A stretch of 64,000 nt of DNA, taken from NCBI GenBank assembly GCA_022059125.1, contig JAEUWY010000023.1:744001-808000 (forward strand). The letters run 5' to 3'. Position numbers and translations under genes: made by a program. The DNA is from Corynespora cassiicola. Taxonomy: Eukaryota; Ascomycota; Dothideomycetes; Pleosporales; Corynesporascaceae. Positions 1 to 64,000 of the stretch are shown here, piece after piece. A model generated the notes under the pieces. It was not told where the DNA came from, did not search any database, and was given only the letters and a program-made list of their open reading frames with translations. Numbering within the stretch: position 1 is the first letter of the stretch; the number at the start of each line of letters is the position of its first letter.

Positions 1-1879
1 AAATGGAGACAGCCAAAGCTCTTGTACTTCACCATCATTCTGTGCTCCATCGGTGCTGCTGTCCAGGGCTGGGATCAGACTGGCTCTAACGGTGCTAACC
101 TCTCGTTTCCCGATGCTTTGGGGATTCCCGTGCACGATACACTGCCCGACGGCTCGCCGAATCCCAACGCGGAACGGAATCAGTGGATTCAGGGTCTCAT
201 CAATGCCGCCCCTTATATCGCATCGGCATTCCTTGGCTGTTGGATGTCGGACCCTCTGAACAATTGGTTCGGCCGTCGCGGTTGCATTTTCATTTCCGCC
301 GTGTTCTGTGCCCTGTCTCCGATCGGTGGCGCAGTGTCTCAAAGTAAACCCCCAGAGCAACAAAGTTCAACAGTGGCTAACATGTGGCAGCCTGGGAGCA
401 ATTCTTCGTGACTCGCCTCCTTCTCGGTATCGGAATGGGCTGCAAGGGCGCCACTGTTCCAATCTTTGCCGCTGAGAACTCGCCGGCTGCCATCCGTGGA
501 GCCCTAGTCATGACATGGCAGATGTGGACCGCATTTGGTATATTCTTGGGGACATGTGCCAATTTGGCTGTTAAAGACACTGGCAGGATCAGTTGGCGCC
601 TTCAAATCGGCTCGGCTCTGCTCCCGGCCCTACCGCTCCTCTTCGGCGTATTTTTCTGTCCAGAATCGCCGCGTTGGTACATCAAGAAGGGTAGATACAC
701 TAATGCCTACAGGTCCCTGAAGCGTCTGCGCAACTCTGAGCTCCAAGCTGCTCGCGATCTCTACTATATTCATGCACAGCTACGTGCGGAGTCCAGCTTG
801 GTGGGCCAGATCAAGAGCAACTATGTCACTCGATTTATCCAGCTGTTTACCGTGCCTCGCCTGCGAAGGGCTACAGTGGCTTCTGGTACCGTCATGTTGG
901 CCCAGCAGATGTGTGGAAGTAGGTATCCACTCCACTCTCATTACCGCCCAGCTTTCTAATTGCTCCAAGTCAACATCATTGCTTTTTACTCCTCGACCAT
1001 CTTTGAACAAGCTGGAGCTAGCGTGACCAATTCACTGCTTGCCTCATGGGGCTTTGGTCTCGTGAACTTCGTTTTCGCATGGCCCGCCATCTGGACGATT
1101 GATACATTTGGACGGTAAGAATACCAACAGCAAATCGGGATAACATATTTCTGACACATCCAGCCGTTCTTTGCTCCTCTTCACGTTTCCAAACATGTGC
1201 TGGAGCTTGCTCGCAGCCGGTCTTTGCTACTTGATTCCACAGGATAGCAAGGCTCACCTCGCACTTGTCGCTCTTTTTGTCTACATTGTAAGCTTACGCC
1301 GCCACGATCTAGCTGTTCAAGCATGCTGATAGGCTATAGTTTGGAGCCTTCTATTCCCCGGGCGAAGGCCCCGTGCCATTCACCTACAGCGCCGAAGTAT
1401 TCCCCCTCTCCCACCGCGAAGTCGGCATGTCCTGGGCCGTAGCCACATGCCTATTCTGGGCCGCCGTCCTATCCATCACCTTCCCCCGCATGCTCTCAGC
1501 CATGACCCCCACGGGCGCCTTTGGCTTCTACGCCGGCCTCAACCTCGTCGCCCTGCTCATGATCTTCCTGTTCGTGCCTGAAACCAAGCAGCGGACACTC
1601 GAGGAGCTCGACTACATCTTTGCCATCCCGCAGCGCACGTTTATCCGGCACCAGTGCGGCACAGTCCTGCCCTGGTGGATCAAGACATGGATCCTGCGTC
1701 GCAAGGTGGGACCGTGCCCCGCACTTTGGAGCTTTGAGGGGGGCGGTGAGACGGATGTCAAGCTCCAAGAGACGGTGCGGAGAGCGAGTATCGTGGCTCA
1801 AGGAGGGGATCCGGATAGCGAGCCCAGCAGGAGCCGTAAGGGCAGCATTGTGGATATGTTCTCACCTCACAAGGCGTAA
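1..1879 (+). CDS. MFS sugar transporter, 5'-truncated by the window edge
   Basis: Membrane symporter of the major facilitator sugar-porter family, probably importing a hexose or disaccharide across the plasma membrane. Coding is already open at base 1, so the N-terminus is missing; 559 residues are visible. Exons: 1-343, 391-918, 970-1114, 1164-1287, 1340-1879; all junctions are GT-AG and keep frame. Seen: alternating hydrophobic segments, the loop 2-3 motif GRRG, the sugar-porter signature [26 protein letters not shown] in the second half, and the closing [15 protein letters not shown]. The cytosolic tail is long and polar and ends in [11 protein letters not shown]. It resembles fungal sugar transporters near the maltose/hexose branch, but the substrate cannot be read from sequence. 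Family assignment is sure; substrate is open. Confidence 0.93.
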
Positions 1880-2728
1880 CTATGGTGAAAAGAACCAATC
1901 GCTTATCTTCCTTTTGCAAGAGGATTCGATCAGCGTGTTGATCCAGCTGAATTAGCAGGAGAGGAGGCAAGATGTGGCATGACGCGGCTGAGCATGGTGG
2001 TATGAGGCTTACGTTATCATGCTTGGCTTGATCCGATCGCTCGTTACATTTGCTACGAATCATTTCCCATCATTTCTGATCATGCTACACACGTTTCGTA
2101 GTACTTGGTCTTTTTTATGCAGTAGATGAAATGCAATCCTCGATCAGCAGTTTTGATACGACCCATCGGCCACAGATTGAACAGATTTGTGGACCGTAAA
2201 GAATCTAGATGGGAGAAAACACCAGTCAGTGTCTAGTTGCAGTACTATCAGATCATTTCTCACGTAGGAAAACTTCATCAAGGCTTTGCATACCCCTCGC
2301 TTATATCATAAGAGCTTACCTGTGGCTAATTATATTATCCTATAAAAGTAAACGAGCAAGCCGATGCTACGTGCGCATTCCCCTCAGCCTTTTCCCATTA
2401 GGGTAAGCCATGAGAACTGCATCTTCGGCCCGGAGATAATTACATGGTTTCGTCCGAGCTTAAACGGCTGTTCTTTGGTTCGCTTTCGCCTTTCCTCGGA
2501 TATCTGTCCTCCAATCCACGGTATGAACTTACAGAGCCTGGAAAAATCTACTGGGTGTCCCTTGCGGCATATACGTACAAAGCTACGCCTTACATCATCA
2601 AGCACGGCCTGATCCGAGAAGCTGACCTCGGTCTTGATTGACGTACAATAGATATAATACCATGAAATCCCTTGCATACCCTCCATATCTCAAGGAAGCC
2701 TATACGAAAACTCAAGCTCACCCCCAAA
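1880..2728. other. Intergenic, upstream of the LDI-like gene
   Basis: No gene seen. It holds the 3' flank of the sugar transporter and the presumed promoter of the next gene. A TATAAAA word lies at 2341-2347, about 380 bp before the chosen ATG. Confidence 0.6.
2341..2347 (+). promoter_or_regulatory. Possible TATA box for the LDI-like gene
   Basis: TATAAAA on the plus strand in an AT-rich setting. The distance to the start codon implies a leader of roughly 350 nt, so the link is only tentative. Confidence 0.25.
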
Positions 2729-4474
2729 ATGCCCCACCAATCCTTCCCCACCCACATTGCCCTCGACCTCTCACCCTACCCAAAACTCACCTCGGCCCAA
2801 GCCGGCCATCTCCGCCACTTTCACAACTTAAGCTCCGCCCCCGACGGCCAATGGCCGCACATGGGCGCCCAAGACCCGGACCAAGCCTTCCTAGACGCCT
2901 ACCGCTACCAACTCGCCACCATGCTCTACGCCTCGGCGCTCACGCACTTCCACCGCCTGCCCGCCATGCGCTCCCTCTTCAAGAAGCTAATGCGCCAGCT
3001 CATACATAAGATGCTCAGGAACGAGGTCTGGGGGTACTGGTACCTGACGTCGCAGTCTGGTATACGGGTTGATCCGGATATCAAGGAGTTGAGGAAGCCG
3101 TGGGCCGATCCGATAGTGAGGGAGAATATCATGTATAGTGGGCATTTGTTGTTGATGACGAGTTTGTATGGGACGCTCTTTGATGAAGATGAGTTTGAGA
3201 GGGAGGGAAGTATAACGTTTCGGTGGGATCCGATGTTTTGGGGGATGGGGGATGAGAAGTACGAGTATGATTGTAGGAAATTGCAGGGGGCGATTTTGAA
3301 GCAGATGGAGGAAGCGGGGTGGGTCGGTGTGTGCTGTGAGCCGAATGTCATTTTTGTGGTGTGCAATCAATTTCCGGTATGTTTGGCAAAATCATATTGT
3401 CCTGTGTACATGGCATGATTGCTAATAGGAGGTGCAGCTACTAGGTGTGCGTTATAACGATATCAAGAATGGGACTAATATTGTCGAGGGAGTTTTGGAC
3501 AAGTACTGGAAAGCTTTGCAAGAAAAGAAAATGATAGCTTCCGATGGCCTGTTTGCGGACTTTCTGTTGGTCAAGCAGCATGTTGTCAAGCCTCCGCTAG
3601 GCGTGGGCTGGACGGCTTGGTACGTTTTACTGGCTAGGGGGTTTGATGAGATAGTACTGACATACATACTCCCAGGGCGAGTGCATTCATGAACGCCTGG
3701 AATCCTCAGCACGTCCGCGAGAATTTCGAAAGGCAAGCGGCGGGATTCATCACCCAGGCAAAGGGTGAAATTACACTCCAGCATCCTGCAGTCGGCACGA
3801 TGATTCGCAGCCTTGCTGTCGAGAAAAACGCTAGCACAGACGATGAGAACATCATCGCCGAAGCACGAAGTAAATTCCTGGCTGCCACTGAGAACAAGCC
3901 TCCAGCTGTGTATATGCAGCCTCTCTTTGGCTACATTGTCCAGTGGCTCTCCGAGCTAGGAAAAGTCGAAGAGTTAAATTCTCTTCTCGCCTACGCGGAC
4001 CGTCGCTTCAGTCCAACATGGGAAAAAGGTGGCTTGTACTATCCCCGAAACGACCAGATCCTAGACGAAAACGCCGACTGGACTTTTGTCGACCCCTTTT
4101 CCGGAAATGCCGCAATCGGATATGCAAGACTCAATGTAGAGAATGGCCAGAGGAAAATGTATGAGCAGGCTTGGACCAAAGACGATATAAGCCGCCGTGC
4201 CTGGGTCGATGGCATTGATCTCTCGCATGGAATTGACTGCTTGAGAGGACAGTGGAATGAAGACATGACCACTCTGGTCATCACATTGAGGCCATGGGAA
4301 GACAAGCCCGTGTCTGTGGATTTTACGATTAAGAATCTAGCCAAGGGTCAGTGGGCCGTCTATGAGAAGGGCAATCTGGTCAACGTCTATGACGTAGCTG
4401 CTGGAGGGGGGGTCAAAGTCAGCAGTGTTGTTCGGCCAAACGAAGAGGTTGACTTTTATGTCATGACTTCCTGA
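2729..4474 (+). CDS. Linalool dehydratase/isomerase-like protein
   Basis: 545-residue protein resembling the fungal branch of the linalool dehydratase/isomerase superfamily, an alpha/alpha-barrel fold first known from a bacterial monoterpene enzyme. Exons: 2729-3376, 3429-3619, 3676-4474, joined at phase 0 and phase 2 GT-AG introns. Seen: YSGHLLLMTSLYGTLF with His139, then GVCCEPN and VVCNQFP giving Cys203 and Cys212. The nine-residue spacing of these cysteines equals that of the catalytic Cys171/Cys180 pair of the bacterial enzyme, and its active site also uses a His. No signal peptide is evident at the chosen start, unlike the periplasmic bacterial enzyme. The C-terminal part (NPQHVRENFERQ onward) is a fungal extension ending in a beta-rich segment. 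Substrate unknown; no terpene synthase is nearby. The start could be 57 nt upstream, but MPHQSF is the more natural one. Confidence 0.8.
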
Positions 4475-6074
4475 GCCAGTCTAGGTGGTTTCAGAAAGTC
4501 AGGCTCCAACACATTCACTGCGGGATTTTGGGCCCCTGGGGAAGAAGAGCAGTCCAAGAGACACGTCCATTGGGCTGTGATGATCGAGCTTGTCCGCTCC
4601 AAGGTTCTGCCGTCGGTTGCTTTAGAAGACTGCAAGGGTAATTTTAGCATTTCCGAACCGTCTATGACATTTAGGATAGCAGCCTACGGGCTTTTTCAAA
4701 GATGTTTCTACTCGCCCTGGAAAGCAGGTCTGTGCATATACGGTGCCCCAGCCAACTGGGCACGACAGTAAGTGACTAAGATCGTTCGCACACCGAGTAG
4801 GTTCGAAAAGAACACGCACCACTCCGATCCTTGACCAAAGCAGCAATCGACATAGTTTCTGTCAGTGTCACAGTCCGAGAAGATCGACAGGGGAAGCTTG
4901 GGCCAACGCTGGTCCCTCGTCCATCCCCGGCTAGCGCCCTTGTTCCTGAAATACCTCCCGAGAGGTCTGTTCCTGCATAGGCGAGACAATCATGGCCGTC
5001 AGCCCAATCGATAGGATGCAAGATTCCCAGATGTCGGGAACGATGCTGACGAGGCAACAAAATAGTCGTTGACTGTTCCTTCCCAAAACATTTGACGCCG
5101 CATCTCGACTCAGGCTACCTCGTCGCAGCATCAACAGGAGCAACTCCGAAGTGGAAACATCGCAGAGACGACTACCTTTGGGTTGGATTCGGGCAGCGTG
5201 TCCAAAAGTCAAAAGGTAAAATTTTCGCAAGTCCAGTCCCCCAACAGGCCCAGAGCAACGGATCTTCCGTAGACGAAAACGTAAGCTGGACGTCGCGGGG
5301 AGGGCCGAAACGACCGTGAGCGATATACTCTTGATCAAGGTTGCGACGGTACAGGCCGGTTGCGAGCCAGAAACCCGGATGACCCTGGAAGCGTTTCGAC
5401 GCTGGCCCTAGGAAGTTTTGTATTTGTTTTGCTGTGCCCTGGGCGGAGCTGGCTCCGACGACGTGTATCGATAACGAGCGGAGCAGCGCAGCCCTAGGAA
5501 GCGCGCGACAACCCACGCGGCGGCCAAGTGCCGCCCGAGAGAGCGGAAATTGCAAAGTGCCGACAAGGTTTCTGACGTGCTGCTGTTGGGCAGAGTCGTC
5601 TCTGCCGAATCAAGCTCCCGCGGTCGCGAGGGTTGGGACTGGCGGATGCGAGCTGTGGTTCAACAGACTGCGGGCCAGGCAGGGTGGGCAAGGAACCGCT
5701 GCGCATCGTGGATGCGATGACCTCATCTTGTAGGAGTTGCTTCCGAATGTCAGGAACACAGAGGCGCAGGCAGATGGCAGAGGTACGCGCGGGTGAAGAG
5801 GGTCGCGAATGTGGTTCTTATTGGAAATGGGGAAGAAAAGCGCTATGAGAATCGAAGAAGAGAGGTTGAGGAGAAGGATGAGCATGGGGAAAAGCTGGGG
5901 GATATTACCTCCACACACAGACGTTACTCGTTGCGGACAAGCACATGGTCGCCCCTTCCGAACCTGCCGGGGAAAACAAAAGAAACAGACCCATCGATCC
6001 TGCCCTGGACCGCCCCCGTCTTGAAAAACAGCAAACACCATGACTCCTCCCAATGCACTCGTATCGTGTTCTCG
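4475..6074. other. 1.6 kb without a recognisable gene
   Basis: Short open frames exist on both strands, but none has a familiar domain, a credible intron set or sustained coding character. It would hold the 3' ends of the two flanking convergent genes. Confidence 0.55.
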
Positions 6075-6722
6075 TCACCGCTCCAGCTTGACCCCCAACA
6101 CCCACGAACACGTCGTCTCGATCATGTACTTTGCTTCGTCTTCTTCGAGCCCATTGGCTTCGTCGGTGCCGTTCCACTTGATGCCCACAATCTTGCCCGC
6201 GCCGAGCCCTTTCAGATCAATCAGCACGAACAGCTCGGCAATCTTCATCCCCGTCCAGCTGCGGTGGAAGTGGACCTTGAGTTTGCCCGAGTTGTCGGGC
6301 CCTTCCGAGTATATGAACCACTTGTCCTCCATCTGCCGTGGCCGGAAGCCCATGACGAGGCTGTAGACCTGCTCCGGCTTGAGGAAGACGTTCCAGGCAA
6401 CGGTGCGTACAGAGGAAGAGGAGGGGAAGGCCGTTGTCTGCATGTCCGAGGCGACGACCCGGGTCCGCGACGCCGGTTTCGGCGCGAAGTCAAGGAGGGG
6501 CGCTTCGACTCGCTGGACGTGGGTGAGGATGTTCTTGGGTGAGAGCTGGATTTGCGGTGCCGGTTCCGTCGCACGCTTTTGCAGCTTGTGCGGGACAGAG
6601 GCATCTTCAGAGTGCATCCTCTTGTGGGTGGGCTTGGTCGGCCGTTCCCCCCGCTTCGATAACCGGCGCCATATCGAGGAAGATCTCTTGAAGATCGACT
6701 GCGGGGACTCGAGGGCGAGCAT
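6075..6722 (-). CDS. Conserved-looking protein of unknown function (HRSWTG motif)
   Basis: Intronless 215-residue protein that I do not recognise by name. The N-terminal ~85 residues are basic, Ser/Pro-rich and probably disordered. The C-terminal ~120 residues look like a compact domain: VAWNVFLKPEQVYSLVMGFRP, MEDKWFIYSEGPDNSG, LKVHFHRSWTG, KIAELFVLIDLKG and KIVGIKWNGTDEANG, ending with WVLGVKLER. The alternation of hydrophobic strands and the unusual HRSWTG motif argue for a real fold rather than chance. The start has a GCCATG context. No signal peptide or membrane segment. It stands alone between two gene-poor stretches, so context gives no function. Confidence 0.68.
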   Translation of the reverse strand: MLALESPQSIFKRSSSIWRRLSKRGERPTKPTHKRMHSEDASVPHKLQKRATEPAPQIQLSPKNILTHVQRVEAPLLDFAPKPASRTRVVASDMQTTAFPSSSSVRTVAWNVFLKPEQVYSLVMGFRPRQMEDKWFIYSEGPDNSGKLKVHFHRSWTGMKIAELFVLIDLKGLGAGKIVGIKWNGTDEANGLEEDEAKYMIETTCSWVLGVKLER

Positions 6723-9700
6723 GGCAAGAGGTCGTGTGCCGGTTCAGACAACTGTGGATATCCTTTTTTCGATTCGAAAGAAGTGTTCGAGACACAAAGC
6801 GAACGACAAGACCGAAAGCAATCACAGCGGGCCAGGCTGACTGAGGCAGTGAGCAGACAAAGCTGCTCAAGTAAGGTGGGCACCCGCTCTACATTAGTTC
6901 AGCGCACTCAGCCGCAGGCCACCTGCTGCATGCAGCCCACTTTGCGTCCGTCTTTTTTAAGCAACCCACCAATAAGCCCGCCAAGGCCCGTGACGAGGCT
7001 GGCGAGCATGCTGGGCCACGCTCCACAGCGCGACACTGGTCGCCGCCGGCGTCCTGACATGTGCGCGCCGGCGCGAGTGTTGAGGTCGTGGATATATGAG
7101 ACGACGTCACAACTCTGTTTGTTCCCAGGCCATCGACAACGAGTGCGAAGGGTCGGGAAGGGATCCGAACAGGCTTTGCACGGGCCGTTGCCGGACAACT
7201 GGGTCTCGGGAAGGGGAGTCCACGATGTGAAGCTTTGTTTTTCTCTTCATTCCATGCCATTCCCCCCAGGTCCCGGGTCTCTGGACGCGATAATTGCCAT
7301 GGCCCAGCGCGTTTCACCCCTGACATAAACGGCGGTTTACCTGCTATTTTCCAGCGCACAGCGCGTCTGGCGAGCGGGCGAGCGGGCGGGCCAGTTCGGA
7401 TGTGGTAATTCCGTCCCAAGGCACCAGAAGGCTCTATCGTCGATCTCCGCCTATCGCGATAATTTTCCCGTGCCAGGAACAAGGGACATCGGCTCCACGC
7501 AAAGTCCGGCGATCAAAAACGCTCAGAAACGTGCTCGAGATCTCTTCGGCAGACAATTGACCTCTTCATGCGGTCATGCGTACATGAACGACTTGCATTT
7601 GTTTCACTGGCCGCAGCCGCTTCGCCTCATTGGCGCGGAGGAGGCAGTGCGAGGCTGCTGCGTCCCTGCGCTGGGTCGTTTTGCGCTGGACTCATGGTTT
7701 CGATGACGGCTGTCAACCTCGGAATCTGCAACATCAATGCACGGCTGTCCAAAGTTTCCCGTGGCTTTTCCCGACGGTACTGCGATGCATTGGGAGGCTT
7801 GGACTACCATTGTCGTCGCCACGCAGCGGCAAACTTTACACCCACCGCCGTGCTGTATGGGCACGCGAGGCGTAAATGCCCTGAAATCTCGAAGAGGCCA
7901 CTCGAGGGCATCACATCAGGTGGCTTTCTGGTGGCGACGACTATCTCAATCTACCCAGACGTTACCGCCCAAATCTACCAATGGTTCCGTCAGCCTACGA
8001 CGTTTTCAGCCAGTCCAGCCTTCAATCATCCATCTACACGAACACGAGGCACTCCTTAGCTTTCGACGGCGGGCTACCTGTACGTCCTCATCAGAGTAGC
8101 ATGTGGAAGGTGAGTTCGCCGGTGCAACCCCTCTCGCTACCACGCACCACGATCCCCAGCCAGTGACATGGGCTTCGCTGGGGGTAACGATACGCCACGC
8201 CCGACTCCCTCCCGTATTCGTCAAGGGTCATCTGGGGGCGCGTCACTAACGCCATTTCCCCAAAATCCCCACTGACACGTACACAAGTAAACAGCAGCTA
8301 CGCGAAGTTTAACAAACGCCCTGAACACCCATCGTGGGATTGGCGCTTGCCAGCAACAGGTAAGAGACAATTTCTTCTTCAATACTTCATTTACCAGATT
8401 TCGGGACGATCAGTCGATGATCGAGCCCTGCGTGCGTTGCGTGGGTCGCGTGGTGTCAATTGTTGCTCCTGCACGAAATATTGCCCCTTTCGATTTCTAG
8501 TAGGTGTCGGCCGCGGCGGCAGCTGTGGTCCAAGGTTAGTGCAACGACGTTCACGAGTGGTCGAAGATTGCGCAGGATTGCGTGCATGGCCAGCTGCGGG
8601 CATGCAAGAAATGGGCCCCGCTTCATCTCGGTTGGAGGTCCAGACCACCAACGGCAATTTCCTCGAAGACGAGATGGAAGAGTGACGTTCTACGCTTCAT
8701 TTCAACGTTCGTACCACTCATGTGGTTCTGCCATTTCGTGAACTTAACCTAGAGCGTTCAATGAGCTGCAGATGTTTTAGCCCTACACCTATAGACTTGT
8801 GCTGATTATTGTTGACTGGGCCGTAGGCTATATAGAGTGGCAGAAACTCGCTGGCAAGCTAGATATTCAGGGGACAGAACCGCGATAAGGAGAGCGCCTC
8901 AAGATGGTGGCCGGAATTCTGTCGGTACACCTCGTCGGCTTAAGGGGTCTGCCGAATAAGCGATCACTTCCTTTTTGGGTGCCGCCGTCGTGGCAAAAAT
9001 GGACGCGCAGCCAATATAACTAGCTCTCAAAGCTGGTTATAGCTGTCTCCGACTTGAACAGCATCCATTTAGGACAATTTTTCTTGATCTCTTCATTGAC
9101 TAGTTAATCCGGAAGCACCCCGAGCTTCCATATCTCAACTTGTACCGCTGCAACCTTTGGGTGGATCGAGCCTTATTCGAACCCAAGGAGCGTATATGCC
9201 CCACACCAAGCGATCTCTAAGCCTCTGAACATCACTGATACCTTTCAAATGCAGGCCTTCCTTACCACCAAGGGGGGTAAGACTGATTGGCACAGCTGAT
9301 AATTAGTACTAATCATGCATTACTTACCTGCTCGACTCTACCTAAACTGCTTTAAGAATACTTGCAATTTGACCAGATTGATCTAACATCCAGGGAGATC
9401 ATGTACGGAAGTGTGCGGTCAGCGTTCTGTATGCACGTTTTGTCTCCAATCACTGAAGAGGAGATTTTTAGGAAACACGACAAAGGCGGGACGATGCGGA
9501 GACAGCTTCTTGCAGCCAGTAAAGTTCCAACGCTATCTTTACTTACAATTGCACATGGAAGTGATACTGAGCACAGGCATAAAAAGAAGAAATCTAACTT
9601 GCCAAATCAGGAACAGAACAAAGTATAAAAGCCTGCTAAGATGCTCTACAAGTGACTAGATGTTATGTTATGTACTGTTAAATTACCCAGCCGTATTCGT

Positions 9701-9732
9701 CTCTCATAGCATTATCCCACTGAGCTGTTTAC
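6723..9732. other. 3 kb without a recognisable gene
   Basis: Includes the presumed promoter of the HRSWTG protein gene and the 3' flank of the S28 peptidase. The left part is GC-rich (for example the GCGAGCGGGC-type run near 7371-7390); 8750-9700 is more AT-rich. I see no domain, tRNA or clear mobile element in it. Confidence 0.5.
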
Positions 9733-11926
9733 TCAATCCTTCTTCGGTTTAAAGCACTTCAACCAACTCGTCAATGCATCGACAAAATATTTCCTGCTCA
9801 CCGCACCCGGAGCAAAGCTCGTTCTAAAATCGTAGCAATGCTGCGCCTCCGGGATGGTATATCTATTTCGCAGTCAGCACCCTTGCATCTCGCTCATTCG
9901 AGTTGAGGACATTGAAAAGACGTCATCAGTGGCGCTGCAAGGCATTTCAGAAGGGCGTCGAATTGCACAGCCCTCGGTTCCTCTCCAAAACGACCTCGGA
10001 CAAGAAACAGAAAGTCAGATGACTCACCCAAAAATGGAGCCCTCGTCCTGCTCCTCGCCACACTTTGGCGCATTCGTAAACGTCCTCGGCTTCGGCGAGC
10101 CGGGCTGGTCGCTCAGTGGGGACAGCGTGCGCCATGGATCGAACTCGCCACCGGACCAGTACGTGTTGGAAGGGCGCAGGTCCCAGCCGCCAAATATCTC
10201 ATTCGTGCGGTCAGTCTGCGGCCAGTCGGGTAGTAGATAGCTGGGCGCGGTCGGGAACTGGCGGTGGCAGACATCCTTTTGGTGGGTGAGGGAGTTGTAC
10301 TTGGAAACGATTTGGTGGGGGCCGAGATTTGCGGATTGGAAGTAGCCTGTAGGATGTCAACTACGTGTCCCAGATCTAGCACTTTAAAGAGGAGGAAGAG
10401 GAGAGGCAAGATGAGACTCTGCGAAAAAGATACGGGAAACTCACCCCACTGCGTGCAGTACTGCCACGTCCAAGATATGGATGCAGCATCCGTGAACTGC
10501 TGGCTCAGGTTGCAGTCCCCAACCGTTGTCATATTGCCCGAGCAGTTCGTCTCCAAGAACTCATTCACATTGTTGAGGAAATTTGGATACGCCGCCCACC
10601 GTGCGACAGTCCACTCCACACCCTTCGACTTGGCCCATCCGTCGGCGCCCGCCGTCTGGTTCGTCTTCGGGTCCTTCTCAAGGAAATCGCAAAACTGGCG
10701 CAAGCCATAAGTCCCCCCCTCAACGCCGTACGACTGCCAGACGTAAAACACGGTGGTCAACGCATCGGCAAATCCAGCATGAGAGTTGTTCGCCGCACCC
10801 AGGCCGAGGAACTGCTCTTTGATCTTGGCGGCCTCGCTGGCTGACCTGTCGAACTTGTCGTCGATGTAGCGCACAGCGGCCTGGACGTCCCTGGTGCAGT
10901 TTCCGAAGCCGTAGCGGTTGAGGCCCTGCCAGATGGGCTCGAAATAGACGCTCATGTCGACGCGGGCCTCGGTGGGTGCGGAGGACGCGTACGCCGCGTG
11001 GATGGTGTCTGGGTACTGGTCGCGCATGAAGGCGGCACGCATGGCAGGGTAGGAGCCACCGACGAAGATCCAGGGCGTCTTGTCAGGCGTGAGGGTGTAG
11101 TTGATGTTGCGGCGGCTGAACTGCTTGGCGAAGCGGTCAACGTCTGCGAGGGATTGTTCGGTGTTGAGCCAGCGGAAAACTTCTGGGGGGGTGTCGGTGG
11201 TGATGAGTTCCGGGGTAGAGTTTCCGTCTGAATGGTATGATCAGCTGCGTGTTCTGAACGCAATTGGGTGTTTTGTGGCCCAGTTCAGCTTGCTAACGAT
11301 ACCAGGGGAGTACCAAGGTAATTGCTATGCCATTGCTCCGGATCGGAGCTCCAGTGAGCCACCAATTTACCTTGGCCATGACACTCTCCACCAAAGCACC
11401 GGAAAAAACAACTGAAATTACACTTACAATACCGATGCTCCCACACAATTCCAATCCCACCAAACTGATCCACGGCTTGCTTGAAAAAGCTCGTCTCATT
11501 CTGCAACCGAAACAGCGCATTGGGCTCAGCATCCGCTTCCCCGACATCATACAAAAACACCGGCCCTCCAGGTCTATACCCGGACTCTGCGACCCAGAAC
11601 CGATTGTTGAAAGTGCCGTGGTAATCGTAATCGCCGTCTTCTGCAAAGTTATCGAGCGGCAACTCGACATACTCAGCAACAATTGTTTCCGGCTTTGCAG
11701 GTGCCGCAGCCGCAGCCGCAGCCGCAGCCGCAGTCTTGGACGACCCGGCCGTAATGCGCATCGAAGATAGCAGTTCGTCGACCTGGGGGAGTCCTTCCAT
11801 GGGAGTGCCATCTGGGAGAAGCCCCATGTCGGCCAGGTTGCTGAACTTGTTCTGCCATGCGTTGTACGCGGAGGCTGCATGCGCAAGGGCGAGGCCCGCG
11901 AGGACCTTGGAAGCTGGGGCGCGCAT
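9733..11926 (-). CDS. Secreted serine carboxypeptidase-like peptidase, family S28
   Basis: Secreted prolyl-type peptidase of family S28, alpha/beta-hydrolase fold, 576 residues. Exons on the minus strand: 11926-11428, 11227-10445, 10346-10028, 9862-9733, all GT-AG and in frame. Seen: signal peptide MRAPASKVLAGLALAHAASA; an Ala tract near residue 70; WEHRYYGNS (S28 EHRYYG motif); GGSYPAMRAA with the nucleophile Ser; SGGEFDPWRTLS, the segment that carries the catalytic Asp; and IPEAQHCYDF with the catalytic His. Many N-x-S/T sites fit secretion. A second ATG 12 nt upstream (11938) is also in frame; the later one gives a cleaner signal peptide. The likely role is extracellular protein degradation at acidic pH, as for other fungal S28 enzymes (inference). 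The enzyme motifs are complete. Confidence 0.93.
11703..11735. repeat. GCAGCC hexanucleotide tract coding for Ala
   Basis: Five tandem GCAGCC-like units inside exon 1 of the S28 peptidase gene; read on the minus strand they encode an alanine run in the linker after the signal peptide. A likely site of length variation. Confidence 0.85.
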
Positions 11927-13814
11927 GATGAACAGCAACGACGAAACCGTTCTTCCTACTCTTGCAGAGAAAACGACAGGTATGGGAGGGTAATCCGCAC
12001 AATGAAAGTTGTCGACTCGACCCGAGAGGGAAAAGAAACGATTGAAGACAAGCTTGCCCTAGCTCTTCCACGACGTATACAGACCAAACGACAAGTAAGA
12101 TCCTCACTTCTTATACCCAAAAGACCCTCTATTGTTCTCTCAACCCATCCAAATCAGGAAACTCTAAAGCCCTACCCAAAATTCCGCCCGTGGAGGCGGA
12201 GTCCCCCTCGCCTTTTAACGGCGCCGCACACCCACCCCACCCCTCCCCTTCCCCTACCCACAGCGCCCTCGAACAAAGCAGCTACCCCAAAAGAGGGAGC
12301 TCGCAGACGCCAGGGTCGCACCGCGGCTCGCCGCCGCGAGATTGCTGCGGCCTTATCCCCCCGGCGTCGCCGCCCATCCCAACCGCCCCATCTATATCCC
12401 CCCACCATGGCCATATCCACACACACACACTGCATGCTCGACCCCTCACCAGCTGCCCAGCAAAGCTTAACGCAGCACCCGGCCTCGGCGCGCGAGAGCG
12501 GGCAGGGAAGGTGGACAGCCCGCGCCCTTATCGCGACCTTCCTGTTCGGGACTGCGTTGCACGCAACAAAAACGTCTCTGTGCCTACCTTGGGTAGGTAC
12601 CTGCTGGCGGCGCGCTGTGCGAGCATGCGAGCTAGCTGGCTGGCTAGCCGGGCGCGGCAAACGGCGGGAAGAGAATTAATTGGCCGAGGGACTGGCTGAC
12701 GGGAGGAGGAGGAGGAGGAGGGGGTGTGGACAAGCTGCTCAAGCTTTTTTCGCCGCGGGAGGGAGGGGAGGGGGGAGCTGCGATCCATCTTTCCCGTCTC
12801 AGGCTAGCGGCTCTGGTCCTAGGCCACTACCTAGGTACCTACACCGAGTAACTAGGCTATTTAGCCTCGAAGGGGGAAACTCTGGAACGTAGTATGGGTA
12901 AACTGCACGGGGCGCTGGGGGCTGCAGGCTCGCGTGCCGAGATGCCAGGTGTGAATAGATTGCGGTTGTATATTTACCTGGGTAGGGAGGGGGTTTTCTT
13001 TGTGCGGGTCACCTGGGAGCCATGTGTGCGGGACCATGTGGTGTGCTGGAATGCTGGGCAGAGATGCGGCGTGGCGAGGTGACATGCTGGGTGGGGCTTG
13101 GGCTGGATGTGAGGTTGGGTCGGTGGGTATATCAGATGGGTACACGACTTCATGTGCTCTGCATCTTCCTGCTTGTCTAAGTCTAGGTGCAGAATCATGG
13201 CAACGTTCCAGAACCCAAAGGTAATCGTGATTCCCTGACCGTGAATCTATATCATTGCGCCATCCGCGATGTATGCTTCATCGTCGGGGCAAAGCTATTT
13301 TGCTTGCTACATGGTCGTCGTACACCAGACTCCCACTCCACCCCCATCCTTCCCTCACCCCCTCGCAACAAGAACACCAACCCTGTGTCAAGCCTTCAGC
13401 CCAAAAATAGCTATCGTACAATCCAGTCCAGTCCAGTCCAGTCCAGCCCAGTTCAATCCCATCCAGTTCCCTAATCCCCATTAAGATTCGGAAAAACAAG
13501 GTCGATCAATTCCTTAGATCGCCTCGCTTCCCTCATATTAATCCCCTTCACCGAATTCCTCCCCAAGTACCCAGTGCGAACAAATAAAAAAAAGTAGGTC
13601 AAATCGAGTCGTTCAAAACGCCCATCCGGATCCCAGATGCTTTCGCTTTTGATGTGGTGAAACGACAACACTGAAAGAGGTTTTTGTAAATGGACAAAGA
13701 ACAAACAACAAACAAAAAGAAGATACCCGATATGTGTAAGTGGATCAAAGAATGGAAATGCGAGTGCTGTGCCTTTTGCGCCTTGTGCACCTGAATAGCT
13801 TTGACGTCGAATCA
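11927..13814. other. Intergenic between the S28 peptidase and the Zn2Cys6 gene
   Basis: 1.9 kb. No gene seen. It should contain the peptidase promoter (right of 11926) and the regulator 3' flank. It holds pyrimidine-rich runs, a CA run at about 12418-12431, and several GGTAGGTACC/CCTAGGTACC-type words (about 12589-12600 and 12827-12840), a word class common in promoters of filamentous ascomycetes. Confidence 0.6.
13421..13452. repeat. CAGTC pentanucleotide tandem repeat
   Basis: About six CAGTC units in a row, the last ones degenerate (CAGCC, CAGTT). Intergenic, 3' of the Zn2Cys6 gene. Confidence 0.85.
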
Positions 13815-16800
13815 TCATTGGCGGCCCACGTGGCTATTCGCTGCCATGGGAAATGCGATACCGGGCCATTGGAAATTCCCAGGGCCTTGCATGGCCGTGC
13901 CATCGACACCGCCCTGGCTGTCTTGGCCGGGTCCCTGGGAGCCCCCCTCGCGGCCCCCAAGTGCCATTAGGGTTGTGGCCGTATTTAGGTACTCGCCGGG
14001 GGGCGGTGCCAGCTGCTGCGTGTACGTCTGGGTCCAGCTGCGCCAGTCGTCAGGTGACACGCTTGACACGCCGTTTGCGGAATACACAGCCTGACGAGGG
14101 TTGTTGGCGACCTGGCTGTGGCCATAGCCAGAGTAGCCTTCGTTAGAGCGCTGAGACGTGGTCCCAGATGCCGCTGCCGCCAAGGCCGCCGCGTGCGAGG
14201 GCGTCATGCCAGCATCGTCACTGGTCGCATAGATCTGTTGGTCAAAGGCACTGCTCGATTGCTGTGGAAGGGACGTCGTAGTGCCATTGCCATAAACGAA
14301 TGACGCTGCCGCACTCACGCCAGTATACGAAGCCGCCGAGACGTTGAGCGATGGGTCGGTCGTCACCCCTGTGGTTGGGTACTGTTCACGGAAGCCACCG
14401 TTATTGTACATGGCGCCAGACTGTGGTGCTCCCTGGGGAGCCTGTAGCGCAGCCCTGGCTAACGACTCGGTGGCAGTCCTCTTGACGATGCTGTCGTTGA
14501 TGGCATTGAGCGAGTTGTCTACTATCTTGCGGATAGCATCTCTGAGTCCAGAACCGGATCCTATCCAAGTTAGCATGACGCTCGACTTTGCATTGTCACG
14601 ATACTTACCCAAAAGGTGCCCGCACTCGCCAATGACGGCAATCCACTGGTCCATGTCCTGTCTGAGCTTGGTCATGTCAACGGAAGACATCTGGTCTTTG
14701 CGCTGGAAGTAGATAAAGAGCGTGGTGAATATCGACGCGATGAAAGTGACCGTGTTGATCCACGGAATGTCCAAGCTTCGAATTTTCATCATCTCATTGC
14801 AATTCTGCAGCATCTTGTGCGAGGCAGCAAGACACTTGTCAAGATTTGAATTGATGAGTTCGGGGTCGGTCGACCGGCATACGGCGGGATGGTGGAGCAA
14901 CAGTTGGAATTCTTGGTGCCAGTACTCGAGGTAAAGGGTGAATATGTAGTCGTCCTGAGAGGCACTCAGGGGATCGCTGAGCTCGACCGGAATCTCATTC
15001 TTCCATTGGCGTATGCCTGCCTGAAGCCTCTTCAGATTGTCTTCGTAGCCGCGCGGTGTCTGCCGAATCGAGTATATCGAATTGAAGAGCTCCAGCGACC
15101 AGACGGTGTATTTCGAAATCTGAATGCCAACCTGGAAAGAGCATCGGTGAAACGGCGCAAGCCTAGCTTCCTCCTCGGGCATGCAGTCATCCATGGGTTC
15201 CGGAAACTCGACGTCGATATCACCAATGCTAATGGGCATAGGCCTCCCCAGCTTCCCGCAGAGGTTGGTCGCAAGGGCGTGCAGCGTCCAGAAGATGCGT
15301 TTTCTCATCTCGATTTCAAGCTTATCCATTTTGCCGGCCGTGTCGCCCCAAGCTTTGACCGATCGGTGTAGACCAAGCTCAATGGCCACCAAAAAGGTCA
15401 TGGAAATCATCATCCAGGCAGCGCCGGGCTTGGGAAAGTTTCGGAGATGGTGGCATATCATACTCATAGCCTGCACCTCCTGCAAGCTGTGTCCATGCCA
15501 GAGGTCCTTCAAGAAAGTCAATGCATACCGATAATGAGCATGTGATTCGTCCATCATGTGGCTCTGGCCGTTGCGGACGGAGATTTGGTATTTCAACGTC
15601 GCCAACATCATGTGCACTTGTACCGTCTCGGCTGAGGAAGGAATAAATGTATCGTCGTTTCCGAAGCGCCACACCTGTGTTCGTCAGCGGATAATTTCTC
15701 GAGTGGGAGACGGACATGTTTACCAATTGTAAGAAGGCGGGTTTGTGGAGGAGCATGGTGTACGGATTGAGCGAGCGCATGTACCAATTGGTATACTCGA
15801 ACAGAGTCTGGTATGGTGGCAGCTCCACGGGATCGACATGGGTCTCGCCGAGCCCAATATTGAGGAAAGAGTTGTACGACATGACAGATGCATCGTAGTC
15901 TTCCTCGCTGTCCACATAGTCGGTAACGTCGACTTCATGCCCAAAGATGGAGAGCGAGGTGCCCTTGATGTGGCTCAAGAGCGTGTCCGTCGACGAGACG
16001 CCCAGATAGTTGTCTCCCACGGAGCCCTGGTCCTTGAAGCTGGGCAAGGGGCCGAAATTGTCCAAGGCACTCGCGGGCGTGTATCCGGGAAGCGGAGAGG
16101 CACTCGTCCTGCGCTGGGCGGCGTCCGGCCAGCCGCTCTGCATGCCGCTGCTGGACGTGGCCGAGGGCAGAGAGGCCCATTGCATGCTAGGAGTAGGGGC
16201 GTAGGCCCCATAGGCGGGCGCTGGACGCGGCTCTACGCCCATCTCCTTCAGCTGAGCCTGGAGCTCGGCGACATGGCTCCGCAGGTACTGGTTCTCCGTC
16301 TCGATCTGCTCGGCGTGTCCTCGTCGCGTTGCGCGGCCGGTGATGCGGTCGGTGGTCTCGCAGGGGGTGCCGACCTGCTCGCAGTTGGAGCAGCCTTCGG
16401 GGCGGCCATCGCACTTGATCTTGCGCACCTGTCGCGGGGGTCAGCCGTCAGCGTCGGGGTGGTATGGCGAGTCGCATTTCAAAAAACAAAGGTGCAATTG
16501 GGGCTGCGCAACGGTACAAGGGGCTTGACGGGCAGGGTCTGCCGCCACGTGTTGCTGCAGGGCAAAAAACGAAGACGGCAGGCGCGTTTGGGCGCGTTTG
16601 AAGCGAGAGTCGCGACTGCAGTAGTGGTGACGTACCTTGCACCGATCGCAGGCCTGGCCCGTACGCGTCGAGTTGGCGAGCTTCTTCTTGACGGAGCCCG
16701 AGAAATCCGTGTTTGCGGCGGCGCGGGCAGGCTGCAGCGGGCTCGTGGCGGCGGGGGCCTGGTGGTGGTGGTGGTGCTCGAGTTTGGGCAGCTTGGAGGG

Positions 16801-16839
16801 CGGGTGGAGGTCGCTGTCGGGCGACCTCTTCGGACCCAT
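13815..16839 (-). CDS. Zn2Cys6 transcription factor with fungal-specific TF domain
   Basis: Nuclear DNA-binding regulator, about 906 residues. Exons on the minus strand: 16839-16636, 16428-15724, 15674-14609, 14560-13815. Seen: a basic N-terminus with a His run; the binuclear zinc cluster CDRCKVRKIKC + DGRPEGC + SNC + EQVGTPC, spacing C-X2-C-X6-C-X6-C-X2-C-X6-C; the linker TTDRITGRATRRGH; a short coiled coil (IETENQYLRSHVAELQAQLKEMG). The middle region has the fungal-specific TF domain features (KPAFLQLVWRF, GAAWMMISMTFLVAIELGLHRS, RKRIFWTLHAL). The C-terminus is Gln/Ala/Gly-rich and probably activating. The first intron splits the zinc cluster after the second Cys pair member, a common position. 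The third intron is 48 nt, in frame and stop-free, so retention would add 16 residues. I cannot assign the regulated pathway. It is divergent from CGI121. Confidence 0.92.
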
Positions 16840-17674
16840 GATGCGTCCAGAGAGGAGGGCGAACTCGGCGTGGAAGAAGCCGTCGGTCGTCGCTCCTGCA
16901 AACACCCGCTCGGGCTGGGCTGGCCTGTGAGTGGAGCGCTCCAGGGCTGTCAGTCGGGGCTCATGACAGCGATGATGACTGGCGCCGGGCGTGAGACGGC
17001 GGGGGGCGGACGGGGTGCGGCAGCGTGGGACTGGGGCTGCACGCGTGCTGGGAGGAGAGAGAGGCGGACGAAGCCAGCAGCAGGGAGAGGAGAGGAGGGC
17101 AGCGCAGCGTCGAGGCGTGGCCGGTGTGCGATGAGGGCAGGGCAGGCAATGGCAGGCAGGGCAACCAGGCCAGGACAACAGCGGGAGAAAAGCCCCAGTC
17201 ACGGGAAGCGGCTTTTCAGCTGTCACGGCCAGTAGAGGCCGTCGAGCCAGCCCACCGTCGAGGGCGCGCCGCCGCCAGTCAGTTGCCAGTCAGTCGTCCC
17301 GCGCGAACCTTGGATTCCAGAAGCCTGCTGGCCGTGTGTATGGCCGCGAGCGGTCGCTCCCCGTCGCCTGCGGCCGTACACGTCCCCATGCAGGGCCTCA
17401 ACAAGGCCGGCTCTCCATGGCGATGGGCGCCAGCCCTTCCCAACGAACGGGTGGACCGAGCGGCCGCTGCCCGCCAAGTCGCTTCAGAGGCCCCAGACGC
17501 CCTGTGCCCGCGCTGCCCGGCCCTCGCCAGGCCCTCGCACTGCCCAAACCGGCTGCACCGCGACCGCTGCTGCCCTGCTTTGGGACCGCCAGCCCATCTC
17601 TGCTCTGGCACCGCCCCGGCCCCGGACGCTGTCAAAAGAAAGCCGCCCAGCGACACCCACCGGCACCCGGCGAC
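16840..17674. promoter_or_regulatory. Divergent promoter region, Zn2Cys6 gene and CGI121
   Basis: 835 bp between the two start codons. GC-rich, without a TATA box that I can defend. Open frames continue across part of it on both strands, but their residue use is that of untranslated GC-rich DNA. Confidence 0.55.
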
Positions 17675-18955
17675 ATGGCGTCGGTGCACTCCTTCCGCCT
17701 CCCTCACTACCCCGACCATCCCGTCCAGATCGCCGCCTTCACCAACGTCGAGAATGCCGCCTTCCTGCGGAGCCAGCTGCTGGCCGCAAACCCCGACTTC
17801 GACTATGCCTTCCTGGACGCAACCATGGTAACGCCCGCCTTTCCTTTTGCTGCCCTCTCTCCCTCCCATGTTTCGCCTGCCGCCTTTCGTTTCATCTCGT
17901 CCAATGCCCCTCCCTTTCCCCCGTCGTGTGCTCCTCAGACTCCCTCCCACGTGTCCCTCGTATCTCGTCGCCCCATTCCTTTTCCCGCCGTTCCGCGCCC
18001 TGCCCCATGCACAAGTCATGTTCCTGTTTCTGGGGTGCCCCGCCGATCGCCCATACCGCCGCACTATTCATTCATATATTGATATGCACCGCACACAACC
18101 CCAAACAACCCCAGGGCAATACTGTGCACGAATATCCTATAAACCTATAATCCTTCAATCCTCAATCCAAGTCGTCACCACACTACCGCTGCCCCAGCCC
18201 CCAGCCCCTCCCCCCGCCTCGCTTTTCCCAAGCTTGCCGCCTTCCATTCCTCCCCTCCGTCCAAGGTTCCGCGGAACCCCCTCCGCCGTGCCTACCTACC
18301 TACTTGGGCAGACACAGCACCTTCCCCCACTACCGCCAATACATCACATGACGCCCGCCGCCACCCCATCCCCACAGACCCCCTAGAGCCGCACGTACCT
18401 GCCCATTCATTCTACTACCTACAAACCTACCAACAGACCTACCGAATCAGGCAACTAACCACCTTGCTCCCCCCACCCCAGATCCTCTCCCCCGCCCACC
18501 TCCTCGCCGCCACCTTCCTCGCCCTCCACTCCCACCTCACCTCCCGCGCAAAGACCCGCACCCCCCACTCCGAACTCGTCTTCCGCCTGCACCCAAACAA
18601 CAACATCGGCGAGTCCTACCGCCGCTTCGGCATCGCAGACGACACCGCCCACCTCATCGCCGTGAAGCTCTCCCTCACCCCAGACGTCACCAGAGAGTCC
18701 GTGGCCCGCCATCTCGGCGACGTGGTCAGGGGCCAGAGCGTGCCCCTGGAAGACGATGGCGCAGAGGTGCTGGGGAGCTGGTGCGACGTCGCAAAGGTTA
18801 GGAAGATCTACAAGCTGAATGACACGGGGGCGGCAAAGGGCGGCGCAAAGGCCAAGGGGAAGGCGGCCGTCAACGGGCTTCAGGCCGGCGTCGACGACGA
18901 GAAGAAGCAGCTCGAGAGCGTCATCCTGGGTATGATCACCCTGAAGGGGTCCTGA
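17675..18955 (+). CDS. CGI121: EKC/KEOPS complex subunit Cgi121
   Basis: 208-residue accessory subunit of the KEOPS complex, which makes the t6A37 modification of ANN-reading tRNAs and affects telomeres; Cgi121 binds the Bud32 kinase subunit and helps recruit tRNA. Exons: 17675-17827 and 18482-18955, phase 0. Seen: HYPDHPVQIAAFTNVENAAFLRSQLL, DYAFLDATM joined to ILSPAHLLAATFLAL, RTPHSELVFRLHPNNNIGESYRRFGI and DDTAHLIAVKL, the hallmark Cgi121/TPRKB pattern in which the helix after the intron follows the strand before it without loss. The C-terminus has a Lys/Ala-rich insert and ends in ILGMITLKGS. The intron is 654 nt, about ten times the usual length here. Start ATG follows GGCGAC and fits the alignment of family N-termini. 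Confidence 0.92.
18290..18450. repeat. CCTA-rich pyrimidine tract inside the CGI121 intron
   Basis: Short dispersed repeats of ACCTACC type (CCTACCTACCTAC near 18290, and several ACCTAC words between 18396 and 18442). They lie within the unusually long intron. Confidence 0.55.
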
Positions 18956-19214
18956 AGCGCTGAATCATCATCTCAAAACAATTGAAACAATAAATAAAAC
19001 GAGTCCGAGGGTTGGCTGCACATCATCAGTAAACACATGACGAGCGGACAGTGCTCAACAAAATAGACATCATTCCCCGAAATCGACTCGTGCTACTCTA
19101 GAACAAAAAGAACCCCTCTCCATTTCTGACTATGCTACAGATTGCAGTCCGCTGGCGGGTTGGGGCCGCATGGCTGTATAATACAAGTCCGACTCTATGT
19201 AAGGTTTTCCCCGC

Positions 19215-20180
19215 CTACAGGTGGGCGTACTCGGGCTTGATGAAATCAGCCATGTTCTTTGGCCTCTCAGGGGCAGCTGCGCACGTTAGCATCCATACTA
19301 CGAAAAAGCAGACTCCGCATCAATAGAGCATACCGTGGTGGTCATCGTGGTGGTGGTCGTGGCTGTGGGGGTCGTCGGCGGGGCCGACGTAGTGCATCTT
19401 GTAGGTAGATCCACACTCCATGCAGCGGGACTGGGGCTCCTCACGGGAGAGCTGTTTGGGTTAGCCGCGTTGCCAGACATCAGAATCCGGGGTAGAGGGC
19501 GTCATACGGTGATCCAGAGGACGTTGTGGGAGTCGGCGGGGCAGCCAGTGCAACCGACATACTGCTCCTCTCCGGCAGAGTTGACAACGATGGGATCCTC
19601 GGGGGTGCCTGCAAAATCCATCAGCATCACGCCACTTCCATCTCAATTGCTCTCCCAAGGCGCATCCCCATTCGCGGGATATCACGTACCAACGCGGCTG
19701 GCGTCGAGGGGCCTCATGTCGAAGATGTCAATGCCCTGCATCTTTCCCAAAATTTCAAGACGCTCGAGACCAGTGGCCTGCTCGAGGTCGGTGGGGACGG
19801 TTCCGGACTGGGCACCAGGGGGAAGAAGGTCGGCCTCGGTCTTGATCTCTGTTGCAGCGCACATCATCAGCAATTGGGCCCGATTGAGGTGGCCGTCGCC
19901 GGAGCCAATTCGGCAGCTCGGACAATGGCATCGCGGGCAGTGGGCGTACCGTTGAGCTTCTTGTAACCCTCGACGACGCTTGGGGAGGAAGCAGAGTGGC
20001 CAGCCTCCTTGTCGGCCGTCGCCTTCTCGTTCACATTGCCTGCAATGCGGTCAGAGGTGAATCGTACGATAGCTCCCTGGCGGACGTACGGCGAACCATG
20101 GAGCTGGCAAAGGTGCGGCGGGCGAAGGCGCGAGGCACCGATCGCCGGGCGGCGGCAATGGCAGAGCGCTGGAGAAACAT
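19215..20180 (-). CDS. COX4: Cytochrome c oxidase subunit 4 (Vb family), mitochondrial
   Basis: Nuclear-encoded subunit of respiratory complex IV, matrix-facing, 206 residues as a precursor. Six exons on the minus strand: 20180-20090, 20039-19950, 19848-19690, 19608-19508, 19451-19334, 19276-19215; the phases fit throughout. Seen: an Arg/Ala/Ser-rich mitochondrial presequence (MFLQRSAIAAARRSV... RRTFASSM); then GTVPTDLEQATGLERLEILGK, GIDIFDMRPLDASRVGT and DPIVV, the yeast Cox4 core; zinc-site cysteines and His in YVGCTGCPADSH and SRCMECGSTYKMH; a His/Asp-rich stretch and the end MADFIKPEYAHL. Five introns in 620 coding bases is dense. It is divergent from the nicotinamidase gene. Confidence 0.95.
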
Positions 20181-20561
20181 TGCGTCGGCAATTGGGGTGG
20201 AGTGGAGAGGGGGTGGGTGGTGGTGGAGCTGGAAAGTTGAGGTGAGTTGACGTTCTCACGCTCGCACGATGCATCCGAGGCTTGGCGCTGACACATGATT
20301 TTGCTCGACGCCAACTGGTGCGCCACAGTCGGCCGGGCAGCACCGCCACAGGTCGTAGTCCATGATGCTGGCTCTGTGCCCCTCTGCCTGTTACTCACGC
20401 GCCATTGCCATCGCGGCACCGCCGTCGCACAAGCTAACGCCTGCACAATCGCCTGCTTCGACGGGTGCGTACAGCTAAGCCGCTGTCTGATCTGTCATAT
20501 CTTTCTTACACATAGCACCAACTGACCCGCATCTCTCACCTTATCTCAACATCTCTCTAAC
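20181..20561. promoter_or_regulatory. Divergent promoter, COX4 and PNC1
   Basis: 381 bp between two start codons facing away from each other. Both genes serve mitochondrial or NAD metabolism, so shared control is possible. No specific operator was recognised. Confidence 0.55.
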
Positions 20562-21310
20562 ATGTCCTTCAAACCGGCCCTCGTGCTGGTCGACGTCCAG
20601 GAGGACTTTTGCCCGCCGGTGAGTTGCGACTTTTCATCCTACACGCCGGTGGCTCCATTATGGCAGCTGACTGGGGCACGCAGAACGGATCGCTAGCAGT
20701 AGCGGGCGGCCGAGACATTGTCCCTGCTCTCAATGAGCTCCTATCGCTACCCTTCCCAGTCAAGATCGCAACCAAAGACTTCCACCCGCAGGACCACATA
20801 TCATTCGCGTCCAACCACAAGCCACCCAACAACAAGCCCTTCGAGTCGACCATCACCATCCACAACCCGCTGAACCCAGACGAGACGCAAGAGACCAGAC
20901 TATGGCCAGACCACTGCGTGCAGGGAAGCAAGGGCGCAGAGCTGCTCCCAGAGCTGGACGTAGGCAAGGTGCACCACATTGTAGAAAAGGGCCAGGACAG
21001 GCGGGTCGAGATGTACTCTGCGTTTGCTGATCCCTTTACCAACCCAAATGTCGCCAAGAGCAAGCTGGCCCAGCTGCTGCACGACGCTGGGGTCACGGAT
21101 GTATATGTGGCCGGGCTGGCAGCTGACTACTGCGTCAAATTCACAGCGCTAGATGCAGCCAAAGAAGGGTTCAAGACATGGGTGCTCGGAGACGCGACCC
21201 GGGCCGTGGATCCCTCCGCGCTGCCGGGCGTGCAAAAGACGTACGAAGGGGCTGGCGTGAAGGTGATAACCAAAGATGAGGCTGCCCAGCGGGTGGGGGA
21301 GTGCTCGTGA
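20562..21310 (+). CDS. PNC1: Nicotinamidase (isochorismatase-like hydrolase)
   Basis: Hydrolyses nicotinamide to nicotinate and ammonia in the NAD+ salvage pathway, which also relieves nicotinamide inhibition of sirtuins. 227 residues. Exons: 20562-20618 and 20684-21310, phase 0, 65-nt intron. All key residues are visible and nearly match yeast Pnc1 numbering: catalytic Asp11 (LVDVQEDF), metal ligands Asp51 and His53 (TKDFHPQDH) and His96 (LWPDHCVQG), catalytic Lys121 (VEKGQD) and Cys169 (GLAADYCVKF). The first exon carries only the first 19 residues, with the catalytic Asp. Complete and expected to be active. Confidence 0.95.
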
Positions 21311-22043
21311 CGGGATTCTGGGCTTATAGGTTAGGGATACCCGATGAGGCTCAGGGGCTGCATTTCTGTGGCAAGTCCCCGCCCATCACTGCCGGCCCCA
21401 GATGAATGCAAGTAGTAGTTTTGACCGCACTGCTCGTCCTCGGAACGCCTGGCTGTCCGCCTTGCGCGAATAAGCGCAGCGTCCCGGGGCTTCCACATAG
21501 GTAGTTCCATATTTGCGAGCAAGCATGCCCAGACTGGCTCGGCCGGCCAGCGGTGGGGCCTGTGGGAATTTCCATCTGAGAAGGAGGAGGAGTGCAGCGG
21601 ATACGCGGATACGCAGTGGACACTCCATACGCCGCAGACGGCAGCACGTTGTCTGTACGCTCGTGTGGTTCGTATAGAGGGTAGGCTGCCAATGGCAGGC
21701 AATGACAGGCGGCCACGGGCGTTCCAGTGTCCCAGCCTTGCGGCCTTGGTCGAAGGCGGCGCGGGGCAGCTGGCAGCAAGACCCGCGCAGCGCGTGCCTC
21801 TATGGCGGTGCCAATCCAATTTTTCCCCGCGCCGCGTCGTTCCGTCATCGCTCAGGCTGTGCAGCTGCCACACCTCAACTCTCACCGTCTGCCCACTCTC
21901 TTGGTGCCTTGTCCGCTGCTCTAGACCCGCTCTTACTGCCCCTACATCCTTAACCGAATTGTCGTCTTAGCCGCCCCGCGATAGACCTCTTTGCTCTGCT
22001 CTATCCACTCTCCCCCCAGCCGAATCCAACTTTTGTATTCACC
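21311..22043. other. Intergenic between PNC1 and the oxysterol-binding protein gene
   Basis: 733 bp. Presumed promoter of the downstream gene; the last ~150 bp are pyrimidine-rich (CTCTTGGTGCC, CCTCTTTGCTCTGC), as is common just before fungal start codons. No gene seen. Confidence 0.55.
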
Positions 22044-24081
22044 ATGGTGCTCGGCCACAGGCGGCACTCGCTCACAAGTGCGTCATGCCCTCCGCAACCC
22101 CTGTTTTCTCACTTGGACCCTTTGTGTTCCTTCTGGGGCATTCACACCAGCTAACCAACTTTTTTTGTCTTTTCTAGGCAGCCGATCCTCCACCGAAGAG
22201 ACCAGAGGCGACGAGGTTACGCGCGAAGATGAGACAGTTGTGGACTCGGAGCAGGGCAACAGTACGTCGCCCGACCGCCGCACCCGCCGCGGACACCTGG
22301 AAAATACCATGGGGCTGGTTTACTGACTGCATCTCCAGTGCTCATGCACATCATATCGCAGCTGCGGCCCGGCGCGGATCTGAGTCGAGTAACCCTTCCC
22401 ACCTTCATCCTGGAGCCGCGGTCGATGCTGGAGCGTATAACAAAGTGTGTCAAAACCCAATGGTTCCGCCGGATCAGCTATACTGACGGTTGAGAACAGC
22501 TTCATGGCTCACCCCGAGACGCTCTTGCCCATGACCAAGATCGAGGACCCTGTCCAGCGCTTCGTGGCAGTCGTCCGATTCTACCTCAGCGGATGGCACA
22601 TTAAGCCTCCGTACGTAGCATTTCGCCTCTTATAAAACACACCGCTAATGTGCACCAAGGGGCGTCAAGAAGCCACTGAACCCCGTTTTGGGCGAAATCT
22701 TCACCTGCTATTGGGACTACCCTGGCAACACTCGTGGCTACTACATTTCCGAACAGACATCGCACCACCCGCCCAAGTCGAGCTACTTTTTCATGGCTCC
22801 CGAGCATCACATCCGGATAGACGGTACACTGAAGCCAAGAAGCAAATTTTTGGGCAACTCCGCGGCCAGTATGATGGAGGGAATTGCGGTAATGAGGTTC
22901 CTAAACACTGGCGAGCGATTGTGCGTCACCAAACGATTCCTCAGCCATGGTCAACATGCTAACCTTGCCCCAGCTTCGTCACCCAACCAAACATGTACGC
23001 GCGTGGTATCCTGTTCGGCAAGATGAAGTATGAGCTCGGCGACCACAGCTACGTAAGATGCCCAGAGTCTGGCCTTGTAGCCGACATTGAGTTCAAGACC
23101 AAAGGCTACTTCGGCGGCACCTACAATGCTATTGGCGGATACATCAGAGACACAAGGACGGATAAGAACCTCTACGAGCTCTCAGGGCTGTGGAATGAGG
23201 AGATGTACATCAAAGACTTGACGGTAGGCTTTCGTCTGGCGGTGGTCCAGCTTATTCCGTACTGACAGGTTGCAGACCGGCAAGAAGGAGCTCTTGTTCG
23301 ACGCCCTACACACCCGACACACGCCGCCCAAGGCTCGACCATTGGACGAACAAGATGAGCGTGAATCGCAAAAGCTATGGCTCAAGGTCACAAATGCTAT
23401 CAGGGAGAAGGACCAGGAGGTTGCGACCGAGGAGAAGACCCGGATCGAGGACACTCAGCGGGAGGAGGCTGCTAAGCGCATGAACGACGGCATTGACTGG
23501 CACCCACAACTTTTTCGAAGGGTGCAGGGCGGGCACGGCGGGAGTGAAGAGGGCGAAGAAGACCTGGACTGGATCATCAATGCCAAAGTGTTGGTGTTTC
23601 ATATGTGCCTCTATGCGACTGCATGCTAACGAAGCGTAGTGATGGAAAGACTGCAGAGGAGCAGGTCAAGCAGATCCTGAACATTGCAGCTATTCTGCCG
23701 GGACAGACCCCGCGTCGGCAGTTCAGCATTCCCTCGCGGAACAACAGCCTCGAACGAATCCCAACGCGCCAGTCGACCGTAGGCCATACTGATGTGAAAT
23801 CCGACCCAGAAGTACATCATGAAACCCCGGCACAACATTCGACTGGAGACCTGATTGACCTCAGCGAGCCAACCCCCCAAGTCTCGAATGACAATGCACC
23901 CATCCTCCCAATCGAGAAGCTCCGATCGCAGCCCGAAATCACGCCACAAGCGAACGACACAATCAAGAACCTCCCTCCACCCTCGAAACTCCTGAACTCG
24001 GTCAAGAGCACCGAACCTGGAATGAAAAGGAAAGACTCGGAGACGCAAGAAGAGGATGAATTCCACGATGCGCAATCGTAA
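22044..24081 (+). CDS. Oxysterol-binding protein, Kes1/Osh4-like
   Basis: Cytosolic lipid-transfer protein that exchanges sterol and PI4P between membranes. 533 residues from eight exons: 22044-22077, 22178-22261, 22339-22444, 22500-22610, 22660-22920, 22974-23223, 23276-23589, 23640-24081. Seen: [15 protein letters not shown], the lipid-entry lid region; [12 protein letters not shown]; the family fingerprint [35 protein letters not shown]; and the helical stretch rich in charged residues ([25 protein letters not shown]). There is no PH or ankyrin domain, so it is the short Osh4 type, but it carries a ~150-residue low-complexity Pro/Ser/Thr tail ending in [10 protein letters not shown]. The donor of the last intron (GTTGGT at 23590) is weak, but it alone restores the frame ([11 protein letters not shown]). 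Confidence 0.93.
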
Positions 24082-24640
24082 AATCCTTACCTGCACATCA
24101 CCTCTTCTATGCATCTAAATGCACCCACCATCCACTGCCTCCCAACGTAGCTCTCTTTCCACCCTTTTTGCATCGAAATTCCACATCCCTACTTGACTCG
24201 CCCCAGTATGTTTTTCTCTTCACACCTACAAAGACGTAATGGACAATTGGGAAGGAGAGGTGCGGGTGCTTTTCAACCTGCACCGTGCTTTAGATTTTCT
24301 TTGCTTTTTTCAAGGTTTCCCGCACACTTTGATACGCCATGTGGCCCATCCAGATGCCTTTTGGATGCCTCTTCTCTCTGTTTTTTGAAGACTTTATGGC
24401 CCAGGAGAGAGACGGCAGGATGGCATGGAGAGAGGATTCCTATATACCAGTGTCTTCTTCTTCTTTAATGAGGTACTTCGTGTGAGTGGGCGAGTTGGCA
24501 TAGCGGGGGATGGTCAAAGCAAAGCGGGGAGGGAAAAATTTATTAAGGTAGTGGAGAGGTAATTAATGACTTTTTTGGTCTAATGCTGGGTTTGATTTGT
24601 ATGATGTTGTTGATGAGTGGTGGTGATGGTCAACACCATC

Positions 24641-24674
24641 TGCTGCTGCTGTTGCTGCTGCTGCTGCAGCAGTG
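24641..24674. repeat. CTG/CAG trinucleotide tract
   Basis: CTGCTG and GCTGCTGCTG runs ending in CTGCAGCAG, which forms a small palindrome. Intergenic. A short GATCGATTGATGCATCGATC palindrome-like run follows at about 24,701-24,722. Confidence 0.8.
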
Positions 24675-24981
24675 GTTTTGGCGGGGTGGTAGGCAAATGG
24701 ATCGATTGATGCATCGATCGATTGAGTGACACTCAGGTGGGTCAAAACATGAAAATCGTGAATGATTGATTGAGTTTTTTGGCCATCGGCGCGGGCTATC
24801 TACCTTTAGTTGGTTAGGCCTGCCTGTTTTCGGGACCGACGACAGGTGCGCTTGAGTTTCCCCAACACAGGGGCTGGGGTATTTATCTGTTAGACGCCGG
24901 ATTTTACTGGAAGAGGATGGAGGAGAGCATGGAATATGCGCGTAAAATTTTCAAGTGGAGGGGTAAGTAGTTGCGAGGGCA

Positions 24982-25898
24982 TTTTAGCGTTCAGAACTTA
25001 TTTCAGAAGAGAGTAGCAGGTGACGGCAAGCGTTTCTGGGGCATTGGTAAGCATAGTCAATGTTTTAGTGCCAGCACATGAGTCTGCCAATCCCTTGTTT
25101 TAGTGCAGGATAAGAAGTTGACAAGAAGGGTTTTAGCCATGGAAGAGTAGCTAGTGGATTTTAAGTAAAAGGGCATGTTTGCTTGGTAGGCAACTTTATT
25201 ATAGCGAGGGAAGTGGGAGGTGGCCACATCAAATCTTTGTTAAAGGAGTTTTAAGTAGAAAGCGAGCGGTGGGTGCGAAGACATTTACTGGCGTCTTTAG
25301 TAGTTTTTATCTGAGGGTGATGCGGCGACATAGCACGAAGAGCACGTCTTTTTTTAGTAGAGGGTTGGTAGTGAGGAAGGGTCATGAGCCGTTCATTGTA
25401 TGAATTTTAGCAGGCATGATACATCACACGCCATATTTTAGCGGAGTTCAATTGGGTGCGCATTTACGCCTTCTGCGATGTTTTATGGTACTTCTCATTT
25501 CAGGAATCGGCGCAGCTTTTTAGTCTTGCGCATTTCGGCAAATGACAGAGACAGTCATCAGGTCAGATGTGTTGTTATTTTAGTCCATGATCGAAGAATT
25601 GACCATTTTTGCTTTTACATTCCAAAGGGAGAAGATTTATCTTGCACCATTTCCATAGACGCCAAATCGTTTACAAGGAGGATCGAGTGCCACGATGTAT
25701 TGGAGAATGGATTTTATAGGATGCAGCGCTTGTTTTAGACTTCGCATTGCACGTATGCCAGGAGCAGAGCGAAAATTGATCATACACTTCTTAAACCACA
25801 ATCTTAGCTAATACGCTAGCTTTCAAGACTTTAAACTTGCCATAGAAAGTTCTACCGCAAGTTTTAGTAACATAGGCCTTCTGAGGGGTCTGTTTTAG
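24982..25898 (+). repeat. TTTTAG motif array, left block
   Basis: Twelve exact TTTTAG copies starting at 24982, 25063, 25098, 25131, 25352, 25405, 25436, 25518, 25578, 25733, 25862 and 25893. A random sequence of this composition should hold less than one. Two have a CCATG directly after (TTTTAGCCATGG at 25131, TTTTAGTCCATG at 25578). Spacing is irregular, 28-155 bp, so it is a motif cluster and not a tandem repeat. TTTTAA variants lie between them. Function unknown. Confidence 0.75.
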
Positions 25899-26476
25899 CC
25901 AACAAGATTCTGCAGTTGCCATTGGGATCGGATGAGTTAATTTGGGGAGCATGATGCACAGAAAAGCGTGGACTGCCCGTGGAAATTTATTACAGTAGAT
26001 GTTCATTTATGATATTGTCAAATTATAATTTAATTTCCATGAAAGCAAACATTGATTAATTCCAACGCTATAGAAGAACATGACCTAGCTGCCGTGACTT
26101 TGAGTATATTTTCCATCGCGCATTTCAATGCGGTAGGCAGTCTCATAGAGATTTTCTTTAACACATGTTCAAGAAAATGAGGTATTTAAGTGCCGCAGAT
26201 ACTTTTTTCATGTTGTAGTAGATGTGGTCATTCAGCAGCTCTCGTGAATGTTTCATGGAGTGTATGTGGCTAGTTTTCAACTCTCGAAGAAGTACGTCCG
26301 AATGATTGCGCCACTTTATGGCTTTTGTTGTGGAATCCCCCTCTTAGCATCTCGAAAAGAATCTTTTTATTTCATGTTGCATTTTGATTGAAATTTACTT
26401 GCAAATTGTGTACCCTCTGGCAGCCCGCGAAACATACTGCTGCTGGCGCTGATTTGGAGTTATAGTCGCCACCCGA

Positions 26477-29400
26477 TCTCCATCGTCTACATTCATTTAG
26501 AAATGGCTCGTTTAGACAAGCAATGTTTTATCTATGCCGAATAGATGTGGCTCATGTAAGTAACTGTTGGTCGTATCGTCTTATACCGATAGCAGGTTCT
26601 AGTCTCCATCGCATTCATATAACGTCTTTGACTCCACTACATAAAAATAAAGTTCTAGTCTGCTTTATTTTCCCTTTATAATACTGAGTACCTTCTTTAG
26701 AAACCGCAGTTTGATCCATAAGCATGAATGAAATCGTTCTTAGAGGCCACGCTGGCGTCGCCAGATCAGTATCGTAAGGCCTGGACATTCCATCATATCC
26801 ACGGGTCGTAATTTATTACTTCATGAGGTTTAGATATAACCTTTTGGTCATATTGGGTGTTGTATCTGTTTTAAGTCGAAAATCTGGTGATTTTCTAGGT
26901 ACCTGGCGTGCTGCCTCTTGCAAGTGCACATGTGTGGATCATCTTTGACATTAAGTTTTCAAGCTCCATATACACCAAAGGCTTTAAAGTTCATTTCCAT
27001 GAGTGAATCTTGCTTTTTATATCCTCCCCATATGTCTCTCCAAGATAACATTAGGTTTGCTGTCGTATCCGTGAGCACCACAAAATGCATGTTAGCTGCC
27101 ATCGGATTAGGTCATCGAGAATTGACCCTGTCTTGAAGTTCCAATGCTTGACCCATCTTTCTCTTTGAGATTATATATTCCATTAAGGCATTCTTTGTTT
27201 TAACTTCCATGCGCTCTTTTGAGTCTGGCTCACTTGAAAGAGCCTACACCCTAGAATTTCCACATGCTAACAGTTGCCATACTTCGAAGATCCTATCTTC
27301 TCATGCCTAAAAACATTGTATTTTGATCCATAAGATTCGAGCAAGCCACTTGAGTTAATATAGGAAACTCGATTCTGTTACCGGAAACATAATACATTTC
27401 GCGAAAATTTTGTGTTCTGAAGCCGACACTTCTCAGAGCCGACATATCTTTGATTGAATTCGTTTTTTGAGATTCATATGTTGATGAAATCCCTTTTTTG
27501 TACTCCTTAGTTGCCATTTATTACTTGAATACAGCATGAAATAGCATCCTAACGGTTCTTTGGCCCACGCAAATGCTGAGTCTCATTTCATTCTCAAGTT
27601 GCAGTCAGAGATTCATACTTGTTTCCAGAACGACTCTTTTGTTCATGGGGCATGATGAGAAAGGCTTTCAATCTCCATAAGCCACCCCGAGGGCGTTTTT
27701 CAAATATCACCATAATCGCCGTCGATGGAGGGCTGTGATGCGTTCCCAGGGACATACCAAATTTATTGAAGAATACCTCTCTGCCGAATCCCACATACGT
27801 CCATTAGCGTGAATGTTCATTTTAATTATTTTCTAGGCTGTTTAATAGACTTAAGCGAAAAAATTCTGTTGCTGTCGCAATCCTCATATTTGGGACAGAA
27901 ATTGGATTTGTACGTTACGTACTCAGCTTTGTGTTTAAGCCCTGGGAAAAACTCGCAAGGTACCATAGAGAAGAAATGGTTGAGTTTTAAGCTCTCGTGT
28001 ATCTTCAAACCGGCTCTTAGAAAATCTCATATTTGGAAGATAGAGTCATTGTGGTAACAAGACCCAATGCATGTGTTGTTGTCGCAGGGAACAAAAATGA
28101 TCTCAACATACGATGCGATACGTGGATATTATGGATTCTCATGTGAGCTCATCCAGATAGTTTTACTCATTCCCAATGAGCTGGTCTTTTTACATTGTGA
28201 CAAAGTTCGCCTTTGGAGCATATAGACTAGCTCACTATCGTTTTTGAGTGCATATGGTGAAAAGCGCGAGATTTTGCTTGTCCTCATCCCTGAGAGCCCA
28301 ATGTAATTTGATTCCATTGTTTTCAACACTTTATAGGAACAGTTTACCATATTTTAATGACAAAAATTGTTTTAATCTCACATGTTTTCCTAGCCGTTTA
28401 ACATTTAGACTCATCAGATCGAGCTGATTAGGTGTCGCGCATGTGGCGTGAATTTCCAGGTTTTCAGGACAAGAGTGTAATTTTGCAACTTCATTTCTTG
28501 ATTCTTCATTGGCTTTTTGTCCTGATTTGCGGCCTTCTGGGTTGATCGCGTTGCTTTTGTCGTATGGTTGTGGCAGCAACGTCTTTTAGTACAAGACACC
28601 TCCGTCAGGCAGTCCATAGCAATACAACCATCCTAATTTTAGCTTCCATTGCCCAAAACGAAGCTTAGTTTCAGGGTTTATTGACGCGTGAGCCATCCTT
28701 TTGAGTTTCCATGAGCAAAGAAATAAGAGTATTAGAAGCCCATGCTGTGTCTGTGTTGGTTTTATAGTCGAGACTTGATGGACTTTACGACTTGCATGAG
28801 TACACGGGTGGTTTTTCGCAAATTTCATCCCCAATCAAGTAACTGAACTAGGTGCTTCCTCTCTATGCGAAGACTTCATGAACTTTTGCTGATTCACATG
28901 ATCACCTCAGCTGTAGTTTTTCGGTTACATCGTTGGCTGCATACAGCTTTCATTGCTCCATTGATTGAATTGCAATTAATTTTACTCCACATGGCACCCT
29001 CAGTGGTTTGTTTAATCTCCATCATGAGGAAACTCGTCGTTTTATTTCTCCATGTTGAATGATAGGTTGTTTTCTGTTCCAAGATACCCAGATTGAAAAG
29101 GACAGAAGTCTTAATGATTCATTACTCAAATCTGAAAGTTGTTTTTATTCCGCATAGAAGTGCGAGGCGTCGTTGTTGGCCAACTTAGTCCTACCCATTC
29201 AGAGCAGCATCATGTCGCTTTTGGTGCATATTTTGGTGTCTGCCAGTTTTTTTGTTCCATGAGAACGATATTTGTCAGTTTTTTGCATCTGCACATGGAA
29301 GATGTTTTATTTTTCATCCTTCTCCTCGACTTCAAGTTTTCGTTAACTCCTCCCTCTCCCAGGCCATAATTTTTTGTTGTTGGATTCTCAATTCTCCATG

Positions 29401-29821
29401 ACTTGAATTATTATCTCTGTGCTTGCCATTGAACTTTCGGTGGCTGTTTTTTAATTCTCCATGTCCAAGAACATCCGCCATTTTAGACATGCTCATCCTG
29501 CCACCTCTCCATCAGTTCTCCCATACGCTTCATTAATTTGACTTTTTAGATTTTTTATCCGCCCTGCAAAGTCGTCATCAAGGCCTTTCTTTCCATATGC
29601 AAATGTCGTTATAAAGTTTTAACCGCATGCAAGCGAAATGAATGTAGTTTTAGACTCCACCTCTCCGCCTTCATGCACTCGTGCTCAAAGCCTCCTATCT
29701 CCATTCATTTTGATGATAGATCGTTTTATTTTCTCACACCATGCTCATGGCATCTGTTTTAAAACGCACCCTAACTCCATACTGTCTTTCTGGTCAATTT
29801 TAGACCCCCCGTAACTCTCCA
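26477..29821 (+). repeat. TCTCCAT motif array
   Basis: Ten TCTCCAT copies by hand count, near 26477, 26602, 27671, 29016, 29047, 29392, 29455, 29506, 29697 and 29816, with about twenty further TCCAT words between them. Several follow a T-rich run within 15 nt (TTTATTTCTCCATG, TTTTTTAATTCTCCATG). Non-coding. Confidence 0.6.
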
Positions 29822-29847
29822 TCAACGCATTCACCCTCTTCTTTTAG
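28584..29847 (+). repeat. TTTTAG motif array, right block
   Basis: Seven TTTTAG copies at 28584, 28637, 29481, 29544, 29648, 29798 and 29842, interleaved with the TCTCCAT words. Same orientation as the left block. Confidence 0.7.
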
Positions 29848-30745
29848 AAACCCACACAGCTCCCCAGCACCTGTGTGTCCTTCACGACTCGGGGGTGAGA
29901 AGGGGTCTTTATATACCCATTCCACCCCCTCGCTTAGCAGGCTGAGTCATCACTCCCGCCAACGAGCATGTAGGTCATTCGGCTCATTCATGGATTTCGA
30001 AGCATGCGGGCGGTGATGGATATCACCATACTCAGAGCCCACATGAGAAAGCACGGCACATTGAACATCATCCGCGATTTGAAGATCTTGATCTTACGAA
30101 CAAGGTACATGGCATATGATATAGCGTACAACCCGCCATCCCATCTCACACCTCATCACCAAGAAAACACCCCTTTGGAAAAAAAAGCCGACATCCACAT
30201 TAAGCCAGCCCCAAGCCAGCGTCCTACCTACCCCTCTCATGCCACACTATGCCATACACACAAAAAAGCGCTGGTATAAACCCCCTCCTTACCTATCCAA
30301 CTACCTAACCTCCTCTTCTACCCTCTCCCTATCCGAATAGCCCGAAGAGAAGAAATTACTTGGAATGGAGGACACCTATTTTAATCCGCCATCCATCTCA
30401 ACTCAAAAGGAAAAAGGAAAAGAAACTAAAGAAACCACAGAGAACATCCCACGTCCAAGTGTAGGAACCAAAAGAATCAACAAGAGTAATGAAGAGGGAA
30501 AAAAAATATGAACCAAAGAAGAAACAAGAACCCAAAGACCCATCCAAGGAAAAAAGAAGGAAGGGGGGCTTTCCCTCACCCCACCCCATCTACCCCCTCC
30601 ATGCCCACCCATTACCCAACCCTTCCCACTGTACTTTTCCAACCCCTCCATAAAAATCAATCCCCCAACCTCACCAAACCTTCCACGCAGACCTCGTACT
30701 CTTCGCACTAGCCCTCCTCTGCACCCCCTCTGCTACGCCACCCTT

Positions 30746-33700
30746 CTAAGCCGGCGTAACACTCCTATCCCTCCCCCTAGACAACAACCCCTTCCTCACC
30801 CTCGGACTGCTCCCGCCAGCATTACTCTGCGCATCGGCCGGCAAGAAGCTACTCCTCACAATCACGCTCCCCTGGCCGACATTGACCACCTTCTCACCGC
30901 CCCCACCTTGATCGTCGACGAAGAAGGGCGCCTCGCCGAGCTCCTCGTCGCGCCCAAACGTGCTGTGGTCCTTGACGATGAGCTTGAATTGGCTGTCGGC
31001 CGTGCACGGCACCTTGAAGGTTTCGTCTTCGAACTGCACAGAGCCGCTGGGCGCCTTGATGTGGTCCGTCTTGTGCACTTCCTTGCTGCCCTTGGGGGAC
31101 TCGAGGCGCACGAAGACGCGCACGTTGGTGCCGAGCGGGAAGTTGTTTGCGCCGACGATGGTGATGCTCGCCGTGCCCTGCTCGCCGGCTCCGAGCGCAC
31201 CGCCGAAGCCGCTGGCGAACGACTGCGCGCCCCAGCTCTTGTGCCGGTTATGGTTGGGCGTGTGTGCGCCGTCGGCGATGCCGTTGCCGTTGCCGTTGCT
31301 GTTGCCGTTTGCGCCTTCGATGGAAATGACCGGCGGGTGTGCGTCGTCGGTCGAGCTGTTAGGCGATGCGGCGCGGTCGAATTCTTCGGCTGCCGATGCG
31401 CCCTTTGACTTTCTGCGCTTGAAGCCGCGGCCCAGGAACGTCGCGCCGCGGATCACGTTGCCGCCCACGAAGACGGCACCCTTGCCGACGCCCTTCACGG
31501 GCGCGCCGATCACCTTGCCGGGTACGGCGAAAGTGCCGGAGAAGGTGCTTGAGCCCTGGCGGGCACGCATGACGTAGTCTGGCTTGAACAGCATGCGTAG
31601 TCGGATGGCTCCGGACTGTCCGTCCAATCCAAGCGTGACCTCCTGCTGCTGGAATGGCTCTAGAATCTCGAGATTGATAGCTGCCTTTCCAAGGAAATCC
31701 GCCTTGTCTCCAAAGTCCCAATCGTAGACCTTGACTTCGAATTCGGCTGCTGTTCTGCTACGAACAGGAACCTCAAAGTACTCGTTCCACGCGGGGTGGA
31801 GCGTCTTCTTCTGTGTCTTCGTCTTGTACACCTCCTTATCGTTGAGGATGAACTTGCAGTACGGATCAGAGAAGCCGTTGCGGTCGGCAGCTGGGAGATC
31901 CGCGGCATCCAGGACGTCTACGCGGAGCGAGCCCTGGTTGTTGAACGACTCGCTGGGGTCGAGGCGCATCTTGACGGGAAGATACTTGAGGCTGACGGTG
32001 ATCTTGTTCTCCCGGCCATCTTTATCCTTCATGATGAGCTGGGTAGGAGTGTACTATACACGTTAGAATACGCAGCGCCAAAGTCAATTCCCAACTCACC
32101 AAGCATCGCCGAAGGGTGTCAAGAGTATTGCCCGTCAGCTTGGCAATAACATGATCTTCATCGCCCTCGCCCTTCTTATCGATATGTTCAATAATACGAA
32201 GGGTAATCTTGGAAAAATCAAGTTCGCGGACCATGGTATCGCCCACTAATCCTCGTTAGCAAGATCTACAAAACGGACATTACGGTATCCTCACCTTCAT
32301 TGAATGTCATCTCCCTGCTCTTGATCTTCGCGCTCGTGTAGCTAGGGAACGCCATGTCATCCATAAGGATATCGATATAGGCACCCGTCTCAGCAAACTC
32401 GCCACTGATGAGCTTGAATACTATAAGACCCGATTCTGCAAAAGTCAGCACATGAGTCCCAAGCCGTTAAAGATAAAAAAAAAAGTATAAGTCTGCAGGT
32501 CGGAGAAAACCAACTCAGCTCGCTACACGCATTGACGGGAATAAGAGACCGGCTCATCCTACCATACTGCTGAAGGTCGTCAGCAGAAAGGCGCAGTTTC
32601 TCAATCTCCTTCTTCTGGGGAACCGCTTCTTCCTGCTGGCCTTCGTTCTTGTCGAGCTGCTTGGCCAGGTTGGCCTCGCTGTTGGCATTGGAGCCTTGAG
32701 TGTTGGTGGACTTGAGAGAGGAAATGGTGCCGACAGTGTCCGTCCTGGAAACGCTGGAGATGGTCTTCTTGTGACCCTTGACAGAACCCTCCTTGCTCTT
32801 GATGGAGCTCTTCCGCGAAAGGGCGTCGACAGTGCTCTCCTCCTCCTCCTCTTCGTCCTCATCCGGATCCCAGACAGGGTAGGTAGGGTAGAATGAGCAA
32901 GTGTAGTTGAGGTTGCCTTTGGTGGGCGCATGTTGGCCTACCCTCAGGCCTTCTGAAACCACCTGCTTCTGCTCATGAACCTGGTACTCGCCGTCCTCAT
33001 TCTGTCGCACAAAGTCCGAAGCAGGAAGCTCAATGTGACCCAGCGAACGATCCTTTCCAAGGCTCTCCTCGTCCATGACCTCGAGCGTCAGCTTCTCACG
33101 AGTCGAGTGAATGGGAACATAGACAACCTCGTCCCAGTCGGGGTTGAGGTTGTTCTTGAAGGTAACCGTTCGACCCTTCTCAACGCCCGAAAGGAGCACC
33201 CTGACATACGGATCAGACTTGCCCATGGTTTCCACATTACGGAGGTCACGGGCGCTCTGGAAGTGCAGTCTCATCACACCAATGGGGGTGAGGTAGCCGC
33301 CCGAACCTGCGACAGCTCCCTTGAACGCCACAGGCTTCCACTGGAGCTTCATCTTGGCTCTTCCGGTCTGCACACCTGCAAGATTGTACCATTCGTGGCC
33401 CTTGGCCATCATGTCAAGCATATCGTCGAGGGTAATCTGGTATGTACCGATGATGGGATCCGAAGCAAGTTCGCGATCATCCTTGATGACAAGTCCAAGC
33501 TTCGCCTTCTTGCGGTCAGTGATGAGCATCTCCTTGGTCGCATCGGGCCAGATGGGGTTGTTCGTGCGCTTCATGGCCCGTGAGGTGTGCACTTCACGTC
33601 CGTTGAGGAGCAGGATCGCGTATGGGCTCAGAGAACCGATCAAACTCTTGGTGCCATCAAGGTCCTTGGCTTGCTCAATGGTAAACTTGGCGATACCAGT

Positions 33701-35550
33701 ACGAGACTCCGGTGGCGGCTCTACAGTTCCGTCCTCGAGCGTCTCACCCTCCAAGACCGGGAAGAATCGAACATCAGCCTGGAGAATACCGCGCGGACGG
33801 CCACCCGACATGACTTCCATGTGGAGATTCTCATGCTCATTCTCCTCCTCGAGCTTCTCCAGGGCAAAGGTGGCAGTGCCAAGTTCCTTGTCCTTTCGGA
33901 AGTCGTTGAAGTCGAAGATGTTGATGGTCAGCGCGTCCTTGAGCGAAGTAACGATGATATTCATGGTCTCATTCCAGCGTGGGTTGGCGTTCTCATGCAC
34001 AGTCTTGGTGCGGCCAAGTTCGTTGCGGTTGTTGATGGAGACGACTGCATAGGGATCAGGTGTGCCAGAGAACTTGTCAGGGTTCTTAAGCCCTTGAGCG
34101 CCGTGGAACGTAATCTGCAGCACACCGATGGCTTGATCGACAGGGTTGCCGGCAAGCATTTTGGCGAGCTCAATGGGGAACACGTTGGGCGCGTACATCA
34201 TGGGGCCAAGGTTGGCGTGAATCTGCTCCATAATGAAGGACTCCAGGCCGGGGATAAAGTTGATGTCAAAACCGAACGTCTCACCGCCCAGGGGCTTGCA
34301 CACATAGTCGATGGTCGGCCTCTCGAGGAAGCACATTTCAATCTTCTCGATGTGGGGGAAGGGGATCTGGAGCTTGAACTTTAGTCGCATAAGTCCGGAA
34401 AAGGCCATGTCCTCGACGATCACGTCTAGGCCCTTGCTCACGAGACCCTTGCCGACGCGGATCTCGAGCACAATCTTGGGGTTGATCTTGTTCTTGATCT
34501 GCCTTGCCGTGAGATCGGCGACATCATTGGGCGTGAAACTAAACTTCCAGTCCATGAGCACAATGTCGTCCTGGGCCTTGGGGTACGTCTTGACATGCTC
34601 TAAGCGCGGAGGCTTCGTTCCGAGAACGAAGGTTTTCATGTGCAAGCTGTCGAGGAAACCGGGGGTCGAGGTAGACAGGACCTGGTCGACGGAGGCCGCA
34701 ATGGTGTCGCAAAGAACGGGAGCGTAGATGGGCCAGAACTTGACGAGGAAGCTGTTGATCCACTCCAAGCTCTCGTGGTCCGTCTCCAGCTTAGCCTTGG
34801 CCATCTCACGGTTGAGGTCGTCTCGCGCGTTTCGGCGGACACGGCGAATCGAGGTGCGATAGTAGGTACCGCAGGCGGCCATGATGCAAAAGACCCAACC
34901 GAGACCACCGCCGAGGATGGCCACGACCCAGGAGCTCAGACAGGCAAAGATGATGACGCCCGTGTTGTGGTACCAGTCGCCGAAGAACTTGTCCTCGAGC
35001 TTGCCCTCGAGCCAGGTCTGGTGGTCCAACAGGGTGCCCTCGTCGTCGTCGTCCAGGTCCTCCGAGCCGGGCATGCCAAAGCGCGGGGCCCAGCCGACGC
35101 GTTCCCAGCGTGCATCGTCGTCGAGCTCGGGAGCGTGGCCGTTTTCCTTGCCACCGGTAGGGGATGCGGGGGTCTCGACGACGCCGGCCTTGGTGGGTGG
35201 GGGAAGGTCGTATTTGGTACCCTCGGCACCGTCCTGTCAAGCGGCGTTAGCGATGCTGTCAGCGCAGGTGGACAGGCACTCATTCGCCCACGTACAGCGT
35301 CAGACACAAGGGCAGTGGCATTCGGCTTGCGCTCGTGGTGGAAGTTCTTGGGGATGTTGGCACGCATCTGCGCGCGCTTCTGCTCGGGGCTCGCATCGGG
35401 GTCAAACTGGTAGGCCGCACTGCCGGCCTTGCGAGCTTCCTCGAGCACCGTCCTCTCGGCCTGCTGGGCGGAGACGCTAGAATTGGGGTCCTGCGCGGCC
35501 TCCAGGGCGCCCTGCTGCTTGAGCTCCGACTCGCGCGAGGCCGTCGCCAT
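30746..35550 (-). CDS. Tricalbin-type SMP/multi-C2 tether protein
   Basis: 1506-residue ER membrane protein of the tricalbin (extended synaptotagmin) family, which bridges ER and plasma membrane and moves lipids. Exons on the minus strand: 35550-35296, 35233-32563, 32435-32295, 32245-32100, 32053-30746, all in frame. In order: an acidic/Pro-rich cytosolic N-terminus; a hydrophobic hairpin around residues 177-210 (VIIFACLSSWVVAILGGGLGWVFCIM); the SMP lipid-binding domain (LEWINSFLVKFWPIYAPVL onward); then several C2 domains, recognisable at ITFHGAQGLKNPD...DPYAVVS, LHFQSARDLRNVE...SDPYVRVLL and VDVLDAADLPAAD...SDPYCKFIL; acidic linkers (DEDEEEEEES); and a last C2-like region near the C-terminus (FRVFVRLE-type NVRVFVRLESPKGS). 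The C2 loops keep the Asp residues for Ca2+. Length and order match yeast Tcb1-3; which paralogue is not decidable here. Confidence 0.94.
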
Positions 35551-37396
35551 GGCGGGCGGTCAATTGCAGCTCACGGGCGGGCAATTGCAGGCAGTCTGGG
35601 GCTGTGGGTGGCAGACGGGGTAGGTGGGAGACGGGGTCGGGCGACAGGCGACGACGGGGCGACGGGGCGCAAAGGGGGGGGAGGTGGTGGTGGGAGTGGA
35701 GATGGTCGTGTGTTGGGAGCTGGAGCTGGGGGGTGGGGAGCTGCTGGCTGGCTGGCGGCACAAACCTGCTTGCGCTATTAGCTTCTTGGATAGGTTGGCT
35801 GTGCGGGCTTGCTGCGGGCTGCGGGCGGCAGCCATCTAGCGGCAGGTCCCTGGGGTCGGCATGGCTCACGTTGGCACCCCGCTACAGCTTGCACTGGAGG
35901 CGATGGGCGGAGAAAGTAGAGGGATAAAACAAAGGAAAGGCAAAAGGAATGGCTGCGGCGGCGGCGGGGGGGAATGGCAGGGCGAGATGAAGCGACGTTG
36001 GATTAAGGAGCCCAGGTTGGACTGAGGGTTTACGGCGATGACGTTCCAAGCCGGCGGACGGCCGCTCGGTCGCGCTCCCTGTCCTGTCCTGGCCTGGCCT
36101 GGCTGGTCCTGGCTGGTCCCCCCGGCCTGCAAGACCTGCAAGAGAGACTGCTCTGTCCTGCTCTGCCACGACGTGCATGCCCATGGCCATTCCCAGCGTC
36201 TGCATCGCCCGCCGCGCCGCATCTCCAGCTCCCACGCCGGCGCCCCAAAGCTGCCGCACTCCGCGTCTCCTGCTCCCGTCACCCGTCGCGGGCAGCCAGC
36301 CAGGCGCACCTCACCCACGGCCGCGGCTCGCCGTTCGCTGGGCCCTCCGCCGTCCATCCCCTGCCGGCGATCGGTCCCGGCAGGGCTGCGTCGCCCAATA
36401 GCGCGGCCGGCGCAGCCCTGGGAAGCCCGCCCACTGCGCCCGCTGCGTCCGCCGCCTCCCCTCCACACGGGCAGCCACGCCCAAAGCGGCCGTCGCCCTC
36501 TCGTCTAGTCCACGCCGGCGCCGTGTCTCTGTATCCACCCCAATCTCTCCACCATGCTCGTGCAGTGGCTGCGCATCTCGTCGGCCTTTTTTGCATCTAA
36601 CTGTCAATTTTTTTTTTTCCTTCCGTGTCTTGTTGGCTGTCCCTTTCCCTCTTCCTTTGCCGCGTCTCCCGTCTGTAACTCCCCCCAGGCGTCTATGAAG
36701 TCACCAGCAGATCGCCATTACGTGGCCGCCGCCGCAGAGGCCACAGCTTAACCGGGGGATCATGTTTCCAAAAATGCGCCTGGCTCCCTGTTTTGCAGCC
36801 CGCACTAAAACACTTGACACTCAACAAACACGCCATTCTGCCAGCCTCGTCGAGCTGGACGGAGCTGAGCTGCGAGCTGCCGGGCACGGCGTCGCCGAAC
36901 TGTTGCCCTGCATTGGGCTAGCTAGCAATAAAAAAAAATATACTCCTCTTTGCCTAGTCTACAAACAACAAAAAGATACACATTCCAGAAAAGACTCCCT
37001 GTCGTGCATCCCCGCCCTATTACTCCCGTCCGTCCGTCCCACCTTTACCTGCCCAGCCAGTTGGAGAAATGGAGAAAGAAAGAAAACTTCGTTACTCGTC
37101 ATGCATCACGCCTGTTCCAAGACGGGATGGGGACCTTCCAGAAGCTGTGATCCAATGTATAGAACAATTCACTTCCCCCCCTGTCGAGCCACATCATCCT
37201 CCTTCCCCCAGCCACCCTCCCGAAGACCCACAGCCGAAAGTCCTCCCGGGGCGGCAGTGGCAGCGGCGAGTCATAGGGCTGAGGCATACGCGCGCGCACG
37301 CGCCTGTGTGCGCTTCAGATCCGCACCACGGCGCTCCGCCCCGGCTTCCACAAGGACAGCAGGAGTCTGCTGTGCACCATTTTTTTTAGCAACCTC
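35551..37396. other. Intergenic, tricalbin promoter and 3' flank of the DUF7514-like gene
   Basis: 1.85 kb, GC-rich. No gene I can support; long frames on both strands are Arg/Pro/Ser-rich by composition. A possible last exon of the DUF7514-like gene may lie at about 37,315-37,375. Confidence 0.5.
36082..36121. repeat. CCTGTCCTGG-type tandem short repeat
   Basis: CCTGTCCTGTCC, CCTGGCCTGG and GGTCCTGGCTGG units in direct succession within the GC-rich upstream region of the tricalbin gene. Confidence 0.7.
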
Positions 37397-39200
37397 TTAT
37401 CGCCACGGCTGCTCCACTGGGTATCTCCGTCCCGAGACGCCGTCTTGAACACCAGACACATACCTGTGTGTTCTTCTGTCCCGATCCCGATCTCTGTCTC
37501 TGTCCCGGTCTCTGTCACGATCCCGATCACGGTCCCGCTCTCTGTCCCTGTCTCTGTCCCGATCTCGGTCTCGATCGCGGTCGCGGTCGCGGTCGCGGTC
37601 ACGGGGCCGGTCTCGTTCTCTGTCGTCCCATTCATCCTTCACGCGGTCATGACTCCGAGTGCGCGCGCTGTCAATCCGTTCCCGCTCGCGGACATACTCT
37701 TCGCTACGCCTGCGGTGGCGGGAGCCACCCCCACTCCTTACCTCTCTCTCCCTCGCGCGGTCATATGGGGGCTCGGCCTCTGGCGGTACAGTGTAGCGGA
37801 CTCCGTGGGGCCTGTAGCTTGACCTCGGCGGCATGGCCGGCCGTCGCTCGTAGTAGCTGTTGTTGTGTGCTTGCATCTGCGCCTGGGCCACGTGGGTAGC
37901 AAACAGGGGGCTCTTGGTCGGGCCATAGACGGGCCTTGCTCCTTCCTGTACTCGGGCCTCTGGCGCGTCATGTGAGTACCTCCGGTCTGCTTCGTAAAAC
38001 GCCGGGAAGTATTCTCTGGGCGAGGAGGCTGCTTCGTGGGAGCGCCTCTGCCGTAGAGTGGGGGATCTTCGGCGGGATTGTCCATCAGAGTCTGAATCCG
38101 AGTCTGTTGAGGACAGTGTGCTTTCGCGGCGAGGGGCATGTGGACGCTTGTGAGTGTACCGATGTGCCACCGGGGCGGCGGCGGCGGCGGCGACGGGCGT
38201 TGCGTCTTCATCAGAGAAGCTGTCTTCCTCATATCGCCCGGGCGGCATGCTTCGCCGCCTGTTGAAGGGGTTCAGTAGGTGCCTAACACTGGACGCCACC
38301 ATTCTCCCGCGGTCTTCGACAAAAGTCTTGGGCTGCCTCGAAAACTGTCGCAAGAGCGTAGGTCGCTGCTTCGCCTTCCGGTTCAGCGGGTCTGCAAAGT
38401 AGGTGGCTGCACCGTATCGTTCGTCTGCGGGGCCGTCTGCTGACATTTCAGAAGACGACCGTGGCGCTTCATCCACCACGACCGGTTCCACTCGGATCCG
38501 TGGCCCGCTGTTCTTCTCCACCATGTCCTCCTCTGCTTCAATCTTCAGGCGCTCTGCAACACCCTCGTACCACTGCTCCATGGCATCGTCGGGTCGCTCG
38601 GGGAAGCATCGTTTGGGGAGGACTTTGGGAAATATGTTGCCTGTTTCGGGATCTTTGACATCAAACTGCGCCACGGCGCTCTGGAGGAAAGCAACGTGCT
38701 CCTCGGGACCGAGCAGCAGTTGTATCGTCTGCCACGTCACGAACCCTTTCTTTTTCAGCGCGGGGATCGTGGGGCTCGAGTAGCCGTCGTCTTCGGGGGC
38801 CGGCTGCAAGCTGTGGAATGCGCCGAGAGAGCGGTATATGAAGGAGATTGAAGATGCGGGCGTGTCTATGAAGAGTACATCGTAGTTTCCCCCAACAGCG
38901 CGGTAGAAGGCGGCAAGCTGCGAGGGCGTGAGATCTGGCGATTCGTTGGGCTCGAATTTCTGGCTCTACAAGAGGCGTCTACGTCAGCGGCCGTGGCTTT
39001 GGAAGCAGGTTTGGGGCGCTCCGGCGTCATCGCAGAGCACTCACAATCAGCTCAGCTATTCCGTACAGCAGCCTGTCGAACAGCGGGGTCCCGCACTTGT
39101 CTTGTTTGATCAAGTAGCCCCAGAACTGAAAGGCCTCCTTGTCGGCCGCGTCCTGGTTCGCGGCCTCTTGCGCTTTTGCCTCGCTTGCCTCCCTAGACAT
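37397..39200 (-). CDS. DUF7514-like protein with RD-repeat tail
   Basis: Fungal protein of unknown function; the N-terminal domain resembles the family annotated as DUF7514. Exons on the minus strand: 39200-39047 and 38965-37397, giving about 574 residues. Seen: FQFWGYLIKQDKCGTPLFDRLLYGIAELI, then LTPSQLAAFYRAVGGNYDVLF, FVTWQTIQLLLGPEEHVAFLQSAV and FDVKDPETGNIFPKVLPKRCFP, all typical of that domain. The rest is disordered: Ser/Arg-rich, with a DSDSDSD run, and close to the end about 25 Arg-Asp dipeptides as in RNA-processing factors. The ATG at 39200 is the better start; another in frame lies at 39296. The last intron may be real: GTATGT near 37462 could join a CAG near 37360 and replace the terminal RYVSGVQ... 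by RLLLSLWKPGRSAVVRI. An adjacent 6-nt choice exists at the exon 2 acceptor. Confidence 0.8.
37476..37606. repeat. Arg-Asp coding hexanucleotide repeat
   Basis: Degenerate tandem CGNGAY units (plus-strand view: GATCNCGGTC- and CTCTGTCCC-like) coding for alternating Arg and Asp on the minus strand. Codon use varies between units, so the peptide pattern is kept better than the DNA. Confidence 0.8.
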
Positions 39201-39825
39201 GCTGCCGTGTCGTGGATGTTTGCTCGAGGAATGCGGGCCGGAATGCGGTGAAGCTCGGAAGTGGATCGGGCGCGGTGCCTTGGAAGTGGCCTTCATGCAT
39301 GCGTGTGGTTCCTGCCTGGGTCATGGAGCGCATAGGTCCAGTGTTCAGCATGCCTGCCCGGGTGGGGATCAGAGGCACTCATATATCCAGTTGCGTGCGA
39401 CAGAAAAGCCACTGTCGAGCTGCGCCTCAGCTCCAGGAACTTGCGCTGCGGTGCGTTGTTCGGCGCCTGGTGTGGCCCGTGAGGCTGACTGCCAGGCCTG
39501 ATGTCACGGCTGCGAGACCTGTTTCGGTTAGCCGGGCCAGGGTCATCCTGAGCTCATAGGGCAGCAGGCAACCCCTTCAGGCAGAACGGCATCGCATCTT
39601 GGGTGTCAACCCCATCAAAATTTGTTGAAATTGCCCGTCGCTGCGACCGGGTCTTGGTTTCATTCCAAGTCGTCAATTATTACAGTACATAGTCCATCGG
39701 CCCGTCGGACGGGCCTGAAAAGCCAGCGCCGCCCCCAATGCTCATGCCGCATCCTTTTGTCTAGCAACTATAAAGAAAGCATGCCATCCTGAACATAACC
39801 AAATCCTTCCGCGAGAGCGGTTCCT
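39201..39825. other. Intergenic between the DUF7514-like gene and UGP1
   Basis: 625 bp holding the promoter of the DUF7514-like gene and the UGP1 3' flank. No gene seen. Confidence 0.6.
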
Positions 39826-41765
39826 CTAGTGCTCGAGAAGGCGGAGAGATCCCTGGACGACCACGTTCTCCAGGATGGAACCCGGGGGAATGTCGATGGT
39901 GGAGCCCTCGGTAGCGACAATGATGACGGTACCCTTGAGCGTGACGCCGCGGCCGAGGTTGACGGGACCGGTGATGGTCAGGTGGTCGAGCTCGACAATC
40001 TTGGGGATCGAGGGGATGCGCGACTGGAAGCTGGAAACCTTCTTGAAGTCGGAGCCGAGCTTGATCAGGGGAGCAGGGCCGAAGCGGTTGGGGTCGATGA
40101 TGAGTTGACCGTGCTGGAGCGTGTACAGATCCGACTTGACGAGCATCAGGTCAGAGCACGTCTTGACGGGCAAGAAACGCCTTCTGGGAACGTTCACACC
40201 GTGAGCGTTCTTGAAGTGACGGATGGCAGCACCGACGGCCGTCTCGAGCTGGAGGACGGAGATGTCGGCCTCTCCCTTCTTGTCGGCGGGGATCGACTTG
40301 CCGTTGGGGATGATCTCCATGGCAAGCTCGTTGTTCTCGACGACGCGCTTGACGGCCTTGAGGTCCATCCAGATGTTGTTGGTGTTGAAGTACTTGAACT
40401 TCTTGATCGACTTGAACTCGTTGACGTGCTCCTTGGGCACCTGAGCGATTTCAAGCAGACGGACGGAGCCCTCGTAGTCAATGATGGTACCACCCTTGAC
40501 GTCGGCCTTGGTCTTGTCGGTCAATTCCATGATGTACTCGGCCTTGGAGTCGACCATGTGCTGGAGAATGCGGAGGTCAACGACGGCACCCAGGTTGTCG
40601 GCGTTGGAGAGGAAGACGATCTCGATGCCACGCTCAATGAGCTTGTCGAGAATGCCAGAGTTGTAGAGCGACTCGAAGACGTCACCGTGGCCCGGAGGGT
40701 ACCAGTTGGCAATGTCGGAGTCGGCCGACTTGGGGGCGGGGAGGAGCGAGTCCTTGAGCACACGGGGGTACTTGGACTGGTTGAAGGTGAGGATGTCGAT
40801 GTTGTGGCCCTCGTACTTCTTGATGATGCTGGCCGTGTCCGAGTCGGTGTTGAACGAGTTCATAAGGACGAAGGGCACGTTGACATCGTAGGTGCGGTTG
40901 AGGTATTCGATCTGGCGGACCGAGAGGTCGAGGAAGGACATGCCGTCACGGACCTCGATGACCGACTTGGGGCCAACGCAGCCCATGGAGGTACCGAGAC
41001 CACCGTTGAGCTTGACGACGGCGAGCTTGTTCAGGTACTCGACGGCCTCGGAGTTGGCCAGGTCCTCATAGTTGACCACCTGCTCGGCCTTGGGGGGCGC
41101 GATGCGGTTCCAGTCAATGGCGTTGCCCTTGGCCTTGTCGTTCAGGTAACGACGGAAGAGAGCGAAGAAGTTGTCCATCTCCGTCTCGAAGCGCTGGCTT
41201 TTGTGAGCCGGCTAATAGCAAGCCAAAGCATGGAGGGAGCTCACCTGCTTCTCCTTGGGGTCCTTGACCGTGTCGGACAGCTTGTTGAGGGCATTGCGCA
41301 TCTGCGATGCGGCAACGTTGGTGGAGGTGTTCTCGAAGGCCTGGAGGAGTGCGGAGAGATTAGCAGGGTGCATTTGAGGCAGCGAGGCTGATGATGGTTG
41401 AGGACCATGGTGGTGGCTGGAGGAGCGGCAGTGCTGGGTGTTGTGGCTGCGGGGAGAGGGAGTGGGGGAGGCAACCAGAGAGCTCAAGGGCGGGCGGGCG
41501 GTGTGCGGCCGGCTGGAAGCACTGCCATGGCCCAGACAACAGGAGGTGGAGGGGCAATTGGACGGCTGCCTGCAGCAGACGCCCGCGGGAGCTCAAGGCA
41601 GAGTGAAGGCGAAGGTGAAGGCGGAGCCGGGGGTGCGGGCGGTGCAGGGGGAGCTCGACTTACCACATGGGACTGCGACTTTCCGTGGTGACGCTGGCTG
41701 AACTCGGCGTCTCCGCCAGCGGCGGCGGAGGGCTTGAGGTGGGAGGGGATAGCCTTGGATGCCAT
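39826..41765 (-). CDS. UGP1: UTP-glucose-1-phosphate uridylyltransferase
   Basis: Cytosolic enzyme making UDP-glucose from UTP and glucose 1-phosphate, the donor for beta-glucan, glycogen, trehalose and N-glycan synthesis. 521 residues, the usual length. Exons on the minus strand: 41765-41664, 41340-41245, 41193-39826; both introns phase 0. Seen: [22 protein letters not shown] start typical of ascomycete UGPases, [39 protein letters not shown], the nucleotide loop [12 protein letters not shown] at about residue 127, [30 protein letters not shown], and a left-handed beta-helix C-terminus ([18 protein letters not shown]). The second exon-3 acceptor, AGCCAG, is used because it alone keeps frame (KEKQ then RFETE). 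Intron 1 is 323 nt. Confidence 0.96.
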
Positions 41766-43302
41766 CTTGTGTGTGTGTGTGTGGTTGCGGTGGCGGGGAG
41801 GAGGACGAGGAGGGAGGCAGCAGAAGGGGGAGCGGGCAGGGACAGATAAATAGGTGGACGCGGAGGTCAAGAAGGCGGTATGCGGGCGCCGACCTGTTTA
41901 ATGGCAAGTGGATCGCGATGGTACGTGCGGGGGGAACGGGACGTGGGGCAGGTCGAGAAGCTGCTCGCGCGGGCTAGCAGAGGGCGCGGTGATGGAAGGG
42001 GAGGGAGCTGAGATGGTGTGATGGCAGGCTGCTCGCCCTACGCAGGATGGCGTCTTTTATACGTCGTGGCGGATCGCAGCAAGAAGGCCTAGAAGAAGGA
42101 AGTCGCACTCCCACTAACTGCTGGCTGCTGAAGGCGAGCGGCGACGACGCCGTGTGGGAAGCTCGTCGTTCTGCAAGCTTGCCCATCACTGCCCACCGCC
42201 GCCCACGCTGACCCCTCCCCCTCGATTCAACCACGCCCGCCCGCCCTGTCCTGTGCCGGGATCCTGAAAATCTCGTCTCCAACGATTCCGAACACGGCTC
42301 CGGCACGACGAGGCAATCAATTGACGCCCCAGCAGGCCCCTCGATCCCACGATGCCCAGTTGTTGTTGAGGGCGGGCGGGTGGCGGGTCTGTCGCTCACT
42401 GGCGGCCATAGCTCCCAAATGCAAATTTATTGAGGCCCCCTCGTTTTGTCGTCAGGGCTGGTCAGGGCTGGCTTGCGGTGCCAGCGCCCGCTAGGCTGCT
42501 TGCAGCGCCCGCCGGACAGGGTTCAGACGGCCGTCTGCCAGTGGGTGATAGATCGTCGTTAGCATGACGCATGGGCCTCCGAACGCCGCGGCGAGACTTG
42601 CCCAACATTTGCCCCAGGCAGACAGCGGTGACAGCGCATGCTACTGTACGCGCCGTTATTCGCGAGCTCCCGGAGACGGTGTGCGACTGCATGGTGCCAC
42701 TCGACCCAAGAGCGACGCTGCCGGGCGAGTAAGTGGGCGCGCCGCCCGCTCGAGGCACCACAGGCACGACCCCCCCGGAGCATTCGAGCATTAGCCCACG
42801 GCCACCACCTCGACCACCAATTTATTCTGGGAGACGTGCAGTCTGCCATGTACGCTACTTGCATTGCAGCGCCACAAACAATTATATTGTGGCGTCCACG
42901 TTCGCTCCCACGCTCCCAGCTGGCACACGTGGGGGATCCGCCAGGAATGGCTAGGACGGCTACCTAGACCTCGTCGCCCGCCGCCCGCCGCCCGCCTGCG
43001 ACCCTACTTGACCCCTTCTGCACCCCGATGCCCGCGCCAGCCAGCCCCGACGCCCTTACTGACCGCTAGCCACGCTGCGAACCCCCAATTCCCATGGAAC
43101 CTTCAGAGTCAGTGCTGCCCGCGGAAGAGCCACCGAGATAAGCAAATACAACCGGCGGTGGAGCTAGGTACGTGTACTATAGCACCTTGCTGGAATCTCC
43201 CCGACAACACCATTTGCAATGTCAACATGGCCTCGTCCAATGGCATCCGGCGACCTTGTATTGGCAGCCGCCAGCTCCACCCAGTTCCCAGCTCCCAGGT
43301 CA
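41766..43302. other. Intergenic between UGP1 and the aldolase gene
   Basis: 1.5 kb, containing the UGP1 promoter and the 3' flank of the next minus-strand gene. GC-rich and mostly pyrimidine on the plus strand beyond 42,960. A GT run lies near 41,768-41,780. No gene seen. Confidence 0.55.
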
Positions 43303-44161
43303 TCAGACCGTGACGGGACGCGAAATCTCAATGGCCGGCGCGTCGGCGAAGGGAACGGCTAGGGGCTTCTCTACCCGCAGCCGAATATGGGCCCCCTCAT
43401 CTCCTGGCCCGAAGAAATTCTTCCGAAGCTCGCTAACAACCATGGTCGACAGCGATTCTAGCGTCTCAAAGCTCGAATCTGATATCGCCTGCTTTCTTTT
43501 CAGCTCGTGTCAGCCGCGAAACCGATCGCCCTTCACTCACCTTGGTCACCACGCCCTCCAGTTTGGCATAGTCGTCGCCGCGCCCCTCTGGCAAGCACTC
43601 GACCCGTAGGTTGACCACGACAGGTTGCTTTTGTAGCCTCTCGTTTGCGTTGACGCCGATGATGCATGGCACCCGGACATTGCGGAGATACAGCACTCTG
43701 GACACAGAGTTGCCATACTTTTGGTTGGTGCCAATCAGCAGGCCAGCCCCGTCTCCCAGCATGCTGCCCTTTGGATAGAAGACGTCGATTTCCGTCGAAA
43801 GGATGGGTGCATTGCCAGCCGTCTGGAGGGCCAGCTCTGAAATCTTCCGGCTCAAGCTCTCCGTGCTCAGCCATCCTAGCCCTCCATTCTGTAACCCGGA
43901 TTGAATGTTCTTGCTGAGCTTGCCGTAGTGCACAGTGCTGTCATCGAGGGAGTCGGCAGCAGCGGCCGAGTCGAAGGATTGGGCAAGTGCCAATGCAATG
44001 GAAATCAGGGCCCGCTGGGTTTTTTGACGACCCCACACGTCTACGCCCGCCTCCACGATGACTTCCAGGTTCCGGACAGAGACCTTGTTCAGAATAGTCT
44101 CGTTTGCAGACTGGGCTTCCCAGGCGGAATGCCTAATGAGGATAGGTCCGTTGTTGGACAT
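43303..44161 (-). CDS. Dihydroneopterin aldolase (FolB) family protein, stand-alone
   Basis: Pterin/folate pathway enzyme candidate: cleaves 7,8-dihydroneopterin to the hydroxymethyl pterin and glycolaldehyde. 268 residues. Exons on the minus strand: 44161-43541 and 43488-43303, phase 0. Seen: two FolB-like halves: residues ~25-130 (NKVSVRNLEVIVEAGVDVWGRQKTQRALISIALAL... DSTVHYGKLSKNIQ) and ~165-265 (LYLRNVRVPCIIGVNANERLQKQPVVVNLRVE... DYAKLEGVVTK... FETLESLSTMVV). The second half keeps GVNANER, like the substrate loop GVxxxER of FolB. In many fungi this activity is the N-terminal part of a trifunctional Fol1; here there is no pterin kinase or pteroate synthase part, so this is a separate protein and its exact role is inferred. 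Confidence 0.85.
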
Positions 44162-44762
44162 GCTGGGCTTCGGGTAGATGCTCTGGGCAGCCCTGTGGGA
44201 TCTATAGACGGTGCTGAGAGTGCGGGGCTAGTTTGCCGCTTGCTTGGAATATGTTCTTGACATGATTAGCAATTGACATAGCAGAGTGCTATAGAGTAAA
44301 TTGATCTCGTGGTGGCATGGCAGCATCCCAAGTTCCAAGCTTGTGGAAGGCCTGTGCACCATGCTCGTCTTTTTAGAGCCTGGGGTGGGAAAGCATGGCG
44401 GGGTAGTAGGTGTTGATGGAAGGAAAAAGTGGCAAAAGCAGACTGGGCGACCAAGCAAGCTGCTGCACATACAGTGAGAAGGAATTCCAAATTGTAAATT
44501 CCTGAATCCAAAAGGGCGTCGAAGCTGGCCGTAACACGGTGAGAGGGAAGTGATGCACTCTGCCTTATGACGCCCTTCAGCCCCGTCTCCGCCTTTCCCG
44601 ACTAGGACTAGCACCCTTTCCTGTCAAAGCTGCGCAGCCTATGGAAAGAGCTAGAACACCACCGAGCATTTATTTACACCACTCCACTTCCGCCTGCACG
44701 CCGACAAACATAGAGCAGCAGTCACTCTTCCACGATACCCGTAATTATTCTAGTCATTTGCC
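44162..44762. promoter_or_regulatory. Divergent promoter, aldolase gene and STI1
   Basis: 601 bp between start codons. A heat-shock-element-like inverted pair TTCCTGAA lies at 44499-44506, just right of a GGAATTCC at 44481-44488. STI1 is heat-inducible in other fungi, so this fits, but two half-sites are weak evidence. Confidence 0.35.
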
Positions 44763-46667
44763 ATGGCTGACGCGCTGAAAGCAGAGGGCAACAAGCTCTT
44801 TGCGGAGAAGAAGTTCGCCGAGTCCATGTAGGTTCCCCGCCCCGCGTGAGGCAGAGAGCGGTCGACTGACAGCTGCGCAGCGAGAAGTTCTCCCAGGCAA
44901 TCGAAATCGACCCCACAAATCATGTCCTTTACTCGAACCGATCAGGCGCCTATGCGTCGCTGAAGGACTATGAGCATGCGCTCGAGGACGCGAACAAGGT
45001 GGTGGAGATCAAGCCCGACTGGTCCAAGGGCTGGGGCCGTAAGGGAACTGCGCTGCATGGCGCTGGCGATCTCGGTAGAGTCACACGGTCCTGTCCCAGA
45101 ATTTCTCAAGCTAACTCGGTGCAGTGGGAGCCACGGACGCCTTTGAAGAGGCCGTCAAACTCGACCCCAAGAACGCCCAGGCACAATCCGGCCTGAATGC
45201 TGTTAAGCGCGCCATTGAACAGGAGGCGAGAGCTGACGGCCTGGGAGGTGACCCCTCTGGTGGCCTCGGCAGCATGTTCAACGACCCCAACATGATCCAG
45301 AAGCTTGCCAGCAACCCGAAGACAGCATCCCTCCTCGCAGATCCCGAGTTCATGGGCAAGCTCCAGCGCCTAAAGTCTAACCCGAACGATATTGGCCGCG
45401 AGATGCAGGACCCGAGGTTTCTGCAGGTCATGAGTGTACTGCTAGGCATTGACATGCAATTCGGTGCACCACCCGGTGCCGGAGAGCAGGCTAGCGGTGC
45501 CAGGGAGGCTGAGGAAGACGTTGAGATGCCTGACGCCAAGCCTGCACAGCAAGAGGCGCCCAAGAAGGAGCCTGAACCTGAGCCAGAGCCAGAGGAGGAG
45601 ACCGAGGAGGCCAAGGCAGCAAAGGAGGCCAAGGCCAAGGCTGATGAGTTGAAGAAGAAGGGTACCGAGTTCTACAAGAAGCGCCAGTTCGACGAAGCCA
45701 TCCAGCACTATACTAAGGCATGGGAAACTCACAAGGACATCACCTACATGACCAACTTGGGAGCTGCCAAGTTTGAGAAAGGTGATTACGAGGGCTGTAT
45801 CGAGGCCTGCAAGCAGGCTGTCGAGTATGGACGCGAGATTCTTGCCGATTTCAAGATGATTGCAAAGGCCTTTGCTCGTATTGGAACTTCGTACGAGAAG
45901 CTTGACGACCTCCCGAACGCCATCCTCTACTACCAAAAGGCCCAGACTGAGCACCGTACCCCTGAGGTGCTTACCAAGCTGCGCAACGCTGAGAAGCTCC
46001 TGGCCAAGCGAGAGAAGGAATCATACATCAACCCTGAGGAAGCGGAGAAGGCTCGCGAGCTTGGTAACGCCAAGTTCAAGGAGGCGGATTGGCCTGGAGC
46101 CGTCGAGGCATACTCTGAGATGATCAAGCGCGCGCCTGACGATCCTCGTGGTTACTCTAACCGTGCTGCCTGCTTCATCAAGCTGCTTGGTTTCCCTTCT
46201 GCGGTCCAGGACTGCGACGAGGCCATCAAGCGTGACCCCAAGTTCATCCGCGCATACCTGCGCAAGGCCCAGGCCTACTTTGCTATGAGGGAATACAGCA
46301 AATGTATCGATACTTGCGCAGAGGCTACCGAGCACGACGAGGGTGGTAAGAACGCCCGTGAGATCCAGGCGCAGGAGAGCAAGGCCATTCAGGCGCAGTA
46401 CAGCGCACGTGAGGGTGAGACGGAGGAGCAGACCATGGAGCGTATCCAGCGCGACCCAGAGGTATGGCAGCTTTGTGTTGACATTTCCAGAGAGATGTTG
46501 CTAATCATGTACAGATTGTCGGCATTCTTCAAGACCCCGTCATGCAGAGCATTCTGCAGCAAGCCAAGGAGGATCCTGCGGCACTGCAGGATCATCTCAA
46601 GAACACTCAGATCCGCCAGAAGATCCAGAAACTGGTACACGCTGGTGTGATTCGCATGGGACGATAG
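44763..46667 (+). CDS. STI1: Hsp70/Hsp90 organising co-chaperone Sti1 (Hop)
   Basis: Cytosolic scaffold that hands clients from Hsp70 to Hsp90. 582 residues, the normal size. Exons: 44763-44827, 44881-45074, 45125-46461, 46515-46667, all in frame. In order: TPR1 ([26 protein letters not shown], residues ~3-105), a first STI1/DP repeat ([30 protein letters not shown]), an acidic Pro/Glu linker, TPR2A ([26 protein letters not shown]), TPR2B ([25 protein letters not shown]) and a C-terminal DP2 with [16 protein letters not shown], ending in AGVIRMGR as in other Sti1 proteins. The carboxylate-clamp Lys/Asn/Arg positions ([23 protein letters not shown]) are visible. Confidence 0.96.
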
Positions 46668-47161
46668 ACGATTAGGCATACGAAGGACGCAATCGTGACG
46701 ACATTCGGGACTTGGGTTTCATATGGCGTATTCATGGTGGGATAACTGCATAGCGTGTGTAGGTTACCTGGAGTGAAGCAACTCAAAATGCAATGACTAC
46801 TTTACGATGCTCGCACGATTGTATCACGATGGTAGTGTTTCCAAACCCAGAAGCAGCCTGAAGCCAGCATGAAGCCAACCTGAAGCCCGTCTCGAAAGCC
46901 AAAGCCCGTGGCCAATGAGCTGACAATGTGGTCGATATGTCACCGCCAAGGCCGCATCACGTTTCGGGGGCCACCCCCTCCCGAGCTCCAGACAGCTCCA
47001 TCTTATCTATCTCAGGGTCCGCCCGCCAACCCAACGTTCGTTTCCCTAGCTGCCCGCGATCTGATTTTTGTTCCATACCAAGAAGCTAACCCCGTTCCCC
47101 ACCCCCATATCACTAATTCCTCGCTGTTCGTTCCTAAGCCAGAGACACCCCAATTGCAACC
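46668..47161. other. Intergenic, STI1 3' flank and bZIP promoter
   Basis: 494 bp. Contains three TGAAGCC-type direct repeats at about 46,857-46,890. No gene seen. Confidence 0.55.
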
Positions 47162-47678
47162 ATGCCGTCCCCGGCCTCCATCCCATCCCCGGCCTCATCT
47201 TCCGCCTCGCCGGCGTCCTCCCCAACCGACGCGCTGCCCCCTCGCAGGCGGGCCCGCGTCTCCGCCGAGCACACCCTGAACCGCGTACGAGAGAACCAGA
47301 GGCGGCACCGCGCGCGGAGAAAGGACTACATCCAATCGCTGGAGCAGAAGCTGGCAGACATGGAGAAGCGGCTCTCGGAAGCGCGGGCGGAGATTGAGCT
47401 CCTGCGGCGGGAACGGGGCGATCATAGCGAGTGCGAGAGCGTGCGCTTCGAGTGTTCGCTCGACCACGGGGCACCACCGGGTACAGAAGAGGAGGGGGGG
47501 AAGGAGAAAGAAGAGAGGGAGTGCGCGCAGGAATGCTGTACGCAGCAACGACAACAGCAGCAGGCCCAGTCCGCACCCCCACCACACATCGCGCCCGGCC
47601 AAACCCTCTCCTCCCTCCGCGCCCCCCTCATCGCAGCCGCTCAGATCCCGACCCCGGACTCGGACCCCGAAGCAGAGT

Positions 47679-47714
<36 letters not shown>

Positions 47715-48004
47715 TGACGGGACCGCCACCCTGCTGCACGCCCGTCCCTTCGTCGTCGACGACGCCGCCGTCGCCCGAGTGCACGACTTGCGCAACTAGG
47801 CCGCCGCCCAGTCCCACCGAGTCGACGACGCTGTGTTCGCAGGCGTATATCCTCATCTCGCAGCAGAATTTCCGCAACTTGGATGCGGCGACGATTCGGA
47901 GGTGGTTGTGGGAGGGGTATCGCAGTGCGCAGAATAGGGGGGAGGGGTGTAGGGTGGAGAATGGGGTGTTGATGAGTTTGTTGGATTTTATTAGTGGGGT
48001 GTAG
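47162..48004 (+). CDS. bZIP transcription factor
   Basis: 280-residue intronless regulator. Seen: Ser/Pro/Ala-rich N-terminus; basic region NRVRENQRRHRARRKDYIQSLEQKL, where NQRRHRARR is the DNA-contact segment; then a short leucine zipper (LADMEKRLSEARAEIELL); a disordered Glu/Gln/Pro linker with Cys pairs (CCTQQ, PPPCCTP); an Ala tract from a GCG run; and a folded C-terminal region CSQAYILISQQNFRNLDAATIRRWLWEGY... GEGCRVENGVLMSLLDFISGV. This basic region plus C-terminal box resembles small fungal bZIPs, some of which sit in or near secondary-metabolite or stress pathways; the target here is unknown. Start ATG follows TTGCAACC and gives a plausible N-terminus. Confidence 0.88.
47681..47716. 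repeat. GGC/GCG trinucleotide tract in the bZIP gene
   Basis: About ten GCG units coding for alanine in the linker of the bZIP protein; prone to length change. Confidence 0.85.
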
Positions 48005-48451
48005 GGTTGGACTATGCCATCTTGCGGTGGGTGGTGATGCAGTGTGTGCATGTGTGCGCAGTGTGGTGATGGTGGTGATGCGGGTACATTTGGAGTTTTG
48101 GCATGGGAAAAAGGGTGTGTTTGAGCGTCTTCATTTTTTTTTGTCTGTGGTCATATTCCCCATTTTCGAGCTCAGGGCCCATGGTAGTAGGGCCTGTGGA
48201 AGCTACGGTTGACGAGTTCTTTCTCTTGATTTCATGGTCCCGCGCCAGACCGAGAACATGTGGGGCGCCGGAAGCGTCCGTGCAATTCCCACTCAGGCAC
48301 GGCAGGAAAAAAAATTCCTGAGGCCGCGCAGAAAAAATTTTGGGTTGGGATGCCACAGCACCAAATCTGAGAGTTTATTATTGCAATGTAATAATGTTCC
48401 CTGTATATATACGATATTGGGGAACTTGTTTTCATCAAATCAGTGTAACAA
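48005..48451. other. Intergenic between bZIP gene and tRNA gene
   Basis: 447 bp; G/T-rich at first (bZIP 3' flank), later AT-rich just upstream of the tRNA. No gene seen. Confidence 0.6.
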
Positions 48452-48488
48452 GCCTGGTTAGCTCAATCGGTAGAGCGTGAGACTCTTA

Positions 48489-48504
48489 CACTCCATAAGA
48501 GGTT
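48489..48504 (+). other. Canonical tRNA intron (between positions 37 and 38)
   Basis: 16 nt, placed one base 3' of the anticodon as in all nuclear tRNA introns. It contains TAAGAG, which can pair with CTCTTA of the anticodon loop, the usual pre-tRNA structure read by the tRNA splicing endonuclease. Confidence 0.85.
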
Positions 48505-48520
48505 ATCTCAAGGCTGCGGG

Positions 48521-48571
48521 GTACGATTCTCTCCTCCTCCATCATTAAAACTCATTCTAACAATTTCACAG
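48521..48571 (+). other. Spliceosomal-intron-like insert in the tRNA T arm
   Basis: 51 nt between T-stem base 53 and T-loop base 54. It begins GTACGA, has a pyrimidine run CTCTCCTCCTCC, a branch-like TCTAAC 14 nt before the end and finishes CACAG. These are the same signals and length as the mRNA introns of neighbouring genes. The boundary is ambiguous by one G, which does not change the joined product. See findings. Confidence 0.75.
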
Positions 48572-48591
48572 TTCGAGCCCCGCATCGGGCT

Positions 48592-50917
48592 TTCAAAGCA
48601 TTCGATCACATTCTTTTTTTGCATATTTATCCTAACGTGCAGACCTATGGTGGATGCATTGCATCGAACTTTGCCAGTATAATGACACTTTTTTTTTTTG
48701 CCATTGCGCCATCCTCGAATCTTTCAGGGCCCACGCCGGGTTTTTGTTGGGTCCTATATAGATGTCACACATCTAGTGAGAATGCTTAATGTTATGCGGA
48801 ATTTATTTTTTTGGCGTGGAAAATAATGCTGGGTAGTGAAAGTAATCTAGCAGACTTGTAAGAACAGCGATTCCATGAGCCGCTGGTTTGGAATATGATT
48901 TACGCCAAAACGCATACATATATACAAAGACATGCATGCATCCTTGAGAATTAAAAACTTCACCTAATCTCTATTTATGAGCTGAATAACTGCCTCTTAA
49001 CAGAATCTCCCACTTAGATACCTCGACCGGGCTAGCCTTTGGCTTCATTCGAGGTGAGGATGGGTATCATCTGCTGCTTCTGGCACTATGATATAGATTG
49101 GATGTCACGATAGATCCACAAAGGCAGGTAGCATACCTATCTCCCGTGCAACTACAAAACCCATCATAGTTGTCGACAGGCAAGCATAGAAAGAGCCAAT
49201 CATCTAGAGGAAAAACTCGGGGATCCTCGCAGATTAAATCAGCTATACTTCATTGTATAGTACTACAAACCCCAAGTACGATATTACAGAAAGAAAGAAG
49301 TGGTCTCAATATGGACCAGCTGTGTGGCCCGTGCACGGGACCTGGAGCTGTACCGGCTCAGAATACTTGCTTTGTAGGACGTCCTATCGCTAATTATAGG
49401 GATTGTAAGTTTTGTAGCATCTTTAGGACATGATGGACTCTAAAAAATTAATTGTTGTAGCCATTATTAGGTTTGATGGACATCCTGCACTTTGAAAGAT
49501 GTGCTCAAATTTCTAAACGCTCACAAATCTTTGAAAAATCATACCTCAACCCCCTTATAGCATTGAGCCCCAGAACTTTCTATCTCCACTATTTTAACCA
49601 TACTAGATGATAAAATGGCATTGGAATATCATTCCTGTATTAATTTCTTTGGTGATTGCAGATCCAGAGGTCTTGCAAAAAGGCTCGGTAGCGTATTGAG
49701 CAACGTTGAGGTGCACCACAGAATATCAGTTTTAAATATCCTATTGATTTTACCATTTGTCATATAAAAAACTATAAGATTAAGAGAGATACCCAAAGAT
49801 CTCAACTCCACGTATTCAATTCCAGCAACACGCAGGAGAGAATGCATTACTGATCAAAGTCAATCAATACCGCACGCACGCACACCCCCTCTACCCTCCC
49901 ACAATTCTCATTACCCCAAAACTTAAACCCAAGGCCTGCACTAACGGAGAACTGAGTCAAAAATCGGACCAAAGGTATCGCGTGACTCCATCTCACAGCA
50001 CCGTATCTACCCACCCTCTCACCACATGGCACCAGAATCCAAATCAACGTCAAACGCCCACCCCCGATCCCACCCAACACCAGCTTAAACCGATTTTCAA
50101 AGCGCTCGCTTATCGCGCCAGACCCCCCCCCAGGCCCCAATCCTCCTTCAGGCGGGACTGGGATGGCGAGATTAGCGAGAGCCTCGCCCGCTCCCTTCGC
50201 TGCCTGCCGCCTCCAGACCTGCAGTCTCTGAAAAATCGGCATTCTCGGCGAACGTTGGCGTTGGTCAAGACACGATAAGGAACAATATTGGGCGGTGTGG
50301 GAGTAAGTTTGCGGGACCGTCTATTTGGGTACGGCGTACTGCAGTATGGTGCGGCGAGGGCGTCCAGCGTTGCCGAGGTGTGGCGGCCTAGTGGTGACCT
50401 CTGGTGATCCAGACGAGTGTGGCTGATACAATCTCTCAGCGAAGCTTTCTGTCAGTGATTTCTCGTAGTCATGTCAATCCATCCCGCGTTTTGTGGTGAC
50501 CTGGTTTGCGGTCGGGTTGTGGGGGTAGAGGGAGAGGGTTGGTAATCACCTAGGTGTTGGAGGGCCTGTTGTATAAGCTTTGCGGTTTGTGGGTAATGTT
50601 CATGCGCTGTCGGGCGCTTCTGACCCGAAACATTGACGTAGATGTAGAGTAAATCGGATTGGAGGCTTTGAGGCGGTGTAGAACGAACGCTATTGCCAGA
50701 TCCTAGGAGATGATTCTCCGAGGGCTAAAAGGTCTGATGTTGACTTGAATCGCGGAGCACGGAATGTCAGTTCGATTCATGGTCCTGCAGGAAGCAGGGT
50801 GTGAAAAATAGGAATGCTTGCTTTTGCCTCTGGTGTGTATACAGCCATGCTCTTATCCGACATTTATACATTAGACAATGTTATCAGTACGCTTCTCCCA
50901 CGCCACCCTCCTTTCAT
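48592..50917. other. 2.3 kb AT-rich stretch without a recognisable gene
   Basis: AT-rich up to about 49,850 and more mixed after that. Only short frames, none with a domain I can defend. It could hold eroded mobile-element sequence, but I see no terminal repeats, reverse transcriptase or transposase motif. Confidence 0.5.
48614..48620 (+). terminator. Likely Pol III terminator of the tRNA gene
   Basis: Run of seven T about 23 nt after the tRNA 3' end. The TTT directly after the gene is too short to stop fungal Pol III well. Confidence 0.6.
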
Positions 50918-52275
50918 TTAGTCATAAATATAGCAGAATGGTCCGGCAAGGGTGTGGCTAGCCTCTCGGATGGTGACATTAGGAAAACCCACGAAGCCCA
51001 GACTGATCGGATCATCCAATGTCGCATTTCGACTCGGAGGCATATTGTTCACTGTGACTGTAGCTCCGATCGCGTATTGCCTCTCCTTTAAATCCTGGTT
51101 TTGCCATGTCCACCACGTCCGGTCAATCATTGCATGGTGCAAAAAGAATGCGGGGTCGCCTGGAGATGCAAAGAGGTCGCCTCCGGGGTCACCGCCAATG
51201 GTGAAATGCCCGCCGGTGTGTACGCCGAGAAATCCATTGGGAAAGTCGCCCTGCATGACCGTCGTAAACGTGTAGAAGTCGGGCGAGCCATTGATCAGAG
51301 CCGTTACATCGGAATCCTTCGTCCATCCCTGAGATGCGAACTTTGAGATATCGCGACGCAGGCAGCGTGGGTTGTATCCGAGACCGGACATTTCCGGGTT
51401 AGGTGTGAAATCCTCAAGCACCGGGGCTACAGGACCAAGATTCACCTGCCAGCTGTAGGAGTATTATTAGCTGAGGAATTTTCCGGAATTGTGGAGGTTG
51501 TGTCTGCTTGAAACACGAGCAGCTCACGGTGGAGCTACCAAAGCAGGGATATGGTTGTCACCCGGGGGGATGCACTTACTCTTTAAAAGGCCCGCTCTTC
51601 ACACATCCTCCGCCATTGCCAGGTGGGATGCTGATTCCGCACGCCATAGGCGACGAGACGCAAGCGTTTTGGCGCCCGGGGACAAATTCGCCGTCACCTG
51701 ACATGCTGGTGTCGCTGCCATCGAAGACAGGTGAACTCGCTGGATCATCGGCCCATTTTGCCCAATTATAATAGGGTTGGTATCCCTCATAACCACACTC
51801 GTTGCGCAGGACTTGTTCGTACGCCCAAGTAAAGTACCGATGCCAAGAAAGAAAATTGCCAGTGCCGTGAATCGACATCGTCTGCTGAATGTGCGTTGCA
51901 ACAAAATCATCATAGCGGTTTTTCGCACCGGCAGCGATGCCAGCTGGGGTCTTTGGGGGCGATTCTGCAAGGCATTGGACGGCCTTGATGTAATCCTTCC
52001 TCTCTGGGTCTGAAAGATGGGACCTAGAAGGCTTAGTAAAAAAACAACTAGCCAAGAGCTGCAAAAACTCACCATTCTCGTCGTATCGCGACATTGTCGA
52101 GTGTACACTTCTCCGGATCTGGGTATCCGTTCAAAGCAACCTCCAAGCCGAGTTTGAAGACTCCCTCGGCCACCAAGACATCGGTTTCCAAAAGAGTACG
52201 ACTTTCAAGACGCGCAACTGGTGATGCGCTAGCGCCGGCGACCAGCGCAGTCGCCGTCAAAGTCGAGATCTTCAT
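50918..52275 (-). CDS. Tyrosinase, secreted short type
   Basis: Type-3 copper enzyme that hydroxylates monophenols and oxidises diphenols to quinones. 393 residues. Exons on the minus strand: 52275-52073, 52023-51580, 51452-50918, in frame. Seen: signal peptide MKISTLTATALVAGASA; PERKDYIKAVQCL, the family N-terminal helix; CuA histidines in ATHIQQTMSIHGTGNFLSWHRYF; CuB histidines in GVHTGGHFTIGGDPGG and FFLHHAMIDRTWWTWQ. It ends shortly after the CuB site and lacks the long C-terminal lid domain of intracellular tyrosinases, so it is probably secreted and not held inactive by a tail. It shares the right end of the window with a laccase; both oxidise phenols. Confidence 0.94.
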
Positions 52276-54807
52276 GGCGTTGACGTGGATGAAATCACAG
52301 AAGAAAAGTCGGCGTTACTCTTCCAAAGCTTGTTATACTAGAGCGATCCTCCAGAGCCTCAACCAAGTTAATCAAAACAAAACACTGGCCGAGGAGTGAA
52401 ACCAGACCCGTGGCGATGCTTGGAGGGCAACAAGGGGTGGACGTGCTCGACACATGGAGCAAAGGTGGTTGGGGAGTCTTATAGACGGGATGGATGTTGG
52501 ATCCTTTTCTCCTCCCACGTGTAGCGCATGTGGCTAAACGGAACCATCTCGCGCCGCGCAAAGACCTGCATATCCAATAATTCGGGACTTAGGGAAGGCG
52601 GCGACTTTCTAAAACTCGGTACATGAGCCGCGGAGAGGTCTTGCTCTGCGCCTCGTAGCACAGCAGCAGTGAGGGTCCAAACTCACCATGGCAAGTCTGA
52701 AAATATCAGGCAATCGGAGCACATCAGAGCTGCCTCCATCTGCAAATAATTTGCCGTCAGCAAGGAATTTTGATGGAGACTCGAGCTTGCTAGTGTTAGA
52801 GACGTGGGCGAAATCCGGGATGAAGTTGCGATGGGTTACCGCCCGCCGCGACGGCAAGCTGATCAACGGAGAAAATTTCCTAAAAGGCGGCTTACGAGAG
52901 ATGCTTATCTTTCACGAGGCCAATGAAAATGAAGACGAGCCCTTAGAGCTTGAGATCGCGGACCTGAATTGTGGAGCCAGGGTCGTTGTGGCTCTTCCGT
53001 CCCCCAGGTCCTCACTGCACCCACGGAGACCAAAGTCGGCGACAACGGAGCGAGAGCCCTTTGGAAGCGCGATCAGACAAATTTACCCGGGTGTTAGTAA
53101 AGGAAATCATGTTTCTCTCCCTAGAAATTTGCATAGAACAGGGGGCTGTCCATGGTTGATGCACCTTGGTGTTTGGGGGGCATATGTCGAATGTCATATC
53201 TTTTCAAGGCGCAACATGTCTTGCGAAATTGCTGTCGTCTAAGTTGTTGGTTCTGAGTCGACAATACTAAAGGTACTGGCTGTGGCGTAACATGACAGGC
53301 TTAAAACGGACTGACTAAAATCTATCTTGATTCCTACCAAGGTTCTGCAGAGACATATTTTGGATGGCGGGTGCCTTCCCCGTATCCGACAGCATCATGT
53401 CAGTTGCATGGTGCCTGGAATGGCGCCTAGATAGAGACCCGGCCTCCAGGAATCATGTGTTGCCTTGCGGAGTGGAGGCGATCCGGTCGGTGTCAAGCTT
53501 GTATGCCGACGGCCCAGACCTACCGTTCCAAGGAGCACCCGATACGCCACATCTGCAAGCGCGGACGATGTCCTCGCAGCAGAGAAGATCAAGGCAAGCA
53601 GACGAGGGGTGTCTTCGTATTGTAACAGCGAACGGAGCGTGATGACAGAACCAAAGCAGGCGACCAGAGCGCGGAGGAAGGCATGGGATCAGCACGAGTT
53701 TGATGAAAAGACACCGGGGAGGACATTCGGCGGGGTCGGCGACTGCCAGGCCAAGGCCCACGCGCGTCGGCCCAGCACCATCTTTCTCTGGCCCACTTTG
53801 ACCGATATTCTCGCGACGACTCAGCAGGCCCATCCATCCTCACTCTACGCGATGCTGGCCGTCATGACTAGGCTCTCCCGTCCAGCCTGAGTCCGCGGAC
53901 ACGTACCCCGTGCTTCGGATCGTATCAACCGTCGCTGCCCAGGTAGCACCACAGCCTAATGTCGCCTCCTGTCATCAGCCATGTCCACCCGCTGCGTCTT
54001 GCTGCACGACGAGAGGCCCTCTTTTTTTTTATTACCTATGGACGGGATGGTCTGTGCGCGTCGCATCGAGTTTCACTCGGTACCGCGAGGGCGAGGGCAT
54101 ATTTTGTATCGGAATGGCAGCACAAGAACATGGCACAGAGACACCACCCTGATCTCCATCTAGCAACATGGGCCATTTCATGGCCACCGCGCATCGCGAA
54201 TCGCGTAACGTGTCCGACAATTCGGTCGTGGCACGACCTTGTCGAGCCAGGGAGCTGAAATCGTCAAGGCAGCTTCGGGCACACCCTATCCACCTTTTTT
54301 CTAGCGTTTCCACGTCTCAGGTCTTACAGGCAAATCAGAACATTTAGGTTTAGAATCCCATTCTCCACGGCGTCTAGAAGTTGCCCCATTTGGGCAAGCC
54401 CATCGGAAAGAGGCCAGACGGTCGACGCAACATTGACCCGCTGAAGCCATTGGAGCGCTCGAGATGCAAGGAACCTCTGAAAACTTCCTACCACACCTGC
54501 AATCCTTGCGACAACAGCCGGATGTTCCTGGTTCTTACACCGCGGTCCGCACTACCCAACTCTGTGACGACGCTGCACCGTTGCGGTTATGGGTATATGG
54601 AGATTATCCTACCCGCACCCGCGTGCTCCCTTAGTCGCAGCCTTCCCTATGCCTGATCGTCCACTTGTCTTGACTTCTTAAACTGGCGATCGACCCGCAG
54701 TCGATCGTGACCTCCTAATTGCTTCTTTCTTAAACCGAGGGTCATGCCCCAAGGTGTTCCTGTAGGTTTAGTCTCTCCTCTGTCGATCATCGCATCTGTC
54801 CGCCGCT
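52276..54807. other. 2.5 kb without a confident gene
   Basis: Upstream DNA of both flanking divergent genes (tyrosinase to the left, rhodopsin-domain gene to the right). Medium-length frames occur at 52,609-53,242 and 53,360-53,890 on both strands but carry no domain I recognise and no matching introns; they may be relics. Confidence 0.45.
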
Positions 54808-56147
54808 ATGCCTGCGTTGACCACAGGCATTGATGTTCTGAAGAGGCAATTTTCTGGTGGCCCCCCACCACTTACACCAGAGGAAATTGCCTTTACCAAC
54901 GCCCCCCAGATTCTGGCTATCACGGGATCTTTCTTTGGGGCTACGGTCCTGATTGTCATGCTGCGGTGCTATGTCAGGTTGAGGATGCTCAAAGTCTTTG
55001 GGATTGATGACTACATCATGGCCTTTTCGACGGTAGGCACTCCATTCACAGCTGCTGGGCGTGACTGACCTCCTTAGATCCTGGCGGCAGCGACGTTTGC
55101 ATGCTTCATATTCAGAGTCGAATATGGCCTCGGGAAACACTTCCTGGTGATTCTGATGGATCCTGTTCAATATCAGAATCTCACCATGGTGTTGTACATC
55201 CATGCCATTCTCGTCATGGTCGGAATCTCGTCGGTCAAGGTCTCGATTGCCTTCTTTCTTCTGCGACTCTCGCCACAAACTGTATACACTCGCTTCTTGC
55301 AGAGCGTTATCGCCATAATTATTCTATACACCATCGCATGCGCCGGAACTTTGATCTTCCAGTGCATTCCTGTGGAGGCTACCTGGGACCTGAGCCTGCG
55401 CCCCCCGCCATTCGGTACTGGTGATGCAAAGTGCTTCTCCTTGATCACATTCCGAAACATTGGCCTAGGCAATAGTGGTTAGTATTTGACATCTCTCCTG
55501 TTGACTTCATGCTGATAACCATAGCCTTCAACATTCTTACAGACGCCCTGTTCGCGACGATGCCGATTCCGCTGATCTGGCAGCTACAACTCAACCTTCG
55601 CACGAAAGTCTCCCTCATCGTCGTGTTATCCCTCGGTTGGTTCGCGTGCGCTGCTTCTATAATAAAGACAATTCAACAGTATAATGTCCTCACTACCCCT
55701 GACTGGACTGTACACGATTCTTTCAATGTCTGGAGCTACATCGAGCTCACCATTGGAATCATCGCCGCATCGCTGCCTTGTCTTAAACCTCTGTTCAACT
55801 GGCTCCTCGAGACCGCGCGCGCATTCTCTTCGTTTGGTCGATCGAGTGGTGGGACCGAATACAAAGGATCGGCACACGGGGCAAACAGCGGCCAAAGAAG
55901 GACCAACGAATACTCAAACAAGAGCATAGCTTTGATGAGCCTTACAAGCAGGGCAGAGAGCACCCCTCACAGCTCGAAGAGCCCATACAGGACTGGAGCG
56001 CCCACTGGACTGGCAGAACAGGAAGCCCTACGTTCGATGAGCAGCACCGAGAGCATCCTCCCGCTTCACCAACCCGACTTGACACAAGCTGGCATCATTG
56101 TCACTAGAGAAGTCGAAGTCAGCAACAATAACAAATGGAGCGTATAA
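54808..56147 (+). CDS. Fungal rhodopsin-domain (PTH11-like) membrane protein
   Basis: 415-residue protein with seven membrane segments, of the fungal rhodopsin-domain family that includes Pth11-like receptors. Exons: 54808-55032, 55078-55477, 55525-56147, in frame. Seen: an extracellular N-terminus, then ILAITGSFFGATVLIVMLRCYVR, DDYIMAFSTILAAATFACFI, YIHAILVMVGISSVKVSIAFFLLRL, VIAIIILYTIACAGTLIFQCIPVEATWD, FNILTDALFATMPIPLIWQLQL, KVSLIVVLSLGWFACAASIIKTI and WSYIELTIGIIAASLPCLKPLF; the motifs GLGKHF, CIPVEATWD and ELTIGIIAASLPCLKPL are family hallmarks. There is no CFEM domain. The last ~110 residues are a Ser/Thr-rich cytosolic tail. Many such proteins are thought to sense surfaces or chemicals; the ligand here is unknown. 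Confidence 0.9.
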
Positions 56148-57291
56148 AAAAAAACATCCTTTGAAAAAAAGAAATCATGAGTAGCGGCGATTTCCTTGTT
56201 AAAAAACCGCAAAGATACCCTTCTTACGCGCACGCGATCATTGTAATGCCCATTTCCTTGAGCCATCTCTGTATCAAAACCTCAACCAGCATACATATAC
56301 AACGAAGATTAATGCCCCGGCTCAGGAGCCGGGTTATCGCTCTGTCCCCGCGCTCTATATCCCACCCACATATAACGTGAAGTCTCCCACCCCGAACAAT
56401 CTGGGGATCCCCTCCCCCTTGAAACCCGCCTCCCCATGTCCACACCGCATGGCACCCTGTCTGTGAAATTTCCCAACCCTTCGCCTTTCAACCGACGCAC
56501 CAACCGCGCGCCCTCAACCACAGCCCCGGATCTCGGCGCACTGGCTCTCCGTGCGCACGAGCGTTGCCACCGTGCCGCCGTCACTGTGCTCAAAGCGTCG
56601 CTGTGCGCGCCGTTGCGGCAGTGCGCGGTCCAGGTTCATGCGGGGTAGCGCGCTTTGGGAGGGACGTGGGTGTAGGCGGCTCAAGGTATGCGGTGCGATG
56701 TGTCCTTCATTTCGCGGATATTGTGTGCGACGGTGGGGGTTGGACGGGTCAAGGTACTGGTGCCGGTGCCGGTGCCGGTGCCGGATATGGGGGTGCGGTT
56801 GGACGTGTGCATGGTCAATCTGGGGAGGTGAGGGGGGTTTTGGGTGGGGTGTTGTGTTACGTTGTACGACGGGAGAAAGTTGTGATTGTGTGAGGGGACT
56901 TTATGACTGTATGCGAAGTGGTTGGGCTGTGGCAGTGACAGGGCGTGCACGAAGATGCTCGGAGGGTTGGAGGATTGGGTAGTACGGTTCCTTTTCTGTC
57001 TAATAATAGGGAGGGTCCCGACAGGGTGTATTTACGAAAACAGCAAAGAATCCAACGCAGATGATGAATATATATATACGTGGAAGTATGTACATCGAAA
57101 GAAAAGGAAGGGAAATCGCGGAAGCGCAGACGGGAACAAAGAGACCAAACAGACGCCGAAACCCCATGTCAGATTCACCTCCCAAAACAAAAGAAAGATA
57201 GGCAATTACTTCCAAAGCTTACAGTTTGCCCAAATATTCACAAAGAAGAATGAGCCTAGAAGAGTGGCATAGCGGTCATGTCGATCCTCGA
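56148..57291. other. Intergenic between two convergent genes
   Basis: 1.1 kb with the 3' flanks of the rhodopsin-domain gene and the laccase. A GGTGCC repeat is listed apart. No gene seen. Confidence 0.6.
56757..56785. repeat. GGTGCC hexanucleotide repeat
   Basis: Four to five tandem GGTGCC units in non-coding DNA. Confidence 0.85.
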
Positions 57292-59130
57292 TCAGATGCC
57301 AGAATCTTCCTGATCTCCGTAATTCCAGACGTCGGGGTTCTCTGCCAACCAGTCGGTCCACCTGTTGCAGCCCTGTCGAACGGGCTCTAATGAACCATTG
57401 CTTTCGGTGATGATATCCTGTCGCTCGAGGACTTGGAGCGCAAGACCGGAGCCAGCGTGCCAGGCGATGTGGCAGTGCAACAGCCAGACACCAGGGTTGT
57501 CCGGTTTGAATGCAATGACAAGATGTCCAGCCGTAGGCAACATGACTACATCGCGACGTGGAGGATTGTCGAGGTTGAACCCGGGGTTGGATGGGTCGAA
57601 GAGTCCATCACCTGTTTTGATGACTGCGACGTCATGGCCGTGAAGGTGCATGGGATGGAAGCCGCCAGGTCTGTCAGGGGTGCCATTTCCGGCGTTGTTG
57701 ATGGCCATATAAACAAACTCTTCAGGTATGGTGTAGTTGTAGTTTTCGACTACATACTCGGGGTTCCAGGTCGTGTTTGCAACGTTCAGCAGTGTTGGGT
57801 CGGAGAAGTTGATCCACAGCGGAGTGTCGGCGATTTCCCAGCGGGCGAAGCCATGGGATGGGTTGGCCCGATCAAGTTGAACGGTATGAATGTTTTGTTC
57901 ATAGTTGTTTTGCGGAGGCGTGACATTCCACTTGAGGCGAGGCACAATCGGTTCATCGTTGCAGTGTGGCGCGAAAGGGTGTCTCTCAGAGGTCGGATCA
58001 CCTTCGGTTGCATCAGGGTAGTTGATGAAGCCCATGCGTGTTGAATTGAAGTCATCGGGGGGATAGTTTGGAAATGCGAAGTTGCAGCCATCGCCAGCAG
58101 CAGCGTTGTAATCAGTGCGTATCCAATATTTTCCGTTGCTGCTGGGTGTCATCGGATTCGCCTCCACGATGATGCTAAATCGCTGGCCAATACCAACGGA
58201 GATGTTCGTGGTGACATAGGGCTCGATTGGGACGAAATCGGCAGACACAACAGTGAAGTTGTGGTTGTCAATAGAAAAGTCAAAGTGGAAGTCTGTGCCA
58301 CCATTGACGAGACGAATAAGATAGCGCTCGCCAGGCTCAAAGGTTCGATTGAAATAGGATCCACCACCATTGAAACGGCCTTGGCCGTCCATGAGGATCG
58401 TGTCTGGTGGTGGTGGGATCGGGCGGCTTAGAGCTTGGTGGGCGGCTTCGTATGCGCTTTCATGATACCAATCGGCAATAATAATGGGGTTCCACTCTTG
58501 GGTCCAGTTAGCGGTAGTAGGTCCATGGAACAGTAGTGGACCAGCAACGCCATCAGTGTACTGAGAGCTGTAGTGGCTATGGTACCAAGAATGTCCGTAT
58601 TGCGTGACCCGAAATCGATAGGTGTAGGAATCCCCTTCCGAGATTGGGCATTGAGTGACGCCATTGACGCCATCCATCTCGTTATGACCAAGCATCCTAA
58701 CACCGTGCCAGTGAATCGTTGTTGCGTTGTTCCTGATCGTGTTCCTAATGGTAACTTCGACAGTATCGCCCCAGCACGCCTCAATTAAAGGTCCAGGATA
58801 TTCCCCGTTGATGAGTTGAGCAGTCTTTGGAAAACCATCCGGCTGAATTGACACTTCGTTGATGTCATAACTGTAGGTTCTTAAGGTCCCCTCGGGGATC
58901 TCGTCCTCGTAGTTTGTATTGATGCCATATTCTTTGCCGTTGGGGTCTCTAACCCAACACCCCCGATCTTCTTCGTTGCATTTCACCCAGCCTTCAGGAT
59001 AGGTACAAGTAAACCCAGGAGTGGCTTGGCGAGGTGCAATTTCGTGTTTGATGGCACGCCCAGAGGCAAGAGGAACGGCCACGAGAGCAAGAAGAGAAAC
59101 GAAAGATTGTTTTAGAAGACTCATGTTCAA
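57292..59130 (-). CDS. Laccase (multicopper oxidase), secreted ascomycete type
   Basis: Extracellular enzyme that oxidises phenols and reduces O2 to water; used in melanin formation, lignin or phenolic detoxification. 612 residues, a single exon. Seen: signal peptide (LLKQSFVSLLALVAVPLASG); three cupredoxin domains; copper ligands HWHG (residues 140-143), WYHSHY (182-187), HPMHLHGHD and the T1/T3 block HCHIAWHAGSGLALQ, where Leu at the axial position suggests a high-potential type. The protein ends in DSGI, the C-terminal plug typical of ascomycete laccases (DSGL/V/I), so the chain is complete. Many N-glycosylation sites. Absence of introns is unusual beside intron-rich neighbours but known in the family. 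A second ATG two codons after the first (MNMS) would also work. Confidence 0.97.
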   Translation of the reverse strand: MNMSLLKQSFVSLLALVAVPLASGRAIKHEIAPRQATPGFTCTYPEGWVKCNEEDRGCWVRDPNGKEYGINTNYEDEIPEGTLRTYSYDINEVSIQPDGFPKTAQLINGEYPGPLIEACWGDTVEVTIRNTIRNNATTIHWHGVRMLGHNEMDGVNGVTQCPISEGDSYTYRFRVTQYGHSWYHSHYSSQYTDGVAGPLLFHGPTTANWTQEWNPIIIADWYHESAYEAAHQALSRPIPPPPDTILMDGQGRFNGGGSYFNRTFEPGERYLIRLVNGGTDFHFDFSIDNHNFTVVSADFVPIEPYVTTNISVGIGQRFSIIVEANPMTPSSNGKYWIRTDYNAAAGDGCNFAFPNYPPDDFNSTRMGFINYPDATEGDPTSERHPFAPHCNDEPIVPRLKWNVTPPQNNYEQNIHTVQLDRANPSHGFARWEIADTPLWINFSDPTLLNVANTTWNPEYVVENYNYTIPEEFVYMAINNAGNGTPDRPGGFHPMHLHGHDVAVIKTGDGLFDPSNPGFNLDNPPRRDVVMLPTAGHLVIAFKPDNPGVWLLHCHIAWHAGSGLALQVLERQDIITESNGSLEPVRQGCNRWTDWLAENPDVWNYGDQEDSGI

Positions 59131-61711
59131 GACCAGATGTCGAATGAAAATATGAAATATGTGTTGGTGATGGGATATAAAAGAAGCAGCGAAGGGGAGT
59201 ATTTATGTCAACTATGCCATCATTGCGCTGGTACCTTGAGGATGGCGGCCTCCTCCGTCACAAGATACTTCTTGCGCCTCGCTTGTCCACAGCCAACAAA
59301 CCCATAGTCAGCCCCAAGGATTGGGTGCGGAGTACATTCTCATGACTGGCAGCGCGACGCCTCAAAGCACAATCCGGTAGAGAAAATGACAAGGAACACG
59401 CAGGGAACTCCTAACCAAGTTCCATGGTACACACAGCATGTGTGAAACAGAAGAGTGGCTTGCATCCAAATGACCCAAGAAAGTGGAAGCCTGCACGCTC
59501 CGGTCCCGTACTGAGCCTTCATGCTGACACACGCAGGTACCGTCGCGTGGCTACCTAGGCGGATAGCTTGGTTTGTTAAGAGAATTCCTTGCAATAACAA
59601 GCTGAATCGACGGAAACATTCTAGAAGCAATGACCACAGGTTACCCTATCGCAGTGCTCAGGCGCAAGAGTCTGTGGCGAGTAAGCTTGACAGGCGCCCT
59701 CGGACAGTTCCGAGTGCTCACCTTGTAGGGCTGCCGATGGTGACCCTGCAATAAGCACAGGGCAAAAGACGAACTGCCTTGGTCTGAACCAGTGAGCGTC
59801 CAATCATGAAAGAAAACCGAATATCCAAATTTAGGGAATCTCAGTTGCGGTCGTAGCACCTATCGTTCGATCTGTCAGATCGCCCTCGCAGCTGCCACTT
59901 GAAGCTGACATGGCTGTGCATATGATGTGACTGCACATACGTGGGTGGCCCAACATCAGAGAAGATCAAATAGCAATGAAAATGGTCAAAGTGGCTATAC
60001 AAGGATGGGTATTTTTTTTTTTTTGATAGAAGGGAGTGCTCGAGTCACATGGCGGCATCGCACAGACGATGCGAGGTCGGAACCGAAGAAATTCAAGCAG
60101 AGCCAGGCAAATCGCACGCGGACTGGGGTCCGGGGACTAGGGAATTGGGGTATATCGACAAAGCTACTGCGCAACTGCCATCACTGAGCCCTTGATGAGG
60201 TCAGAATGGCTTTGAGAAGGATGAGGATAAGAGTGAGAGGAGATGGAAACGCCACCGCTTGGATCGTCGCTAGCTCCGACAGCTGCACAGGGCTCCCGAG
60301 GTCGCTTACGCGACAAGCGCTCCATGCCATTACGCCCACCAACTTCCGTTCCTCGTATTCTTCTATCGTATTCCGGCAAAGGAGTGTTGAACAAGCGCCG
60401 AACTCATGTCTTTTCGGCAATACCACTGGAGCTGCCATGTCTAAACTCACGCCACGGCTCATACCGTCAGCCCCTTTTCTTCCTTCCGAGTGCCGTTTTT
60501 GGTCTTACTCCATCGCGAAGAAAGACTGGATTGGACCCACAGCACCTGTCCAGTACTATTTGGAACAACAGCGGTAGTAACACGGTGCGAAAAGAAATGC
60601 CTGCTACGCAAAAGGCCATGGACGGGAAGGACCTTGACTCTATTGTCACCTTGTTAACGTATAGGATTTCAGGATGACTGTTGGTACTAATGCAAGGCAA
60701 CTAGAGGTATTTCTCAGATATGTAGGTTTTATTGCCTATGCTTCCCACATCCCGCTGTGTACCGGTGTCATGCTGCCTTTTCAATACAGACTGATGCCAA
60801 CGGGGAACAAAAGCTATGCTAACGTAGCAGCGGGGTAGGGGGCTATAACTAAGTCATCCCCTTATTGCGGGTTCCATTGGCGGTGAAGGACATGAACCAC
60901 ATCTGAGGGTTGCCTGTCTCAGAGAAGCGGTCGGATTTTGTCTATGGCATTGGTGAGAATGCGAGGTACGGCTCATTCCTGCCAAACCTCGGCCGAAATT
61001 TTTTTCGAAAAATCCAAGTGGCTTGGTTGTAGCTGACATTTTGCATTGCCATAGGTGCCATCACAGGAACAGATTCTGGAGACGAATGGGGCCAGACTGA
61101 ACCTGAGGGTCCAACTCAATACAAGGCCATCCAAAGATGATCTTCAGCGAATCTCCGCTAATGTGATGATTTTTCGGCTCTGCTGTTTTGTGAGATGGAA
61201 CGCCTGACTGGTCCTGTCCGGTCGGGCGCTCCCGTTTCACTCCCACACTCGGCATGTCTCGTATCAGGTTCTGGCATTCTACAGCTTCCGCAGATTTCCG
61301 CCATTGCTTCCATATGTCTAGAATCCCATGCCCTAGGCAGCGATATGGGTGCAAAGGCATCACGAACCAGCCTGTGATACATTCACGAGCGAAGGGGGCG
61401 GTTTTTGCGGGCATAAGCTGGAGCTGGGCGGAAGACATCGATGATTGGTGTCAGACGCCTGCTCGTGCTGATGACTTCCATTTAATCTGAATCTCCACAT
61501 TCATGTGGCTCCAAGCAAGGATGCAACAATGGTTCTCTTGATGAAAATGTGCGTTTGGAGTTCCCGTCAATGCTTGGGAAAAGAAACCGTGATGGCGTGA
61601 TTACATAAGCATTGCTTTGATTTGGGCGCGTGCTGGACGCGACCCAACACCCTCCCCATACCTACATCCTCACGCGCCAGCCCCCATTTTTAAAAGACAC
61701 TGCCTGATTGC
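59131..61711. other. 2.6 kb without a recognisable gene
   Basis: Contains the laccase promoter next to 59131 and, at the right end, the promoter of the glycosylase gene. A T15-type homopolymer lies at about 60,010-60,024. Frames are short and without domains. Confidence 0.5.
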
Positions 61712-62914
61712 ATGGGTCGACCGTCGAAATCTTCCAGGCACCTGACTACGGAGACTAAGCCACAGCTTCGAAGACGGCGCAACTTGGTGCCCGTCCAGGA
61801 TAGTGGCGCAAAAAATGGCCAGGCCGAAGACGAAGGAGGAAAGCCACGCGAAGAGAAGAAGAAGCGCCGTCGTCGCAAACTGTTGAAGTCGCAGCGCCGG
61901 CGGGCAGTTGCTGTGGGCTTCAAAGAAGGCCAGGCTATTCTTGCAGTCGCTGAACGTATTGATCACGGGTTGCAGCTTATGTCGGGCGCGATTCAGCAAC
62001 TCCAGTCATCCCTGCTGAATCTCCCAGCACCCGGAAAGTCCAAGTCGCGATCTAAAAAGCCTCAGTTAGTCAAAGCGCCATACTTTTTCCAGGCAAATGT
62101 GGTGCCAAAGGTCCCCAGTTCCTTCGTACCATCACCCTATATCCAGGGAGCCTTGAGAGAGGAAGCTGAAGCCATAGGGGCTGAAAGCACAGCCCCTACC
62201 TCCAATACAGCGAAAGGAACCGCGACCAAGACAGCGGCTAAGGTCTCGCCCATGTTCTATGTCGACCCATTCTCTGTCGTTCCCACGCCATCTGGCCTTT
62301 CTTTCATCCTCCAACCTTCCTATTTTGGCCTTATCCAAGAACGCATATGCGGAGACTTATTTGCACTCGTTATCCAGGCTATACTGTGGAACCAAACAAC
62401 AGCCCATGCAGCGCGGCCGATATTATTCCAGTTTCTCTGTGCTTATCCATCGCCCGAAAGGCTAGCTACCGCAAAGCATGAAGACGTTTTGGATATCATC
62501 AAGGTTCTTGGGCTGCAGAATAGACGAACAAGCGTTTTGATCAAACTTGCACAAACTTGGGTTGCATTTCCACCATCGCCTCTGAGAAGATATGCGAAAC
62601 GCAACTATCCCAACCAGGGGGATAATGCCACTACCCGGGATGGCCAACTTCTCAGCCTGGATGACCCTGAATCAGGTTGGGAAATAGCACACCTTCCAGG
62701 TATTGGTCCCTATGCGATCGATTCTTTCAGGATATTCTACCGGGACACTCTTCGAGGTATTGGTAGTGGTGACGGCCTGGAGCCTGAATGGAAAAGGGTT
62801 GTTCCGCAGGACAAGGATCTGCGAGCTTATCTGGTGTGGAGGTGGAGACAAGAGGGGTGGGACTGGAACATGCTCACGGGTGAGAAGACGAGATGTTTAC
62901 CGAACGGGCTCTAA
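61712..62914 (+). CDS. MBD4-like HhH-GPD DNA glycosylase
   Basis: Base-excision repair enzyme of the MBD4-like branch of the HhH-GPD superfamily, which removes T or U from G-mismatches arising by deamination. 400 residues, no intron. The N-terminal ~70 residues are very basic (KKKRRRRKLLKSQRRRR-like), probably nuclear targeting and DNA contact. The catalytic domain starts near residue 210: DLFALVIQAILWNQTTAHAARPILFQFLCAYPSP, VLGLQNRRTSVLIKLAQTWV, the helix-hairpin-helix LPGIGPYAIDSFRIF (from ~328) with catalytic Asp337, then EWKRVVPQDKDLRAYLVWRWRQEGWDW. These match the human MBD4 glycosylase region segment by segment. No methyl-CpG-binding domain is present. In a fungus with cytosine methylation or RIP-type deamination such an enzyme would repair G-T pairs (inference). 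Confidence 0.92.
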   Translation: MGRPSKSSRHLTTETKPQLRRRRNLVPVQDSGAKNGQAEDEGGKPREEKKKRRRRKLLKSQRRRAVAVGFKEGQAILAVAERIDHGLQLMSGAIQQLQSSLLNLPAPGKSKSRSKKPQLVKAPYFFQANVVPKVPSSFVPSPYIQGALREEAEAIGAESTAPTSNTAKGTATKTAAKVSPMFYVDPFSVVPTPSGLSFILQPSYFGLIQERICGDLFALVIQAILWNQTTAHAARPILFQFLCAYPSPERLATAKHEDVLDIIKVLGLQNRRTSVLIKLAQTWVAFPPSPLRRYAKRNYPNQGDNATTRDGQLLSLDDPESGWEIAHLPGIGPYAIDSFRIFYRDTLRGIGSGDGLEPEWKRVVPQDKDLRAYLVWRWRQEGWDWNMLTGEKTRCLPNGL

Positions 62915-63892
62915 GTGTTGGTTGCGCCAACGTCAGCAACGCCTTCAATTTTCCATTGCGGCCATTTCGATCTTTGGCGGCTGAGTTCCGGGAGTTCCGT
63001 ACACGATCTCTGTCATCCAGAACATCGAAATCCCAGTGAACAACCGCATGCATTTCCTGATACTGCCTGGATGATAGGCCATACTCGAGATAGCAAGTCA
63101 TCGTCTTCTCGGACATCCCCTCTACCGCTGAAAGTCCAGGCCCCTCAGGTCAAGCCGCTAAACATAGGTGGCTGCCGGAACCTTCGTAGCGAAGTGTGGC
63201 GTTGGACTTGCATTCCCGAAAATGAGCTGTCGTGCTAGCAGGCTTAGCACCACAAGCCTTAAAATAAGCTTTGTGGAAGCCATGCGTCCAGAGAGGTGGA
63301 CCCAGTACGGAACTTGTCGGAGCGATACAAACCATGGGTGTTGGGTTCGGTTTTATAAGGATCTAGATCCGCTGGCATTGCCTCCCAATGAATCGACGTT
63401 AATAATGGAATTATGAATGGGTATACCATTAAGCGAACCCATCTCAGCTGAATAGAAATGTGTCAGCTACCACGAGACCGCTACCCACTCCGGGATGGAA
63501 GCACCGAGAGCTAGTCCACGTGAGCTAAAGCTAGATGCATGACTCCAACCAAATATGGCTCCAGCCTTCCTTGATCCATCGTCGTTTCACCCCGCTAAAC
63601 GTGTCGTACCTCGGGGGTAGACGCGTGAACGGACTTCGCGATGCCATCACTTTCCTTTCAGGGCATCATCGTCGGTTCTCCGCTGAATGAAACCGAGAGA
63701 TGCAAAATATCCCATCTGCATATGGTTAATTTCCTAAACTCCGCAAGTCTAGACTTGCTCTCGGTACGGAACATGGAGTATATAACTTGCTTTCCCTTCG
63801 ACTACATCAATCATTAAGCCTATCTCGTTTCCTCACTGTAGACAAGCATTCCTTACATAATATCTTGAAGTTTCTCCGTTCCATTCACCATC
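62915..63892. other. Intergenic before the truncated secreted-protein gene
   Basis: 978 bp; no gene seen. The last ~110 bp hold a core promoter with TATA box and a pyrimidine-rich leader. Confidence 0.6.
63779..63785 (+). promoter_or_regulatory. TATA box of the terminal gene
   Basis: TATATAA 114 bp before the start codon, followed by CTTTCCCTTCG and CTCGTTTCCTC pyrimidine runs that usually mark fungal transcription starts. Confidence 0.6.
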
Positions 63893-64000
63893 ATGCAGCC
63901 CAGGCATATTCTCCTCCTGTCGACAACAGCGTCTGCATTCTCATTCCCAAGTGTCTTTGGGCGAAGAGATGGAGGTGTGAACTGCCCCGACATCTGGGGA
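63893..64000 (+). CDS. Secreted protein, N-terminal fragment (runs off the window)
   Basis: Open from the ATG at 63893 to the window end, 36 codons. The start sits in CATCATG after a well-formed core promoter. The first ~25 residues (MQPRHILLLSTTASAFSFPS) form a signal peptide; then GRRDGGVNCPDIWG begins the mature part, with a dibasic RR that could be a propeptide site. The family cannot be named from this fragment. Confidence 0.6.
   Translation, partial: MQPRHILLLSTTASAFSFPSVFGRRDGGVNCPDIWG

Follow-up and report, generated by a model that had tools for sequence, protein, structure and literature searches.

In this work, we describe nuclear tRNA genes of a filamentous fungus that are interrupted within the T arm by an insert bearing the signals of a spliceosomal intron. 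The insert lies between tRNA bases 53 and 54 in at least 12 genes, namely six of the seven tRNA-Lys(CTT), three of the five tRNA-Ile(AAT) and all three tRNA-His(GTG) genes found, and nine of these 12 (the interrupted Lys and Ile genes) hold a second, anticodon intron in the same RNA. These are very probably working nuclear tRNA genes, transcribed by Pol III, from which the spliceosome would take out the U2-type intron at 53/54, the tRNA endonuclease acting afterwards on the anticodon intron. The cloverleaf, the splice signals, the shared position, the conserved exons with their diverged introns, the promoter boxes and the terminator are read from the sequence, and splicing is what we infer from them.

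One of the Lys genes lies in the window, i.e. the whole stretch of 64,000 nucleotides that was analyzed (C23:744001-808000, from an assembly of 44.35 Mb in 23 contigs). It occupies positions 48452-48591 of the plus strand, on which all the elements given here are also found, and spans tRNA bases 1-73, base 73 being the T at 48591. Its 5' part (48452-48520) contains the A box TAGCTCAATCGG (48459-48470) and, at 37/38, an anticodon intron of the ordinary kind (16 nt, 48489-48504), in which AAGAG is able to pair with CTCTT of the anticodon loop. The T-arm intron follows (51 nt, 48521-48571, bases 53/54), with the 5' splice site GTACGA at 48521-48526, the branch-site element CTAAC in the context TTCTAAC at 48557-48561, 10 nt from there to the intron end, and the 3' splice site CAG in the context CACAG at 48569-48571. 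The 3' exon (48572-48591) supplies the T loop, the 3' strands of the T stem and the acceptor stem, and base 73. The B box AGTTCGAGCCC (48570-48580) straddles the 3' junction, its first two bases being the last two of the T-arm intron. Upstream by 40-50 bp, TATATATA (48404-48411) is a candidate Pol III TATA element, a role suggested by its position only, and downstream a Pol III terminator, ATTCTTTTTTTGC (48610-48622), has a form that recurs after several of the genome's ordinary tRNA genes.

The first-pass annotation had proposed that a Lys(CTT) cloverleaf appears here only after two segments are removed, one a 16-nt anticodon intron and the other a 51-nt insert placed exactly between bases 53 and 54 and running from GTACGA through TCTAAC to CACAG; all of these elements were found where it had put them. 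With the T-arm insert in place, the raw window gave no tRNA by ARAGORN and no Rfam match at gathering thresholds, and after removal of 48521-48571 ARAGORN called a tRNA-Lys(CTT) with a 16-nt anticodon intron. The insert is a real feature of this gene, and a wider one than had at first been noted.

The extent of the set was established by several genome searches. The 251 bases around the window gene, used as a query, matched eight places in the genome, one of which is the decayed fragment L008 described below. The 36-nt 5' exon of the Lys gene, with up to three mismatches allowed, has seven matches, all of them perfect, and when the tRNA-Lys(CTT) copies of this genome were compared with one another, as the annotation had suggested, one of the seven stood out as free of the T-arm insert. 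The 38-nt Ile 5' exon, searched with the same tolerance, is likewise perfect in all five copies, three of which carry the insert, and none of the three interrupted His genes has an anticodon intron. The Ile and His cases surfaced on reading 56 of the 65 matches of a pattern in which AGTTCGANNCC comes after a branch site, identical surroundings being shown once. Altogether, three patterns for T-arm introns in further isotypes gave 65, 28 and 40 matches in the genome versus 133, 37 and 40 in the reversed control, i.e. totals without excess. The 28- and 40-match patterns include all 12 tRNA genes and the 65-match pattern 11 of them, since its TTCGA is fixed and it therefore misses one Ile gene (TTCAAAC). 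Beyond the 12, two of the 16 further matches of the 28-match pattern and a minority of the 28 further matches of the 40-match pattern were read, so that the 12 interrupted genes are a lower bound drawn from the part of the pattern matches read in context. A B-box pattern for listing intact tRNAs gave 233 matches versus 320 in its control. Outside this genome, a search for relatives gave no match in bacterial and archaeal contigs and none in viral contigs.

Once their exons were joined, all 15 genes (12 with and three without the T-arm intron) were named by ARAGORN as expected; unspliced, none of the 12 was. A genome-wide search with the Rfam tRNA model lists one of the 12, a Lys gene at C20:2011409-2011548 with 36.7 bits, among the 63 of 1206 candidates that were scored. 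Anticodon introns are common in this genome: of 30 distinct ARAGORN entries in the examined loci, 16 have a flagged intron of 11-32 nt. One entry (L018), called as tRNA-Ala, matches a Thr gene (L023) almost exactly, and its name is probably wrong.

Two of the loci contain tRNA genes in close succession. On contig C6 (L092, C6:1321000-1326000), the minus strand carries a head-to-tail pair of tRNA-Lys(CTT) genes, both with a T-arm intron, that start at C6:1323236 and C6:1323083. Some 20 bp, free of any T-run, separate the two genes, which may form one dicistronic transcript. On contig C20, a tRNA-Ile(AAT) gene that lacks the T-arm intron and another that has it start at C20:1493937 and C20:1494058 (L098/L099), about 30 bp apart and also with no T-run between, and this pair is possibly dicistronic as well.

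All 12 T-arm inserts share the position 53/54, a length of 48-59 nt and the signature GTRNG...CTRAC...YAG. They start with GTACG (five), GTAGG (three), GTAAG (three) or GTATG (one), their branch element is CTAAC in 11 and CTGAC in one, the branch A lying 10-14 nt from the 3' end of the intron, and their last three bases are CAG (eight) or TAG (four). The 5' GTRNG of U2-type introns is therefore present in every one of them, as are CTRAC and the final YAG. By comparison, among random segments of the window with the same lengths the full signature turned up in one of 200,000, and among length-matched GT...AG segments of the window in nine of 4,471, true introns being left among the nine; it is thus more than a chance occurrence. 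In length and signals the inserts resemble the mRNA introns of this genome, although the consensus for the latter comes from a small sample, three short introns, two of which have CTRAC. Two of the three were read between tblastn exons of the STI1 gene, whose protein shares 99% identity, across 90% of the query, with a protein of Corynespora cassiicola strain Philippines and points to that species (Pleosporales, Dothideomycetes) as the probable host: one at 44828-44880 (GTAGGT...GACTGACAGCTGCGCAG, with CTGAC and GCAG, 53 nt) and the other at 45075-45124 (GTAGAG...GCTAACTCGGTGCAG, with CTAAC and GCAG, 50 nt). The third, in UGP1 (41194-41244, GTGAGC...CTCAC...CCAG, 51 nt), is without CTRAC. The likeness to mRNA signals that the annotation had pointed out thus holds for the two STI1 introns, within this small sample. 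An intron pattern applied to the window gave 12 matches of 45-57 nt, the T-arm intron of tRNA-Lys among them, versus 3.6 on average and at most 10 in 60 shuffles, and some of the 12 may be due to chance. A derivation of the Lys intron from a duplication of the T arm was also considered, as GGTACGATTC resembles a B box, and was set aside, the Ile and His introns bearing no such likeness.

The host genes look intact. Within each isotype, exons are 96-100% identical, T-arm introns 57-90% and anticodon introns 53-93%. The acceptor stem is paired at seven of seven positions in all 12 interrupted genes, and the T stem, read across the intron, at five of five in 11 of them and at four of five in one Ile copy, which has a T-T mismatch at 50:64. 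At pair 49:65, the two Ile genes without the intron have A-T and the three with the intron G-C, a change that may be a single event inherited by the three genes. A box, B box and a T-run terminator, as expected of Pol III genes, are present, with a run of seven or eight Ts within 30 bp downstream in 11 of the 12, the twelfth being the first of a tandem pair. Furthermore, AAGAG is kept in the anticodon intron of all seven Lys copies, which is what a target of the tRNA endonuclease should show.

These observations bear directly on the explanation that the interrupted copies are dead tRNA pseudogenes, which we regard as very unlikely. The annotation had linked a pseudogene reading to a lack of spliced reads alongside an intact Lys(CTT) copy elsewhere and decay of the window copy in related strains; the intact copy does exist, as do two intron-free Ile copies, but no decay was seen in the window gene itself. 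A general precedent also speaks for this explanation, as D- and T-arm insertions in eukaryotes are described, in section 5 of PMC4090602, as affecting mostly one of many synonymous genes, supposed to be pseudogenes. Moreover, a decayed tRNA-Lys fragment is present in this genome (L008, C1:1672212-1672308, minus strand), left outside our counts, with many changes and no recognizable 3' exon, and it gives a picture of what a dead Lys copy looks like here. The insert is, however, found in six of the seven Lys and in all the His genes found, and not in one gene among many; the 5' exons are perfect in every Lys and Ile copy while the introns diverge; and the splice signals and stem pairing have been kept, with neither lost cloverleaf pairing nor exon decay in the interrupted genes.

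It is also conceivable that the tRNA splicing endonuclease cuts out the insert, working at a non-canonical site as it does in the red alga Cyanidioschyzon merolae, in which case the mRNA-like signals would be incidental. We consider this improbable. In its favor, an intron of the C. merolae tRNA-Ile(UAU) likewise lies at 53/54, according to the part of PMC9602550 at hand, and on contig C6 bases 4-7 of the intron (CGAA or TGAA) in each of the three Lys copies are able to form four of four pairs with the T-loop TTCG. In the other nine T-arm introns, however, the best shifted pairing reaches three of four, and in the strict bulge-helix-bulge register two of four pairs are formed in the nine Lys and Ile introns, three of four in the three His introns and all four in none of the 12. 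By eye, the shifted Lys pairing does not produce a pair of offset bulges but an internal loop adjoining the T stem, so that the ectopic form of the motif, two 3-nt bulges around a 4-bp helix, was not found in the 12 as a common element; what is common to all of them is the spliceosomal signature. Nor do they belong with the endonuclease introns at 37/38, which lie one base 3' of the anticodon, as every T-arm insert is at 53/54. Some other removal route, e.g. a cut-and-ligate reaction of the Ire1/Trl1 type or an undescribed nuclease, would also account for an insert outside the anticodon loop, although nothing positive points to it, and it appears to us the least likely of these explanations: CTRAC at a nearly fixed distance from YAG would be without a role there, and the predicted folds of the 12 precursors, judged by eye, have no common junction structure. 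Taken together, the 12 genes of three isotypes, with one position, the same signals, conserved exons and diverged introns, best fit the reading put forward in the first-pass annotation, that of an mRNA-type intron within a tRNA gene transcribed by Pol III.

On this reading of an mRNA-type intron, Pol III would transcribe the genes from the A and B boxes, and the spliceosome is predicted to recognize GTRNG and CTRAC in the pre-tRNA. The T-arm intron would leave as a lariat, with GGG joined to TTCGA and the T loop restored. This splicing would take place first, in the nucleus, end trimming would come next, and in the Lys and Ile precursors the tRNA endonuclease and ligase would then take out the anticodon intron. 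An intact T arm is required by the enzymes that trim the ends and by those that modify the T arm, which is why T-arm splicing should come first. The order of T-arm before anticodon splicing has a precedent as well: in C. merolae, as far as the excerpt of PMC9602550 goes, D- and T-arm introns are supposedly out before the anticodon intron, and Pus4 is inactive on precursors with a T-arm intron.

The position itself would be tolerated because the final AG of the intron completes the B box, so that transcription survives. That the B box is kept by means of the intron had been anticipated by the annotation, and the final AG does stand in the place of bases 52-53. Ordinary tRNA genes for Ser and Thr in this genome have CAGTTC at the B box, the same letters as at the T-arm 3' splice junction (window 48570-48580), and this may explain why 53/54 is the tolerated site.

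An intron-free nuclear tRNA-His gene was not found by three genome searches, and a strongly diverged or unassembled copy may still exist. Used as a genome query, the joined His tRNA matched only the three known places, each over bases 1-51 and each breaking at the T-arm junction. TTGTGG and GTTCRANNC at cloverleaf distance gave nine matches versus 16 in the control, none of them with a His anticodon stem in the matched stretches. These results suggest, at the level of gene sequence, that the mRNA splicing machine also has to finish essential tRNAs. With less assurance than we attach to the removal of the intron by the spliceosome, we lean towards the view that the spliceosome would be obligatory for tRNA in this lineage, all nuclear tRNA-His and most tRNA-Lys(CTT) having to pass through it ahead of the trimming of their ends, and the precursors of Lys and Ile tRNA going through two unrelated splicing systems one after the other. 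Against the reading of the interrupted genes as working, spliced genes weigh the one Lys and two Ile genes without a T-arm intron, which could supply those tRNAs.

tRNA and mRNA splicing are treated as separate processes; if these precursors are spliced as predicted, one RNA would be a substrate of both. If there is no intron-free tRNA-His, the spliceosome would be an essential tRNA-processing machine in this fungus, and, should it be obligatory, the capacity to translate His and Lys codons would depend on splicing capacity. Two questions would thereby become testable, namely what normally restricts the spliceosome to transcripts of Pol II, and by what route new genes acquire spliceosomal introns, the same site being used here in three isotypes. 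There is also a practical consequence: tRNA scanners can miss such genes, as ARAGORN did with all 12 unspliced sequences and Rfam with the window gene, and therefore tRNA-His may look absent in genomes of this kind.

Introns of both kinds have been described in structural RNAs of other organisms. Nuclear tRNA introns at 37/38 are also present in the Lys and Ile genes analyzed here, and the T-arm introns differ from them in position, in signals and most likely in the enzyme that removes them. Non-canonical tRNA introns of archaea are treated in PMC8450103, at least in the section consulted. C. merolae and nucleomorphs (Guillardia theta and others) resemble the present case in having non-canonical introns, with more than one in some genes; the part of PMC4090602 seen, however, describes a bulge-helix-bulge that is seemingly critical for the endonuclease in C. 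merolae, whereas the introns described here have spliceosomal signals without such a motif, and it gives 3-24 nt for the G. theta inserts versus 48-59 nt here. For spliceosomal introns or splicing in tRNA, no report was recognized among the papers listed from the openly licensed literature, judged by title and the start of the abstract, and one may exist elsewhere. In lichen-forming ascomycetes, spliceosomal introns occur in nuclear rDNA, and yeast removed them from Pol I transcripts (PMC8527467, in the portion available). Those introns are like the present ones in being spliceosomal and outside Pol II genes, in structural RNAs of ascomycetes, and unlike them in that the hosts there are Pol I rRNA genes and here Pol III tRNA genes. 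The U6 snRNA gene of Schizosaccharomyces pombe has an mRNA-type intron (Tani and Ohshima 1989, 1991, as cited in the part of PMC8917221 consulted). In the present genome, no U6 introns were found among the 48 of 2690 candidates scored, of which nine matches cover the whole model over 97-105 bases. The S. pombe case concerns one snRNA gene, whereas here a set of tRNA genes is interrupted at one fixed position and nine of the 12 contain a second intron type. Altogether, the introns described here, which interrupt at least 12 tRNA genes in the nuclear genome of a filamentous fungus and are assigned to the spliceosomal type by their sequence signals, join two known kinds.
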